Assembly (NCBI RefSeq): GCF_020991365.1
Contig: NZ_JAJLRA010000001.1
Coordinates: 548,142-612,141, forward strand
Length of the DNA: 64,000 bases
Origin: Streptacidiphilus sp. ASG 303
GTDB taxonomy: Bacteria; Actinomycetota; Actinomycetes; Streptomycetales; Streptomycetaceae
Direction of reading: 5' to 3'
The notes under the pieces were generated by a model that was given only the letters and a program-made list of their open reading frames with translations, was not told the origin of the DNA and searched no databases. Of the stretch, positions 1 to 64,000 are shown in pieces. Position 1 is the stretch's first letter, and each line of letters begins with the position of its first letter. Position numbers and translations under genes: made by a program.

Positions 1-242
1 TCACCGGTGCCGTTGGCGTCGCCGACGTCGACCTGGCAGTACCGGATCGGCTTCTTGAAGCCCGTCAGCTCCTCGATCGCCAGCACCCGGCCGACGACCA
101 GGGGGCCCTTGAGGTCGGCGCCGAGCTGCTCGACGGTCTCGACCTCCAGGCCGGCGGCGACCAGCCTGGCGGCGACGTCGCGGCCGGTCTCGCCGGCCGG
201 AAGGTCGACGTACTCCCGCAGCCACGAAAGCGGGACCCGCAT
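1..242 (-). CDS. pheT: Phenylalanyl-tRNA synthetase beta subunit, N-terminal part
   Basis: Only the first 80 or so codons are inside the window; the gene runs off the left edge. The visible N-terminus ([15 protein letters not shown]) and the following tRNA-binding-domain start ([14 protein letters not shown]) are typical of bacterial PheT, which forms the alpha2-beta2 enzyme that charges tRNA-Phe. The ATG overlaps the pheS stop by one base (TGATG), so the two subunits are probably translationally coupled. The product assignment is secure; the rest of the gene cannot be judged. Confidence 0.95.
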
Positions 243-1363
243 CAGATCTCCATCCCGAACGGGAGGGTGAAGCGCACGTCACCCTCGACCATGTCTCGCA
301 TGTCCTCGACCCCGCTGCGGTTCATCAGGATCCGCTCCAGGCCGAGGCCGAAGGCGAAGCCGCTGTACCGGTCCGGGTCGATGCCGCAGGCGACCAGCAC
401 CCGCGGGTTCACCACGCCGCAGCCGCCCAGCTCGATCCAGCCCTCGGAGGAGCAGGTGCGGCAGGGGCGGTCCGGGTTGCCGACGCTCGCGCCGCGGCAC
501 ACGAAGCACTGCAGGTCGATCTCGGCGGACGGCTCGGTGAAGGGGAAGTAGGAGGGGCGCCAGCGCTTCTCCAGGTCGTCGCCGAACATCGCGGAGGCGA
601 AGTGCTCCAGGGTGCCCTTGAGGTCGGCGAAGGTGATGCCCTCGTCGACCGCGAGGCCCTCGACCTGGCCGAACACCGGGGTGTGGGTGGCGTCCAGCTC
701 GTCGGTGCGGAAGGTGCGGCCGGGGCAGACCACGTAGATCGGCGGCTCGCCGTGCAGCATGGTGCGGGCCTGCACCGGCGAGGTGTGGGTGCGCAGCACG
801 ACCCCGGAGTCGGCGCCGCCGTCGGGCGCGGCCACCCAGAAGGTGTCCTGCATGGTGCGCGCCGGGTGGTCCGGGCCCAGGTTGAGAGCGTCGAAGTTCA
901 GCCACTCCGCCTCGACCTCGGGGCCCTCGGCCACCGTGTAGCCCATGGCCGTGAAGGTGTCCTGGATCAGCTCGGTGAGGGTGGTCAGCGGGTGCCGGGC
1001 GCCGAGCGGCGCGCGGTCGTACGGCAGCGTGACGTCCACCGCCTCCTCGACCAGCACGCGGGCGTCCCGCTCCGCCTCCAGCTCCTCGCGGCGGCGGGCC
1101 AGGGCCTGGTTGACCGCGCCGCGGGCCTGTCCGACGCGCTTGCCGGCGTCGGCCTTGGCGTGCGGGGGCAGGGCGCCGATCTCGCGGTTGGCCAGGGCCA
1201 GCGGGGAGCGGTCGCCCGTGTGCGCGACCTTGACCGCGTGGAGCGCGTCGAGGTCGCCGGCGGCCGCGACGGCCGCCAGGGCCTCGTCGCGCATCCGCTC
1301 GACCTCTTCGGGCTTGAGGGCCTCGACCTCGACCGGGTCGTACGACTTGTTGGGTGCCGACAT
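242..1363 (-). CDS. pheS: Phenylalanyl-tRNA synthetase alpha subunit
   Basis: This is the catalytic subunit that activates phenylalanine and transfers it to tRNA-Phe. The 373-residue product has the N-terminal coiled-coil arm, then the class II core with motif 2 ([19 protein letters not shown]), the FTEPSAEID segment and the C-terminal [11 protein letters not shown] motif 3. Length is normal for the family. I chose the ATG that gives [10 protein letters not shown]; upstream in-frame codons encode unconserved, Arg/Pro-rich sequence. The ribosome binding site before it is weak. About 200 non-coding bases separate it from the upstream histidine kinase gene, with a possible TAGACT -10 box near 1522-1527, so pheST may have its own promoter. 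Confidence 0.96.
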
Positions 1364-1570
1364 CTCTATCTTTCCCGTGCTCCTGCTCGTCCGTGCTCGG
1401 GTGGGGGCGTACCGGGGTGGGTGCGGCCCGGCCCTTCCCTCAGGGTGTGGTCCGAAGGTGTGATCCGCCTGACCTCCCGCGCGGCAGCGCAGGACGCCGC
1501 GCGACGCCATCCAGCGAGTCTAGTCGCACCGGGTCGGGGGGCCGGACGGGAAGCCCGCCGGGGCGGCCGA

Positions 1571-2809
1571 CTACAGCATGAAGTCGGGGACCCCGGCGGG
1601 CAGCACGAATCGGAAGCGGGCGCCGCCGCCGGGGGCGCGCCCGACGCGGATCGTGCCGCCGTGGGCCTCGACGATGCCCTTGACGATGTAGAGGCCGAGG
1701 CCGGTGCCGCCGCGGCGGCTGCCCCGCCAGAAGCGGGTGAACACGCGCGGGATGGCGTCCTCGGGGATGCCGGGGCCCTCGTCGCTCACGGTGACGGCAA
1801 CCCCTTCCCCGACGCGGCCCTCGACCTCCTCGCGGGCGGCTCCGACCTCGATGGTGACAGTTCCCTCACCGTGGCGCACCGCGTTTTCCAGCAGGTTCCA
1901 CAGCACCTGGTCGACCTTGTCCGGGTCGGCCCACAGCTGCGGCAGCGGCCCGCCGGCCAGGACGCGGAACCGGCCGGGGGCGGTGCCGGCCGCCGCCAGC
2001 GCCTCTGTGTGCCGGTGCACGGCCGCGGCGACGTCGACCACCTGGCGGCGCAGCTCCAGGCGGCCCGCGTCGATGCGGGAGATGTCCAGCAGCTCGGCGA
2101 TCAGGCGGGTGACCCGGTCGGCGTCGGCGTCGACCGTCTCCAGCATGAGCTTCTTCTGGTCGTCGGTGAAGCGCTCCCACTTGCCGAGCAGCGTCGCCGT
2201 GAAGCCCTTGACGCTGGTCAGCGGCGAGCGCAGCTCGTGGGCGACGGTGGCGATCAGCTCGGCGTGGCTGCGCTCGGTGCGGCGGCGGGCCTCGGTGCCG
2301 CGCAGCGCCACCACCAGGCGCCGCAGCGGCCCGCAGGGGGCGGCGCGCACGTAGCGGGCGGAGACCAGCACCTCGCGGCCGCCGGGCAGCAGCAGGTTGC
2401 GCTCGGGCTGGCGGGTGCGGGTGGCCAGGCCGCCGTAGGGGTCGGTGCACTGCCACCAGCGGCGGCCGTCGAGGTCCTCCAGGGGCAGCACCTCGGCGAA
2501 GGGGCGGCCGAGGGCGCGGCGGGGGCTCAGGCCGGTGATGCGGGCGGCGGCGCTGTTGAAGCAGACGACCGTGCCGTGCTCGTCGGCGACCACCAGGCCG
2601 TCGGGCAGGTCGTCGGGGTCGACGCCGCCGGGGCCGGCGCCGGGGTGGACGGGCGCGGGGCCGGCGGGGGCGGGTACGGCGGGTACGGGGTCGGCGGAGC
2701 CGGTGCGGGCACGGCCGGCGGTGTCGCGGTCCGGGGTGTCGCGGCGGGGCCCGGCGCACTCCGGGCGGGCGCCCCCCGCACCGAGGGCCTCACCGGTGTC
2801 CTGGGACAA
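1571..2809 (-). CDS. PAS-domain sensor histidine kinase
   Basis: The 412-residue protein has a variable Pro/Ala-rich N-terminus (1-65), a PAS domain (about 66-165), a HisKA dimerisation domain with phospho-acceptor His191 in HELRSPLTS, and a HATPase domain with N-box LLENAVRHG, G1 box SDEGPGIP and G2 box GGTGLGLYIVKG. No transmembrane segment is visible, so it should sense a cytoplasmic signal. No response regulator lies beside it; the nearest is about 47 kb away, so the partner is unknown. The start is a TTG preceded by a GGGGGAAG ribosome binding site. It lies between the RNA methyltransferase gene and pheS, a placement I recall as conserved in Streptomyces. Confidence 0.9.
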   Translation of the reverse strand: MSQDTGEALGAGGARPECAGPRRDTPDRDTAGRARTGSADPVPAVPAPAGPAPVHPGAGPGGVDPDDLPDGLVVADEHGTVVCFNSAAARITGLSPRRALGRPFAEVLPLEDLDGRRWWQCTDPYGGLATRTRQPERNLLLPGGREVLVSARYVRAAPCGPLRRLVVALRGTEARRRTERSHAELIATVAHELRSPLTSVKGFTATLLGKWERFTDDQKKLMLETVDADADRVTRLIAELLDISRIDAGRLELRRQVVDVAAAVHRHTEALAAAGTAPGRFRVLAGGPLPQLWADPDKVDQVLWNLLENAVRHGEGTVTIEVGAAREEVEGRVGEGVAVTVSDEGPGIPEDAIPRVFTRFWRGSRRGGTGLGLYIVKGIVEAHGGTIRVGRAPGGGARFRFVLPAGVPDFML

Positions 2810-2888
2810 TCGCTTCCCCCCGCGTGCTGGCCGGCCGGCGGCCGCCCCGTCCTGTGCTCCGGGCGCCGACCCGCCTCACAGTAGCGCC

Positions 2889-3767
2889 CTAGCCGTCCGC
2901 GCGGCACCCTCCCGCCATGCGCTGGGCACGGGCGGACGCGTAGAGGCACACCGCGGCGGCGGTGGCCAGGTTGAGGCTCTCGGCGTGGCCGTGGATGGGC
3001 ACCCGCACGACCGCGTCGGCCAGCGCCCGGGTCTGCTCCGGCAGGCCCCAGGCCTCGTTGCCGAAGACCCAGGCGGTGGGGCCGCCGAGGGCGCCGGCGT
3101 CGAGCTCGGCGTCCAGGTCGCGGTCGCCGGCGCCGTCCGCCGCGAGCACCCGCACCCCGGCCGCGCGCAGGCCGGCCACCGCCGCCTCCACCGGCACGCC
3201 GACCGCCACCGGGAGGTGGAAGAGGCTGCCCACGGAGGCCCGCACGGCCTTGGGGTTGTACAGGTCCACCGAGGCGTCGGTGAGGACGACCGCGTCGGCG
3301 CCGGCCGCGTCGGCGGTCCGCAGGACGGTCCCGGCGTTGCCGGGGTCGCGGACGTGGGCGAGGACGGCCACCAGCCGGGGCCGGGCCGCCAGCACGGCGT
3401 CGAAGGGGGTGTCCACGAAGCGGCAGACGGCGACGATGCCCTGCGGGGTGACCGTCTGGCAGACGTCGGCGATGACCTCGGCGCTGGCGGTGAGCACCGG
3501 GACCCCGGCCGCGCGGGCGGCGCCGGTGATGCCGGCGTACCGCTCGTCGGCCTCCGGGGTGGCGTAGACCTCGACCACGGCGTGCCCGCCGGCGCCGGGC
3601 AGCGGACCGTGGGCCACCGCCTCCCGGACCGCCTGCGGGCCCTCGGCGATGAAGCGGCGCTCCTTGGTGCGCTGGGCGCGCCGGGCGAGGCGCCGGGCGG
3701 CGGTGACCCGCGGGGAGCGCAGGGAGGTCAGCAGGGGGCCGTGCTCGGGGCGGTCGGTGGTAGCCAT
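2889..3767 (-). CDS. TrmH/SpoU-family RNA 2'-O-methyltransferase
   Basis: The 292-residue protein is a SPOUT-class methyltransferase that should transfer a methyl group from SAM to a ribose 2'-OH in rRNA or tRNA. All three SpoU motifs are present: NAGTVLRTADAAGADAVVL, the NPKAVRASVGSLFHLPV stretch, and VFGNEAWGLP followed by VPIHGHAESLNLA. The N-terminal RNA-binding region begins near residue 10. I chose the ATG giving MATTDRPEHG because upstream codons are low-complexity Pro/Arg. The exact target nucleotide cannot be read from sequence. It follows rplT after a strong terminator, so it is probably transcribed separately from the ribosomal operon. Confidence 0.9.
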   Translation of the reverse strand: MATTDRPEHGPLLTSLRSPRVTAARRLARRAQRTKERRFIAEGPQAVREAVAHGPLPGAGGHAVVEVYATPEADERYAGITGAARAAGVPVLTASAEVIADVCQTVTPQGIVAVCRFVDTPFDAVLAARPRLVAVLAHVRDPGNAGTVLRTADAAGADAVVLTDASVDLYNPKAVRASVGSLFHLPVAVGVPVEAAVAGLRAAGVRVLAADGAGDRDLDAELDAGALGGPTAWVFGNEAWGLPEQTRALADAVVRVPIHGHAESLNLATAAAVCLYASARAQRMAGGCRADG

Positions 3768-3840
3768 GGCGCTTTCTGCGTGGGGTGCCGGGTGCGGGCG
3801 GGACGCCGGGCCCGCGGGCGGGGGCCGGGTCCGCCCGGGG

Positions 3841-3880
3841 GCGGGGGCTCCGGGCGGAGGGCGGGGGCTCCGGGCGGAGA
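3841..3880. repeat. Two tandem copies of a 20-bp GC-rich unit
   Basis: Bases 3841-3860 and 3861-3880 are the same 20-bp unit differing only at the last base. The repeat sits in the rplT to methyltransferase gap, directly downstream (minus-strand sense) of the terminator. It looks like a simple duplication without known function. Confidence 0.7.
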
Positions 3881-3925
3881 AAGAACGGACCCGCAGGCGC
3901 ACGCCGGAGCGTGGCTGCGGGTCCG
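3876..3925 (-). terminator. Rho-independent terminator after rplT
   Basis: On the minus strand a perfect 11-bp stem (3915-3925 pairs with 3886-3896, loop of 18) is followed by a pyrimidine tract TTCTTTCTCC. It lies about 50 bases past the rplT stop, so it should end the infC-rpmI-rplT transcript. Confidence 0.8.
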
Positions 3926-3972
3926 GTCTGCCTCGCGGCGGGCTCGGGCCCGACCGCTCGGGGATGCCTGGA

Positions 3973-4356
3973 TCAGGCGGCCGTGGGGGCGTTCACGTCG
4001 GCCGGCAGCGCCTTCTTGGCCACCTCGACGAGGGAGGCGAAGGCGTTGGGGTCGTTGACCGCGAGCTCGGCGAGCATCTTGCGGTCGATCTCGACGTTGG
4101 CGGCCTTCAGGCCCTGCACGAAGCGGTTGTAGGTGATGCCGTTCGCACGCGCGGCGGCGTTGATCCGCTGGATCCACAGCTGGCGGAAGTCGCCCTTGCG
4201 CTTCTTGCGGTCGTTGTAGTTGTAGACGAGGGAGTGGGTGACCTGCTCCTTCGCCTTGCGGTACAGGCGCGACCGCTGGCCGCGGTAGCCGCTGGCCCGC
4301 TCGAGGATGACCCGGCGCTTCTTGTGGGCGTTGACCGCCCGCTTGACGCGTGCCAC
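3973..4356 (-). CDS. rplT: 50S ribosomal protein L20
   Basis: The 127-residue basic protein [15 protein letters not shown]... is a standard L20, an early-binding 23S rRNA assembly protein. Family sequences are visible along the whole length ([38 protein letters not shown]). The start is a GTG with an AAGGAG ribosome binding site eight bases upstream. It is the last gene of infC-rpmI-rplT. In Bacillus and E. coli L20 represses its own operon through the mRNA; whether that holds here is not shown. Confidence 0.98.
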
Positions 4357-4464
4357 TGCATTACTCCTTGGGTAGGACCGCGGACGTCTTCACGCGGTCC
4401 GCAAATCGAATAGGTCGGGAAGGATCGGCTGGTTCCCGCACCGGCGCTGCGGTGCGGGGCGCGA

Positions 4465-4659
4465 TCACTTGCCGAGAAGCTTCTTGATCTTCTTGGCGTC
4501 GGCCGGGGCCATCTCGACCGTGCCGGCGAGGCGGCGGGTCAGAGTCGAGGGCTTGTGCTCGAGCAGGTGACGGCGGCCGGCGCGCTGGCGCACCACCTTG
4601 CCGGAGCCAGTGAGCCGGAAGCGCTTGCTGGCGCCGCTGTGCGTCTTGTTCTTCGGCAT
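4465..4659 (-). CDS. rpmI: 50S ribosomal protein L35
   Basis: A 64-residue L35, beginning [14 protein letters not shown] and ending KKLLGK, with the family's basic, Lys/Arg-rich composition. The ATG is the conserved one; an upstream in-frame start would add 13 unconserved residues. It lies between infC and rplT in the universal order. Confidence 0.98.
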
Positions 4660-4767
4660 GTCGCCGTACTCTCCTCGTCGGTCCGCCCCCGCCCGCACAC
4701 CGTCGGGGCGGGCGGGAGCGCTGGATGGATCTTCGGGTGCCGGGGCGGGGGCCCCGGTACCGAGGTG

Positions 4768-5424
4768 TTACTCGGCCGGTGCCTGGGCCTCGACCGGCTG
4801 CTCGACCTCGGCGGCCTGGGGGGCCTCGGGGGTCTCGGCAGTCTCGGTGCGGCCCTGGCGCTCGGCCTTGCGGGCGGCAGCGGCCTCGCGGGCCTCGGCC
4901 ATGGCCTCGGTCTTCTTCTTGTGCGGACCGAGAACCATGATCATGTTACGGCCGTCCTGCTTGGGCGAGGACTCGACGAAGCCCAGGTCCTGGACGTCGT
5001 CGGCCAGCCGCTGCAGCAGTCGGAAGCCCAGCTCGGGGCGGGACTGCTCGCGACCGCGGAACATGATCGTGATCTTGACCTTGTCGCCCTGCTTGAGGAA
5101 CCGTACGACGTGACCCTTCTTGGTGTCGTAGTCGTGCGGGTCGATCTTCGGCCGGAGCTTCATCTCCTTGATGACCGTGTGCGCCTGGTTCTTGCGCGCC
5201 TCACGGGCCTTCATGGCCGACTCGTACTTGAACTTGCCGTAGTCCATGAGCTTGCACACCGGCGGCCTGGCGGTCGCCGCGACCTCGACGAGGTCCAGGT
5301 CGTACTCCTGGGCAAGCTCCAGCGCCTTGGCAAGCGGCACGATGCCGACCTGCTCGCCACTGGGACCGACGAGTCGCACCTCGGGGACGCGAATCCGGTC
5401 GTTGATGCGGGGCTCGGTGCTGAT
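4768..5424 (-). CDS. infC: Translation initiation factor IF-3, with ATC start codon
   Basis: IF-3 binds the 30S subunit, prevents premature 50S joining and discriminates start codons. The conserved N-terminus ([20 protein letters not shown]) is only recovered if translation starts at an ATC codon at 5424-5422, preceded by GAGGAGG four bases upstream. A conventional GTG start at 5379 would remove 15 conserved residues including the RIND motif. The 218-residue product then has the full N-domain, linker ([17 protein letters not shown]) and C-domain, plus an Ala/Glu-rich C-terminal tail of about 45 residues. A rare start on infC fits known IF-3 autoregulation in E. coli, where it is AUU. Confidence 0.93.
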
Positions 5425-5794
5425 GGGGCCTCCTCGGTTGCACCTTTTCCGATGCGGCCGTCGGGCGGCGGTCGCACGTGTCGAATCGACTCACCGGGCG
5501 GGACTTCATCCGCGCTGCGCTGCGCGCCGCACCGGGCGCGCACCGCGGACACGAAAAAAGCCCCGCACGATGCACAGGCGGGGCTCCACAACAACCGGAA
5601 GTGCCCTCGCGAGCGTGCTCGCGCGGGGCGACAGGCGGCACGGACGCGCAGGGCGTCGGCCGCGGACCGGACCCGTCGACCCGGAGGACGATCGGGTGGG
5701 AGACTGACGGGTGGTCCCTGTCGGGATCCCTCGTACGTGGAGCCTCCACTTGCAGGCCGGGCACCTCGTCGGGTGTCTGGCCGGTCAGTCTCGA
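5425..5794 (-). promoter_or_regulatory. Structured infC mRNA leader with attenuator
   Basis: If transcription starts near 5789, the infC message has a leader of about 365 bases. Visible elements, 5' to 3' on the minus strand, are a long-range inverted repeat GAGACTGAC (5792-5784) with GTCAGTCTC (5708-5700), a hairpin CGCGAGCGTGCTCGCG near 5620, the intrinsic terminator at 5585-5554, and the ribosome binding site. The terminator lies before the first gene, so read-through must be controlled or incomplete. The likely ligand is L20 or IF-3 by analogy, but no specific binding motif is proven here. Confidence 0.6.
5554..5585 (-). terminator. Intrinsic terminator inside the infC leader
   Basis: On the minus strand AGCCCCGC (5585-5578) and GCGGGGCT (5566-5559) form a perfect 8-bp stem with an 11-base loop, immediately followed by a run of six T residues. 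It reads in the infC direction and lies 130 bases upstream of the infC start, the position of an attenuator. The plus-strand side has no T-run, so it is one-directional. Confidence 0.85.
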
Positions 5795-5800
5795 ATCATA
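5795..5800 (-). promoter_or_regulatory. Candidate -10 box of the infC operon (TATGAT)
   Basis: TATGAT on the minus strand is a near-consensus -10 hexamer in a GC-rich background and lies upstream of the structured leader. No good -35 is visible at 17 bases, so the promoter call rests on the -10 alone. Confidence 0.5.
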
Positions 5801-5885
5801 GCAGCGTCCGGGGCCCCGGCGTTATTCCGCACCCCGCCGCGTACGCTCGCGGGGAGAGTCCTGACCCGCGGAGACAAGCGAGACC

Positions 5886-6338
5886 ATGAGCACCCAGCCC
5901 GACCCCGCCGCCGGCAACGGCGCCCCCGAGCACGACGCCCCCCGGTACGGGGACCCCGAGCACGACGCCCCCCGGCACGACGCCTCCGGGACGGAGGAGG
6001 CCGGGAGCGACGCGTCCGGCGCCGAGCGCGACATCGCCGACGTGCCCGCCGTCGAGGTGATCACCACGGTCGCGGTGCACCTGATGAGCGCGGCGGCCGT
6101 GAAGTGCGGGCTCACCGAGGACGGCGAGCAGCACAAGGACCTGGACGAGGCGCGCAAGCTGATCACCGCCCTGGCCGGCCTGATCACGGCGAGCGCCCCG
6201 GACCTCAGCAACTTCCACGCGGCGCCGCTGCGCGACGGGCTGAAGTCGCTGCAGCTGGCCTTCCGCGAGGCGTCGCTGGTGCCGGACGAGCCGGGCCAGG
6301 GGCCGGGCGAGAAGTTCACCGGTCCGGTCTACGCCTGA
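5886..6338 (+). CDS. DUF1844 family protein
   Basis: The 150-residue protein has an acidic, disordered N-terminus with a duplicated PEHDAPR element (residues 14-32) and a conserved helical DUF1844 domain (about 50-125: AVEVITTVAVHLMSAAAVKCGL ... LITALAGLITA). The function of DUF1844 is not established. The ATG is preceded by GGAGACAAGCGAGACC. It is transcribed away from infC across a shared upstream region. Confidence 0.85.
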   Translation: MSTQPDPAAGNGAPEHDAPRYGDPEHDAPRHDASGTEEAGSDASGAERDIADVPAVEVITTVAVHLMSAAAVKCGLTEDGEQHKDLDEARKLITALAGLITASAPDLSNFHAAPLRDGLKSLQLAFREASLVPDEPGQGPGEKFTGPVYA

Positions 6339-6355
6339 CGCCCGCGGGGGCGTCC

Positions 6356-6420
6356 GGCGGCCGGGCACACGGGGAGGGGCGGGCCCGGCGGGCCCGCCCC
6401 TCCCCGTGTGCCCGGCCGCC
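6356..6420. terminator. Perfect 31-bp inverted repeat, bidirectional terminator
   Basis: Bases 6356-6386 are the exact reverse complement of 6390-6420, with a 3-base loop. It sits between the ends of the convergent DUF1844 and SseB-like genes, so it can terminate both. There is no T-run on either side, as is common for Streptomyces terminators. Confidence 0.85.
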
Positions 6421-6445
6421 GTCCTCGAGGGCGTGCGCGCCGCCC

Positions 6446-7192
6446 TCAGCGCGTGTACAGGGGCTCGCCCGGGACGTCGGCGGCGGCGGGCAGCAGGGCG
6501 AGGTCCAGTCCGAGGTCCAGGCGCACCCGCAGCAGCTCGTCCGCGGCCAGCGCGGCGGCGATCCGCTGCGCCGCCCCGCGCACGGCGGCCTCGTCCGCGT
6601 CCGGTCCGGGCACCAGGGCGACCACGGCGTCCGTCTGCTCGGCCGGCCGCAGGTAGGCGCGGAGCACGGCCGGCTCGTCGGCGACCACCCGGCGCACCGC
6701 CTCCAGCACCTCCGGGTCGCGGGCCGGCGGCACGTGGGCGCGGCCCTCGGCGACGGCCCTCATGGGCGCGCCCGTCAGCTGGTAGGCGACCGGACCGGCC
6801 GGGTCCACCAGGAGGGTGTCCGCCCGCTCGGAGTAGGCCGCGAGGACCGCCTGGCGGCCGTGGACCGGCACCGGCCGGGCGTCGGCCCGCCAGCGGGCCA
6901 GGGACTCCAGGGAGGTGAAGGCGGGCAGGGCCCGGCGGCCGTCCGGGGCCTCGACCACGGGGACGGCCATGTCGCTGGTCTTCTCCCGCCGCAGGCCGTC
7001 CGGTCCGGTCTCGACCTCGCCGAGGACGGCCACCACGGGCACCATGAGGCGGGCCGCGGGGAGCGCGGCCAGCACCTCGGGCCCGACAGCGGCGGGGTCG
7101 TCGGCCCAGCGGGCGAGTGCTGCGGCCAGGTGCGGGTCGGCGGCCCCGCCGTCGCCGGCGAAGCCGGGGTCCGGGATGTTCTTGCGCTCCAC
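6446..7192 (-). CDS. SseB-like N-terminal domain protein
   Basis: The 248-residue soluble protein resembles the actinobacterial SseB family: an N-terminal domain (about 20-130) with LMVPVVAVLGEVE, TSDMAVPVVEAPDGRRALPAFTS and LLVDPAGPVAYQL, then a second alpha/beta part rich in Ala/Leu. In enterobacteria the SseB name refers to a type III secretion protein, but the actinobacterial family has no assigned role. It begins with ATG (MERKNIPDPGF) and ends at the large inverted repeat. Confidence 0.8.
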   Translation of the reverse strand: MERKNIPDPGFAGDGGAADPHLAAALARWADDPAAVGPEVLAALPAARLMVPVVAVLGEVETGPDGLRREKTSDMAVPVVEAPDGRRALPAFTSLESLARWRADARPVPVHGRQAVLAAYSERADTLLVDPAGPVAYQLTGAPMRAVAEGRAHVPPARDPEVLEAVRRVVADEPAVLRAYLRPAEQTDAVVALVPGPDADEAAVRGAAQRIAAALAADELLRVRLDLGLDLALLPAAADVPGEPLYTR

Positions 7193-7455
7193 GTCCCCGA
7201 GGGTATGCGACGGCCCGGCGGCCCTCCCGGGCGGTGCTCACCCGGTCCTCGGGATTTGCGCAGGAACGCTCCGTACCGTCCCCGTGCATGCGGGCACGGG
7301 AATCGGAGATGCTGGCCGGGACGGGCCGCACCGGCGGCGGGCGGCGGGGACGGCGGAGGCGCGGGTGGCGGCGGTGACGGGCACGGCGGGCGGGGCGGCG
7401 GGTCCGGTTCGGCGCGGTCGCGGCGGTCGCGGCGGTCGCGGCGGCCGCGGTCGCC

Positions 7456-8457
7456 GTGGCGGCGGCCGCGAACCGCGGGGCGGTGCCGCGCATGGCAGGT
7501 GACACGGCGCGAGGGGGGCGGACCGGGGCGCGGCCGTCGGCGGCCGGGGCGGCGGCACCGCAGGCGTCCCCGCGCCCCTCCGGGGAGGGGTGGCGGGAGC
7601 GGCAGGCCGTGGAGGACCCGGCCGCGTCGGACCCCGCGGTGCCGGACCCGGCGGCGTCCGCCTCCGCGCGTGCCCGGGACGGCGCCGCGGCGGCCGTGGA
7701 GCGGGCGGTGCGGGCGGTCGCCGCCCGGGCCCCGGGCGGCCTGTCGGTCGCGGTCGCCGACCTGTCCACCGGCGTGTCCGCCGGGTACGGCGCGACCGGG
7801 CGCACCTTCGTCACCGCCAGCATCGCCAAGGCGGACATCCTCGCCGCCCTGCTGCTCCGGACCGAGGACGCCGGGCGCGGCCTGAGCGCGGAGGAGCGGG
7901 AGCGGGCCGCCGCGATGATCCGCCGCAGCGACAACGGCGCCGCCGACGCCCTGTACACCGCGGTCGGGCTGGCCGACGGACTGGACCGGGCCAACCGCAC
8001 CCTCGGCCTGACCGCGACCACCGCGGGGGGCGACCGCCGCTGGGGCCTCACCGCGACGACCGCCGCCGACCAGCTGGCGCTGCTCCGCGCCGTCTTCGAC
8101 GGCGGCTCGCCGCTGGGCGCCGCCTCCCGCGCCCACCTGGGCGGCCTGATGGGGCAGGTCGAGGCCGGGCAGGACTGGGGCGTCTCCGCCGCGGCCGACC
8201 CGGGCACCGGGCCCCGGCTGAAGAACGGCTGGCTGCCCCGGAGCGCGACCGGCCTGTGGGTGGTGAACAGCATCGGCCTCGTCCGGCACGACGGGCGGCC
8301 GCTCCTGGTCGCCGTGCTCTCCGACGGCAGCCCGGCGCTGGCGGACGGGATCTCCCTGGTCGAGTCGGCGGCCGTGGCGGCCGCCGACGCCCTCACCGGT
8401 GCACTCGCCGGCGGGGTCGCCGGGGGGCTCACCGGCGGTCCGGAGGTCCGGGCCTGA
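7456..8457 (+). CDS. Beta-lactamase-fold serine hydrolase, probably exported
   Basis: Class A beta-lactamase/DD-peptidase motifs are present: active-site Ser-x-x-Lys in TASIAKAD, the SDN motif in RRSDNGAAD, and a KNG in place of KTG (RLKNGWLP). The first 60 or so residues are low-complexity, and the catalytic domain fills the rest of the 333 residues. The GTG start at 7456 is the only start in this frame after a stop at 7375-7377, yet codons just upstream read as Arg-rich sequence followed by an Ala/Val helix that looks like a signal peptide. The true N-terminus is therefore uncertain. Whether it is a beta-lactamase or a peptidoglycan enzyme cannot be told. Confidence 0.8.
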   Translation: MAAAANRGAVPRMAGDTARGGRTGARPSAAGAAAPQASPRPSGEGWRERQAVEDPAASDPAVPDPAASASARARDGAAAAVERAVRAVAARAPGGLSVAVADLSTGVSAGYGATGRTFVTASIAKADILAALLLRTEDAGRGLSAEERERAAAMIRRSDNGAADALYTAVGLADGLDRANRTLGLTATTAGGDRRWGLTATTAADQLALLRAVFDGGSPLGAASRAHLGGLMGQVEAGQDWGVSAAADPGTGPRLKNGWLPRSATGLWVVNSIGLVRHDGRPLLVAVLSDGSPALADGISLVESAAVAAADALTGALAGGVAGGLTGGPEVRA

Positions 8458-9778
8458 ACCGGGCCGGGCCGGGCGGGCCGGGCGGGGGCGGCGGGCCGGG
8501 CGGGGACGGCGGGGGCGGCGGGCCGGGCGAGGCGCCCACCGGCAGAGCGGGCGGGCGGCGTCCGCGCCGCAGCAGGGCGCCGAGCAGGAGCAGCAGCAGC
8601 CCGGCGGGCACGCGCAGCCGGTCCGTCGGGAGGGCCCCGGACCGGGCGGGGCTCCCCGGCGCGGGGGCGGCCGCCGGGGACGGGCCGCCGCCGTCCGGCC
8701 CGGCTCCGCGGACCGGTCCGAAACGCAGCCGGGCCGCGGGGACGGGCACGGGCACGGCGGGCTCCGCCCGCATCCGGGCCGCCGCCGCCAGCGCGGCGGG
8801 CGGGTCGACCAGGCCGGCGCCCAGCGCGTCGCTGCGGCCGCCGGGCGGCCGCCGGTCCGCGGTCGCCTCCAGGGCGGCGCGGAGCTGCGCGGGGCCGAGG
8901 TCGGGGCGGACGGAGCGGAGCAGCGCGAGGGTGCCCGAGACGTAGGCGGCGGCCGCGCTGGTGCCCCAGCCGGTGTAGTAGTGGCGGTCGGGGTCGGCGA
9001 TCACCACGTCGACGCCGGGCGCGGCGACGGAGGTGTACCAGCGGCGGGTGGAGAAGGCGGCCGGGCGGCCGGCGGCGTCGGCGGCGGCCACGGCGACGAC
9101 CCCGGGGTAGGCGGCGGGGTAGGAGGAGCGGTTGCCGCTGCGGAGGCCGTTGCCCGCCGAGGCCACCAGCGGCACGCCGCGGCTCAGCGCGTACCGGACG
9201 GCCGCGTACTCGTCGGGGTCGGCGTGGGCGGTCTCGGCGTCGTCCCCGAGGGAGAGGTTGACCACGTCGGCGCCGTGGTCGACCGCCCAGCGGATGCCCG
9301 CCGCGAGGGCGTTGCCGGGGCGGCGGCGGGCGGCGGGAAGCGCCGGGTCGGTGTCCTCCAGGATGACCCGGACCGGGAGGATCCGGGCGTCCGGCGCGAT
9401 CCCGAGGACCCCGTCCGCGCCGCCGGGCCCGTGGCCGCGTCCGGCGACGACGGCGGCCATGGCGGTCCCGTGCCGGGCCCACGCCGGGTCGCCGGGGCGG
9501 GCGCCGGTGCCGACGGTGTCGGTGCCGGGCAGCACGCGCCCCGCGAGGTCGGGGTGGCCCGGGTCGACGCCGGTGTCGAGCACCGCGACGACGGTCCCGG
9601 CGCCGCGGGTGGTGCGCCACGCCTCCGCCGCGTGCAGGGCCCGCAGCGGCCACTCGTGGTCGCGGACGCTGTCGGCGGCGGCGGGCGGCGCCGGGGCGGA
9701 GGCCAGGACGGCGAGGCAGAGCACCGCGGCGGCGCGGCGGGTCCGGGCGGCGGTCCGGCGGACAGGGGTGTCACGCAC
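8429..9778 (-). CDS. Mycosin-like subtilisin protease (S8), membrane anchored
   Basis: The protein (449 residues from GTG 9778) has a signal peptide (RRAAAVLCLAVLASAPAP), a subtilase domain with Asp in VVAVLDTGVD, His in ARHGTAMAAVVAG and Ser in GWGTSAAAAYVSG, then a Pro/Ala linker, one C-terminal membrane helix (GLLLLLLGALL) and a Pro-rich cytoplasmic tail. This is the layout of mycosins that accompany type VII secretion, but no EccB/C/D gene is nearby. The chosen GTG puts the signal peptide at the N-terminus; an upstream start would add 31 Arg-rich residues. Its 3' end overlaps the convergent serine hydrolase gene by 29 bases. Confidence 0.85.
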   Translation of the reverse strand: MRDTPVRRTAARTRRAAAVLCLAVLASAPAPPAAADSVRDHEWPLRALHAAEAWRTTRGAGTVVAVLDTGVDPGHPDLAGRVLPGTDTVGTGARPGDPAWARHGTAMAAVVAGRGHGPGGADGVLGIAPDARILPVRVILEDTDPALPAARRRPGNALAAGIRWAVDHGADVVNLSLGDDAETAHADPDEYAAVRYALSRGVPLVASAGNGLRSGNRSSYPAAYPGVVAVAAADAAGRPAAFSTRRWYTSVAAPGVDVVIADPDRHYYTGWGTSAAAAYVSGTLALLRSVRPDLGPAQLRAALEATADRRPPGGRSDALGAGLVDPPAALAAAARMRAEPAVPVPVPAARLRFGPVRGAGPDGGGPSPAAAPAPGSPARSGALPTDRLRVPAGLLLLLLGALLRRGRRPPALPVGASPGPPPPPSPPGPPPPPGPPGPARFRPGPPDRR

Positions 9779-9931
9779 GGCGGTCCCCGCTCGGGGGGAG
9801 GGGGCCTGACGCACCGCCGCCCGGACGGCCGTGCGCGTCCGGCGTGCCCGCACGGCCCCGCGTTCCTGCACGGCCCGGCGTGCCCGCGCGGCCCGGCGGG
9901 CCGGGGCCGTCCGACGTGCCGCCGGGGCGGG

Positions 9932-10873
9932 TCACCGGGCGGGTCCGCCGGCCGGGGGGCGGTACCGCCGGGCGGCGTCGAGGGCGCGGTCGAGGGCGGC
10001 GCGCACGGCTGCGGCGAGGACGCGGACGGCGGGGCGGACACCGGACTCGACGAGGGGGTCGCGGGGGTCGTCGGCGGAGGCGGGACCCGCCGGGACGGGA
10101 GCGGCGGTACGCCGGCCGTCGGCGAAGGAGGCGGCGGCCCAGACGACCCAGGGATGCCCGGGGTCGGGCTCGGCGGTCCAGACGGCGGGCGGCGGGGCCG
10201 GGCCGGTGGCGGGCGCCTCCAGCAGCCGGGCCGCCGCACCGCCGCCCCCGTCCGGCGGTGCTCCGGCGGGCCGGGCGGCGGCGGGCGGGGGCACGGCGGT
10301 CGGGGCGGACGTGGTGACGACGCCGACCGTGACCAGCCGGGTGCGGGCCGGGTCGGTGTAGGTGGCGCGGAGCACCGGCCCGCAGCCGTGCGGGGCGAGG
10401 GCGGCGTACAGGTACCGGCCGAGCCCGGCGGGGGTGCACGCGGCGGCGGGGGCGAGCGCGGTGCGGATCCAGGCGGAGCCGTCGGCGGGGTCGATCCGGG
10501 GCGGCAGGAGGCTGTCGGCCGGGGCGGTGCGCCAGAGGGCGCGGGCCAGGGCGAGGCGTTCCGCGGTGCCGTCCGCACGCCCCGGGGCCGGGAGGAGGGC
10601 GGCCGTGACGCCCGGCCCCAGCAGCAGCCCCAGGCCGGACGCGGCGCAGGCCAGGGCGAGGCCGGTCCGCAGGGGCCGCCGGGCGGCGCGCGGACGGGCC
10701 GGGGACGTGGGCGCGGGTACAGGTGCGGACGCGGCCGGGGCAGGGGGCGTGGGCGCGGGTGCGGACGCGGGCGGAGGCGCGGGGTGCGCTGCGGCGGCCG
10801 CCGGGAGGGGGCGCAGCGGCGGGCGGGGAGCGGGGACGGCGGGGCGGGGCGGTGCCGTCTCGACCTCGCGCAC
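9932..10873 (-). CDS. Membrane-anchored protein of unknown function
   Basis: I do not recognise a named family. The 313-residue product has a cytoplasmic Pro/Ala-rich N-terminus (about 1-60), one transmembrane helix (TGLALACAASGLGLLLGPGV) and an extracytoplasmic domain with two Cys (AACTPAGLGRYLYAALAPHGCG) and a conserved-looking VTVGVVTT strand. The GTG start at 10873 lies close to the divergent racemase-like gene. It precedes the mycosin gene on the same strand with about 150 bases between, so the two may act together at the cell surface. Confidence 0.7.
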   Translation of the reverse strand: MREVETAPPRPAVPAPRPPLRPLPAAAAAHPAPPPASAPAPTPPAPAASAPVPAPTSPARPRAARRPLRTGLALACAASGLGLLLGPGVTAALLPAPGRADGTAERLALARALWRTAPADSLLPPRIDPADGSAWIRTALAPAAACTPAGLGRYLYAALAPHGCGPVLRATYTDPARTRLVTVGVVTTSAPTAVPPPAAARPAGAPPDGGGGAAARLLEAPATGPAPPPAVWTAEPDPGHPWVVWAAASFADGRRTAAPVPAGPASADDPRDPLVESGVRPAVRVLAAAVRAALDRALDAARRYRPPAGGPAR

Positions 10874-11056
10874 CTGCGGCCACCCCCGTTCCTCGGCGGG
10901 CCGTCGGCGGCGCTCCCCGGCGCCCGGCCTCCGCAACTCCGGCGGCCACCCTACGCGGTGGGCGGCGGCCGTGTTCGCCGTTGCCCGGCAGAATCGTTCC
11001 GGCAGGGACCGTCCGACTCCTCCCGTCCGGCGGCGGCGGTGTGGCACGCTTCGGCC

Positions 11057-12265
11057 ATGCCGAACACCGCCGCCGACCGGGCCCGCTACGACCGGGCCAC
11101 CGCCCACCTGGAGGCGCCGCTGGCGGTCGTGGACCTCGCGGCGTTCGACGCCAACGCGGCGGACCTCGTGCGGCGGGCCCACGGCAAACCGGTCCGGGTG
11201 GCCAGCAAGTCGGTGCGCTGCAGGGCACTGCTGGAGCGGGTCCTGGCCATGGACGGCTTCGCCGGAGTCATGGGTTTCACCCTGCGCGAGTGCCTGTGGC
11301 TGGCCGGGTCGGGCTTCCGGGACGTGCTGCTGGCGTACCCCTCGGCCGACCGGTCGGCCTTCGCCGAGCTGGCGGCCGACCCCGCCCTGGCGGCGGCCGT
11401 GACGGTGCTGATGGACGACCCGGCGCAGCTGGAACTGGCCGACGCGGCACGGGAGGGCGGCCCGGGGACGGGCGCGGAGATCCGGGTCTGCCTGGAGCTG
11501 GACACCGCCCTGCACCTGCTGGGCGGCCGGGTGCGCGTGGGGGCGCGCCGGTCGCCGCTGCGCTCCCCCCAGGAGCTCGCCGACTTCGCCGAACTGGTGC
11601 AGAAGCGGCCCGGCTTCCGGGTCGTGGGGCTGATGGCGTACGAGGGGCACGTCGCGGGCGTCGGCGACTCCGTGGCGGGCCGCCCGCTGCGGTCGGGGGC
11701 GGTCAGGGCGATGCAGCGGGTGGCGCGGACCGAACTGGCCGTCCGGCGGGCCGCGGCGGTGCGGGAGCTGCGGCGGGTGGCCGACCTGGAGTTCGTCAAC
11801 GGCGGCGGCACCGGCAGCCTGGAGTCGACGGCGGCGGAGGCGGCGGTCACCGAGGTCGCGGCCGGTTCGGGGCTGTACGCGCCGCGGCTCTTCGACGACT
11901 ACGCGGCGTTCCGCGCCCGGCCGGCGGCGCTCTTCGCCCAGCCGGTGGTGCGCCGGCCCGGTCCGGGCGCGGTGACGGTGCTGGGCGGCGGCTACCCGGC
12001 CTCGGGGCCGTCCGGCCGGGACCGGCTGCCGCAGCCGTACCTGCCGGAGGGGCTGCGCTACGACCCGCAGGAGCAGGCGGGCGAGGTGCAGACGCCGCTG
12101 CTGGGGGCGGCGGCGGACGGGCTGCGGGTCGGCGACCGGGTGTGGTTCCGGCACGCCAAGGCCGGCGAGCTGTGCGAGCGGTTCGACCGGCTGCACCTGG
12201 TGGAGGGCGGCCGGGTGGTGGACTCGGTGCCGACCTACCGGGGCGAGGGCCGGACGTTCCTCTGA
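11057..12265 (+). CDS. PLP-dependent alanine racemase-fold amino acid deaminase/aldolase
   Basis: The 402-residue protein has the N-terminal TIM-barrel of fold-type III PLP enzymes, with the PLP lysine expected in VRVASKSVR and a glycine-rich phosphate site in VNGGGTGS. The C-terminal part (KAGELCERFDRLHLVEGG) matches the D-threonine aldolase/D-serine dehydratase-like family rather than Alr. The substrate is unknown; D-amino acids are the usual ones. Start is the ATG giving MPNTAADRARYD, without a strong ribosome binding site. Confidence 0.85.
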   Translation: MPNTAADRARYDRATAHLEAPLAVVDLAAFDANAADLVRRAHGKPVRVASKSVRCRALLERVLAMDGFAGVMGFTLRECLWLAGSGFRDVLLAYPSADRSAFAELAADPALAAAVTVLMDDPAQLELADAAREGGPGTGAEIRVCLELDTALHLLGGRVRVGARRSPLRSPQELADFAELVQKRPGFRVVGLMAYEGHVAGVGDSVAGRPLRSGAVRAMQRVARTELAVRRAAAVRELRRVADLEFVNGGGTGSLESTAAEAAVTEVAAGSGLYAPRLFDDYAAFRARPAALFAQPVVRRPGPGAVTVLGGGYPASGPSGRDRLPQPYLPEGLRYDPQEQAGEVQTPLLGAAADGLRVGDRVWFRHAKAGELCERFDRLHLVEGGRVVDSVPTYRGEGRTFL

Positions 12266-12395
12266 CGCCCCGCCCCGGCGGGCCGGTCGCACCTGCGGGC
12301 CGTCACCCCCGAAGGAGCGGCCGCCCGCTCCCGCGGGTCCGGCCGCCCGCCGCAGCACGGCCGCCCGCCGCGGTCGGGCCGCTCCCGGCGGCCCG

Positions 12396-13727
12396 TCAGG
12401 CGCCGCTGCCGGCGCCGGGTCCCGCGTGGTCGCGGATGCCGGCGACGAGGGAGTCCATGACGGCCTGGGAGGGTGCCTTGTCCACCGCGTCGAAGCCGAG
12501 GTGGACGGCGACCAGGGCGCGGCCCGAGCGGTTCGGGAAGACGACCGTCTCCACGTAGCCGTCGTTGCCCGTCCTCGCGTCGACCTTCCAGCGGACGAGG
12601 TAGCCGGACCGCCCGGCGACCGTGACCGGCTCGGCTTTGAGCTGCCGGTGTCCGGCGGGCCTGCCGTACGCCTCCTCGGCGGCGGCGGCGATGTCGGACT
12701 TCGCGGCGGCCTCCGGGTCGCCCGTGCCGGCCTTGAGCGTGCTGGTCACCACGCCCGCCAGGCTGCACCCGGCCGGGGACTGCGGGCAGGAGTAGGAGCC
12801 GGTGGAGAGGGAGGCGTGGCCGTCGCGGGTGGTGCCGCCGGTCCAGCCGGACGGGACCGGGAGGGCGATGCCGTTCACCGCGTCCACGGCCGTGCGGGGC
12901 CCGGAGCCGGTGCCGCCGGACCCCGGGCCGCCGTCGGGGGCGCCGCCCCGGCCGTCCTGGCTGTTCGGGCCGCCCTGGCTGTTCGGGCCGTCCTGACCGC
13001 CGCCGGAGCCGAGGCCGGGCGGGGAGCCGTCCGGTGCGCCGTTCCGGCCGGGCCCGGGCGCGGGGAGGGCGCGCGCGGAGCCGCCGTCGTCACGCATCGC
13101 CAGGTAGGTCGCGCCGGCGCCCACGGCGCCGCCGACCAGGGCCCCCACCACGGCGGCGACCGCCACCGCGCGGGCGGACCGCCGGGGGCGGTCCGTACCG
13201 GAGGGGTGGGCCGGGCCGAAGGGGTGGGCCGGGCCGAAGGGGTGGGCGGCGCCGGGGGGCTGCACCGCGCCGAGGGGCTGCGGCGCCCCCGCGGGCGGAA
13301 CCGGCCAGGCGACCGGGGAGGCGGGGTCGGCGGGGGCGGGGTCGGCGGGGGCGGGCGGGGCCGTCCACCCGTCCGGCGCACCGGGCGTCTGCGGGACGCC
13401 GTCCGTGCTGCCCTCCGGCGGAACACCTCCGGCGGAGGCGGGCGGGACCGCCTCGGGCCCGGACCGGCGGGCGGGATCGGCGGGCCCCGCGGCCGGCCCG
13501 GGAGCAGGATCCGCCCCGGGCCCGGCCCCGGGCTCCGCCCCGGCCCCGACGGGTGCCCCCGCCGGCTCCGCGGCGGGACCGGCGGCGGCCTCCTCCGGCG
13601 GCAGGGGGCGCGTGTCGCCGGTCCAGCCGCTGCCGTCCCACCATCGCAGCCGCCGCCCGGCGGCCGCGCCGTTCTCGCTCGGGTCCGGGTACCAGCCGGA
13701 CGGAATCGTCGCAGTCACGGTCGGCAC
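12396..13727 (-). CDS. DUF2510 membrane protein
   Basis: The N-terminus carries a DUF2510 module (GWYPDPS ... RLRWWDGSGWTGDTRP). A long Pro/Gly/Ala-rich linker with PFGPAH repeats follows (about residues 60-185), then one membrane helix (AVAVAAVVGALVGGAVGAGA), a Gly/Asn/Gln repeat region and an extracytoplasmic domain of about 150 residues with two Cys (YSCPQSPAGCS). DUF2510 proteins are common actinobacterial membrane proteins of unknown role. The GTG start gives MPTVTATIPSGWY. Confidence 0.85.
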   Translation of the reverse strand: MPTVTATIPSGWYPDPSENGAAAGRRLRWWDGSGWTGDTRPLPPEEAAAGPAAEPAGAPVGAGAEPGAGPGADPAPGPAAGPADPARRSGPEAVPPASAGGVPPEGSTDGVPQTPGAPDGWTAPPAPADPAPADPASPVAWPVPPAGAPQPLGAVQPPGAAHPFGPAHPFGPAHPSGTDRPRRSARAVAVAAVVGALVGGAVGAGATYLAMRDDGGSARALPAPGPGRNGAPDGSPPGLGSGGGQDGPNSQGGPNSQDGRGGAPDGGPGSGGTGSGPRTAVDAVNGIALPVPSGWTGGTTRDGHASLSTGSYSCPQSPAGCSLAGVVTSTLKAGTGDPEAAAKSDIAAAAEEAYGRPAGHRQLKAEPVTVAGRSGYLVRWKVDARTGNDGYVETVVFPNRSGRALVAVHLGFDAVDKAPSQAVMDSLVAGIRDHAGPGAGSGA

Positions 13728-13764
13728 CGTACGGCGCGGCCGATAAGGCCGAGGTCAAGAGCCG

Positions 13765-14583
13765 TCAGATCGGCGTCACGTACGCCCCGGAGATGCCGCC
13801 GTCGACCATGAAGGCGCTCGCCGTGACGAAGGAGGAGTCGTCGCTGGCCAGGAAGGCGACCGCGGCGGCGACCTCCTCGGCGCGGGCGAAGCGGCCCAGC
13901 GGGATGTGGACGAGCCGGCGGGCGGCGCGCTCGGGGTCCTTTGCGAAGAGTTCGCGCAGCAGGGGGGTGTCCACCGGCCCGGGGCAGAGCGCGTTGACGC
14001 GGATGCCCTCGCGGGCGAACTGCACGCCCAGCTCCCGGGACATCGCGAGCACCCCGCCCTTGGAGGCGGTGTAGGAGATCTGCGAGGTGGCGGCGCCCAT
14101 CACCGCCACGAAGCTGGCGGTGTTGACGACCGAGCCCCTCCCCTGCCGCCGCATGTAGGGCAGTACGGCCCTGCAGCACAGGTACACGGAGGTGAGGTTG
14201 ACCTCCTGGACGCGGCGCCAGGCGTCGAGGCCGGTGGTGAGGACGGAGTCGTCGTCGGGCGGCGAGATCCCGGCGTTGTTGAAGGCGACGTCGACGCTGC
14301 CGTACGTGTCGTGCGCGGCCCGGAACAGCGCCTCGACCTGCTCGGCGTCGGTGACGTCGGTCTCCACGAAGAGGCCGCCGGCCTCCTCGGCGGCGGCCTT
14401 GCCGGCCCGTTCGTCGATGTCGGCGCAGACCACGCGGGCGCCCTCGGAGGCCAGGCGGCGGACGGCGGCGAGCCCGATGCCGCTGCCGGCTCCTGTGACG
14501 ACCGCGGTCCGGCCGACCAGGCGGCGGCAGACGGGCGCCTCCGCGGGGGCCCCGGCGGCGGGGGCGGCGGGGGTGTCGCTCAT
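13765..14583 (-). CDS. Short-chain dehydrogenase/reductase
   Basis: A 272-residue classical SDR: cofactor motif TGAGSGIG, NNAGIS, active-site Ser, Tyr and Lys in the ISYTASKGG region, and a C-terminal VDGGISGAY. Asp after beta-2 (VVCADIDERAG) favours NAD(H). It lies seven bases after the aldehyde dehydrogenase stop and is the last gene of the ligase-ALDH-SDR operon. In that setting an alcohol dehydrogenase role on a gamma-glutamylated amino alcohol is a reasonable inference; generic annotation would be 3-oxoacyl-ACP reductase-like. Confidence 0.9.
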   Translation of the reverse strand: MSDTPAAPAAGAPAEAPVCRRLVGRTAVVTGAGSGIGLAAVRRLASEGARVVCADIDERAGKAAAEEAGGLFVETDVTDAEQVEALFRAAHDTYGSVDVAFNNAGISPPDDDSVLTTGLDAWRRVQEVNLTSVYLCCRAVLPYMRRQGRGSVVNTASFVAVMGAATSQISYTASKGGVLAMSRELGVQFAREGIRVNALCPGPVDTPLLRELFAKDPERAARRLVHIPLGRFARAEEVAAAVAFLASDDSSFVTASAFMVDGGISGAYVTPI

Positions 14584-14590
14584 GGGCGGA

Positions 14591-16054
14591 TCACTCCTCG
14601 GAGCTGATGAAGACGTTCTTGGTCTCGGTGAAGTACGCGACGGCGTCGGGCCCGAGCTCGCGGCCGAGGCCGGACTCGCCGAAGCCGCCGAAGGGCGTCC
14701 AGTAGCGCACGGAGGCGTGGGAGTTGACCGAGAGGTTGCCCGCCCGCACACCGCGCGCCATGCGCAGCGCCCGGCCCACGTCGCGGGTCCACAGCGAGCC
14801 GGAGAGGCCGTACCGGCCGGCGTTGGCCAGGCGCAGGGCGTCGGCCTCGTCGTCGAAGGGCAGCACGACGGCGACCGGGCCGAAGACCTCCTCGGTGGCG
14901 GCGGGGCAGCCGGGGTCGGCGGGGGCGAGGACGGTGGGCGGGAACCAGAAGCCGGGTCCGGCGGGGGCGGTGCCCCGGGCGGCGACGGGCAGGTCGGGGG
15001 TGACGTACGCGGCGACGCGGTCGCGGTGGGCCGCCGAGATCAGCGGTCCCATGTCGGTGGCCGGGTCGGCGGGGTCGCCGACGGCGACGGCGGTGACGGC
15101 GGGCTCCAGCAGGCCGAGGAACTCGTCGTACACCTCGCGCTGGACGAGGATGCGGGTGCGGGCGCAGCAGTCCTGCCCGGCGTTGTCGAGGAAGGACATG
15201 GGGGTGGCCGCGGCGGCCCGCTCCAGGTCGGCGTCGCGGAAGACGATGCTGGGGGACTTGCCGCCGAGTTCCAGGGTGACCCGCTTGACCTGGGCGGCGC
15301 AGCGGGCCATGACCTCCTTGCCGGTGGCGGTGGAGCCCGTGAAGACGACCTTGCGCACCAGCGGGTGGTCGACGACGGCGCGGCCGGTGACGGGCCCGGC
15401 GCCGGGCAGGACCTGGAGCAGGCCGTCGGGGAGGCCCGCCTCCAGGGCGAGTTCGGCGAGCTGCAGGGCGGTGAGCGGGGTGGTCTCGGCGGGTTTGAGG
15501 AGGACGGCGTTGCCCGCGGCGAGGGCGGGGGCGAAGCCCCAGGCGGCGATCGGCATGGGGAAGTTCCACGGGGCGATGACGCCGACGACGCCGATCGGCT
15601 CGTGGAAGGTGAGGTCCACGCCGCCGCCGACCGGGATCTGACGACCGGTCAGCCGCTCCACTCCCCCGGCGGCGTACTCCAGCAGGTCGCGGACGTTGCC
15701 GGCCTCCCAGCGGGCGCCGCCGACGGTGTGCCCGGCCTCGCGGACCTCCAGGGCGGCCAGCTCCTCCAGGCGGGCGTCGACGGTGGCGGCGAAGCGGCGC
15801 AGCAGCCGGGCGCGGTCGCCGGGGGCGAGGGCCGCCCAGCCCTCCTGGGCCCCGGCGGCGCGCCGGGCGGCGGCGTCGACCTCGGCCGGGGAGGCGGCGG
15901 GGACGGTGGCGAGGACCTCCTCGGTGGCGGGGTTGAGGACGAGGTGCGACCCCGGGTCGGCGTCGCGGGCGGCGGCGGTGCCGGCGGTGCGGGTGGTGCC
16001 GGCCGTGCGGGTGCCGGCCGTGCCGGCGGTGCGGGTGGTGTCGGTACCGGTCAT
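14591..16054 (-). CDS. Aldehyde dehydrogenase (NAD-dependent)
   Basis: A 487-residue ALDH with the NAD-binding region (FTGSTATGKEV), the catalytic Glu in LELGGKSPS and catalytic Cys in DNAGQDCCARTR, and the C-terminal PFGGFGESGLGRELG motif. The first 30 residues are a TAG/TRT repeat, unusual for the family and probably disordered. It is flanked at 10 and 7 bases by the ligase and SDR genes, so it is in one operon. A likely role is oxidation of a gamma-glutamyl aldehyde to the acid. Confidence 0.93.
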   Translation of the reverse strand: MTGTDTTRTAGTAGTRTAGTTRTAGTAAARDADPGSHLVLNPATEEVLATVPAASPAEVDAAARRAAGAQEGWAALAPGDRARLLRRFAATVDARLEELAALEVREAGHTVGGARWEAGNVRDLLEYAAGGVERLTGRQIPVGGGVDLTFHEPIGVVGVIAPWNFPMPIAAWGFAPALAAGNAVLLKPAETTPLTALQLAELALEAGLPDGLLQVLPGAGPVTGRAVVDHPLVRKVVFTGSTATGKEVMARCAAQVKRVTLELGGKSPSIVFRDADLERAAAATPMSFLDNAGQDCCARTRILVQREVYDEFLGLLEPAVTAVAVGDPADPATDMGPLISAAHRDRVAAYVTPDLPVAARGTAPAGPGFWFPPTVLAPADPGCPAATEEVFGPVAVVLPFDDEADALRLANAGRYGLSGSLWTRDVGRALRMARGVRAGNLSVNSHASVRYWTPFGGFGESGLGRELGPDAVAYFTETKNVFISSEE

Positions 16055-16064
16055 GGGCTGAGGC

Positions 16065-17456
16065 TCACATCCGCTCGAAGGAGCGGTAGCGCTCCCAGTC
16101 GGTGACGGCGGTGTCGTGGGCGTCCTGCTCGACGCGGGCGGCGGTGAGGTAGTGCGCGACGACCTCCTCGCCGAAGGCCTCCCGGGCCAGGGCGCTGCCC
16201 TCCCACAGCCCGGCGGCCTCGCGCAGGGTGGCGGGCACCCGCTCGTGGCCGGCGGTGTAGGCGTTGCCCGTGCACGGCTCGGGCAGCTCCAGCTTCCGCT
16301 CGACGCCGTGGAGTCCGGCGGCGACCATGCCGGCCACGGCGAGGTAGGGGTTGACGTCGCCGCCGGGGAGGCGGTTCTCCAGCCGCAGCGAGGGGCCGTG
16401 CCCGACGACGCGCAGGGCGCAGGTGCGGTTGTCGCGGCCCCACGCGACGGCGGTGGGCGCGAAGGAGCCGGGCCGGAACCGCTTGTAGGAGTTGATGTTG
16501 GGGGCGTACAGCAGGGTGAGCTCGCGCAGGGCGGCGAGCTGCCCGGCGAGGAAGTGGCGCATGGTGTCGCCCATGGCGCCGTCGGGGTCCGCGAAGACGG
16601 GGGCGCCGTCCTCGTCGCGCAGCGAGAGGTGGACGTGGCAGCTGTTGCCCTCCCGCTCGTCGTACTTGGCCATGAAGGTGAGCGCGCAGCCCTCCTGGGC
16701 GGCGATCTCCTTGGCGCCGGTCTTGTAGACGCTGTGCTGGTCGCAGGTGGTGAGGGCCTCGTCGTACCGGAAGGCCACCTCGTGCTGGCCCAGGTTGCAC
16801 TCGCCCTTGGCGGACTCCACGGTCATGCCCGCGCCGCCCATCTCGTTGCGGATGCGGGCGAGCAGCGGCTCGATGCGGGCGGTGCCGAGGAGGGAGTAGT
16901 CGACGTTGTACTGGTTGGCGGGGGTGAGGTCGCGGTAGCCGCGCCGCCAGGCGTCCTCGTAGGTGTCGCGGAAGACGAGGAACTCCAGCTCGGTGCCGGT
17001 GTACGCGCGCCAGCCGCGTTCGGCGAGGCGGTCGAGCTGGCGTCGCAGGATCTGGCGCGGGGAGGCGGCGACGGGCGTGCCGTCGTGCCAGGCCAGGTCG
17101 GCGGTGGCCAGGGCGGTGCCGGGCTGCCAGGGGACGCGGCGCAGGGTGGAGAGGTCGGGGAGCATGGCGAAGTCGCCGTAGCCGGTGTCCCAGGAGGCCA
17201 TCCGGTAGCCGTCGACGGTGTTGAGGTCGACGTCGACGGCGAGGAGGTAGGCGCAGCCCTCGCTGCCGTGGCGGGCGACCTCGTCGAGGAAGAAGCGGGC
17301 GGCGAACCGCTTGCCCTGGAGCCGGCCCTGCATGTCGGTGAAGGCCAGGACGACGGTGTGGACCTCGCCGCTCTCCACGTGGGCGCGGAGCGCGTCGAGG
17401 GTGAGCGGGGGCACGGGCGGGGATCCGGTGCGGGGCGGCGTCGGACGGTCGGGCAC
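16065..17456 (-). CDS. Glutamine synthetase-like gamma-glutamyl-amine ligase (GlnA4 type)
   Basis: A 463-residue member of the GS superfamily. Metal and substrate motifs are visible: TGTELEFLVF, ESAKGECNLGQHEV, GNSCHVHLSL, NINSYKRFRPGSFAP and ENRLPGGDVNPYLA. It is not GlnA itself: it is a divergent homologue in an operon with ALDH and SDR, and faces a gamma-glutamyl hydrolase. I recall that the S. coelicolor gene in this position (glnA4) makes gamma-glutamylethanolamide. The GTG start has a GAGGAGG ribosome binding site. Regulation probably acts in the 197-base divergent region 17457-17653. Confidence 0.88.
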   Translation of the reverse strand: MPDRPTPPRTGSPPVPPLTLDALRAHVESGEVHTVVLAFTDMQGRLQGKRFAARFFLDEVARHGSEGCAYLLAVDVDLNTVDGYRMASWDTGYGDFAMLPDLSTLRRVPWQPGTALATADLAWHDGTPVAASPRQILRRQLDRLAERGWRAYTGTELEFLVFRDTYEDAWRRGYRDLTPANQYNVDYSLLGTARIEPLLARIRNEMGGAGMTVESAKGECNLGQHEVAFRYDEALTTCDQHSVYKTGAKEIAAQEGCALTFMAKYDEREGNSCHVHLSLRDEDGAPVFADPDGAMGDTMRHFLAGQLAALRELTLLYAPNINSYKRFRPGSFAPTAVAWGRDNRTCALRVVGHGPSLRLENRLPGGDVNPYLAVAGMVAAGLHGVERKLELPEPCTGNAYTAGHERVPATLREAAGLWEGSALAREAFGEEVVAHYLTAARVEQDAHDTAVTDWERYRSFERM

Positions 17457-17611
17457 GGTGGCTGCCTCCTCGGTTCCGCGAGGAGTCCCACGGTAGGTTC
17501 CCGCACCGGGCCGGGGAAGGTGGCGCGCGGGGCCGGACGGGGGGCGCGCCTGCGCGCGGGGACGGCTCCCGGTCCGGCCCGTGCCGCCGCGCGGGTCCGC
17601 GGGCGTGTCCG

Positions 17612-17637
17612 GCCGTACCGTGGCAGCCGTACCGTGG
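17612..17637 (+). promoter_or_regulatory. Direct repeat with two TACCGT -10 candidates
   Basis: GCCGTACCGTGG occurs at 17612-17623 and again at 17626-17637, each containing TACCGT, a TAnnnT-type -10. The second copy ends just before the GGAGG of the downstream gene. It may be a promoter, a pair of operator half-sites, or both. Confidence 0.4.
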
Positions 17638-17653
17638 ACCGGAGGACCGTGCC

Positions 17654-18364
17654 GTGCAGGACCGCCCGCTGATCGGCGTCACCACCTACCTGGCCACCGC
17701 CCGCTGGGGCGTGTGGGAGGAGCCCGCCGTGCTCCTGCCCGCCGCGTACCCCGCGCTGGTGCGGGCCGCCGGGGGCCTGGCGGTGATGCTGCCGCCCGAC
17801 GGGCCGGCGGCCGCCCCCGCCGTTGCGGCCCGGCTGGACGCCCTGGTGGTCTCCGGCGGGCCCGACGTGGACCCGGCGCTGTACGGGGCGCGGCGGCACC
17901 CGCGGACCGGGCCTGCGGTGCCCGAGCGCGACCGGTGGGAGGCGGCGCTGCTGCGGGCGGCGCTGGCGGCGGGGCTGCCGCTGCTGGGGATCTGCCGGGG
18001 GATGCAGCTGCTCAACGTGGTGTGCGGCGGCACCCTGCTGCAGCACCTGCCGGAGGCGGTGGGGCACGAGGGGCACTGCCCGTCCACGGGCGCGTACGCC
18101 CGCCACCTGGTGCTGCCGGTGCCGGGCACAACCGTGGCCGGGCTGCTGCCGGAGCCGGCCGTGGAGGTCCCGACCTACCACCACCAGGCCGTGGACCGGC
18201 TCGGCGCGGGCCTGCGGGTGGCCGCCCGCGCGGCGGACGGCACGGTGGAGGCGCTGGAGGGGGACGGGCCGGGGTTCGTGCTGGGCGTGCAGTGGCACCC
18301 CGAGCAGGGCACGGACGTGCGGCTGGTGCACGCCCTGGTGCGGGCGGCGGCCGGGTCCCGGTAG
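17654..18364 (+). CDS. Class I amidotransferase-like gamma-glutamyl amide hydrolase
   Basis: A 236-residue protein of the PuuD/peptidase C26 family that hydrolyses gamma-glutamyl amides. The nucleophile Cys is in LLGICRGMQLLN and the His/Glu of the triad in VQWHPEQG; VVSGGPDVDP marks the substrate side. The GTG start has GGAGG eight bases upstream. It is divergent from the GS-like ligase operon and could release glutamate plus the processed acid at the end of that pathway. Confidence 0.9.
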   Translation: MQDRPLIGVTTYLATARWGVWEEPAVLLPAAYPALVRAAGGLAVMLPPDGPAAAPAVAARLDALVVSGGPDVDPALYGARRHPRTGPAVPERDRWEAALLRAALAAGLPLLGICRGMQLLNVVCGGTLLQHLPEAVGHEGHCPSTGAYARHLVLPVPGTTVAGLLPEPAVEVPTYHHQAVDRLGAGLRVAARAADGTVEALEGDGPGFVLGVQWHPEQGTDVRLVHALVRAAAGSR

Positions 18365-18465
18365 GAGGCCGCCCCGGCGGGACGGGACGGGACGGGCGCG
18401 GACCGGACGGGCGCAGGCGGACCGAACGGGCGCAGGCGGGCCGGGGCGGGCCCGGGCGCACGGCG

Positions 18466-18504
18466 GCGCCCCGCCGCGCCGGGGTCTCCGGTGCGGCGGG
18501 GCGC
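18466..18504. terminator. Bidirectional terminator hairpin
   Basis: A 12-bp perfect stem (18466-18477 with 18493-18504) surrounds a smaller internal CCGG/CCGG stem. It lies between the convergent gamma-glutamyl hydrolase and ABC permease genes and can serve both. Confidence 0.7.
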
Positions 18505-18527
18505 GGTGCGGTGCGGACCCGGCCGGG

Positions 18528-20336
18528 TCAGGCGGCGCCGAGCGGGGCCATGCGGTCCACCAGGCCCGGCTGGGACCTCAGCCAGGTGCGGACGCCGTCC
18601 TGCTCGTGGCCCTGTCCGGCGTCGTGGATGGCCTGCTCCAGGCCGCCGAGCTGCTCCTCGGTGAGCCGGAAGCCCTTCATCCAGCGGGAGACCTGCGGGA
18701 ACTCCGAGGGGAAGGACCGGTGGGCGAGGGTGTGGATGCGGTCGCCCCTGCCGAAGAGCCCCCTGGGGTCGGCGAGCTTGGTCAGCGGGTACTTGCTGTA
18801 CGCCCAGTGCGGCGACCAGAGCACGACCGCGACCGGCTCCTTCGCCTTGACCGACCGCTCCAGCTGGGCGAGCATCCCGGCGGTGCTGCCGGTGGTCAGC
18901 TGGTACTCCTTGTCCAGGCCGTAGCCCTTGAGCACGGTCGACCGGAGCAGCTTCATCTCGCCGGCGCCGGGCTCGACGCCGATGATCCGGCCGCCGAACT
19001 CCTTCGAGCGGCCCTTGAGGTCGGCCAGCGAGTGCACGTCCTTGACGTAGGAGGGGACGCTCACCTCCAGCGAGGTGGGGCCGTACCAGGAGCCGAGGTC
19101 GGTGAGGCTGCCGCGGTACTTCCTCCAGTAGTCGGCGTGGGTGACGGGCAGCCAGGAGTCGAGCTCGACGTCGACCCTGCCCGTGGACATGCCGGTGTAG
19201 AGGGCGCCCACGTCCATGTTCTGCACCTGCGGGCGGAAGCCGCGCTGCTCCAGCACCTCCTTCCAGAGGTAGGTGGCGGCGACGCCCTCGTCCCAGTTGA
19301 TGGTGCCGATGTCGACCGTGCGGCCGTGGCCGACGTCGTGGCCGGCGGGCAGCGCGGCGCGGGTGCCGCCGCTGCCGCCGAAGGTGTGCAGGCCGCCCGC
19401 GACCAGGGCGAGGACGACCACGGCGACCCCGGCGACGGCGGTGCTCGGCCGGTAGCGCAGCACGGCGGAGCGGTCGGCGGAGCGCTCGCGGGCGAGGGCG
19501 CGGCGGCCCAGCGGGGAGACCCGGCGGCCGAGCGCGCCGGTCATGCGGTCCAGGTACATGGCGAGGATGACGACGGCGATGCCGCCCTCGAAGCCGAGGC
19601 CGACGTCGACCTGGCTGATGGCGGTGAAGACGGAGGCGCCGAGGCCGCCGCCGCCGACCATGCCGGAGATGACGACCATGGAGAGCGCCAGCATGATGAC
19701 CTGGTTGACGCCGGCCATGATGGTCGGCAGCGCGAGGGGGAGCTGGACGCCCAGCAGGGTGCGGCGCGGGGCGGTGCCGAACGCCTCGGCGGCCTCCACC
19801 AGTTCGCCGTCGACCTGGCGGATGCCCAGTTCGGTCATCCGCACGCCGGGGGGCATGGAGAAGACGATGGTGGCGATGATGCCCGGCACCTGGCCGACCC
19901 CGAAGAAGAAGATCCCCGGGATGAGGTAGACGAAGGCGGGCATGGTCTGCATGAGGTCGAGCACCGGGCGCAGGGCGGCACCGACCCTGGTGGACCGGGC
20001 GGCCCAGACGCCCAGCGGCACGGCGAGCAGCACGGTGATCACGCTGGCGACCAGCACCAGCGAGAGCGTGGACATGGCCTGGTCCCACTGGCCGACGCCC
20101 TCGATCAGGGCGAGTCCGGCGAAGGAGAGCAGGGCGGCGAGCGGGCCGCGCAGCCACAGCGCCACCACGGCGAGGATGCCGGCCAGCAGCAGCGGCTGGG
20201 GGGCGCCGAGCACGGCGTCGACACCGTCGTACATGCCGGAGACGACGGTGGTGATGCCGTCGAAGAAGGGCTGGAAGTGGTCGCGGAGGAAGTCGACCCC
20301 GGTCTCCACCCAGTCGCCGAGGGGGATCCTAGCCAC
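18528..20336 (-). CDS. Glycine betaine/proline ABC permease fused to its binding protein
   Basis: The 602-residue protein joins a ProW/OpuAB-type permease (about residues 1-280, with PAFVYLIPGIFFFGVGQVPG and the EAAEAFGTAPRR coupling loop) to an OpuAC-type solute-binding domain after another membrane helix near 300 (VAGVAVVVLALVAGG). The binding domain has Trp-containing motifs (TINWDEG, LDSWLP, LWSPHWA) that could form the aromatic cage for a quaternary ammonium. It supplies compatible solutes such as glycine betaine. The start overlaps the ATPase gene by eight bases. Confidence 0.92.
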   Translation of the reverse strand: MARIPLGDWVETGVDFLRDHFQPFFDGITTVVSGMYDGVDAVLGAPQPLLLAGILAVVALWLRGPLAALLSFAGLALIEGVGQWDQAMSTLSLVLVASVITVLLAVPLGVWAARSTRVGAALRPVLDLMQTMPAFVYLIPGIFFFGVGQVPGIIATIVFSMPPGVRMTELGIRQVDGELVEAAEAFGTAPRRTLLGVQLPLALPTIMAGVNQVIMLALSMVVISGMVGGGGLGASVFTAISQVDVGLGFEGGIAVVILAMYLDRMTGALGRRVSPLGRRALARERSADRSAVLRYRPSTAVAGVAVVVLALVAGGLHTFGGSGGTRAALPAGHDVGHGRTVDIGTINWDEGVAATYLWKEVLEQRGFRPQVQNMDVGALYTGMSTGRVDVELDSWLPVTHADYWRKYRGSLTDLGSWYGPTSLEVSVPSYVKDVHSLADLKGRSKEFGGRIIGVEPGAGEMKLLRSTVLKGYGLDKEYQLTTGSTAGMLAQLERSVKAKEPVAVVLWSPHWAYSKYPLTKLADPRGLFGRGDRIHTLAHRSFPSEFPQVSRWMKGFRLTEEQLGGLEQAIHDAGQGHEQDGVRTWLRSQPGLVDRMAPLGAA

Positions 20337-21261
20337 GGTTCACCGCCTTCCCGCCGGCCGCGGCGTCCCTCGGGGCCTGCTGCGGCACCTCCCCGGCGGC
20401 ACCGCGGTCCGCGCCCGGCCCGCCGGGCCGGACGGCGGCGCGCCCGAGGACCCGGTCGCGGTCGACGTCCTCGACGAAGGCGGCGACGTAGTCGTCGGCG
20501 GGCGCGAGCACGATCTCGGCGGGCGTGCCCTGCTGGACGATGCGGCCGTCGCGCATCACCGCGATCCGGTCGCCCAGCCGCATGGCCTCGTTGAGGTCGT
20601 GGGTGATGAAGACGATGGACTTGCGCAGCTGCTGCTGGAGCTGGAGCAGCTGCTCCTGCATCTCGCGGCGGATCAGCGGGTCCAGGGCGCTGAACGACTC
20701 GTCCATGAGCAGCAGGTCGGCGTCGGTGGCCAGGGCGCGGGCCAGGCCGACGCGCTGCTGCATGCCGCCGGACAGCTCGTCCGGCCAGGAGTCCTTCCAC
20801 TCGCCCAGGCCCACCAGCTCCAGGGCCTCGGCGGCGCGGCGGTCGCGCTCCCCGCGGTCCACGCCCTGCTGCTCGAGGCCGTAGCCGGCGTTCTCCAGCA
20901 CCGTGCGGTGGGGGAAGAGCGCGAAGTGCTGGAAGACCATGCTGATGCGGTGGGAGCGCACCGAGCGCAGCTCCCTGCCGTTCAGGGCGGTCAGCTCCTG
21001 CCCGTCGAAGAGCACGCGTCCGGCGGTGGGCTCGGCGAGGCCGTTGAGCATGCGCAGCAGGGTGGACTTGCCCGATCCGGACAGGCCCATGATGACGAAG
21101 ATCTCGCCCTCGCCGACCTCGAAACAGGCGTCGACGACGGCGGCGGTGGCGCCGTCCTCGCGCAGCTCCTCGCGGCCGGCGCCCGAGCGCAGCCTCTCCA
21201 CGGCGTCGTCGGGGTGCTTCCCGAAGACCTTGAACAGATGATCTGCTTCCAGCAGGGACAC
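20329..21261 (-). CDS. Glycine betaine/proline ABC transporter ATPase
   Basis: A 310-residue ProV/OpuAA-type ATPase: Walker A GLSGSGKSTLLR, Q-loop SMVFQHFALFPH, signature LSGGMQQRVGLARAL, Walker B LLLMDESFSALD and H-loop FITHDLNEAM. After the core there is a C-terminal stretch of about 45 residues with only a partial CBS-like segment (AAFVEDVDRDRVL), shorter than the tandem CBS osmosensor of OpuA. It is the first gene of the importer operon, reading from the regulatory region with the 21342 palindrome. Confidence 0.93.
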   Translation of the reverse strand: MSLLEADHLFKVFGKHPDDAVERLRSGAGREELREDGATAAVVDACFEVGEGEIFVIMGLSGSGKSTLLRMLNGLAEPTAGRVLFDGQELTALNGRELRSVRSHRISMVFQHFALFPHRTVLENAGYGLEQQGVDRGERDRRAAEALELVGLGEWKDSWPDELSGGMQQRVGLARALATDADLLLMDESFSALDPLIRREMQEQLLQLQQQLRKSIVFITHDLNEAMRLGDRIAVMRDGRIVQQGTPAEIVLAPADDYVAAFVEDVDRDRVLGRAAVRPGGPGADRGAAGEVPQQAPRDAAAGGKAVNRG

Positions 21262-21341
21262 AGGTACCTCTCGGTCGTGCGGGGCCGCGATCCGCGACCC
21301 CCGGATTGCTACCGCGACCGGTTACCCGGGCCTCGTGCGTA

Positions 21342-21357
21342 CACAAACGCGTTTGTG
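21342..21357. promoter_or_regulatory. 16-bp perfect palindrome, candidate operator
   Basis: CACAAACGCGTTTGTG is perfectly symmetrical and AT-rich relative to its surroundings. It lies 80 bases upstream of the ABC transporter operon and about 105 bases upstream of the divergent exonuclease gene. Its size suits a dimeric TetR- or LacI-type repressor; no regulator gene is adjacent. Confidence 0.6.
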
Positions 21358-21463
21358 GCCACCGTCACCGGACTCCCGCCGCCATATCGCCACGCAAGTG
21401 ACGAAAGCGTGCATACCGCCTGCACCGCGGCCGACACGGGCCGCAGTACGGCATGATCGGGGC

Positions 21464-22387
21464 GTGACCGCTCCCCGCCTCATGCTCCTCGACACGGCGT
21501 CGCTCTACTTCCGCGCGTACTTCGGCGTGCCCGACTCGCTGCGGTCGCCCGACGGCATCCCCGTGAACGCCGTGCGCGGGCTGCTCGACTTCACCGCCCG
21601 CCTCGTCGCCGACCACTCCCCCGACCACCTGGTGGCGTGCACGGACGCCGACTGGCGGCCGCAGTGGCGGGTCGACCTGATCCCCTCGTACAAGACCCAC
21701 CGCCTCGCCCCCTCGCCGCCCGCCGGGCCGGGCGAGGAGGAGGTGCCCGACACCCTCGGCCCGCAGATCCCGGTGATCGGGCAGGTGCTGGACGCCGTCG
21801 GGATCGCCCGCGTCGGCGCCCCCGGCTACGAGGCGGACGACGTCATCGGCACCCTCACCGCCCGCGCGCGGGGGCCGGTCGACGTGGTCACCGGCGACCG
21901 CGACCTCTTCCAGCTCGTCGACGACGCCCGGCAGGTGCGGGTGCTCTACCCGGTCAAGGGCATGGGCACGCTGCAGAGCACCGACGACGCGCTGCTGCGG
22001 GAGAAGTACGGCGTGGACGGCTCCCGGTACGCCGACATGGCGGTGCTGCGCGGCGACCCGAGCGACGGCCTGCCCGGCGTCGCCGGGATCGGGGAGAAGA
22101 CCGCCGCGAAGCTGCTGGCCGCGTACGGCAGCCTCGACGGCGTCCTGGCCGCGGTCGAGGACCCGTCCTCCGGCCTCACCCCCACCCAGCGCAGGCGGCT
22201 GCGGGAGGGCGCCGGCTACCTGGCGGTGGCGCCCCGGGTGGTGCGGGTCGCCGACGACGTGGCGCTGCCGGACTTCGACCCGGTGCTGCCGCGCGAGCCC
22301 CGCGACCCGATGACGCTGGAGGAGCTGTCCGACCGGTGGGGCCTCGGCGGCTCCCTGCAGCGGCTGCTGGCGGTCCTCGCGGGCTGA
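21464..22387 (+). CDS. 5'-3' exonuclease (Pol I N-terminal/flap nuclease family)
   Basis: A 307-residue stand-alone homologue of the DNA polymerase I 5'-nuclease domain. Metal-binding acidic residues are seen in LMLLDTASLYFRAYFG, GYEADDVIGTL, VVTGDRDLFQLVDD and LRGDPSDGLPGVAGIGEKTA, the last including the H3TH DNA-binding motif. The GTG giving MTAPRLMLLD is the conserved start; the frame is open further upstream but lacks similarity. It would process RNA primers or flaps. Confidence 0.92.
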   Translation: MTAPRLMLLDTASLYFRAYFGVPDSLRSPDGIPVNAVRGLLDFTARLVADHSPDHLVACTDADWRPQWRVDLIPSYKTHRLAPSPPAGPGEEEVPDTLGPQIPVIGQVLDAVGIARVGAPGYEADDVIGTLTARARGPVDVVTGDRDLFQLVDDARQVRVLYPVKGMGTLQSTDDALLREKYGVDGSRYADMAVLRGDPSDGLPGVAGIGEKTAAKLLAAYGSLDGVLAAVEDPSSGLTPTQRRRLREGAGYLAVAPRVVRVADDVALPDFDPVLPREPRDPMTLEELSDRWGLGGSLQRLLAVLAG

Positions 22388-22470
22388 CCGTCCCGGCGGG
22401 CGCGCGGCGGGGACGGCCCGGCGGACGCACGGCGGGCGTCGCGGGGCGGCGCGCACGGCGGGGCGGCACA

Positions 22471-22502
22471 GGGACGGGGCGGCACGGGGACGGGGCGGCA
22501 CG
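22471..22502. repeat. Two tandem 16-bp GC-rich units
   Basis: GGGACGGGGCGGCACG is repeated exactly at 22471-22486 and 22487-22502, with a degenerate third copy just upstream. It lies in the short gap between the exonuclease and permease genes. I see no functional signature. Confidence 0.6.
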
Positions 22503-22574
22503 GCGCCGGCCCCCGGCACCGGGGGCGGCGCCCCCGCGGCGGACCTGCGGGGACGCCGTGGCACCCTTGGCCCG

Positions 22575-23765
22575 GTGAGCCTCCTCAGACGCCTGCACCC
22601 CCTGGACCTGGTCGCCCTCGCCCTGCTGCTCCTCGGGCTGCTCTCCGTCGCCACCGGGCTGCTGCCCACCGGTCCGGCGGGCGACGTGCTGGAGCGGATC
22701 GCCCCCCTGCTGCCCTTCCTGGGCACCGTCATCGTGCTGGCGGAGCTCACCTCCGAGGCCGAGGTCTTCGACGTGCTCGCGGGCCGCACCGCGCGGGCGG
22801 CCCGGGGCAGCCGCACGGCGCTCTTCCTGCTCTGCGTGGGCCTCGCCTCGCTGACCACCGTGGTGCTCAACCTGGACACCACGGCGGTGCTGCTCACCCC
22901 CGTCATGCTGGCGACGGCGCAGCGGATCGGGCTCCCCCCGCTGCCGCTGGCGATGACGACCGTGTGGCTCGCCAACACCGCGAGCCTGCTGCTCCCGGTC
23001 TCCAACCTCACCAACCTGCTGGCCGCGGAGAAGGTCGCGCTCTCCCCCACCGGCCTGGCGGCGCGGATGTGGGCGCCGCAGCTGGCCGCGCTCGCGGCCA
23101 CCGCGGCCTGCCTGTGGCTCTTCCACTGGCGGCGCGGGCTGCTCGGCGGGGACGGCTACCGCGTCCCCGAGCCTCAGCGCCCGGCGGACCCGGTGCTCTA
23201 CCGGGTCTGCGGACTGACCTGCGCCGGGTTCCTGGCCGCCGTGCTCGTCCTGGACGCGCCGCTGTGGGCCGCGTCCTCGGTGGCCGCGGCGGTGGCGGTG
23301 GCCGCCTTCGCGGTGCGGCGGCGCGAGGTGCTGCGGCCGGGGCTGGTGCCCTGGCGGCTGCTGGCGTTCGTCCCGGGCCTCTTCCTCGTGGTGGAGACGC
23401 TGCGGGTGCACGGGCTGGGGAGCCTGGTGGGGTCGCTGACGGGCGCGGACGGGGGCCTGGCGGGGCTGCTGCGGACCGCCGGCGTGGGCGCGGGCCTGTC
23501 GAACGTGGTCAACAACCTCCCGGCGTACCTGGCCGGGGAGGCCGCCCTGCCCGGCGGCGGGCACGACCCGCTGCTGGCGCTGCTGATCGGCACCAACGCG
23601 GGAGCCCTGGTCACCCCCTGGGCGTCCCTGGCGACGCTGCTCTGGTTCGAGCGGTGCCACGCCCAGGGGGTGAGGGTGCCGCTCCTCCGCTTCACGGCGA
23701 CCAGCACCGTCCTCGCGGTCACGGCGGCCGCCGCCGCGGTGACGGCGCTCTCCGTCACGGGCTGA
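22575..23765 (+). CDS. ArsB/NhaD-type ion permease (SLC13-like)
   Basis: A 396-residue membrane protein with about ten hydrophobic segments. Two inverted-repeat signature loops are visible: VVLNLDTTAVLLTPVML with NTASLLLPVSNLTNLLA, and NVVNNLPAYLAGE with IGTNAGALVTPWASLA. These match the ArsB/NhaD ion transporter superfamily, whose members move arsenite, Na+/H+ or dicarboxylates. The substrate is not deducible, and no ars genes are adjacent. The GTG start follows a repeat-rich gap without a clear ribosome binding site. Confidence 0.85.
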   Translation: MSLLRRLHPLDLVALALLLLGLLSVATGLLPTGPAGDVLERIAPLLPFLGTVIVLAELTSEAEVFDVLAGRTARAARGSRTALFLLCVGLASLTTVVLNLDTTAVLLTPVMLATAQRIGLPPLPLAMTTVWLANTASLLLPVSNLTNLLAAEKVALSPTGLAARMWAPQLAALAATAACLWLFHWRRGLLGGDGYRVPEPQRPADPVLYRVCGLTCAGFLAAVLVLDAPLWAASSVAAAVAVAAFAVRRREVLRPGLVPWRLLAFVPGLFLVVETLRVHGLGSLVGSLTGADGGLAGLLRTAGVGAGLSNVVNNLPAYLAGEAALPGGGHDPLLALLIGTNAGALVTPWASLATLLWFERCHAQGVRVPLLRFTATSTVLAVTAAAAAVTALSVTG

Positions 23766-23804
23766 GCCTCCGTCACGGGCCGATCCTCCGTCACGGGCCG
23801 GGCC
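23751..23804. repeat. Three tandem 18-bp units spanning a stop codon
   Basis: An 18-bp unit starting TCCGTCACGGGC occurs at 23751-23768, 23769-23786 and 23787-23804 with two or three differences. The first copy holds the permease's last codons and TGA; the other two lie beyond it. A fourth degenerate copy follows. This is local tandem duplication of a gene end. Confidence 0.75.
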
Positions 23805-23945
23805 ACCGTTCACGGGCCGGGCCGGGCCGGGCCGGACGCGGCGCCCGCCGGCCGCCCGGACGGGAGCACGACGGGGCAGCGGGCCCGCGACGGGCGGGAG
23901 GTGACGGCGCGTCCGCTCCGGGACGACGCCGCCGCCTCCCGCGGG

Positions 23946-29534
<5,589 letters not shown>

Positions 29535-29541
29535 CAGGGGG

Positions 29542-30501
29542 TCAGGTGACGTCGTCGAAGCGCTCGGCGCGCCCCGCCTGCGCCTCGGCCGGTCCGGGCT
29601 CCCCGAGGAGGGGGGCGGCTCCGCCGACGTGCTCCACGGGGGCGAGCGGGGCCGGGGCCAGGTCCAGGACGGAGGCCTCCTCGTCGTCCAGTCCGGCGTT
29701 GGGGTCCGCGGCCCGTGCCCGGCCGCGGCGCCGGTCGTTGAGCCAGGCCACGGCGCAGGCGAGGACGTAGAGCAGCAGGATCGGCCCGGCGAGGAGCAGC
29801 ATGCTGACCGGGTCGGTCGTCGGGGTGGCGATCGCCGTGAAGAGGGTGATGCCCATGACCATGCCCCGCCACCAGCCGCCCATCCGGCGGGCGCTGAGGA
29901 CACCGCCGAAGTTCAGCATGATCAGGACGAGCGGCAGCTCGAAGGAGAGGCCGAAGACGATGACCATGCGGGTCGCGATGTTGAGGAAGTCGTCGACGTT
30001 CTGGATGTTGGTCGCGTTGTGCGGCGTGAACGACTGCAGCGTGGCGACGGTGGTCGGCAGGATCGAGTACGCGAACCAGGCGCCGCCGAGGAAGAGGGGG
30101 ATGCCGAGGGCGAGGAAGGCCAGGCTGTACTTCTTCTCGTGCCGGTGCAGGCCCGGCGCGATGAACGCCCACAGCTGGTACAGCCACACGGGGCTCGCGA
30201 TGATGAGGCCCGCGGTGAGGGAGACCTTGATGGCCAGGCCGAACGGCGACAGCAGGTTGGTGACGGCGATGATGCACTGCTCGCCGCCGGTGCCGTTCAT
30301 CTTGGCCGTACAGCCGTCGAGGGGCCGGATCAGGAAGTCGATCAGGTCCCGGTAGTAGAAGGCGGCGGCGATCGTGACCACCAGGATGGCGCCCACGGCC
30401 TTCATCAGGCGGTTGCGCAGCTCCCTCAAGTGGTCACCGAGGGACATGCGCCCCTCGGGGTCCTTCGGCGCCCTGGCGGCAGCCTTGGCGGACTTCAGCA
30501 A
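29542..30501 (-). CDS. tatC: Sec-independent protein translocase TatC
   Basis: A 319-residue TatC with six predicted helices and family motifs DHLRELRNRLMKAV, SPVWLYQLWAFIAPGL, FGLSFELPLVL and FTAIATPTTDPVSM. It forms the receptor of the twin-arginine translocon with TatA. The start is a TTG with GAGG upstream (LKSAK...). A C-terminal acidic tail of about 60 residues is typical for actinobacteria. It lies 85 bases after tatA. Confidence 0.96.
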   Translation of the reverse strand: MLKSAKAAARAPKDPEGRMSLGDHLRELRNRLMKAVGAILVVTIAAAFYYRDLIDFLIRPLDGCTAKMNGTGGEQCIIAVTNLLSPFGLAIKVSLTAGLIIASPVWLYQLWAFIAPGLHRHEKKYSLAFLALGIPLFLGGAWFAYSILPTTVATLQSFTPHNATNIQNVDDFLNIATRMVIVFGLSFELPLVLIMLNFGGVLSARRMGGWWRGMVMGITLFTAIATPTTDPVSMLLLAGPILLLYVLACAVAWLNDRRRGRARAADPNAGLDDEEASVLDLAPAPLAPVEHVGGAAPLLGEPGPAEAQAGRAERFDDVT

Positions 30502-30586
30502 CCCTGGTCCTCGACTCGTGCAGGGGGCCGGGCGGCCCGCCCGCGGCTCTGCTGGTGGTGCGGGAGGCGGTGCGCGGACCGGAGGG

Positions 30587-30871
30587 TCAGCGCTGGGCGT
30601 CCTGCTGCGGCGCGGCGGCCTGCTCGCCGACCGGACGGGCGCCGGCGGCGTCGCCGGGGGCGGCCTGGATGGTCTTCGGTGCGACGGGGGCCGGGTCCGC
30701 GGGGTGGTCCTGGGCGGCGCCGTCCGCCTTCATGGCCTTCGTCTCGCTCTTGAGGATCCGCAGCGACTGGCCGAGGGAGCGGGCCATGTCGGGGAGCCGC
30801 TTGGCCCCGAACAGCAGTACGACGACCACGAGGATGAGGATGATCTCGGGTGCTCCGAGCCTGCCGAACAT
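30587..30871 (-). CDS. tatA: Twin-arginine translocase subunit TatA
   Basis: A 94-residue TatA: short periplasmic start MFGRLGAPE, one helix ([19 protein letters not shown]), an amphipathic helix ([18 protein letters not shown]) and a disordered Pro/Ala/Gln tail. It forms the pore of the Tat system. A candidate TACGAT -10 lies about 100 bases upstream. Confidence 0.96.
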
Positions 30872-30972
30872 GTGCGACTACCTTCCCACCGAGGGGCTTG
30901 TCAGAGGTGTGCGCCTGCGGGTCGAGGCGCGGGAGGCACGGTCCGGGCAGCTGTACCGGTCTCCTGCCGGCG

Positions 30973-30978
30973 ATCGTA
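30973..30978 (-). promoter_or_regulatory. Candidate -10 box for tatA-tatC (TACGAT)
   Basis: TACGAT on the minus strand fits TAnnnT and lies about 100 bases before the tatA ATG. No convincing -35 is seen. Confidence 0.4.
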
Positions 30979-31110
30979 GCCTGCGCGGATGAACGGCCGG
31001 GATACTCCGGCCGGTCTCCGTGGGGACGGGCCCCGTCGCCTGCCCGGGGTCCGCTTCACGAGCGTAACGCGGTCGGGAGGCGGGGGACGAGTCCGAGGAC
31101 CGTGCGGAGG

Positions 31111-31326
31111 TCACCGGCCGGCGGCGGGGGCGGTCGCGGCGAGGGCGTCGGCCAGGGGCGCGGCGGCATCCTCCAGCGTCGCGGCGGCGTGGGCGACGGC
31201 GCGGGAGGCCGCGTCCACCTCGCGGGCGAGGTGGCGCACGTCACGCCAGAGCCGCACCGCGAGCAGGCCGAGCACCAGCAGCCCGGCCGTGGCCAGTCCG
31301 ACGGCGGCGGTGGTCATCCAAGGCAT
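31111..31326 (-). CDS. Small single-pass membrane protein
   Basis: A 71-residue protein with one N-terminal helix (TTAAVGLATAGLLVLGLLAV), a short basic loop and an Ala-rich amphipathic helix that may be coiled coil (VRHLAREVDAASRAVAHAAATLEDA). Layout resembles DUF948-like proteins but the match is not certain. The ATG at 31326 places the helix at the N-terminus; longer ORF extensions run into the 30-bp repeats. Confidence 0.6.
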   Translation of the reverse strand: MPWMTTAAVGLATAGLLVLGLLAVRLWRDVRHLAREVDAASRAVAHAAATLEDAAAPLADALAATAPAAGR

Positions 31327-31402
31327 GCCGCCGAGCCTAGGGCATGGGGCGCCGGACCCGGACGGCGGCGTCGCGGGGGCGGGGGCGCCGGCGGCGCCAC
31401 GT

Positions 31403-31462
31403 ACCGCCGCGCCCCGGACCACGACGTCACGGACCGCCGCGCCCCGGACCACGACGTCACGG
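31403..31462. repeat. Two perfect tandem 30-bp copies
   Basis: Bases 31403-31432 and 31433-31462 are identical, and the first five bases of a third copy follow. The unit contains GACGTC. It lies between two small genes transcribed leftward, about 10 bases before the zinc-ribbon gene stop. A minisatellite-type duplication is the simplest reading. Confidence 0.85.
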
Positions 31463-31471
31463 ACCGCGGGC

Positions 31472-31705
31472 TCACGGCCCCAGGTGCAGCCGCATGGTGC
31501 TGACACCCGCGCCGGTCAGCGCGGCGACGATGCGCTCGCCGGCCGGCCTGCGCACCGCGGCGCCGCACTCCGGACAGGTGAAGCTGTAGAAGGTCCGCTC
31601 GCGGGTACGGCCGACGGCGAGGCGCAGTGCCTCCGCCCCCAGCTCCACCTTGCTGCGGCACTCCGTGCAGAACGCCTTGAAACGCGTGGTCGCGGACACC
31701 CGCAT
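31472..31705 (-). CDS. Small zinc-ribbon protein
   Basis: A 77-residue basic protein with two CxxC pairs (FCTECRS and TCPECGA) about 30 residues apart, an apparent zinc ribbon. It starts at the ATG with GAGAGG upstream. It lies directly downstream of pafC, 53 bases away, and may be part of that operon. Function unknown. Confidence 0.7.
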   Translation of the reverse strand: MRVSATTRFKAFCTECRSKVELGAEALRLAVGRTRERTFYSFTCPECGAAVRRPAGERIVAALTGAGVSTMRLHLGP

Positions 31706-31758
31706 TCCGTTCCTCTCCGGGCCCGTCCGGGCCCCGTCCCGCCGCCCCGGGGCGCCGG

Positions 31759-32736
31759 TCAGCTCCCCGCCGTCCCCTGCACGGACCCGTCGGCCCCGTA
31801 GGCGGCCAGCGCCTCCAGTGCGGCGGCGCGGGCCTGTGCGGCGAGGTCCGCGGGGGCGGCGATGCGGCCGTCGCGTCCGAGCCGCAGGGCCAGGCGGCGC
31901 AGCCCGGCGGGTTCCGGGGTGCGCAGGGTGATACGCAGCCCGCCGTCGGGAAGCTCGACCGCCTCGTCGTGGGTGTAGTACTCGGTGACCCAGCGGCCGG
32001 CCGGTCCGACCTCCAGGACGACCTCGGGGTCGTCGGCGTCGGGGTGCACCAGCCCGTCGGAGAGGTCGCGCACCTCCAGCGGCGGCGGGTCGGCGGGGGT
32101 GTCCAGGACGCGGATGTCGGCGACCCGGTCGAGCCGGAACATGCGGCGCCCCTCGGAGACCCGGCACCAGGCCTCCAGGTAGGTGTGGCCCTCGGTGACC
32201 AGGCGGATGGGGTCCACCTCGCGCTCGGTCATGCCGCCGCGGCCGTAGGAGTAGTAGCGGAGCCAGAGCCGGCGGCGCTCCGAGAGGGCCCGGTCGACGT
32301 CGGCGAAGACGTGGCCCTCGGCCTCGAAGGTGACGCCGACCCGGGCGCTGCCCTGGGCGCTCTCGCCGGCGGCGAACTCGATCTTGGCGACGGCCCGGGT
32401 GAGCGCCTGCCGGTCCCGCTCGCGCAGGCCGGGCAGGGCCGCGACCGCGCGGGCGGCGACCAGCAGGGCGGTGGCCTCGTCGGCGGCCAGGCGCAGCGGC
32501 TGGGCCACGTCGTCGGCGTTGTGCCACCAGATGCGCTCGCCGTCGGTGTCGATGTCGAGGAGGTCGCCGCCGCGGAAGCTGGTGCCGCACATGGGCAGCA
32601 CGTTCAGGTCGGCGACGAGCTCCTGCTCGGTGACGCCGAAGGCGCGGGCGACCTCGCCGACCCGGGCGCCGGGGCGTTCGCGCAGGTAGGTGACGAGGGA
32701 GAGCATCCGGCGGGTCTGGTCGATGGCGTTGCTCAC
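31759..32736 (-). CDS. pafC: WYL-domain transcription regulator, PafC
   Basis: The 325-residue protein has an N-terminal winged helix (MLSLVTYLRERPGARVGEVARAFGV) and a WYL domain (about 140-230, with LRYYSYGRGGMTEREVDPI and YLEAWCRVSEGRRMFRLDRV) plus the C-terminal WCX region. PafB and PafC form a heterodimer that activates LexA-independent DNA damage genes in mycobacteria. The GTG start overlaps the pafB stop (GTGA), so the pair is translationally coupled. Confidence 0.9.
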   Translation of the reverse strand: MSNAIDQTRRMLSLVTYLRERPGARVGEVARAFGVTEQELVADLNVLPMCGTSFRGGDLLDIDTDGERIWWHNADDVAQPLRLAADEATALLVAARAVAALPGLRERDRQALTRAVAKIEFAAGESAQGSARVGVTFEAEGHVFADVDRALSERRRLWLRYYSYGRGGMTEREVDPIRLVTEGHTYLEAWCRVSEGRRMFRLDRVADIRVLDTPADPPPLEVRDLSDGLVHPDADDPEVVLEVGPAGRWVTEYYTHDEAVELPDGGLRITLRTPEPAGLRRLALRLGRDGRIAAPADLAAQARAAALEALAAYGADGSVQGTAGS

Positions 32737-33821
32737 CGCTGGGCTCCCTGGGGGGCGGTCTCGGGGGCGGAGGCGCCCCGGGCGGTCCCGGGGGCGGGGG
32801 CGTCGGCGGTCCCGGCGGCGGGGGCGTCGGCGGTCCCGGCGGCGGGGCCCGCGGGGGCGAGGCCGGCGACGGCGCGCAGCCGGTCGACGACGTCGGCGCG
32901 CAGGTCGTCCGGCCCGAGGACCACCACGTCGGCGCCGAACTCGGCGAGCCAGGCGCCCAGGCCGTGGCCGTGGGGCACCTCCAGCTCGTCCCAGTCGGCG
33001 TCCACCGGCTCGACCGACAGCGCCTTCGCCCGCAGCGGGAAGGCCGCGCCCCGGCGCAGCCGGATGCGGGCGGCGGCGGTGGCGCCCTCGCCGGCGAAGC
33101 GGGCGACGGTCTCGCGCACGTCCACGTGGTCGGGCACCTCGGCCGTGAACCGGCCGGCGCGGGCGCGGACCCGGCCGGTGATGCGGCTGAGCCGGAAGAC
33201 CCGGACGTCCTTGCGGTCGCGGTCCCAGCCCGCCACGTACCAGTGGCCGTGCCAGCACTCCAGCGCCCAGGGCTCGACGGTGCGCTGCTCGGGGTCGACG
33301 GCCCCCGCCTTGCGGTAGTCGAAGGCCACCGGGCGGCGGTCGCGGGCGGCGGCCAGGAGGGGTTCGAAGGCGGCCTCGCGGGCGAGGATGCGCGGCTCCA
33401 GGGCGGTGTGCTCCCGGTCGGCGGCCTCCTCGAAGGGCACGCCGGCCGCGCGGAGCTTCTGCAGGGCGCCGCTGGCGGCGCCCGCGAGCCGCGCCTGCTG
33501 CCAGACCCGGGCGGCCAGGCTGAGCGCGGCGGCCTCCTCCGCGTCCAGGGCGATCTCGGGGAGCCGGTTGCGGTCGCGGCGGGCGACGTAGCCGGCCTCG
33601 CCGTCGAGCGCGGACTCGTCGATGTCGATGACCAGGCCGAGTTCCCGCAGGTCGTCCTTGTCCCGCTCGAACATCCGGTTGAAGGCGTCCTCGCTGCCGG
33701 AGGCGGACGCCTCCCGGTAGGCCTCGATGGAGTCCCGGAGCTCCCGCTTGGAGAGCGGACGCCGGGTGTTCATCAGGCACAGGGCGAGGTTCATCAGCCG
33801 CTCTGCCTTGGCGATCGCCAT
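32733..33821 (-). CDS. pafB: WYL-domain transcription regulator, PafB
   Basis: A 362-residue partner of PafC: winged helix in KAERLMNLALCLMNTRRPLSKREL, WYL core (FDYRKAGAVDPEQRTVEPWALECWHGHWYV), WCX C-terminus, and a final tail with AGTADAP repeats that is probably disordered. It is separated from the FKBP gene cluster by a terminator, so pafBC is a separate unit from pafA here. Confidence 0.9.
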   Translation of the reverse strand: MAIAKAERLMNLALCLMNTRRPLSKRELRDSIEAYREASASGSEDAFNRMFERDKDDLRELGLVIDIDESALDGEAGYVARRDRNRLPEIALDAEEAAALSLAARVWQQARLAGAASGALQKLRAAGVPFEEAADREHTALEPRILAREAAFEPLLAAARDRRPVAFDYRKAGAVDPEQRTVEPWALECWHGHWYVAGWDRDRKDVRVFRLSRITGRVRARAGRFTAEVPDHVDVRETVARFAGEGATAAARIRLRRGAAFPLRAKALSVEPVDADWDELEVPHGHGLGAWLAEFGADVVVLGPDDLRADVVDRLRAVAGLAPAGPAAGTADAPAAGTADAPAPGTARGASAPETAPQGAQR

Positions 33822-33965
33822 CGCTGACCCTTCCGGTGTGCTGCCGGTGCACGGGGCACCCGCCGGGCGGCGGTGCCCGGCGCCTCGACCGTACCGTCAC
33901 CGGCGCGACCTGGGAAACCTGGTGCGGGGGTGAAGTCGGGGCACGGGTGTGCGGGCGGCCCGGAA

Positions 33966-34003
33966 CGCACGCCGCCCCCCGGCGGACCGGGGGGCGGCGT
34001 GCG
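33966..34003 (-). terminator. Terminator after the FKBP genes
   Basis: A perfect 15-bp stem (33966-33980 with 33989-34003) and 8-base loop lie about 50 bases past the stop of the small FKBP gene and before pafB. Confidence 0.75.
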
Positions 34004-34049
34004 GGTCGCGGCCGGCGGGACCGGCCGCGGGGCCGGTCGGGCGGCGGCG

Positions 34050-34421
34050 TCAGACCGACAGCAGGTCCACCACGAAGATCAGCGTCTCGCCGGGCTTGAT
34101 GGCGGGGGTGGGGCTCTGGTTGCCGTAGGCCAGGTGAGCCGGGATGACCAGCTCGCGGCGGCCTCCGACCTTCATGCCGACGACGCCCTGGTCCCAGCCC
34201 TTGATGACCCGGCCGCCGCCCAGCGGGAAGCGGAACGTCTGGTTGCGGTTCCAGCTGGCGTCGAACTCCTCGCCGGTGCTGAAGGCGACGCCCACGTAGT
34301 GGACCTCCACCGTCTGACCCGGCTTGGCCTCGGCCCCGTCGCCCACCCAGATGTCGCGGATCTGCAGCTCGGCCGGCGGCTCGCCGCCCGGGAAGTCAAC
34401 CAGCGGCTTCTCGATGCTCAC
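34050..34421 (-). CDS. FKBP-type peptidyl-prolyl isomerase, cytoplasmic
   Basis: A 123-residue single-domain FKBP. Active-site residues are intact: VEVHYVGV, EEFDASWNR, RVIKGWDQGV, ELVIPAHLAYG, and a final FVVDLLSV. It has no signal or membrane segment. The GTG giving MSIEKPLVDFPGG matches the family start and has AAAGAGG upstream. It is the most downstream of three FKBP genes that separate pafBC from pafA. Confidence 0.93.
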   Translation of the reverse strand: MSIEKPLVDFPGGEPPAELQIRDIWVGDGAEAKPGQTVEVHYVGVAFSTGEEFDASWNRNQTFRFPLGGGRVIKGWDQGVVGMKVGGRRELVIPAHLAYGNQSPTPAIKPGETLIFVVDLLSV

Positions 34422-34508
34422 AATGCCTCTTTCCATGGCCCCGGCGGTTCCGGGGCACGTCTGTCGCGTACAGGGCGGGACGCCGCGAGGGCGGCCGCCC
34501 GGTCATTC

Positions 34509-35768
34509 CTACCCCGCGTCCAGGATGTCCACGACGAACACCAGGGTGGAGTTCGCGGGGATGGAGCCCTGCGCCTGGTCCTTGTAGCCGAGGGACGGCG
34601 GGATCACCAGCTCGACGCGGCTGCCGACCTTCTGCCCGACCAGGCCCTTGTCCCAGCCCTCGATGACCTGGCCGCCGCCGGTGGCGAAGGAGAACGCCTG
34701 GCCGCGGTCCAGCGAGGAGTCGAACTTCTTGCCGTTGCTGTAGAGCAGGCCGGTGTACTGGACCACGACCTTCTGCCCGGCGGTGACCTTCGGGCCCTTG
34801 CCCGGGATCAGCACGGCGGACTTCAGCTCCTTGGGCGCGGGGACGCCCTTGGGCGGCGTGATGGTCGCCGCCTTCCTGCCGTGGTCCTGGACCTGCGGCA
34901 GGCCGGCCGGGGCCGGCACCGGGGCGCCCTGGACGACGGCCGCCGGGTCGGTGGCCCGGACGATGTCCAGGGCGAAGGTCAGGGTGTGCCCGGGGCCCAC
35001 CCCCGCCTGCGGGTTGCCCTGGGCGCCGAAGGCGGCCGCGGGCGGCGCGACGACGAGGACGCGGCTGCCCACCCGGTGGCCCGCGATGCTCCGGTCCAGC
35101 GCGGCGATGAGCTCGCCCGCGCCGGCCTGGAAGAACTGCGGGTGGCCGCCCTTGTCGTACGAGCCGGGGATGGCCTTCCCGCTCTCCCAGTCCTTGCCCG
35201 TGTAGTCGACGGTGACCCAGTCGCCCTTCTTCACCACCGGGCCGCCGCCCTGGGAGAGGGTCTTCACCACGAAGGTGCCGTCGGGCTTGGCCTTGGGCAC
35301 CTGGATGACCGCCGGCTTCCCGAAGGCGCCGGTGACGGTCGGGAGCACCGCGGCGGTGTCCTTGATCGGCGGCACGGTCGGCTGCGGCGGCGCGGACGGG
35401 GCGGCCGTGGGGGTCTGCGCGGCCTCGGCGGCCGGCGCGGCCGCGTCGTCGCCGCCCCGGTTGGCCAGGTACAGCGTGACACCGCTGCCGACGAGCAGCA
35501 CGGCGAGGACCGTGCCGAGCACCACGCCGAGCCGGCCGACGCCGGTCGGCTCCTCGTCGTACCCGGCCTCGGACTGCGGGCGGCGCCGCACGTTGGAGGC
35601 GAAGACCTGCGGCTGCTCCTCCTCCGCGGGCCGGGCCACCCGGCGTCCGACCTCCGCCTTGCGGACCACTATGGACTCGCCCGTGCCGCCCACGGCCCCG
35701 CCCGGCCGCAGCGCGGCCGGGTCGCTGGTCCCGCGGGGGTCGCCCGGGCCCGGCGCGTTCTCAGACAT
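34509..35768 (-). CDS. Membrane-anchored double-domain FKBP
   Basis: The 419-residue protein has a cytoplasmic N-terminus (1-78), one membrane helix (LGVVLGTVLAVLLVGSGVTLYL), a Pro/Ala linker and two FKBP domains outside the membrane. The second (about 310-419) is canonical, with VIEGWDKGL and LVIPPSLGYKDQ. The first (about 165-275) keeps the fold sequence but has LIAALDRS where the active-site Trp should be and APPAAAFGAQG in place of the Tyr-Gly loop. It probably folds exported proteins near the cell surface. Confidence 0.9.
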   Translation of the reverse strand: MSENAPGPGDPRGTSDPAALRPGGAVGGTGESIVVRKAEVGRRVARPAEEEQPQVFASNVRRRPQSEAGYDEEPTGVGRLGVVLGTVLAVLLVGSGVTLYLANRGGDDAAAPAAEAAQTPTAAPSAPPQPTVPPIKDTAAVLPTVTGAFGKPAVIQVPKAKPDGTFVVKTLSQGGGPVVKKGDWVTVDYTGKDWESGKAIPGSYDKGGHPQFFQAGAGELIAALDRSIAGHRVGSRVLVVAPPAAAFGAQGNPQAGVGPGHTLTFALDIVRATDPAAVVQGAPVPAPAGLPQVQDHGRKAATITPPKGVPAPKELKSAVLIPGKGPKVTAGQKVVVQYTGLLYSNGKKFDSSLDRGQAFSFATGGGQVIEGWDKGLVGQKVGSRVELVIPPSLGYKDQAQGSIPANSTLVFVVDILDAG

Positions 35769-35946
35769 GACTCCCCAATTCGCCGTTCCTCGTCACTGCT
35801 GCGCAGAGCGGCAGCAGTATGTCAGGTCCGGCCGGGCGGCGGCCCGGAGCGGCGGCCCGGGGGCCCCGTACGCGCCCGCGGCCGGGCGGCCGGGCGGGGC
35901 CCCCGGGCCGGGTGCCCGTCCCCGCGGCCGCCCGGCCGGGAGGACG

Positions 35947-36939
35947 TCAGACGGCCTGGAGGATGTCGATGACGAAGACCAGCGTGGAGTCGGCGGGGAT
36001 GGGGCCCTGCGCCTTGGCCCCGTAGCCGAGCGACGGCGGGATGACCAGCAGCACCCTGCTGCCCACGGTCTGGCCGACCAGCCCCTGGTCCCAGCCCTTG
36101 ATGACGTTGCCGGTGCCGATCTGGAACGCGGTGGCGCCGCCGTGGTCCCAGGAGGAGTCGAAGTTCTTCCCCGTCGCCCACAGCGCACCCGTGTACTGGG
36201 CGACGATCGTCTGCCCGGAGGCCACCTTCGGCCCGTCGCCCTTGATCAGCACCGCCTTCTGCAGCGCGGTCGGCGGCTTCTGCCCGGCGGGCACGGTGAT
36301 GGTGGCGGCCGCCTTCCCGTTGTCCTTCACCTGCGGCATGCCGGACGGCGCCGGGACGGCCCGGCCCCGCAGCACGGTGTCCTGGGGCACGGCGCTCAGG
36401 ATGTCGACCGCGAAGACCAGCGTGTCGTCCGGGCCCACCCCCAGGGCGGTGCTGCCCTTGCCGCCGAAGGCGGCCGCGGGCGGCGCCACCACCAGCACCC
36501 GGCTGCCGACCCTGCGGCCCACCACCCCGGTGTCGAAGGCCGGGATCAGCTGGCCGGAGCCCGCCTGGTAGAGCTGCGGCTTCTGGCCGCGGTCGTAGGA
36601 GCTGGGGATGGCCTTGCGGGTCGTCCAGTCCGTGGCGGTGTACTGGATCGTCACCCAGTCCCCCTTGCCGACGACCGGACCGGTCCCCTGCGTGGCCGTG
36701 GCCACCACGAACCTGCCGGTGGGCGGCCCGGAGGGGAGGGTGATGGACGCCCTCCTCCCCGGGGCCCCGGAGACGGAGGGCATCGGCGACGCGGAGGCCA
36801 CCGGGGTCGGCACCGGCGGCGGCGAGGCCGGGGCGGAGGCGGAGGCCGGGGGGCTGCTCGGGCCCTTGGAGCCGCCGTCGCTGCCGCACCCGGTGAGGAG
36901 CATGAGGGGCAGGACGAGCAGCGCGGCGATGGGACGCAC
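35947..36939 (-). CDS. Double-domain FKBP lipoprotein
   Basis: A 330-residue paralogue of the preceding gene, with a lipoprotein signal (LLVLPLMLLTGC) instead of a membrane helix. Domain 2 is canonical (VIKGWDQGL, LVIPPSLGYGAK); domain 1 has LIPAFDTG at the active-site Trp position and APPAAAFGGKG. The GTG at 36939 has GAGGAA five bases upstream; a second GTG at 36951 would add four residues. It follows pafA after a gap containing its own promoter candidate. Confidence 0.9.
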   Translation of the reverse strand: MRPIAALLVLPLMLLTGCGSDGGSKGPSSPPASASAPASPPPVPTPVASASPMPSVSGAPGRRASITLPSGPPTGRFVVATATQGTGPVVGKGDWVTIQYTATDWTTRKAIPSSYDRGQKPQLYQAGSGQLIPAFDTGVVGRRVGSRVLVVAPPAAAFGGKGSTALGVGPDDTLVFAVDILSAVPQDTVLRGRAVPAPSGMPQVKDNGKAAATITVPAGQKPPTALQKAVLIKGDGPKVASGQTIVAQYTGALWATGKNFDSSWDHGGATAFQIGTGNVIKGWDQGLVGQTVGSRVLLVIPPSLGYGAKAQGPIPADSTLVFVIDILQAV

Positions 36940-37069
36940 GGCGTTCCTCACTGTCGGTCGCTCAGGCCGGCCCATGGGCCGGCGCACGGGGACCGGACGC
37001 ACGGGACCGGGCCCCCGGACCGGCTCCCCGGCCCGCCGGGGGCCGGACACACGGGTCGGGCCCCCTGAT

Positions 37070-37092
37070 GTCCGGACTCTCCGGACACCATA
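37070..37092 (-). promoter_or_regulatory. Promoter of the FKBP lipoprotein gene with palindrome at +1
   Basis: On the minus strand TATGGT (37092-37087) is followed at once by GTCCGGAGAGTCCGGAC (37086-37070), a 7-bp inverted repeat with a 3-base centre. The palindrome covers the expected transcription start and could be an operator. Confidence 0.5.
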
Positions 37093-37208
37093 GGACCCGA
37101 CGTGCCGCCGTTCCCGGCAGGCGGCGGCCGACGCTCCGCCGGACCGGTGATCGGTCATCCCTTCCGATCAGCGGCCCGGCGGCCGTGCGCCCGCCCTCCG
37201 CGGGCCGG

Positions 37209-38570
37209 TCACATGCCGGCGATGAGCTTGTCCACCCGCTCGTCCACGGAGCGGAAGGGGTCCTTGCACAGGACCGTCCGCTGCGCCTGGTCGTTGAGCT
37301 TGAGGTGCACCCAGTCGACCGTGAAGTCCCGGCGCTGCTCCTGGGCGCGGCGGATGAAGTCGCCGCGGAGGCGGGCCCGGGTGGTCTGCGGCGGCACCGA
37401 CTTGGCCTGGAAGGTCTTGAGGTCGGTGGTCACCCGCTCCGCCTGCCCCTTGTTCTGCAGCAGGTAGAACAGGCCGCGGCGGCGGTGGATGTCGTGGTAC
37501 GCCAGGTCGATCTGGGCCACCCGGGGATGCGACATGCTCATCCCGTTCTTCTCCCGGTAGCGCTCGATCAGCTGGTACTTCATGACCCAGTCGATCTCCG
37601 TGCCGACCTTGGCGAGGTCCTCGGTGCGGACCGCGTCGAGGGTGCGGCCCCACAGGTCCAGGACGCGCTCCACCGTGCCGGTGCGGATGCCGCGGCGGTC
37701 GGCGAACTCGACCGCCTTGGCGTAGTACTCCTCCTGGATCTCCAGCGCGGAGGCCTCCCGGCCGTTGGCCAGGCGGACCTGGCGGCGGCCGCTGAGGTCG
37801 TGGCTGACCTCGCGGATGGCCCGGATGGGGTTCTCCAGGGTGAGGTCGCGCATCACCGTGCCGGCCTCGATCATGCGGAGCACCAGGTCGGTGGCGCCGA
37901 CCTTGAGCAGGGTGGTGGTCTCCGACATGTTGGAGTCGCCGACGATCACGTGCAGGCGGCGGTAGCGCTCCGCGTCGGCGTGCGGCTCGTCGCGGGTGTT
38001 GATGATCGGCCGGGAGCGGGTGGTGGCCGAGCTGACGCCCTCCCAGATGTGCTCGGCCCGCTGGCTGACGCAGTACACGGCGCCGCGCGGGGTCTGCAGC
38101 ACCTTGCCGGCGCCGCAGATCAGCTGGCGGGTGACCAGGAAGGGGATGAGGATGTCGGCCAGCCGGGAGAACTCCCCGTGCCGCGCCACGAGGTAGTTCT
38201 CGTGGCAGCCGTAGGAGTTCCCGGCGGAGTCGGTGTTGTTCTTGAAGAGGTAGACGTCCCCGGCGATGCCCTCCTCGTGCAGGCGCCTCTCGGCGTCCAC
38301 GAGGAGCCCTTCGAGGATGCGTTCCCCGGCCTTGTCGTGGGTGACCAGTTCGGTGACGTCGTCGCATTCCGGGGTGGCGTACTCCGGGTGCGATCCGACG
38401 TCCAGGTAGAGGCGGGCGCCGTTGCGCAGGAAGACGTTGCTGCTGCGGCCCCACGAGACGACACGGCGGAAGAGGTAGCGCGCCACTTCGTCCGGGGACA
38501 GGCGCCGCTGCCCCCGGAACGTGCAGGTGACACCGTACTCGTTCTCCAGCCCGAAAATGCGGCGGTCCAT
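37209..38570 (-). CDS. pafA: Pup-protein ligase
   Basis: A 453-residue carboxylate-amine ligase that phosphorylates the C-terminal Glu of Pup and joins it to substrate lysines. Nucleotide and metal motifs are present: FGLENEYGV at the start, [37 protein letters not shown] and the C-terminal [20 protein letters not shown]. Length is normal. The ATG is six bases from a TAAAGT -10 with no ribosome binding site, so the message is probably leaderless. Confidence 0.97.
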
Positions 38571-38576
38571 GAGGGG

Positions 38577-38582
38577 ACTTTA
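38577..38582 (-). promoter_or_regulatory. -10 box (TAAAGT) of a leaderless pafA transcript
   Basis: TAAAGT on the minus strand ends six bases before the pafA ATG. Transcription would start at or within a base or two of the ATG. Upstream, GAAACGGTTTC forms a short near-palindrome that may be part of the control region. Confidence 0.6.
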
Positions 38583-38909
38583 CGCTTTTGAGCCGCTTCT
38601 GAAACCGTTTCGGGGACGGCGGTTCGATCACGGCCCGCGGGTGCGGCGGGACTTCCGCCGATCGGCCCCGTCGGCGGCGCGGGCCGCCGCCCCGGCCGGC
38701 GCGGACCTGTGCGGGGGCGCTCCGGGCATGCCGGTGGGCCCCCGCGACCGCTGGTCGTCGCGGAGGCGCACCGGCCCGGCGGCGCGGGGCCGGAACGGCC
38801 CGCGCGGAGTCCGGGCGGCCCTCCCGGCCCCGGCGGGCCGGGAGGGGCCCGCAGGGGGCCCGGCGGGTCCCTCAGGGGCTCCGGTCCCGCAGGGGCTCCG
38901 GGGCGGGGC
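38583..38909. other. Gap between prcA and pafA
   Basis: No gene is seen here. A perfect 10-bp hairpin with a 4-base loop at 38821-38844 is the likely terminator of the proteasome transcript, and CAGGGGCTCCGG is directly repeated near its right end. From memory, many streptomycetes carry extra genes (e.g. a transporter) in this interval; none remains here. Confidence 0.6.
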
Positions 38910-39719
38910 TCAGAGCAGGGGCGCGGACGGGCCCCCGCCGCCCTCGGCGGCACCCTCGCCGCCGTCCTCCGGCCCGGCCGGCTTCCTCTCCAGCGGGGGC
39001 GCGACGGGCGCGTCGTCCTCGGCGGCCAGCAGGCGGCCCAGCTGGGCGCCGAGGACCCGCTTGAACTTGCGCTTCTGGGGGCGGCTGCGGTCCAGCACGG
39101 CCACCTCCAGCTGCTCCGGGGTGATGGTGCGGGGGGTGCCCCCGTTGGGGTCCCGGGCCAGGGAGTCCACGGCGAGCCGGAGCGCCTCGGCCAGGGTGAG
39201 CCCGGACCGGTGGCGCTGGCCCAGGTAGTTGCCGATGGAGTCGGCGTTGCCGCCCACGACGACGCTGTTGTGCTCGTCCACGACCGAGCCGTCGGGGGTG
39301 AGCCGGTAGATCTGGTCGTCCTCGGGGCCCTTGCCGACCTCGGCGACGATCAGCTCGACCTCGTACGGCTTCTCGCCGACCGAGGAGAAGATGGTGCCGA
39401 GGGTCTGGGCGTAGACGTTGGCCAGGCCGCGGGCGGTGACGTCGGCCCGGTCGTAGGAGTAGCCGCGCAGGTCGGCGTAGCGGACGCCGCCGATGCGCAG
39501 GTTCTCGAACTCGTTGTAGCGGCCGACGGCGGCGAAGGCGATGCGGTCGTAGATCTCGCTGACCTTGTGCAGCGCCCGGGAGGTGTTCTCCGCCACGAAG
39601 ACGATGCCGTCGGTGTAGGTGAGCACGACCACGCTGCGGCCGCGCGCGATGCCCTTGCGGGCGTACTCGGCGCGGTCCGCCATGGCCTGCTGGGGTGAGA
39701 CGTAGAACGGCGTCGACAC
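38910..39719 (-). CDS. prcA: 20S proteasome alpha subunit
   Basis: A 269-residue alpha subunit that forms the gated outer rings of the 20S core. N-terminal helix [20 protein letters not shown] and the [13 protein letters not shown] strand are typical. The C-terminal 45 residues are acidic, Gly-rich and disordered, ending GPSAPLL. The start is GTG, 75 bases after prcB. Confidence 0.97.
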
Positions 39720-39794
39720 CGGCTGTCGTCCCCTTCTGTCGGTGGGCCCGGACGGGGCCGGGGGTGGGTTGCGGACGGGGCGGGGCCCCCGGGG

Positions 39795-40637
39795 CTACAG
39801 CAGCGGCGCCTGGGGCCCGTCGGGCTGCTCCATCCGCCCGGCGGTCACCGAGCGTGCGATCTCGGCGACCTCGTCGTCGGACAGCCTGCGGAAGCCGTCC
39901 TCGGTCACCAGGGCCACGATGGGGAAGATCCGCCGGGCGAGGTCCGGGCCGCCGGTGGCCGAGTCGTCGTCGGCGGCGTCGTACAGGGCCTGGACGGCCA
40001 GGGTGGCGGCCTGGTCGGCGGTGAGGTCGTCGCGGTAGAGCTTCTTCATCGACCCGCGGGCGAAGACCGAGCCCGAGCCGGTGGCCGCGAAGCCGCGCTC
40101 CTCGGAGCGGCCGCCGGTGACGTCGTAGGTGAAGATCCGGCCGCGGCCCTCGTCGAGGTCGTACCCGGCGAAGATCGGGACCACCGCGAGGCCCTGCATG
40201 GCCATGCCGAGGTTGCCGCGGATCATCGTGGAGAGGCGGTTGGCCTTGCCCTCCAGGGAGAGCTGGGCGCCCTCGATCTTCTCGTAGTGCTCCAGCTCCA
40301 GCTGGAAGAGCCGCACCATCTCCACGGCGAGGCCCGCGGTGCCGGCGATGCCGACCGCGGAGTACTCGTCGGCGGGGAAGACCTTCTCGATGTCGCGCTG
40401 GGCGATGACGTTGCCCATGGTGGCGCGGCGGTCGCCGGCCAGCACCACGCCGCCGCGGAAGGAGGCCGAGACGATGGTCGTCCCGTGCGGGGCCTCCAGC
40501 GCGGCCGCGCCGGCCGCCGGACGGCGGCCGGGCAGCAGCTCCGGGGAGTGCTGCCCCAGGAAGTCGATGAACGAGGAGGACCCGGGGGTCAGGAAGGCAG
40601 CCGGCAGACGCCCGGTGCCGTGAGTGTTGGCTTCCAC
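39795..40637 (-). CDS. prcB: 20S proteasome beta subunit (catalytic)
   Basis: A 280-residue precursor whose first 52 residues are a propeptide; processing at HG|TTIVS exposes Thr53 as the catalytic N-terminal Thr. Family residues follow ([33 protein letters not shown]). The C-terminus ends GPQAPLL, like PrcA. The start is GTG; the promoter candidate lies 30-55 bases upstream. Confidence 0.97.
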
Positions 40638-40665
40638 ACGATCCCTTCCTAGAAGGCGGCGGTCC

Positions 40666-40691
40666 GCCGTACCAGTACGGCACGGACCCTA
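40666..40691 (-). promoter_or_regulatory. prcB promoter with palindrome at +1
   Basis: TAGGGT (40691-40686) is a -10 candidate; GCCGTACTGGTACGGC (40681-40666) is a 7-bp inverted repeat placed across the expected start site. It would give prcBA an internal promoter separate from pup. Confidence 0.5.
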
Positions 40692-40785
40692 CCCGTTCCA
40701 TGGTCGTCTTCCACCGCGTCCGCGGTGCGGGAACGCACCGCGTCCGCGGCGGGCGGGCACCCGGTCCGGTCCGGGCGGTCAGCAG

Positions 40786-40817
40786 ACCGCGGAGCACTCC
40801 GGAGAGTGCTCCGCGGT
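40786..40817 (-). terminator. Hairpin between pup and prcB
   Basis: A perfect 14-bp stem (40786-40799 with 40804-40817) with a 4-base loop lies 36 bases past the pup stop. No T-run follows, so it may be a leaky terminator or an mRNA 3'-end stabiliser, allowing more pup than proteasome. Confidence 0.6.
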
Positions 40818-40852
40818 GCCGCCCGTCCCCCGGACCGGGCGCCGTCCTGCCG

Positions 40853-41071
40853 CTACTCGCCGCCCTTCTGGACGAACCCGCGGACGAAGTCCTCGGCGTT
40901 CGACTCCAGCACCTCGTCGATCTCGTCCAGGACGGCGTCGACGTCGTCGGAGAGCTTGTCCTGCCGCTCCTTGAGGTCGTCCGAGCCCTGCGCCTCGGGG
41001 GCCTGCTCCTCGACCTCCTCGGAGGAGCGGTTGGCCCGCTGCTGGCCGCCGCCGGTGTCCTTGGTCGCCAT
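40853..41071 (-). CDS. pup: Prokaryotic ubiquitin-like protein Pup
   Basis: A 72-residue, disordered, acidic protein beginning MATKDTGGGQQR and ending FVQKGGE. The C-terminal residue is Glu, the form that PafA can use directly; mycobacterial Pup ends in Gln and must first be deamidated by Dop. The coiled-coil-forming central part (DDLKERQDKLSDDVDAVLDE) binds ARC. The ATG at 41071 is the conserved start. Confidence 0.97.
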   Translation of the reverse strand: MATKDTGGGQQRANRSSEEVEEQAPEAQGSDDLKERQDKLSDDVDAVLDEIDEVLESNAEDFVRGFVQKGGE

Positions 41072-41110
41072 CTCCCTCACCCCGCTCACTTCGACTGCGA
41101 TACTGGTCAG

Positions 41111-41116
41111 ACCCTA
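41111..41116 (-). promoter_or_regulatory. -10 box (TAGGGT) upstream of pup
   Basis: TAGGGT on the minus strand lies 40 bases before the pup ATG inside a 12-mer (AGGTAGGGTCTG) that also occurs at the arc promoter. A TTGTCA lies further upstream but at the wrong spacing. Confidence 0.5.
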
Positions 41117-41223
41117 CCTACGGGCTGTGACAAGCGCTCCGGTTACGCGCACCTTCCTCGACGACCGGTGCTCCTCCTCATGGTTCCCCCCGGAGGGGGG
41201 CTTCACCCTTGGTGACCGCCGGG

Positions 41224-42735
41224 TCACGAGCCGGACAGCACGCGGACGAGGTCCTCCGCGGTGCGGCAGCGGTCGAGCAGCTCCTTCACGTGGTTGCGGG
41301 TGCCCCGCAGCGGCTCCAGCGTGGGCACGCGCTGCAGCGAGTCCCGTCCGGGCAGGTCGAAGATCACCGAGTCCCAGGAGGCGGCCGCGACGTGGTCCGC
41401 GTACTGCTCCAGGCAGCGGCCGCGGAAGTACGCCCGGGTGTCCTCCGGGGGCTTGACGGCGGCCCTGGCGACCGCGTCCTCGTCCAGCAGCCGCTCGAAG
41501 CGCCCACGGGCCACCAGGCGGTTGTACAGGCCCTTCTCGGCCCGCACGTCGGAGTACTGCAGGTCGACCAGGTGGAGCCGGGGGTTGTCCCAGTCCAGGC
41601 CGTCGCGCTGCCGGTACCCCTCCAGGATCTCCTTCTTGGCGATCCAGTCCAGCTCCCGGCTCAGGCTCATCGGGTCGCGCTCCAGGCGGCCGAGGACGTC
41701 CTCCCAGCGGTCGAGCACGTCGCGGGTCTGGTCGTCGGCGTCGGCGCCGTAGCGGTCCTCGACGTACTTGTGGGCGAGCTCGCAGTACTCCATCTGGAGC
41801 TGCACCGCGGTGAGGGTGCGGCCGTTGCGGAGCGTGACGATCTGCTGGAGCGTGGGGTCGTGCGAGACCTGGTGCAGGGTGCGCACCGGCTGGTCCACGG
41901 CGAGGTCCACCGAGATGAAGCCGTCCTCGATCATGGAGAGGACCAGGGCGGTCGTGCCCAGCTTGAGATAGGTGGAGACCTCGGAGAGGTTGGCGTCGCC
42001 GATGATGACGTGGAGCCGGCGGTAGCGCTCGGCGTCGGCGTGCGGCTCGTCCCGGGTGTTGATGATGGGCCGTTTGAGGGTCGTCTCCAGGCCGACCTCG
42101 ACCTCGAAGTAGTCCGCGCGCTGGCTGATCTGGAAGCCGTGCGCCGAGCCGTCCTGGCCGATGCCGACCCGGCCGGCCCCGCAGACCACCTGCCGGGAGA
42201 CGAAGAACGGGGTGAGGTGGCGGACGATGTCCGTGAACGGCGTCGACCGCCTCATCAGGTAGTTCTCGTGGCAGCCGTAGGAGGCGCCCTTGTTGTCGGT
42301 GTTGTTCTTGTAGAGGTGGATCGGCTGGGCGCCGGGCAGCTCCGCGGCGCGCGCCGCGGCGGCGGCCATGACCCGCTCGCCGGCCTTGTCCCAGAGCACG
42401 GCGTCGCGCGGGTTGGTGGTCTCCGGGGCGCTGTACTCCGGATGGGCGTGGTCGACGTAGAACCGGGCGCCGTTGGTCAGGATCACGTTCGCCAGGCCGA
42501 TGTCCTCGTCGGTGAGCTGGCTGGAGTCCGCGACCTCGCGCGCGAGGTCGAAACCCCGGGCGTCCCGGAGCGGGTTCTCCTCCTCGAAGTCCCACCGGGC
42601 CCGCCTCGCCCGCTGCATCGCCGCCGCGTAGGCGTTGACGATCTGCGACGAGGTGAGCATGGCGTTGGCGTTGGGGTGTCCGGGGACGGAGATCCCGTAC
42701 TCGGTCTCGATCCCCATCACGCGCCGTACTGACAT
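41224..42735 (-). CDS. dop: Depupylase/deamidase Dop
   Basis: A 503-residue PafA paralogue that cleaves Pup from substrates. Conserved motifs are [48 protein letters not shown] and [18 protein letters not shown]. The ATG giving MSVRRVMG has AAGGAGG five bases upstream. Since Pup here ends in Glu, deamidation is not needed and the useful activity should be depupylation. Confidence 0.96.
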
Positions 42736-42788
42736 GCGGCCCTCCTTGCCCGGCACCGCGCCCCGACCGGGCGCGGCACTGCCCTTCG

Positions 42789-42794
42789 AGCCTA
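42789..42794 (-). promoter_or_regulatory. Candidate -10 box for dop (TAGGCT)
   Basis: TAGGCT fits TAnnnT, about 55 bases before the dop ATG and just after the arc terminator. No clear -35. Confidence 0.4.
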
Positions 42795-42833
42795 GAACCA
42801 CCGGCGGACGTCGGGCGGATCGTCCGCCGCGCG

Positions 42834-42879
42834 CACCGTCCGGCTGCGGGAGATTGCGGTCTCCCGCAGCCGGACGGTG
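42834..42879 (-). terminator. Strong terminator after arc
   Basis: A perfect 20-bp stem (42834-42853 with 42860-42879) and 6-base loop lie 38 bases past the arc stop. It separates arc from dop-pup-prcBA. Confidence 0.85.
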
Positions 42880-42916
42880 GAGGCGGTGGTGCGGCGGCCC
42901 GTCCGGGCGACCGGTC

Positions 42917-44683
42917 CTACAGGTACTGACCCGTGTTGGCCACGGTGTCGATGGATCGGCCGGACTCGGCGCCCTGCTTGCCGGTGACGAGCGTGCGGAT
43001 GAAGACGATCCGCTCGCCCTTCTTGCCGGAGATGCGGGCCCAGTCGTCCGGGTTGGTGGTGTTGGGCAGGTCCTCGTTCTCCTTGAACTCGTCCACGCAG
43101 GCGGCGAGCAGGTGGGAGACGCGCAGGCCCTTCTGGCCGTGGTCGAGGAAGTCCTTGATGGCCATCTTCTTCGCCCGGTCCACGATGTTCTGGATCATCG
43201 CCCCGGAGTTGAAGTCCTTGAAGTACAGGACCTCCTTGTCACCGTTGGCGTAGGTGACCTCCAGGAAGCGGTTCTCCTCGGTCTCGGAGTACATCCGCTC
43301 CACGACCGACTGGATCATGGCGTCCACGGCGGCGTCCGCCGAGGAGCCGTGCTCCTTGAGGTCGTCGGGGTGCAGCGGCAGGGTGGCCTTGAGGTACTTC
43401 GAGAAGATGTCCCGGGCCGCCTCGGCGTCCGGACGCTCGATCTTGATCTTGACGTCCAGCCGGCCCGGCCGGAGGATCGCCGGGTCGATCATGTCCTCGC
43501 GGTTGGAGGCGCCGATGACGATGACGTTCTCCAGGCCCTCCACGCCGTCGATCTCGGCGAGCAGCTGCGGGACGATGGTGTTCTCCACGTCCGAGCTGAC
43601 GCCGGAGCCGCGGGTGCGGAAGAGCGACTCCATCTCGTCGAAGAAGACGATGACGGGCGTGCCCTCGCTCGCCTTCTCCCGGGCCCGCTGGAAGACCAGA
43701 CGGATCTGCCGCTCGGTCTCGCCCACGTACTTGTTGAGCAGCTCCGGACCCTTGATGTTGAGGAAGTAGCTCTTGCCCTGCGGGCGGCCGGTGACCTCGG
43801 CGACCTTCTTGGCAAGGGAGTTGGCCACGGCCTTGGCGATGAGCGTCTTGCCGCAGCCGGGCGGGCCGTAGAGCAGGACGCCCTTCGGCGGCCGGAGCTC
43901 GTACTCCTGGAAGAGGTCGGCGTGCAGGTACGGCAGCTCCACGGCGTCGCGGATCTGCTCGATCTGGTTGGCCAGGCCGCCGATCTGCCGGTAGTCGATG
44001 TCCGGGACCTCCTCGAGGACCAGCTCCTCGACCTCGGACTTCGGGATCACCTCGTACACGTAGCCGGAGCGGGGCTCCAGCAGCAGCGCGTCACCGGACC
44101 GCAGGAGGCTGTCGCGCAGCGGCTCGGCGAGCCGGACCACGCGCTCCTCGTCGGTGTGGCCGAGCACCAGGGCGCGCTCGCCGTCCTCCAGGACCTCCTT
44201 GAGGGTGACGATCTCGCCGAGGGACTCGAACTCGAGGGCGTCCACGATGTTCATGGCCTCGTTGAGCAGGACCTCCTGGCCGCGCCGGAGCTCGTCGAGG
44301 TCGATGTTGGGACTGACGTTGACCCGCAGCTTGCGGCCGCCGGTGAAGATGTCCGCCGTCCCGTCCTCGACGGTGCTGAGGAAGGTGCCGAATCCGGCCG
44401 GGGGCTGGGCGAGCCGGTCCACCTCCTCCTTGAGGGCCACGATCTGGTCGCGGGCCTCGCGGAGGGTGGCGGCGAGCCGCTCGTTCTGGGCCGTCACACC
44501 GGCCAGGTTGGTCTGCAGCTCGACAATGCGCTCCTCGAGGATCCTCGAGTGGCGCGGCGAGTCGGCGAGCTTTCGGCGCAGCACGGCAATCTCCTGCTCC
44601 AGGAACGAGACCTGAGCGGCCTCCTCGGAATCCCGAGCCGGCCTGGCGCTGCTGCGGTTGTAGTCGTCATCGTGGGCTGCCAC
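42917..44683 (-). CDS. arc: Proteasomal ATPase ARC/Mpa
   Basis: A 588-residue AAA+ ring ATPase that recognises Pup and threads substrates into PrcBA. It has the N-terminal coiled coil ([18 protein letters not shown]), two OB domains, Walker A GPPGCGKT, Walker [13 protein letters not shown], and a C-terminus ending NTGQYL, with the penultimate Tyr that docks on the alpha ring. The GTG giving VAAHDDD sits eight bases after AGGAGG; an upstream GTG at 44692 is less likely. Confidence 0.97.
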
Positions 44684-44720
44684 GGTCCTCACCTCCTCCG
44701 GGGGAGCTGGACGCTTCCAG

Positions 44721-44748
44721 ACCCTACCTGTGCCAGGGGGCGTGTAAA
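44721..44748 (-). promoter_or_regulatory. arc promoter (TTTACA-N16-TAGGGT)
   Basis: On the minus strand TTTACA (44748-44743) and TAGGGT (44726-44721) are spaced by 16 bases, about 40 bases before the arc GTG. This is the best-formed promoter in the window. Confidence 0.65.
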
Positions 44749-44963
44749 CCCCTAGATCAGAAAGACGGAAGGGGCGTGTCCGATCTTCACCCTTGCGCGC
44801 TTCCCCTCGCCAGGGAGATACCCACCCGGCACCTGCGGAAAGCGACCAGATGTATCGTCGATCAGGTCAATGAGCGATCGCTGCCGCCGCAACCGGACCG
44901 ATCGTTGTACGAATGGCGGGAATGCCCCGGACGGGGCGACTCAGGACAGAAACGGCAGGCGAG

Positions 44964-45266
44964 ATGTCCCCGACCGACAGGCCTTCGGAAGCAGAGCCCC
45001 TCGAGGTGTGGATCGACCAGGATCTCTGCACCGGCGACGGGATCTGCGCGCAGTACGCGCCCGAGGTCTTCGAGCTCGACATCGACGGACTGGCCTACGT
45101 GAAGGGCGAGGACGACGAGCTGCGGCAGGAGCCGGGCGCGTCGGTCCCGGTGCCGCTGACGGTGCTTCAGGACGTGGTGGACTCGGCGAAGGAGTGCCCG
45201 GGCGACTGCATCCACGTCCGCCGCGCCCGCGACCGCGTGGAGGTGTACGGGCCGGACGCCGAGTAG
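44964..45266 (+). CDS. 3Fe-4S-type ferredoxin
   Basis: A 100-residue acidic electron carrier with cluster Cys in DLCTGDGICAQYAPEVFELD (C-x5-C) and KECPGDCIHV. This spacing, with a non-Cys residue in the first motif, fits the single 3Fe-4S ferredoxins of actinobacteria. The ATG giving MSPTDRPSEAEPLEVW was chosen. It is divergent from arc; a partner enzyme is not visible nearby. Confidence 0.88.
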   Translation: MSPTDRPSEAEPLEVWIDQDLCTGDGICAQYAPEVFELDIDGLAYVKGEDDELRQEPGASVPVPLTVLQDVVDSAKECPGDCIHVRRARDRVEVYGPDAE

Positions 45267-45300
45267 GACCGCGGGACCGGTCCGCGAGGCCGGTCCGCTT

Positions 45301-45332
45301 CCCCGCCGGCCGCCCGCGGGCGGCCGGCGGGG
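45301..45332. terminator. 32-bp perfect palindrome, bidirectional terminator
   Basis: Bases 45301-45332 are their own reverse complement with no spacer. It lies between the convergent ferredoxin and secreted-protein genes and should fold as a hairpin in either transcript. Confidence 0.75.
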
Positions 45333-45371
45333 GCAGGGTGGTGCGGGCGGTGCGGTGCGGGCGGGGCCGCC

Positions 45372-46025
45372 CTACTGCGGGTCCGGGACCTGCGCGCGGA
45401 CCCACGAGGTGCCCGCCCGCGCCCAGCTCAGGATCAGGTGGACGTCCGGGCAGCAGCGCGGCACGTCCAGGGTGGAGTAGCCCTGGACCCGGGCCGTGAC
45501 GGTGCCGTCCCGGTCCGCCTCCAGCGCCAGCACGTCGAGGTTCTCCTCCGGCCGCACCAGGGTGGCCGCGATCCGCGGGCCCGCGGGCCCTGCCGCGAGG
45601 AGGTACACGCCGTCGGGCGGTGTGCCGTTCGCGCCGTCGCAGTGGGCGGCGACCACCGTCTCGGGGCGGCCGTCGCGGTCGAGGTCGGCGGAGGAGGAGC
45701 GCGCCGCCTTCACGGGGAACGGGCCGCAGTCCAGCGGCAGCCGGACACGGGCCGGGTCGGGGGCGGCGGCCGGGGCCGCGGAGGGCACCGGATGCGCGGC
45801 GGGGCCCACGGGCGCGGTGGGGGCCCCGGAGGGGGCCGGGCGGGCCGTCCGGGCGGCGCCCTCGGCCGGGGCCGTGACGACGGCCGTGGTGATCACCGCG
45901 CCGACCGCGGCCGCCGTGGCCGCCCAGTGGAACGGCCCGGAGCGGGCGTGCGCGGGACCGCCGTCCCGTCCGCGTCCCCCGTCCGCACGCGGCTCCGCGT
46001 CCGCTGCCTCGGCTGCTGCGTCCAC
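45372..46025 (-). CDS. Exported/membrane protein with FG-GAP-like segment
   Basis: The 217-residue protein has an N-terminal cytoplasmic part, one helix ([21 protein letters not shown]), an Ala/Pro linker and a C-terminal domain with four Cys ([22 protein letters not shown]). [15 protein letters not shown] resembles an FG-GAP/VCBS calcium-binding loop. The GTG at 46025 has GGAGGGG upstream; an ATG at 46079 is an alternative. Function unknown. Confidence 0.7.
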
Positions 46026-46254
46026 CTGGTGATCCCCTCCACCGGCGCGGGTGTGCCCGGCCGCCGGAACGGTGGGCATGTCATGTGGCCCAGATCCTGC
46101 CACACCGTGGCGCGATCGCGTCCCCCGGGGCGGTGCGGCCGTGCGGACCGCCGGGGTGGCTGCCGGAGGCCCCGGGAGGCGGCTGCGGGAGGGGGTCCGG
46201 AGGCGGGGCGCGGCCGGGGTGCGGCGAGGGGCGCGGACGGCCCGGGGAGCACGG
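46026..46254. other. Region upstream of the exported-protein gene
   Basis: Together with the hairpin that follows, this makes a 302-base gap between two genes on the same strand. It should hold the promoter of the exported-protein gene, but I can see no convincing -10/-35 pair and no small ORF. Confidence 0.4.
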
Positions 46255-46302
46255 ACGGCGGGGCGGGGCGGGCCGGAGGACCGGTCCGCCCCGCCCCGCC
46301 GT
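46255..46302 (-). terminator. Terminator after trmI
   Basis: A 17-bp perfect stem (46255-46271 with 46286-46302), extended inward to about 22 pairs with a GU pair, lies 25 bases past the trmI stop. Confidence 0.8.
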
Positions 46303-46327
46303 CGTGCGGGGGCGGTGCGGGGGCGCG

Positions 46328-47221
46328 TCAGGCCGCGCCGCCGCCCGCCGCCTCGTAGTCCTCGCCGTAGGCGCCCTTGGAGGGGCGGCGGCGGCGCAGC
46401 GGGGGCTCCACGCCGTCGGCGAGCCGGCGGGCGGTGAGCAGGAAGCCGGTGTGGCCGATCATCCGGTGGTCCGGGCGGACCGCCAGGCCCTCCAGGTGCC
46501 AGGTGCGGACCATGGTCTCCCAGGCCTGCGGCTCGGTGAACGTCCCGTGCTCGCGCAGCGCCTCGACGGTGCGCGACATCTGGGTGGTGGTCGCCACGTA
46601 GCAGCAGACCAGGCCGCCGGGGACCAGCGCCTTGGAGACGGCGTCCAGGCACTCCCAGGGGGCGAGCATGTCCAGGATGACCCGATCGACCTCGGTCTCG
46701 GCCAGGTGGTCCTGGAGGTCGCCGACGGTCAGCCTCCACGCGGGGTGCGGACCGCCGAAGTACCGCTCGACGTTCTTGCGGGCGATGTCCGCGAAGTCGG
46801 CCCGGCGCTCGTACGAGGAGAGCATGCCCTGGTCGCCGACCGCGCGCAGCAGGTAGGTGGAGAGCGACCCGGACCCGACACCGGCCTCGACGACGCGGGC
46901 GCCGGGGAAGATGTCGGCCATCGAGATGATCTGCCCCGCGTCCTTGGGGTAGACCACCGCGGCGCCGCGCGGCATGGAGAGGACGTAGTCGGGGAGCAGG
47001 GGCCGCAGCGCGAGGTAGGCGACGTTCCCCGTGGTACGCACGACAGTGCCCTCGGGGGCACCGATCAGCTCGTCGTGGGGGAAGGAACCCTTGTGGGTGT
47101 GGAAGTTCTTCCCGGCCTCGAGCGTGAACGTGTAGTGGCGTCCCTTGGGGTCGGTGAGCTGGACCTGGTCCCCGACCTGGAAGGGCCCGCGACGGCGGGC
47201 GGCACCGGTCGGTTCGGACAT
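46328..47221 (-). CDS. trmI: tRNA (adenine-58-N1)-methyltransferase
   Basis: A 297-residue TrmI: N-terminal beta domain ([20 protein letters not shown] ... [15 protein letters not shown]), then the Rossmann domain with SAM motif [12 protein letters not shown] and catalytic-site [10 protein letters not shown]. It makes m1A58 in the T-loop as a tetramer. The ATG giving [10 protein letters not shown] is chosen; an ATG nine bases upstream is possible. A single-domain SAM enzyme of this type is common next to the proteasome locus in actinobacteria. Confidence 0.94.
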
Positions 47222-47389
47222 GCGGTTCATTCTAGTGCCAGTCCGGGGGCTCCCCCGACCACGCGGCGGCCGCCCGCCCGACGGAGGCCGGGAGGGGCGG
47301 GGCCCCGCCGGGCACCGGCCGGGAGGCGGGACGCGGCGGCCGGCGGGCGGGAGCGGGGACGCGGCCGCAGCCGGGCGGGGACGCGGCGG

Positions 47390-48676
47390 TCAGCGGCCCG
47401 CCATCGCGGCGGCGAGGACCCGCTCCACGTCGGCGAGGGAGAGCACCCCGTGGACCGTGCCGTCCGCCTCGACGACCAGGTACTCGCTGGCGGGCGCCCG
47501 CCGCAGCGCCGCCAGCAGCTCCTCGCCGTCGCCGTCGGCGGACAGCCGCATGCCCGGGAGCAGGTCGCGGGCGAGGGCGCCGGTGGCGGTCCAGGGGCGG
47601 CGGCGCTCCGGCACGGCGAGGACGGCGGCCTCCCGGACCAGGGCGCGCGGCTCGCCGCGGCCGTCGACCACCACGATGCCGCGGGCCCCCGCCTCGCGGG
47701 CCTGCCGCAGGGCCTCGGCGAGCGGGGTGTCCGCGGCGACCTGCACGGCCGGGCGGGTGAGGGCGCGCACCCGCAGCCGCGGCAGCGCCTCCTTGAGGCG
47801 GGCGGTGCGCAGGCTCTGCCCGGCGCCGTTCCAGATGACCGCCGCCAGGACGGCGGCGAGGACGGCGTCGGTGAGGGTGTCGGCCCCGGAGGCGGCCGGC
47901 GCCGTGCGCCGGGCGGTCAGCAGGGGCAGCCCGACCAGGACGGCCACCGCGAGGCAGCGGCCCGCCCAGGCGGCGGCCGCGGTGCCCGCCAGCGGCCGGC
48001 CGGTGGCGCGCCACACGGCGGCGCGGAGCATGCGGCCGCCGTCCAGCGGCAGGCCGGGCAGCAGGTTGAAGGCGGCCACGACGACGTTCGAGGCCATCAG
48101 GCCGGCCAGCAGCACCCCGGGCACCGTGTCGGGCCGCACGAGGCGGAGGCCCAGGTAGAAGACGCCGCCCGTCACGAGGGAGAGCAGCGGGCCGGAGAAG
48201 GCGAGCCAGAACTCCCGGCCGGGGGTCTCCGCCTCCTTCTCGATCTCGGAGACGCCGCCGAGGAACTGCAGCTGGATGCGGCGCACGGGGAGGCGGTAGC
48301 GGAGCGCGACCAGGGTGTGGGCGAGTTCGTGGACGAGGACCGAGGCGTAGAAGGCGACGGCGAAGAAGAGCGCCAGCAGGTAGCGCTCGCGGCCCAGTCC
48401 GGGCAGCACCGTCCCGAGCCGGCTGCCGAAGACCCAGGTGATGAGCGCGGCGATGACGAACCAGGTGGGGGTGACGTAGACCGGGACGCCGAAGGGGCGC
48501 CCCATGAGGATCCCGCCGCGCGGCCGCTCGGGGTCGTCGGGCCGTCCAGGGCCGGACGGCCCAGGACCGGGCCGCCCGGGGTCACGGGGGGCCGGGCCGG
48601 AGGGGTCGGGGCGGTCGGGGCCGGCCGGTCCGGGGCGGGCCCCGTCCGACGTCGACTGCCCCCTGGTCTCGCTCAC
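47390..48676 (-). CDS. Site-2 protease (M50, Rip-like) with CBS domains
   Basis: The 428-residue intramembrane zinc metalloprotease has a Pro/Asp-rich N-terminus, HELAHTL (HExxH) in one helix, [12 protein letters not shown] with the third ligand Asp in another, and two C-terminal CBS modules (about 300-425). M50 proteases with CBS domains usually cleave anti-sigma factors or other membrane regulators. The GTG start has AAGGGG five bases upstream. No anti-sigma factor is next to it. Confidence 0.93.
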
Positions 48677-49016
48677 CGTGGCCCCTTCAGATCGCGTCCG
48701 GCGCGGCGTCCGGGGGCGGGCCCGGGACGCACGCGTACGCCCACGCTACGTGATGGCCGGGTGCCGGACGATCGCGGGCGTGCTCCCGTGCGGCGGCCGG
48801 TGCGGGTGTGGCACCCCTGGTCTGGTACCCGCTCCGGCGGCGGGTCAGCCGCATCCGGCCCGGGAGACCGGAGGACCGCGGACGGGACGCGGGCGGGACA
48901 CGGACGGGACGCGGGCGGGGCACGGGCGGGAGGCGGTGGACGGGCGGAGGGGCGCGGGGCCGCCGGTGCCGGGAGGAGCCCGGCGCGGTGTCACCGCCGG
49001 GGCATAGGGTCGGGGC
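48677..49016. promoter_or_regulatory. Divergent region between protease and nuclease genes
   Basis: There is no gene in these 340 bases. On the minus strand TAGCGT (48748-48743) is a -10 candidate for the protease gene. Between 48870 and 48950 there are imperfect tandem copies of ACGGGACGCGGGCGGG. I find no clear promoter for the nuclease gene. Confidence 0.45.
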
Positions 49017-49949
49017 ATGCACCAGACCGACAGCAGCGGCACGCCCGGGGAGCCCGGCGCACCGCCGACCTCGGCCCGTCCTGCGGTGGGCACCCCCGCC
49101 GCGGGGCGCCCGGCCGCCGCGCCCACCGGCCTCTCCCCGTCGCGGGCGGCCGACTTCATGAACTGCCCGCTGCTGTACCGGTTCCGGGTGATCGACCGGC
49201 TCCCCGAGCCGCCGAGCCCCGCCGCGACCCGGGGCACGGTGGTCCACGCCGTCCTGGAGCGGCTCTTCGACAGCCCCGCGGGCGAGCGCACCCCCGAGCG
49301 GGCCCGGGAGCTGCTGCGCCCCCAGTGGGAGCGGCTGCTGGGCGAGCGCCCCGAGCTGGCGGACCTCTTCCCCGACGACGCGGACGGCTCGGTGCTGGCC
49401 GGCTGGCTCGCCGACGCCGAGCGGCTGCTGGACGGGTACTTCCGGCTGGAGGACCCGAACCGGCTGGAGCCCGCCGAGCGGGAGCTGTACGTGGAGACCG
49501 CCCTGGAGTCGGGCCTGGTGCTGCGCGGCTACGTCGACCGGGTCGACGTGGCGCCCACCGGCGAGGTCCGGCTGGTCGACTACAAGACCGGCCGGGCTCC
49601 CTCGCGGGACTTCGAGGGCAAGGCCATGTTCCAGATGAAGTTCTACGCGCTGGTGCTGTGGCGGCTGCGGGGCGTGGTGCCGAAGCGGCTGCAGCTGGTC
49701 TACCTGGGCAGCGGAGACGTGGTGGCGTACGACCCGGAGCCGGAGGACCTGCGGGCCGTGGAGCGCAAGCTGCTGGCCCTGTGGGAGGCGATCGGGAGGG
49801 CCGTGGCGACCGGCGAGTGGCTCCCCCGCCCGAGCCGCCTGTGCGACTGGTGCGACCACCGCGCCCTGTGCCCGAGTTTCGGCGGTACGCCGCCGCCCTA
49901 CCCGCTCGACGTGCTGCCCGAGCCGAGGACGACCGAGGAGTCGTGGTGA
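49017..49949 (+). CDS. RecB-family exonuclease with Fe-S cluster cysteines
   Basis: A 310-residue PD-(D/E)XK nuclease: [31 protein letters not shown] and QMKFYALVL carry the active-site His, Asp and Lys. Four Cys (FMNCPLLY near residue 49; [10 protein letters not shown] near residue 285) match the AddB/Cas4-type 4Fe-4S staple that holds the domain together. The first 40 residues are low-complexity. It overlaps the response regulator gene by four bases (GTGA). Confidence 0.9.
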
Positions 49950-50617
49950 CGATCCGAGTGCTGCTGGTCGACGACCAGCCGCTGCTGCGCACCGGTTTCC
50001 GGATGATCCTGGAGGCCGAGCCCGACCTGGCCGTGGTGGGCGAGGCCGGCGACGGCCAGCAGGCCCTGGACCAGGTGCGGGCACTGCAGCCGGACGTGGT
50101 GCTGATGGACATCCGGATGCCCCGGATGGACGGCGTGGAGGCCACCCGGCGGATCGCCGGACCGGGCCGGGACGGGCCGGCGAAGGTGCTGGTGCTCACC
50201 ACCTTCGACCTGGACGAGTACGTCGTGGAGGCGCTGCGGGCGGGGGCGAGCGGCTTCCTGCTCAAGGACGTGCCGGCGGAGGAGCTGGTGCAGGCGATCC
50301 GGGTGGTGGCGGACGGCGCCGCGATGCTGGCGCCCAGCGTGACGCGCCGGCTGCTGGACATGTACGCCACCCGGCTGCCCTCGGGCGACGAGGCGCCGCC
50401 CGCTTCGCTGGGCACGCTCACCGAGCGCGAGGTGGAGGTGCTGCGGCTGGTGGCGCGGGGGCTGTCCAACGCGGAGATCGCCGCCGAGCTGTTCGTCAGC
50501 GAGACGACGGTGAAGACCCACGTGGGCCACGTGCTGACCAAGCTGGGCCTGCGCGACCGGGTGCAGGCGGCCGTGTACGCCTACGAGAGCGGCCTGGTCC
50601 GCCCGGGCGCCCTGTAG
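49946..50617 (+). CDS. NarL/LuxR-family response regulator
   Basis: A 223-residue two-domain regulator with an intact receiver (VDDQ, phospho-acceptor Asp in [12 protein letters not shown], Thr in VLTTFD, Lys in FLLKD) and a LuxR HTH ([26 protein letters not shown]). The GTG start overlaps the nuclease stop; a second GTG is three bases upstream. No sensor kinase is adjacent. Phosphorylation by a distant kinase is likely since all key residues are kept. Confidence 0.93.
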
Positions 50618-50625
50618 GCGCGGCC

Positions 50626-50720
50626 GTGCGGCCCCCCGCGGGGGGCCGCACGCACGGGGGCCGCACGCACGGGGGCCGCACGCACGGGGGCCGGCCGGAG
50701 CGGGTGCTCCGGCCGGCCCC
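50626..50720. terminator. Tandem hairpins with 15-bp repeats between convergent genes
   Basis: First a 12-bp perfect stem with 2-base loop (50626-50651), then three 15-bp direct repeats of its right arm (to about 50690), then a second perfect 15-bp stem with GGGT loop (50687-50720). The array lies between the response regulator and solute-binding protein genes and can terminate both. Confidence 0.75.
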
Positions 50721-50760
50721 TCGGGTCCGGCCGCGGACCTCGGCGGTCCGCGGTGCGCGG

Positions 50761-52380
50761 TCAGCCGTCGATGCGGCCGATCTGCCAGAAGCGGAAGATG
50801 CCGGTGACGTCCACGGTGGACTCCAGGCCGCTGATGTCGTCCTTGCAGGCGTAGAACGACTTGCTCTGCCAGAGGGGGATCAGCGGGGAGCCGTGGGCGA
50901 CGATCCGCTGCATCGCGGCGAACTGGTCCAGGGTGGCGCTGCGGTCGGCGACCTTGCGGGTCTGCGGGACCAGGCGGTCGCTGATCTCCGGGCTGTCCCA
51001 GCTGTTGCCGAACGCGCCGCCGTGGACCACCAGCGGGACGATGTAGTTGTCCGCGTCGGGGTAGTCGGGCACCCAGGAGACGGTGTAGGCCTGGTAGACG
51101 CCGCGCTGCCAGTTCTTGGTGAAGGTGGTCCAGTCGGCCTCCTGCTTCACCTCGACGCTGAACAGGCCGCTGGCCTCCAGCTGCTGCTTGATCTGCTCCG
51201 CCTCGACGCGGTTGACCGAGGAGCGGGACCAGGTGAGCGAGAAGTCCACCGGGGCCTTGATGCCGGCGGTGCGCAGGATCCGGCGGGCGGCGGCGACGCT
51301 GGGGTCGCCGTACTCGCTGTAGAAGGCCGTGTCGCTGCCGAGGATGCCCGCGGGGACGACCGAGTAGAGGGCCTGCACGGTGCGCTGGTGGGAGTCGCGG
51401 GCGATGGCCTTGCGGTCCAGCAGCTGGGCGATGGCGCGGCGCACGGCGGTGCGGCCGACGACCGGGTCCTTGGTGTTGAAGACCATGTAGCGGCTCTCGG
51501 CCCCGGTGCCCTCGACGACCTTGACGCCGCCGGTCCCCTTGAGGGACGCATCCTTGTAGGCCAGGGCGTCCTTGGGGTCGAGCCCGCTGTCGGTGAGGTC
51601 GATGTCGCCGCTGTCCAGCGCGGACTTCATCTCGGCGGCCTCGTTGAAGTAGCGCAGGTTGAAGGCGCTGTTCTCCAGCTTGGTGATGCTGCCCTTGTAG
51701 TCCGGGTTGGCGCTCATGTGCACGGTGCCGGGCACCTTGGCCCCGCCGTCGGCGGCGGACATCTCGTCGATGCCGTCGACCTTGTAGGGGCCGGAGCCGA
51801 CCATGCGGCTGTTGGGCAGCAGGGAGGCCGCCGGGTAGACCTGGTGGTCGACGATGGAGCCCGCCGCGGTGGCGATCTTGGAGGGGAAGATCGCGTCGGG
51901 GGCGTTGAGGTGGAAGACCACCTGGTCGTCGCCCTTGGCCTCGGTCGACGCCAGGGTGCTGAAGAGGGCGTCCGCCGGGCCGGACGGGTCGTGGATCTTC
52001 TTCATCCGGGTGAAGGAGAAGACGACGTCCTGGGCCGTGAGCGGGTGGCCGTTGGCGAACTTCAGCCCGCTGCGCAGGGTGCAGGTGTACTCGGTCGCGC
52101 TGCCGCCGGCGAAGGAGCAGGACTGGGCCGCGTCGGGCTGCGGCGTGGTGGCGCCCGCCGGGAAGCTCAGCAGCGTCTGGTGGGTGTTGGCGAGCACCAT
52201 CCAGGAGCCGGCGTCGTAGGCGCCGGCCGGGTCGAAGGTGCTGGTCACCGCGGTGGTGCCCATGGTTATCGCCTTCGAGCCCCCGCCGGCGCCGCCGGGC
52301 GTGGAGGAGCCGCACGCGGCGACCGTCGAGGCGACCAGGCCGGCGCAGCCGAGCACCGCCAGTCGTGTGACTGCTGACAT
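50761..52380 (-). CDS. ABC-type peptide/nickel solute-binding lipoprotein
   Basis: A 539-residue SBP family 5 protein with lipobox LVASTVAAC at residue 23 and the long two-lobe fold (SGLKFANGHPLTAQDVVFSFTR; VVPAGILGSD). It would deliver oligopeptides or similar solutes, but no permease or ATPase gene is adjacent, so it is an orphan receptor. The ATG gives MSAVTRLAVLG. Confidence 0.92.
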   Translation of the reverse strand: MSAVTRLAVLGCAGLVASTVAACGSSTPGGAGGGSKAITMGTTAVTSTFDPAGAYDAGSWMVLANTHQTLLSFPAGATTPQPDAAQSCSFAGGSATEYTCTLRSGLKFANGHPLTAQDVVFSFTRMKKIHDPSGPADALFSTLASTEAKGDDQVVFHLNAPDAIFPSKIATAAGSIVDHQVYPAASLLPNSRMVGSGPYKVDGIDEMSAADGGAKVPGTVHMSANPDYKGSITKLENSAFNLRYFNEAAEMKSALDSGDIDLTDSGLDPKDALAYKDASLKGTGGVKVVEGTGAESRYMVFNTKDPVVGRTAVRRAIAQLLDRKAIARDSHQRTVQALYSVVPAGILGSDTAFYSEYGDPSVAAARRILRTAGIKAPVDFSLTWSRSSVNRVEAEQIKQQLEASGLFSVEVKQEADWTTFTKNWQRGVYQAYTVSWVPDYPDADNYIVPLVVHGGAFGNSWDSPEISDRLVPQTRKVADRSATLDQFAAMQRIVAHGSPLIPLWQSKSFYACKDDISGLESTVDVTGIFRFWQIGRIDG

Positions 52381-52747
52381 CTCTTCTCTTCTTCTCCAGA
52401 CCGGCGGTCAGGGCGCCGCTCGTTGCCGCGCCCGCCCCCGGGGTGTGGGGACGGGCCGCGCCCGCTGCGGCGTGGTGCGACGCAGCGGCCATGCCGTGCG
52501 GCCCGCGGACCGGCCGGCGGGCGCGGGTGGACGCCACGGAGCGGTGTGCGGGCCTGGGGTGGCGGTCCGTCAGGCTGCGGGGAGGGGGGCCGACGGGACC
52601 GCCACGGGGTGTCGATCGTGTGTAGCGTGCCACAACGTCCGTGCGCACCGGGAAGCGGCCACCGGTGCGGGGCCGCCGGGGGCGGGCCGACTTGGGGATG
52701 ATTGTCCGCCTTGTACGGGCCGCCGGGACGGGGGCGGGTAACGAGGG
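52381..52747. other. Gap upstream of the binding-protein gene
   Basis: This 367-base stretch holds no credible gene. It should contain the promoter of the solute-binding lipoprotein. AT-richer bases at 52610-52640 and 52690-52720 are the only candidates, but I can assign no -10/-35 pair with confidence. Confidence 0.4.
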
Positions 52748-53449
52748 TCACACCGGGGCGGGCACCAGGCGGCGCAGCAGCGCCAGGTCGACGTGCTCCA
52801 GGGAGGGCACCACGGTGCGCCCCGGCGCCTCCTCGATGCGGGCCACGGACGGGACCGCGACCAGCGTGCACCCGGCGGCCTCGGCGGACCGCACCCCGGT
52901 GGGAGAGTCCTCGACGACGACGCAGCGGGCGGGCTCGGCGCCCAGCCGGGCGGCGGCGACCAGGTACGGGTCGGGGTGGGGCTTGGTGCGGGTGACCTCG
53001 TCGCCGGCGACCGAGAAGGCGAACCGGTGGGCCCCCAGGGTGCGCATCACCAGGTCGATGTCGTGCCGGTGGGAGGCGGAGACCAGGGCGGTGGGCACGC
53101 CGTGCTCGGCGAGCTCGTCGAGCAGCCGGTCGGCGCCCGGCATCAGCGGCACCCCTCCGGCCAGCAGCTCGGTGAACCGCTGGTTGATCATCATGGAGAG
53201 CTCGGCGGCGGTGAGCGGCACGCCGGTGGTGTCGATGAGGTAGTCCACCACCCGGGACATGGGGCCGCCGACGACCTTGGAGCGGTGCGACTCGTCGAGC
53301 CGGTGGCCGAGCTCGGCCAGCAGGGTGCTCTCCGCCTGCCACCAGAAGTCCTCGGTGTCCACCAGGGTGCCGTCCATGTCGAGGAGGACGGCCTGGAGCC
53401 CGGAGCTGCCGGAGTCGGCTCGGGAGGCGGCGGCGGAGGTGGTGGTCAC
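52748..53449 (-). CDS. HAD-superfamily phosphatase
   Basis: A 233-residue HAD hydrolase, subfamily IA: motif I LLDMDGTLVDTE, motif II ALVSASHRHD, motif III Lys in RTKPHPDPYL, motif IV VVVEDSPTGVRSAEAAG. The cap is alpha-helical, as in beta-phosphoglucomutase-like enzymes; the substrate is not evident. The GTG giving VTTTSAAASRAD is chosen; the frame is open upstream. It follows metH by 220 bases. Confidence 0.92.
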   Translation of the reverse strand: MTTTSAAASRADSGSSGLQAVLLDMDGTLVDTEDFWWQAESTLLAELGHRLDESHRSKVVGGPMSRVVDYLIDTTGVPLTAAELSMMINQRFTELLAGGVPLMPGADRLLDELAEHGVPTALVSASHRHDIDLVMRTLGAHRFAFSVAGDEVTRTKPHPDPYLVAAARLGAEPARCVVVEDSPTGVRSAEAAGCTLVAVPSVARIEEAPGRTVVPSLEHVDLALLRRLVPAPV

Positions 53450-53669
53450 GGGCGGGGCCCCTCGGGTCGGTTCTGCGGTGCGGATACGGGTGCGGTGCGG
53501 TGCGGTTGCGGTGCCGGATCCGGTCCGGGTGCGGACGGCCCCTCCGGCGGTGCCGGAAGGGCCGTCCATGATACGCACGTCCGGGCCGCGCGGGCCGCCC
53601 GGGCCGCGGCGCCCCGGCGGCGCCGCGTCGGCACGTCGGGGACGCGGCCCCCGCGCCGGGGCCGGCGGG

Positions 53670-57173
<3,504 letters not shown>

Positions 57174-57350
57174 GGTGATGCTCCCTGGGTGCGACGGCTG
57201 TCGGCTATGCGCGCCCCGTCGGTTCGGGACCGCACCCGGCCAGCGTATCCGGCGGCCGCGGAAGCGTCGGCGGCGTTCCGTATCCTGGGCGGCCCCGGCG
57301 GCCCGGGTGCGGGCGCGGACCGGGGACGACGGGGAGGGGCGGGGTCTTCG

Positions 57351-58445
57351 GTGGGGGTACTGCGAACGGGTGCCGCGGCGGTGGCCGGGCTGCCGGGCCG
57401 GTCCCGGCGGTGGTGGCGGGGGCTGTCGCGGCCGCGGCGGGCCGCGGTGGCGCTGGCGGTGGTGCTCGCGGTCCTGGCGGCGCCGGTGGCGGCGGCCGCG
57501 GCGGCGCTGCGGCTGGAGGGGGCCGGGGAGCCGCGGGCGGACGCCCGCACCCGCGGCCGGGACGCGCTGTGGCTCGGCCACGCCTGGGTGGACGGCCGCA
57601 GGGGTCCGGCGGACACGGCCGCCCTCGCCGCGGACCTGCGCACCACGGGCATCCGCGACCTGTACGTCCACGCCGGCCCGCTGGGGCACGACGGCACGCT
57701 GGACCCCCGGCTGTACCCGCGGGCGCGCCGGCTGGTCGGCGAGCTGCACCGGGCCGCGCCGGGGCTGCGGGTGCACGCCTGGCTGGGCGACGTGGTGGCG
57801 CCCGAGCACCCGGAGGGGCTGCACCTGGACCGGCCCGCGGTGCGGGCGGCCGTCGCCGCCTCCGCCGGGCAGGTCCTGGACGCGGACTTCGCCGGGGTGC
57901 ACCTGGACCTGGAGCCGGTCCGCTCCGGGGACCCCGGCTTCCTGGACGTCCTGGACCGCACCCGCGCGGTGACGGCCCGCCGCGGCGCGGTGCTCTCGGC
58001 GGCGACCCCGCAGATCGACCCGCTGCCCGGCCTGCACCGCGCGGCCGCGGCGCTGGCCGACCACCCCAAGTGGTGGTCGCAGGCATATTTCGGGCAGGTC
58101 GCGCGGCGGGTCGACCAGGTGGCGGTGATGTCGTACGACACCGGGACCCCCCTGGAGTCGCTGTACAGCGGGTACGTGGCGCAGCAGACCGCCCTCGCGC
58201 TGGAGGCCGTGCCCGGCCGGGTGGACCTGCTCATGGGCCTGCCCGCGTACCGGGAGGAGAAGTTCGGGCACTGGGGGCACGCCGAGACGGTGGCGGCGGC
58301 GGTCCGCGGGGTGCGGCTGGGGCTGGGGCGCACCGAGCCCGGTCGGGAGCGGTTCGGCGTGGCGCTGTACGTCGACTTCACCGCGACCCCGCGGGACTGG
58401 TCGGACTACCGTGCGGGCTGGGCGGTGCGGCGCCCGGCCGGATGA
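57351..58445 (+). CDS. Secreted/membrane GH18-like glycoside hydrolase-fold protein
   Basis: A 364-residue protein with one N-terminal helix (RRAAVALAVVLAVLAAPVAAAAAA), signal or anchor, followed by a TIM-barrel domain. FAGVHLDLEPVRSG matches the GH18 DxxDxDxE region only partly, and VMSYDTGTP and VALYVDF are typical barrel strands. It may bind or cleave cell-wall glycans, or be catalytically altered. The GTG start follows GGGG by six bases; divergent from metH. Confidence 0.75.
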   Translation: MGVLRTGAAAVAGLPGRSRRWWRGLSRPRRAAVALAVVLAVLAAPVAAAAAALRLEGAGEPRADARTRGRDALWLGHAWVDGRRGPADTAALAADLRTTGIRDLYVHAGPLGHDGTLDPRLYPRARRLVGELHRAAPGLRVHAWLGDVVAPEHPEGLHLDRPAVRAAVAASAGQVLDADFAGVHLDLEPVRSGDPGFLDVLDRTRAVTARRGAVLSAATPQIDPLPGLHRAAAALADHPKWWSQAYFGQVARRVDQVAVMSYDTGTPLESLYSGYVAQQTALALEAVPGRVDLLMGLPAYREEKFGHWGHAETVAAAVRGVRLGLGRTEPGRERFGVALYVDFTATPRDWSDYRAGWAVRRPAG

Positions 58446-58605
58446 GGGAGCAGGCCCCGCCTTTGCCCGTAGGCTGGTCACGTACGGTCCGCGGGGCGAG
58501 CCGCCGCGCGGGCGTCGGAAGTCGGCAGCCGGTCCGGGCCGGCTCCGGGAGGGCCCCGCGCGGGGACCGGCCGGGGCCGCCGGAGCGGCCGGAGGGAGGC
58601 GCTGG

Positions 58606-59778
58606 GTGATCGAGCTCGAGGACGTGCCCGAGCTGATCGACCCGGTCATGGTGGCCGCGTTCGAGGGCTGGAACGACGCCGGGGACGCCGCCTCCGCGGC
58701 GGTGGGGCACCTGGACCAGGTGTGGGGCGGCAAGGTGTTCGCCGCCCTGGACGCCGAGGACTACTACGACTTCCAGGTCAACCGGCCGACGGTGTGGATG
58801 GACGGCGCGGTGCGCCGCATCACCTGGCCGACGACCCGGCTGTCGGTGGTCCGGGTGACCGAGCCCCGCCCGCGGGACCTGGTGCTGGTGCGGGGCATCG
58901 AGCCGAGCATGCGCTGGCGGTCGTTCTGCAACGAGCTGCTGGGCTTCGCCCACGAGCTGGGCGTGGAGATGGTGGTGGTGCTGGGCGCGCTGCTCGGGGA
59001 CACCCCCCACACCCGCCCGGTGCCGGTCAGCGGCGTGACCTCCGACCCGGGGCTGGCCCGGAGCCTGGAGCTGGAGGAGAGCCGGTACGAGGGGCCGACG
59101 GGCATCGTGGGCGTCCTCCAGGAGGCGTGCGCGCACGCCGGGGTGCCGGCGGTGACGTTCTGGGCGGCGGTGCCGCACTACGTGGCGCAGCCCCCGAACC
59201 CCAAGGCGACCCTGGCGCTGCTCAACAAGGTCGAGGACCTGCTGGACCTGCGGATCCCGCTGGGCGAGCTGCCGGAGGACTCCCGCGCCTGGCAGATCGG
59301 CGTGGACCAGCTGGCCGCCGAGGACAGCGAGGTGGCCGAGTACGTGCAGCAGCTGGAGGAGGCGCGGGACACCGCGGAGCTGCCGGAGGCGTCCGGCGAC
59401 GCCATCGCCCGCGAGTTCGAGCGGTACCTGCGGCGGCGGGGCGACCAGGGGCCGGCGGAGCCGGGCGAGGGCGCCGAGGGCGGCCGGGCGGGGTCCTTCC
59501 GGCGGGAGGAGTCCCGGGGTCCGGAGCGCAGGGGGCCCGAGCACCGGGGCCAGGAGCAGCGGGCGCCGGAGCGGCCCTCGCCGGCGAGGCCGGCGCCGCC
59601 GGACGGTCCGGCGGGCGGGCGGCCGGGCCCGGAGCTGCCGGACGGCGGGCGGGCTCCCGGGGAGCGGGAGGCGGCCCCGGGTACGGACGCGGAGAGCGGC
59701 CCCGCCGGCCCCGCGGAGGAGGACGGCGGCGCGTCCGGCCCCGGCGGGCCGGCCGACCGGGACGGCGACGGCCGGTAG
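58606..59778 (+). CDS. PAC2-family protein
   Basis: A 390-residue protein with a PAC2 domain (about 5-270: MVAAFEGWNDAGDAASAAVGHL; HTRPVPVSGVTSDP; VPHYVAQPPNPKATLALLN) followed by a helical region and a disordered Glu/Pro/Gly tail of about 100 residues. PAC2 proteins are ATP-grasp-associated or proteasome-assembly-like in other kingdoms; the actinobacterial role is unsettled. The GTG start has GGAGGGAGG upstream. It is about 14 kb from the proteasome locus. Confidence 0.88.
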   Translation: MIELEDVPELIDPVMVAAFEGWNDAGDAASAAVGHLDQVWGGKVFAALDAEDYYDFQVNRPTVWMDGAVRRITWPTTRLSVVRVTEPRPRDLVLVRGIEPSMRWRSFCNELLGFAHELGVEMVVVLGALLGDTPHTRPVPVSGVTSDPGLARSLELEESRYEGPTGIVGVLQEACAHAGVPAVTFWAAVPHYVAQPPNPKATLALLNKVEDLLDLRIPLGELPEDSRAWQIGVDQLAAEDSEVAEYVQQLEEARDTAELPEASGDAIAREFERYLRRRGDQGPAEPGEGAEGGRAGSFRREESRGPERRGPEHRGQEQRAPERPSPARPAPPDGPAGGRPGPELPDGGRAPGEREAAPGTDAESGPAGPAEEDGGASGPGGPADRDGDGR

Positions 59779-59843
59779 CGGCCGTGCGGCGGCCCGGTGG
59801 CGGGCGACCGGCGTCGGGCAGCCGCCGGTCGTCCGCCGCCCCC

Positions 59844-59873
59844 AGTGGACTAGACCAAGCATGATCCTGTCAA
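59844..59873 (-). promoter_or_regulatory. Orphan promoter with DasR-like operator, antisense to PAC2 gene
   Basis: On the minus strand TTGACA (59873-59868) precedes TAGTCC by 15 bases. The -10 region overlaps AGTGGACTAGACCAAG (59844-59859, plus strand), which matches 13 of 16 bases of the palindrome AGTGGTCTAGACCACT that I recall as the DasR dre consensus. A transcript would run leftward into the 3' end of the PAC2 gene, antisense. Confidence 0.4.
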
Positions 59874-59958
59874 GGCCGGGCGTCGCCGCCCGGCCGCCCT
59901 CCGCCGGATTCCGGCCGGGGCGCAGCGGGAGGGGCGCCCGGGAAGGGCGTCCGGAAAG

Positions 59959-59990
59959 CCGTCGGGCCGCCCCGGAGGGCGGCCCGACGG
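59959..59990. terminator. Terminator between PAC2 and mshC genes
   Basis: A perfect 14-bp stem (59959-59972 with 59977-59990) with CGGA loop lies between two convergent genes. It can serve both transcripts. Confidence 0.75.
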
Positions 59991-60046
59991 TGCGTCACCA
60001 GGACTGACGGCGCGTCACGGACGGTGCGGGGAGGGCCTCTTCGGGG

Positions 60047-61276
60047 TCAGAGCGCCACGCCGAGCAGCGCGTCGACGGTGCGGGAGACCAGCCCGGGGGC
60101 GCCGGTGTCCTCGCCGCCCTCCGCCTCCTGCAGCGCGGCCCAGCGGTCGACCGCGGCCAGCGCCCGCGGGGCGTCCAGGTCCTCGGCGAGCGCCGCGCGG
60201 ACCTCCGCCAGCAGCCGCTCGGCCGGGGGGCCGTCCGGGCGGGAGACCGCCGCCCGCCAGCGGCCGAGCCGGCGCACGGCCTCGTCCAGCACCGCGTCGG
60301 TCCACTCCCAGTCCGAGCGGTAGTGGTGGGCGAGGAGCGCGAGGCGGATCGCCGCGGGGTCGACGCCCGCGGCGCGCAGCCGGGAGACGAAGACCAGGTT
60401 CCCGCGGGACTTGGACATCTTCTCGCCGTCCAGCGCCACCATCCCGGCGTGGACGTACGCCCGGGCGTAGGGGTGCTCGCCCGTCACCGCGTCGGCGTGC
60501 GCGGCGCCCATCTCGTGGTGCGGGAAGGCCAGGTCGCTGCCGCCGCCCTGGACGTCGAAGGACATGCCCAGGTGGCGCAGGGCGATGGCCACGCACTCGA
60601 TGTGCCAGCCGGGCCGGCCGCGGCCCAGCTCCGTCTCCCAGGAGGGCTCGCCCGGGCGGGCGGCCATCCACAGCAGCGGGTCCAGGCGGTGCTTCTTGCC
60701 GGGGCGGTCCGGGTCGCCGCCGCGCTCGCCGAAGAGCGGCAGCATCTCCTCGGGGGTGAGGCGGGAGACCTCCCCGAAGTGCGGGTCGGACTCGACGGAG
60801 AAGTAGACGTCGCCGTCGAGCTCGTAGGCGGCGCCGCTGTCCAGCATCCGCTGCACCAGCGGCACGATCCACGGGATGGACTCCACCGCGCCGACGTAGT
60901 GGGCCGGCGGCAGCATCCGCAGGGCGGTCATGTCCTCGCGGAAGAGGGCGGTCTCGCGCTCGGCGAGCTCGGTCCAGTCGACGCCGGTCTCGGCGGCCCG
61001 CACCAGCAGCGGGTCGTCGACGTCGGTTACGTTCTGGACGTAGAGCACGTCGTGCCCCGCGTCCCGCCACACCCGCTGGACCAGGTCGAACGCGGTGTAG
61101 GTGGCCGCGTGGCCCAGGTGGGTGGCGTCGTAGGGGGTGATGCCGCACACGTAGAGGCGGGCCGTGGGGCCCTCGGGAACGACCTCCCGGGTGCGCCCTG
61201 CGGCGGTGTCGTGGATGCGCAGGGGGTTCCCGCGGCCGGGGAGGGCGGGGACGTCTGTGGCGGGCCAGGCATGCAT
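60047..61276 (-). CDS. mshC: Cysteine:glucosaminyl-inositol ligase (mycothiol synthesis)
   Basis: A 409-residue paralogue of cysteinyl-tRNA synthetase without the tRNA-binding C-terminus. It has the HIGH-like THLGHAA motif, zinc site ([20 protein letters not shown]) and KMSKSRG. It joins Cys to GlcN-Ins in mycothiol biosynthesis, a marker of actinobacteria. Start is the ATG giving [10 protein letters not shown]; no ribosome binding site is present and a -10 lies seven bases upstream, so the mRNA is probably leaderless. Confidence 0.94.
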
Positions 61277-61283
61277 GCCCAAA

Positions 61284-61289
61284 ACTTTA
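61284..61289 (-). promoter_or_regulatory. -10 box (TAAAGT) of a leaderless mshC transcript
   Basis: TAAAGT on the minus strand is followed by seven bases and then the mshC ATG. A TTGGCC 19 bases upstream is a possible -35. Confidence 0.6.
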
Positions 61290-61385
61290 ACCGGACCATC
61301 TTTTCGGCGGCCAACGGGCTTCGGGTCGTCCCCGGCCCGCCCCCGGCGGACCGGGGGGGCGGCCGGTCCGGGACGGCCCGGCAGG

Positions 61386-62393
61386 TCAGATCGGCGGCCA
61401 GGGCACCGGGGGCCAGTCCCCCGAGGGCCCGGGGTGGCGGCCGGAGTCCAGCAGCGCGGCCGTCCGCCGCCGGGCCGCGGCGATCTCGGCGGCGGTCAGC
61501 AGCGGCCGCAGCCGCTCGCCCAGCGCGCCCGCCAGGTCCGCGGCGAGCTTGCGCAGCACCTCCAGCGCCTCCTCCGGCAGCGGCTCCCCGGCCCAGCCCC
61601 ACAGCAGGGTGCGCAGCTTGCCGGGGACGGCGAAGGTCACGCCGTGGTCGATGCCGTACAGCCGCCCGTCGGCGGCGGGCAGCAGGTGGCCGCCCTTGCG
61701 GTCGGCGTTGTTGAGCACCGCGTCCAGGACGGCGAGGCGCCGCAGGCGCGGGTCGTCGGCGTGCACCAGCAGCGCGGTGCGGCCGCCGCCGACGTCGGCG
61801 CGGCCGACGGGCAGCCAGCCGGGCTCGGCCTCCTCGGCGTCCTGGAGGGCCAGCAGCCGGGCCTGCGGGTCGGGCTCCACCCACAGCTGGACCATGCCCT
61901 CGCCGAACGGGCCGTCGCGCAGCACCGTCGGCGGGACCATCGCCCAGCCGGCGGCCGCGGCGACCTCGTGGGCGGCGACCTCGCGGCCGGCCAGGGTGCC
62001 GTCGGGGAAGTCCCACAGCGGCCGCTCGCCGTCCACCGGCTTGTACACGCAGACGGCCTCCAGGCCGTCCAGGGCGACGGTGCAGTACAGCACGGTGTTG
62101 GAGGCGTCGCCGAGCTGCCCGTGGACCGTGAGGGCGCCGGAGCGGAGCAGCGCCAGGGCGCGCTCCGGGTCGGCGGCGAGCGCGGCGGAGGCGGCGGGGT
62201 CGGCCTCCGGCACCTCCGGCACCTCCGGGGCCGCGTCGGGCTCCCCCGCGGCCCCGTGGCCGGGTCCGGGGGCCGCCTCGCGGGCGTCCGGGGCCCCGGC
62301 GGGCGCGGCGGTTCCGGCGGGCCGGGGCGCGTCGGGCCCCGCGGCCGGGGCGGCGTCGCCGGCCGTGCGGGGGGCGGGGTCGGCGGGGTTCAG
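61386..62393 (-). CDS. SCO1664-family (PI3/PI4-kinase-like) protein
   Basis: The conserved part (about residue 75 on) includes [33 protein letters not shown], the [20 protein letters not shown] catalytic-loop-like motif and [10 protein letters not shown], resembling phosphoinositide-kinase/HipA-type folds; the activity is untested as far as I know. The upstream 70 residues are Pro/Ala-rich. I give a CTG start that overlaps the DUF3090 stop (CTGA); GTG codons at 62222 and 62213, or upstream at 62462, are alternatives. Confidence 0.72.
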
Positions 62394-62965
62394 CGCCGGT
62401 ACCCGTTCGCGCGCGGGCAGATGTGGCCCTCGGGGTCCAGCGGCAGGCTGCAGAACGGGCACGGCGGGCGCCCGGCGGCGACCAGGTCGAGGGCGCGCTT
62501 GGCGAAGACCCGGGCCATCGCGCCGCTGATCCGGACCCGCAGCAGCGGCGGGCCGTTCTCCTCGTCCTCGATCAGCTCGTCGTCGTCCGCGTCCTCGTCG
62601 TCCTCGCCCGCCTCCACCAGCGCCTGGGCCTCGACGACCACGCACTCCTCGCTGCCGTCCCAGGCGAGCGCCATGGTGCCGACCCGGAACTCCTCGACCA
62701 GCGGCAGGTCCAGCGGGGCCACGTCGACCAGCTCGGAGGGGGCGACCGCCGGCACCGGGGCGGTGCCGCCGCTGCGCCGCAGCACCTCGTCGAGCAGTTC
62801 GTCGACGCGCTCGGCCAGGGCCGCGACCTGCGTCTTCTCCAGGAGGACGCTGGTGGTGCGGCCGCCCCCCGTGGCCTGGAGGAAGAAGGTGCGGTCGCCG
62901 GGCTCGCCGACCGTGCCGGCGACGAACCGTTCTGGCTGGTCGTAGAAGAACACCTGACGGGGCAC
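62390..62965 (-). CDS. DUF3090 family protein
   Basis: A 191-residue protein beginning MPRQVFFYDQPERFVAGTVG, with an acidic stretch (EAGEDDEDADDDE) near residue 125 and a C-terminal zinc-finger-like CPFCSLPLDPEGHICPR. It forms a conserved actinobacterial trio with the SCO1664-type and histidine phosphatase genes. Function unknown. GTG start with GGAG five bases upstream. Confidence 0.88.
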   Translation of the reverse strand: MPRQVFFYDQPERFVAGTVGEPGDRTFFLQATGGGRTTSVLLEKTQVAALAERVDELLDEVLRRSGGTAPVPAVAPSELVDVAPLDLPLVEEFRVGTMALAWDGSEECVVVEAQALVEAGEDDEDADDDELIEDEENGPPLLRVRISGAMARVFAKRALDLVAAGRPPCPFCSLPLDPEGHICPRANGYRR

Positions 62966-63013
62966 GCGCTGCTCCGATACTTCTGCCTCTGCTGACGTCG
63001 TGGTCCGCCTCTC

Positions 63014-63019
63014 ACCCTA
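63014..63019 (-). promoter_or_regulatory. Candidate -10 box (TAGGGT) for DUF3090 gene
   Basis: TAGGGT on the minus strand lies about 50 bases before the GTG of the DUF3090 gene. The same hexamer is used at arc, pup and prcB. Confidence 0.45.
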
Positions 63020-63109
63020 CCCACCTGCGAGGGGGCGGGCGCAGCGGAGGTCCGGGCCCGGCCGGGCGGCGGCCGCCGGAGGCCCGGCGCGGGCCCCGCG
63101 GGCCGGCGG

Positions 63110-63820
63110 TCAGGCGCCGGTGGCGCCGCCGACCACGGCGTCCGACCGCTCCGCGGCGTCCCCGCCGGGGGCCGGCGTCCGCGGGACGAGCGAGGACAGG
63201 TCGCCGGTGTCGCCGAGCCGCAGCAGGAAGGGCCGCAGCGGGGTGTAGCGGACCGCGGTGACCGACGCCGGGTCGGCGGAGATCCGCTGGAAGAGGTCCA
63301 GGTGCAGGCCGAGCGCGTCGGCCACCACCGCCTTGATGATGTCGCCGTGGGTGCAGGCGAGCCAGACCGCGTCGGGCCCGTGCTCCTCGGCCACCCGCGC
63401 GTCCCACTCGCGCACGGCCTCCACCGCCCGTCGGCTCATGGCGGCGAGCGACTCGCCCTCGGGTCCGGGGAAGACCGCGGCGGAGGGGTGGTCCTGCACG
63501 GTGCGCCACAGGGGCTCCTTCGCCAGCTCCGCGAGCGGGCGGCCCGTCCAGTCGCCGTACCGGCACTCCCCGACGCGCTCGTCGAGGTCGGCCGTGCCCA
63601 GCTCGGGGCGGGCGGCGAGCAGCGGCTGCACGGTCTGGCGGCAGCGGTCCAGGGGGCTGGAGACCACCCGGGCCAGCGGCACCCCGGCGAGGCGGGCGGC
63701 CAGGGCCGCGGCCTGGGCCCGGCCCTCGTCGTCGAGGTCGACCCCGGGGCTCCAGCCGGCGAGGACGCCGGAGGAGTTCGCGGTGGAGCGGCCGTGGCGG
63801 ACGAGCAGCAGGGTCGGCAT
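63110..63820 (-). CDS. Histidine phosphatase (phosphoglycerate mutase-like)
   Basis: A 236-residue member of branch 1: phospho-His in LLLVRHGRSTANSS, RVVSSPLDRCRQT, Glu in ECRYGDWTGRPL, and the second His in ACTHGDIIKAVV. The ATG giving MPTLLLVRHG is the family start; a longer frame upstream lacks similarity. It heads the DUF3090-SCO1664 group and is divergent from corA. The physiological substrate is unknown. Confidence 0.92.
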   Translation of the reverse strand: MPTLLLVRHGRSTANSSGVLAGWSPGVDLDDEGRAQAAALAARLAGVPLARVVSSPLDRCRQTVQPLLAARPELGTADLDERVGECRYGDWTGRPLAELAKEPLWRTVQDHPSAAVFPGPEGESLAAMSRRAVEAVREWDARVAEEHGPDAVWLACTHGDIIKAVVADALGLHLDLFQRISADPASVTAVRYTPLRPFLLRLGDTGDLSSLVPRTPAPGGDAAERSDAVVGGATGA

Positions 63821-63901
63821 GCGGCCCAGCCTAAGCCGCCCCTCGGAGGTCCGCGGCACCCCGGGCTGTTTCGCGGGCGCCCGGGGGGCGAGAATCCTCA
63901 C

Positions 63902-64000
63902 GTGATCGTGGACTGCGCCATCTACCGCAACGGCAGCCGGACCAAGGGCCCGGAGGACTTCTCCGACGCCGTGGAGGCCGCCCGCAAGGCCGGGGACACC
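63902..64000 (+). CDS. corA: CorA-type Mg2+/Co2+ transporter, N-terminus only
   Basis: The last 33 codons of the window (MIVDCAIYRNG ... SDAVEAARKAG) resemble the start of actinobacterial CorA magnesium transporters. The gene continues beyond the right edge and its membrane domain is not seen, so the call rests on the N-terminus and the conserved location after the histidine phosphatase gene. GTG start. Confidence 0.65.
   Translation, partial: MIVDCAIYRNGSRTKGPEDFSDAVEAARKAGDT

Follow-up and report, generated by a model that had tools for sequence, protein, structure and literature searches.

A conserved four-way junction and an alternative pairing suggest an attenuator before infC-rpmI-rplT in Actinomycetes

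The minus-strand RNA at 5789-5554 is probably a transcription attenuator of the infC-rpmI-rplT operon, in which a protein, most likely L20, would stabilise a four-way junction and so bring about termination. Positions are those of the window, the whole 64,000-nucleotide stretch of DNA that was analysed. The anatomy of the leader, composed of the junction, an intrinsic terminator and a conserved alternative pairing that excludes the terminator, is well supported at the sequence level, bearing out the preliminary description of an attenuator-type leader of this operon. We further infer that the pairing switches in the cell, that stabilisation of the junction leads to termination, and that L20 is the ligand.

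Locus and promoter

The leader is the 237-nt minus-strand stretch (5789-5553) between infC and a divergent DUF1844 gene (plus strand, at 5886), and it begins just 3′ of the hexamer TATGAT, a probable −10 element (Table 1). Hexamers resembling a −10 element (TATGAT, TATGCT, TAAGCT and the like) occupy the equivalent place in related leaders, and the consensus promoter scan returned no full sigma-70 site. Directly 5′ of the −10 element is GGAAT-N18-GCT (5803-5828, minus), which we take to resemble the SigR promoter GGAAT-N18-GTT; GGAAT is retained near that place in 29 of 31 related leaders, the exceptions being L005 and L028. S. coelicolor infC is reported among SigR-activated genes (PMC5472188).

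An AGGAGG Shine-Dalgarno sequence lies immediately 5′ of the infC start codon. The gene order infC-rpmI-rplT is kept in 79 of 80 named loci, the remaining locus ending at a contig edge. The infC start codon is ATC in 198 of 199 loci (four alignments that started one codon early were re-read) and GTG in L184; an ATT start was seen in L216.

We take the minus-strand ORFs listed just upstream, which overlap the DUF1844 gene, to be spurious, and the next minus-strand candidate (6446-7192) lies beyond that gene; the terminator therefore probably does not belong to the 3′ end of a neighbouring gene. The DUF1844 gene and the convergent ORF at 6446 have a very long, nearly perfect GC palindrome between their 3′ ends (~6357-6420), perhaps a terminator shared by the two.

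Table 1. Features of the infC-rpmI-rplT locus and its leader, in window coordinates
Feature	Position	Strand	Basis or remark
rplT (L20)	3973..4356	minus	Pfam PF00453
rpmI (L35)	4465..4698	minus	Pfam PF01632; listed frame begins 5′ of probable ATG
infC (IF3)	4768..5424	minus	Pfam IF3_N + IF3_C; AUC start 5424-5422
Intrinsic terminator	5554..5585	minus	8-bp stem and T6 tail
Terminator 5′ arm with lead-in, GUGGAGCC-CCGC; putative antiterminator 3′ half	5578..5589	minus	Complementarity
Conserved four-way junction P1-P4, putative protein-binding domain	5665..5786	minus	Covariance model R1; covariation
CUCCCACC: P3 3′ strand (CUCC 5702-5699) and start of P4	5695..5702	minus	Last seven letters near-invariant
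Long-range inverted repeat GAGACUGAC (5792-5784) / GUCAGUCUC (5708-5700)	5700..5792	minus	Sequence; minimum-energy fold
GCAAGUGG: P3 5′ strand and loop with near-invariant AAG-N-GG	5737..5753	minus	Alignment A3
Probable −10 element TATGAT	5795..5800	minus	Sequence; transcript start expected at ~5789

A covarying four-way junction

The deeply conserved structure of the leader is a four-way junction (5786-5665), not the long-range inverted repeat that overlaps it and to which the preliminary description had drawn attention. The junction consists of a closing stem (P1) and three hairpins, among which P3 has the form GGAG-loop-CUCC and P4 begins with ACCY/RGGU. Conservation of sequence is concentrated in the AAG-N-GG motif, the UCCCACC motif and a GGU, which are kept in 89-92 of the 92 rows of alignment A3. 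Specifically, the A, A, G, G and G columns of AAG-N-GG are identical in 91-92 rows, and the UCCCACC columns in 89-92.

Alignment A1 comprises 29 rows chosen manually among the 80 named loci; several loci belong to near-identical strains, so that locus counts exceed the number of independent species. For alignment A2 (24 rows), eight rows of A1, mostly misaligned by MAFFT, redundant or odd, were dropped and three others were added; A2 is a plain MAFFT alignment, with the structure written by hand after inspection. In A2, 96.0% of cells are paired, 12 of the 25 pairs are changed on both sides, and 0 of 500 shuffles did as well on any measure. RNAalifold run on A2 returned essentially the same fold, with 29 pairs, 13 of them with double-sided changes.

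Alignment A3 contains 92 rows from 93 chosen sources, L102 having yielded no match. Absence of covariation across genomes had been named in advance as grounds for rejecting the leader; in A3, which was fitted to a covariance model and thus leans towards the modelled structure, 95.3% of cells are paired and 21 of the 25 pairs show double-sided changes, again with 0 of 500 shuffles as good on any measure. The covariation score of A3 is 0.423, compared with 0.160 for shuffled alignments and no more than 0.070 when the registers are slid, and RNAalifold on A3 returned 24 pairs, 20 of them with double-sided changes. P3 is near-constant in A2 and covaries in A3 (4 of 5 pairs). A covariance model built from A2 (R1) and run against the 64-kb window found the junction as its best match (60.7 bits, E 3.7e-12); the next match reached 16.2 bits.

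Terminator and inverted repeat

The terminator with a T6 tail that had been proposed upstream of infC is present, with arms AGCCCCGC...GCGGGGCU that are complementary at 8 of 8 positions (5585-5578 / 5566-5559, minus; T run 5559-5554). A consensus scan of 4800-7400 found two terminator-like sites, this one included, compared with 0.4 ± 0.6 in shuffles. Compared with shuffled sequences, 5540-5794 folds with only a modest gain in stability (z −2.0, equalled by 4 of 200 shuffles), and folding energy alone is weak evidence for a leader structure. The first minimum-energy fold of 5540-5794 lacks the terminator; by our reading, an upstream GCCCCGCGCGA occupies the terminator 3′ arm. This element (5619-5629) can pair with the 3′ arm at 5560-5570 (minus) and may act as a second antiterminator. 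Streptomyces leaders likewise contain a GCCCCGCGG stretch, as judged from alignments to the Rfam family RF02830.

One criterion identified a terminator in 62 of 92 leaders and another in 70 of 92. Automatic choice of the hairpin adds noise to these counts, having mis-picked it in some leaders, among them the window itself (62/92 criterion) and L140 and L146 (70/92 criterion). Among 26 other leaders inspected by eye, many have a GC hairpin with a poorer tail and a few have no hairpin. L153, L195 and L201 retain the junction together with a GCUCCGC as partner of P3, show no obvious terminator, and possibly use another expression platform.

The inverted repeat itself, GAGACUGAC/GUCAGUCUC, exists as described, and is absent from the 25 repeats of the computed repeat listing. 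Its detection was confined to the window's own clade, whose leaders also have an insertion in the P3 loop; close relatives in that clade include Kitasatospora sp. MAA19 and Streptomyces sp. NRRL S-350. In these relatives it takes the form GAGACU/AGUCUC, which overlaps P1 and the P3 3′ strand; among 24 clade rows, GAGACU occurs in 20 and AGUCUC in 21, with the rows of the window itself (L003) and of L009 misread by the script. The repeat is probably a lineage-specific addition and may tune the switch by competing with P3; it offers little variation for covariation.

A predicted antiterminator that excludes both P3 and the terminator

The window segment GUGG-A-GGCUCCAC (5749-5737), part of the P3 5′ strand and loop, can pair with GUGGAGCC-CCGC (5589-5578). 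The predicted antiterminator comprises 12 pairs, including one G-U pair, and has a single bulged A: GGCUCCAC (5744-5737) is complementary at 8 of 8 positions to the terminator lead-in and arm, and four more pairs lie beyond the bulge. Formation of this helix would disrupt both P3 and the terminator. The same relation is found with different letters in L169, where GUGGAGCCUGC pairs with GCAGGCUCCCGC; in L184, where GCGG-A-GCCUCGAC pairs with GUCGAGGUCCCGUGC; and in L177, where GCGGAGAUCACGUC pairs with GACGUGCCCCGC.

Permutation tests were run on the leaders in which both a terminator and the segment were found (61 of 92; 54 after removal of near-duplicates). The native pairings of these 54 leaders have a mean energy of −15.5 kcal/mol, compared with −13.4 (sd 0.32) for permuted pairings, and 0 of 20,000 permutations were as low, either for the whole helix or for its loop part alone. 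With one leader per family (21 families), the mean fraction of permutations as low was 2.5e-5. Permutation within families (42 leaders) gave a weaker result, with 60 of 20,000 permutations as low for the whole helix and 1069 of 20,000 for the loop part; the antiterminator signal thus lies mostly between families. As a partner for P3, the terminator arm was unmatched by other sampled stretches in 28 of 54 leaders and was matched or bettered in 26.

Folding of partial transcripts gave a similar picture. For RNAs ending after the terminator 5′ arm, the minimum-energy fold contains at least five antiterminator pairs in 54 of 70 cases, compared with 44.5% when swapped, and fewer than five in the other 16. 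In the window RNA ending before the terminator 3′ arm, the antiterminator is the minimum-energy fold. In the full 237-nt RNA, the terminator state (−116.3 kcal/mol) is favoured over the antiterminator state (−112.3 kcal/mol), and the free optimum (−119.7 kcal/mol) is neither, so that switching would have to be co-transcriptional.

Distribution

Genomes were searched with R1 and with a second covariance model, R2, built from A3 (E ≤ 0.01, stricter Infernal filters). R1 found the element in 187 of 374 genomes of the class and in 81 of 134 genera, and R2 in 263 of 374 genomes and 105 of 134 genera. R2 gave one match per listed genome, and R1 gave two matches in four genomes. In 90 of 90 R1 matches within the class (L117-L206), infC follows on the same strand 61-230 nt downstream, and it lies downstream of 18 of 18 further matches (L216-L233), so that all 108 in-class matches examined precede infC. 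In the genome of the window, a second DNA match (L002) and its counterpart in another genome (L006 in G002) were set aside, both being short and at loci without infC.

In a sample of the phylum, 17 of 198 genomes matched, two of them outside the class. L214 (genome G519) is a candidate out-of-class occurrence, with the core GCAAGAGGAG...CUCCCACCCG at 201-284 before infC. L215 (genome G577) was rejected as a member: its locus contains no infC and the match is probably due to chance. Among 40 genomes of the class of G519, three matched at E ≤ 0.1, with infC present only at the C42 locus of G519.

Relation to Scr1601

The Rfam family closest to the leader is Scr1601 (RF02830), reportedly first described by Vockenhuber et al. 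2011. At the gathering threshold the leader has no Rfam match, and RF02830 is the sole significant match below it, at 50.7 bits (E 2.3e-9; 5789-5553, minus) against a cut-off of 100. Elsewhere in the window, the only Rfam match above cut-off is a Streptomyces-metH RNA (RF03076) at 57171-57292 (minus, 76.6 bits). The alignment to RF02830 spans the full model (1-209) without truncation, at the orthologous position before infC. Of 19 other loci scanned with RF02830, the four from Streptomyces (L036, L040, L061 and L066) all exceed the cut-off (117.9-187.3 bits), and a Yinghuangia locus falls below it with 54.9 bits; among the remaining 14, five score 24.7-33.7 bits and nine give nothing at E ≤ 3. 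The window leader is thus, judged by sequence, a divergent relative of RF02830, sharing with it the place before infC, the core sequence and the terminator. The two differ in that RF02830 is classed as an sRNA gene and in its printed structure, which has a helix between the 3′ sides of P2 and P4, whereas in the covarying structure found here P2 is complete and P4 begins with ACC/GGU. The preliminary description had envisaged a distinct actinobacterial element; its spread through the class agrees with this, but the Streptomyces version was already in Rfam.

In S. coelicolor, Scr1601 is listed as an sRNA with confirmed expression, and its S. ambofaciens homologue is placed in a UTR and not among the predicted sRNAs (PMC8388888). 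A survey of Streptomyces non-coding RNAs states that 12 earlier sRNAs resemble highly expressed 5′ UTRs, with Scr1601 unnamed in its main text (PMC3765725), and work on S. clavuligerus mentions 37 known premature transcripts, among which the infC leader may be included (PMC8269248). In the searched literature, from which most subscription papers are absent, scr1601 is named by one paper only (PMC8388888). Nor did that literature describe an infC or L20 leader from actinobacteria. To judge from Rfam 15 and the searched literature, the leader has until now been catalogued only as a Streptomyces sRNA family.

Proposed mechanism

We propose that the transcript starts with the four-way junction and that, as the terminator 5′ arm emerges, the P3 5′ strand and loop (GUGG-A-GGCUCCAC) would pair with GUGGAGCC-CCGC to form the antiterminator, which would block the stop signal and let the operon be read. 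A regulator in excess, most likely L20, would bind and stabilise the junction and hold P3 closed; the terminator arm would then be free, the terminator would form, and a Scr1601-type RNA of ~236 nt would be released. The direction of control is suggested by P3 being a part of the junction that the antiterminator destroys, so that a factor stabilising the junction would favour termination. Termination upon junction stabilisation fits negative feedback by a product of the operon. L20 is our best guess because, in the B. subtilis leader of the same operon, it promotes the terminator that is one of two alternative structures (PMC10931766; PMC6097659). A second layer is probably translational control by IF3, which would repress initiation at its own AUC codon, as infC here starts at the AUC codon published, together with IF3 autoregulation, for Streptomyces (PMC5472188).

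Alternative readings

We give limited but appreciable credence to the same attenuator having a ligand other than L20, with IF3, L35 or another factor binding the junction. In all 108 matches it is infC that adjoins the leader, L35 is also encoded in the operon, and in E. coli infC is regulated by IF3, L20 controlling rpmI-rplT at the level of translation (PMC10931766). The signature given for L20 sites consists of two consecutive G-C pairs with an AA dimer, mimicking 23S rRNA (PMC7247131); such features occur in the leaders (AA in 92 of 92; C-G pairs at columns 151-210 and 152-209 in 90 of 90 and 89 of 90), but they are short and generic. The junction model found no match in 23S rRNA (best 8.0 bits), so resemblance of the junction as a whole to 23S rRNA was rejected. 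L20 is favoured over these factors by B. subtilis, whose single operon is regulated by L20 through a leader before infC (PMC10931766; PMC6097659), and IF3 already has a separate control at the AUC start (PMC5472188). Doubtful in our view is a class-wide attenuator, built on a scaffold of its own, whose read-through is set by IF3 or free 30S subunits and not by a 50S ribosomal protein. By our comparison, the GGAG/CUCC hairpin looks like a Shine-Dalgarno/anti-Shine-Dalgarno duplex, and if such a reading held, a single RNA would gauge the capacity for initiation and work in concert with the AUC start codon.

The Rfam type of Scr1601 ('Gene; sRNA') and its listing among confirmed S. coelicolor ncRNAs (PMC8388888) would suit an independent trans-acting sRNA whose place before infC is incidental. 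We judge this improbable, given that 108 of 108 examined in-class matches lie before infC on the same strand, that R2 finds one match per genome (R1 two in four genomes), that complementarity of the terminator arm to the junction is maintained, and that the S. ambofaciens homologue is in a UTR. That the terminator is passive, giving constant partial termination or a shield from upstream transcription, with the junction serving RNA stability or another purpose, is quite improbable: some leaders do keep the junction without a clear terminator, but between families the terminator arm and the junction strand covary, which would be needless in a passive element. Finally, attenuation by ribosome stalling on a small leader ORF that senses translation has precedents in Actinobacteria (PMC2965389), and upstream of mycobacterial whiB7 a uORF has been described together with a terminator (PMC4128351). 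When Shine-Dalgarno-led ORFs of 5-45 codons were sought, with starts within the junction or up to 60 nt past it, candidates appeared in only 21 of 92 leaders, at no common position and none in the window, and structure-preserving changes dominate the junction. We therefore rejected a conserved upstream ORF and consider leader-peptide control highly improbable.

Comparison with known regulators

The analysis offers a concrete candidate switch of 12 pairs with their partner positions, and an RNA catalogued as a Streptomyces sRNA becomes a leader present in 105 of the 134 genera sampled from the class. This suggests that Scr1601-type RNAs be read as terminated infC leaders.

Ribosomal-protein regulators are reported for other genes of the same phylum, namely the L31, L17, S15, L1 and L10 leaders or sites of actinobacteria, and none of these families matched the window in the Rfam search at the gathering threshold. 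In the paper that gives the L20 signature, an actinobacterial infC or rplT leader is absent from the 17 table rows examined, and 'rplT' from the main text (PMC7247131). An AAG(C/U)GG hexamer also occurs in 23S rRNA, near what we take to be the H39-H41 region; we do not count it as mimicry, because the hexamer occurs six times in the 3215-nt 23S rRNA locus.

The doubt raised in the preliminary description, that the leader does not belong to the Firmicutes L20 class, proved justified. The L20_leader model (RF00558) has no match in 5400-5850 at E ≤ 10 and none above cut-off in 148 genomes of the class, in a search that was positive in Bacillus subtilis and two other control genomes. Two weak matches (L114 and L115), from one genus with reduced genomes, were rejected: neither locus holds infC, and the match in L114 is the terminator following another gene. 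RF00558 was accordingly rejected as the identity of the leader. It has a narrow distribution in Firmicutes (PMC6097659), where its leaders form alternative structures, one a terminator promoted by L20. Both RF00558 and the leader described here precede infC-rpmI-rplT and end in an intrinsic terminator, whereas their sequence and scaffold differ. Other scaffolds again are used by the L20 r-leaders of Gammaproteobacteria and by a motif proposed in Deltaproteobacteria, with L20 as the known or proposed ligand (PMC7247131). Beside these, the leader described here would add another independent RNA scaffold that controls infC-rpmI-rplT.
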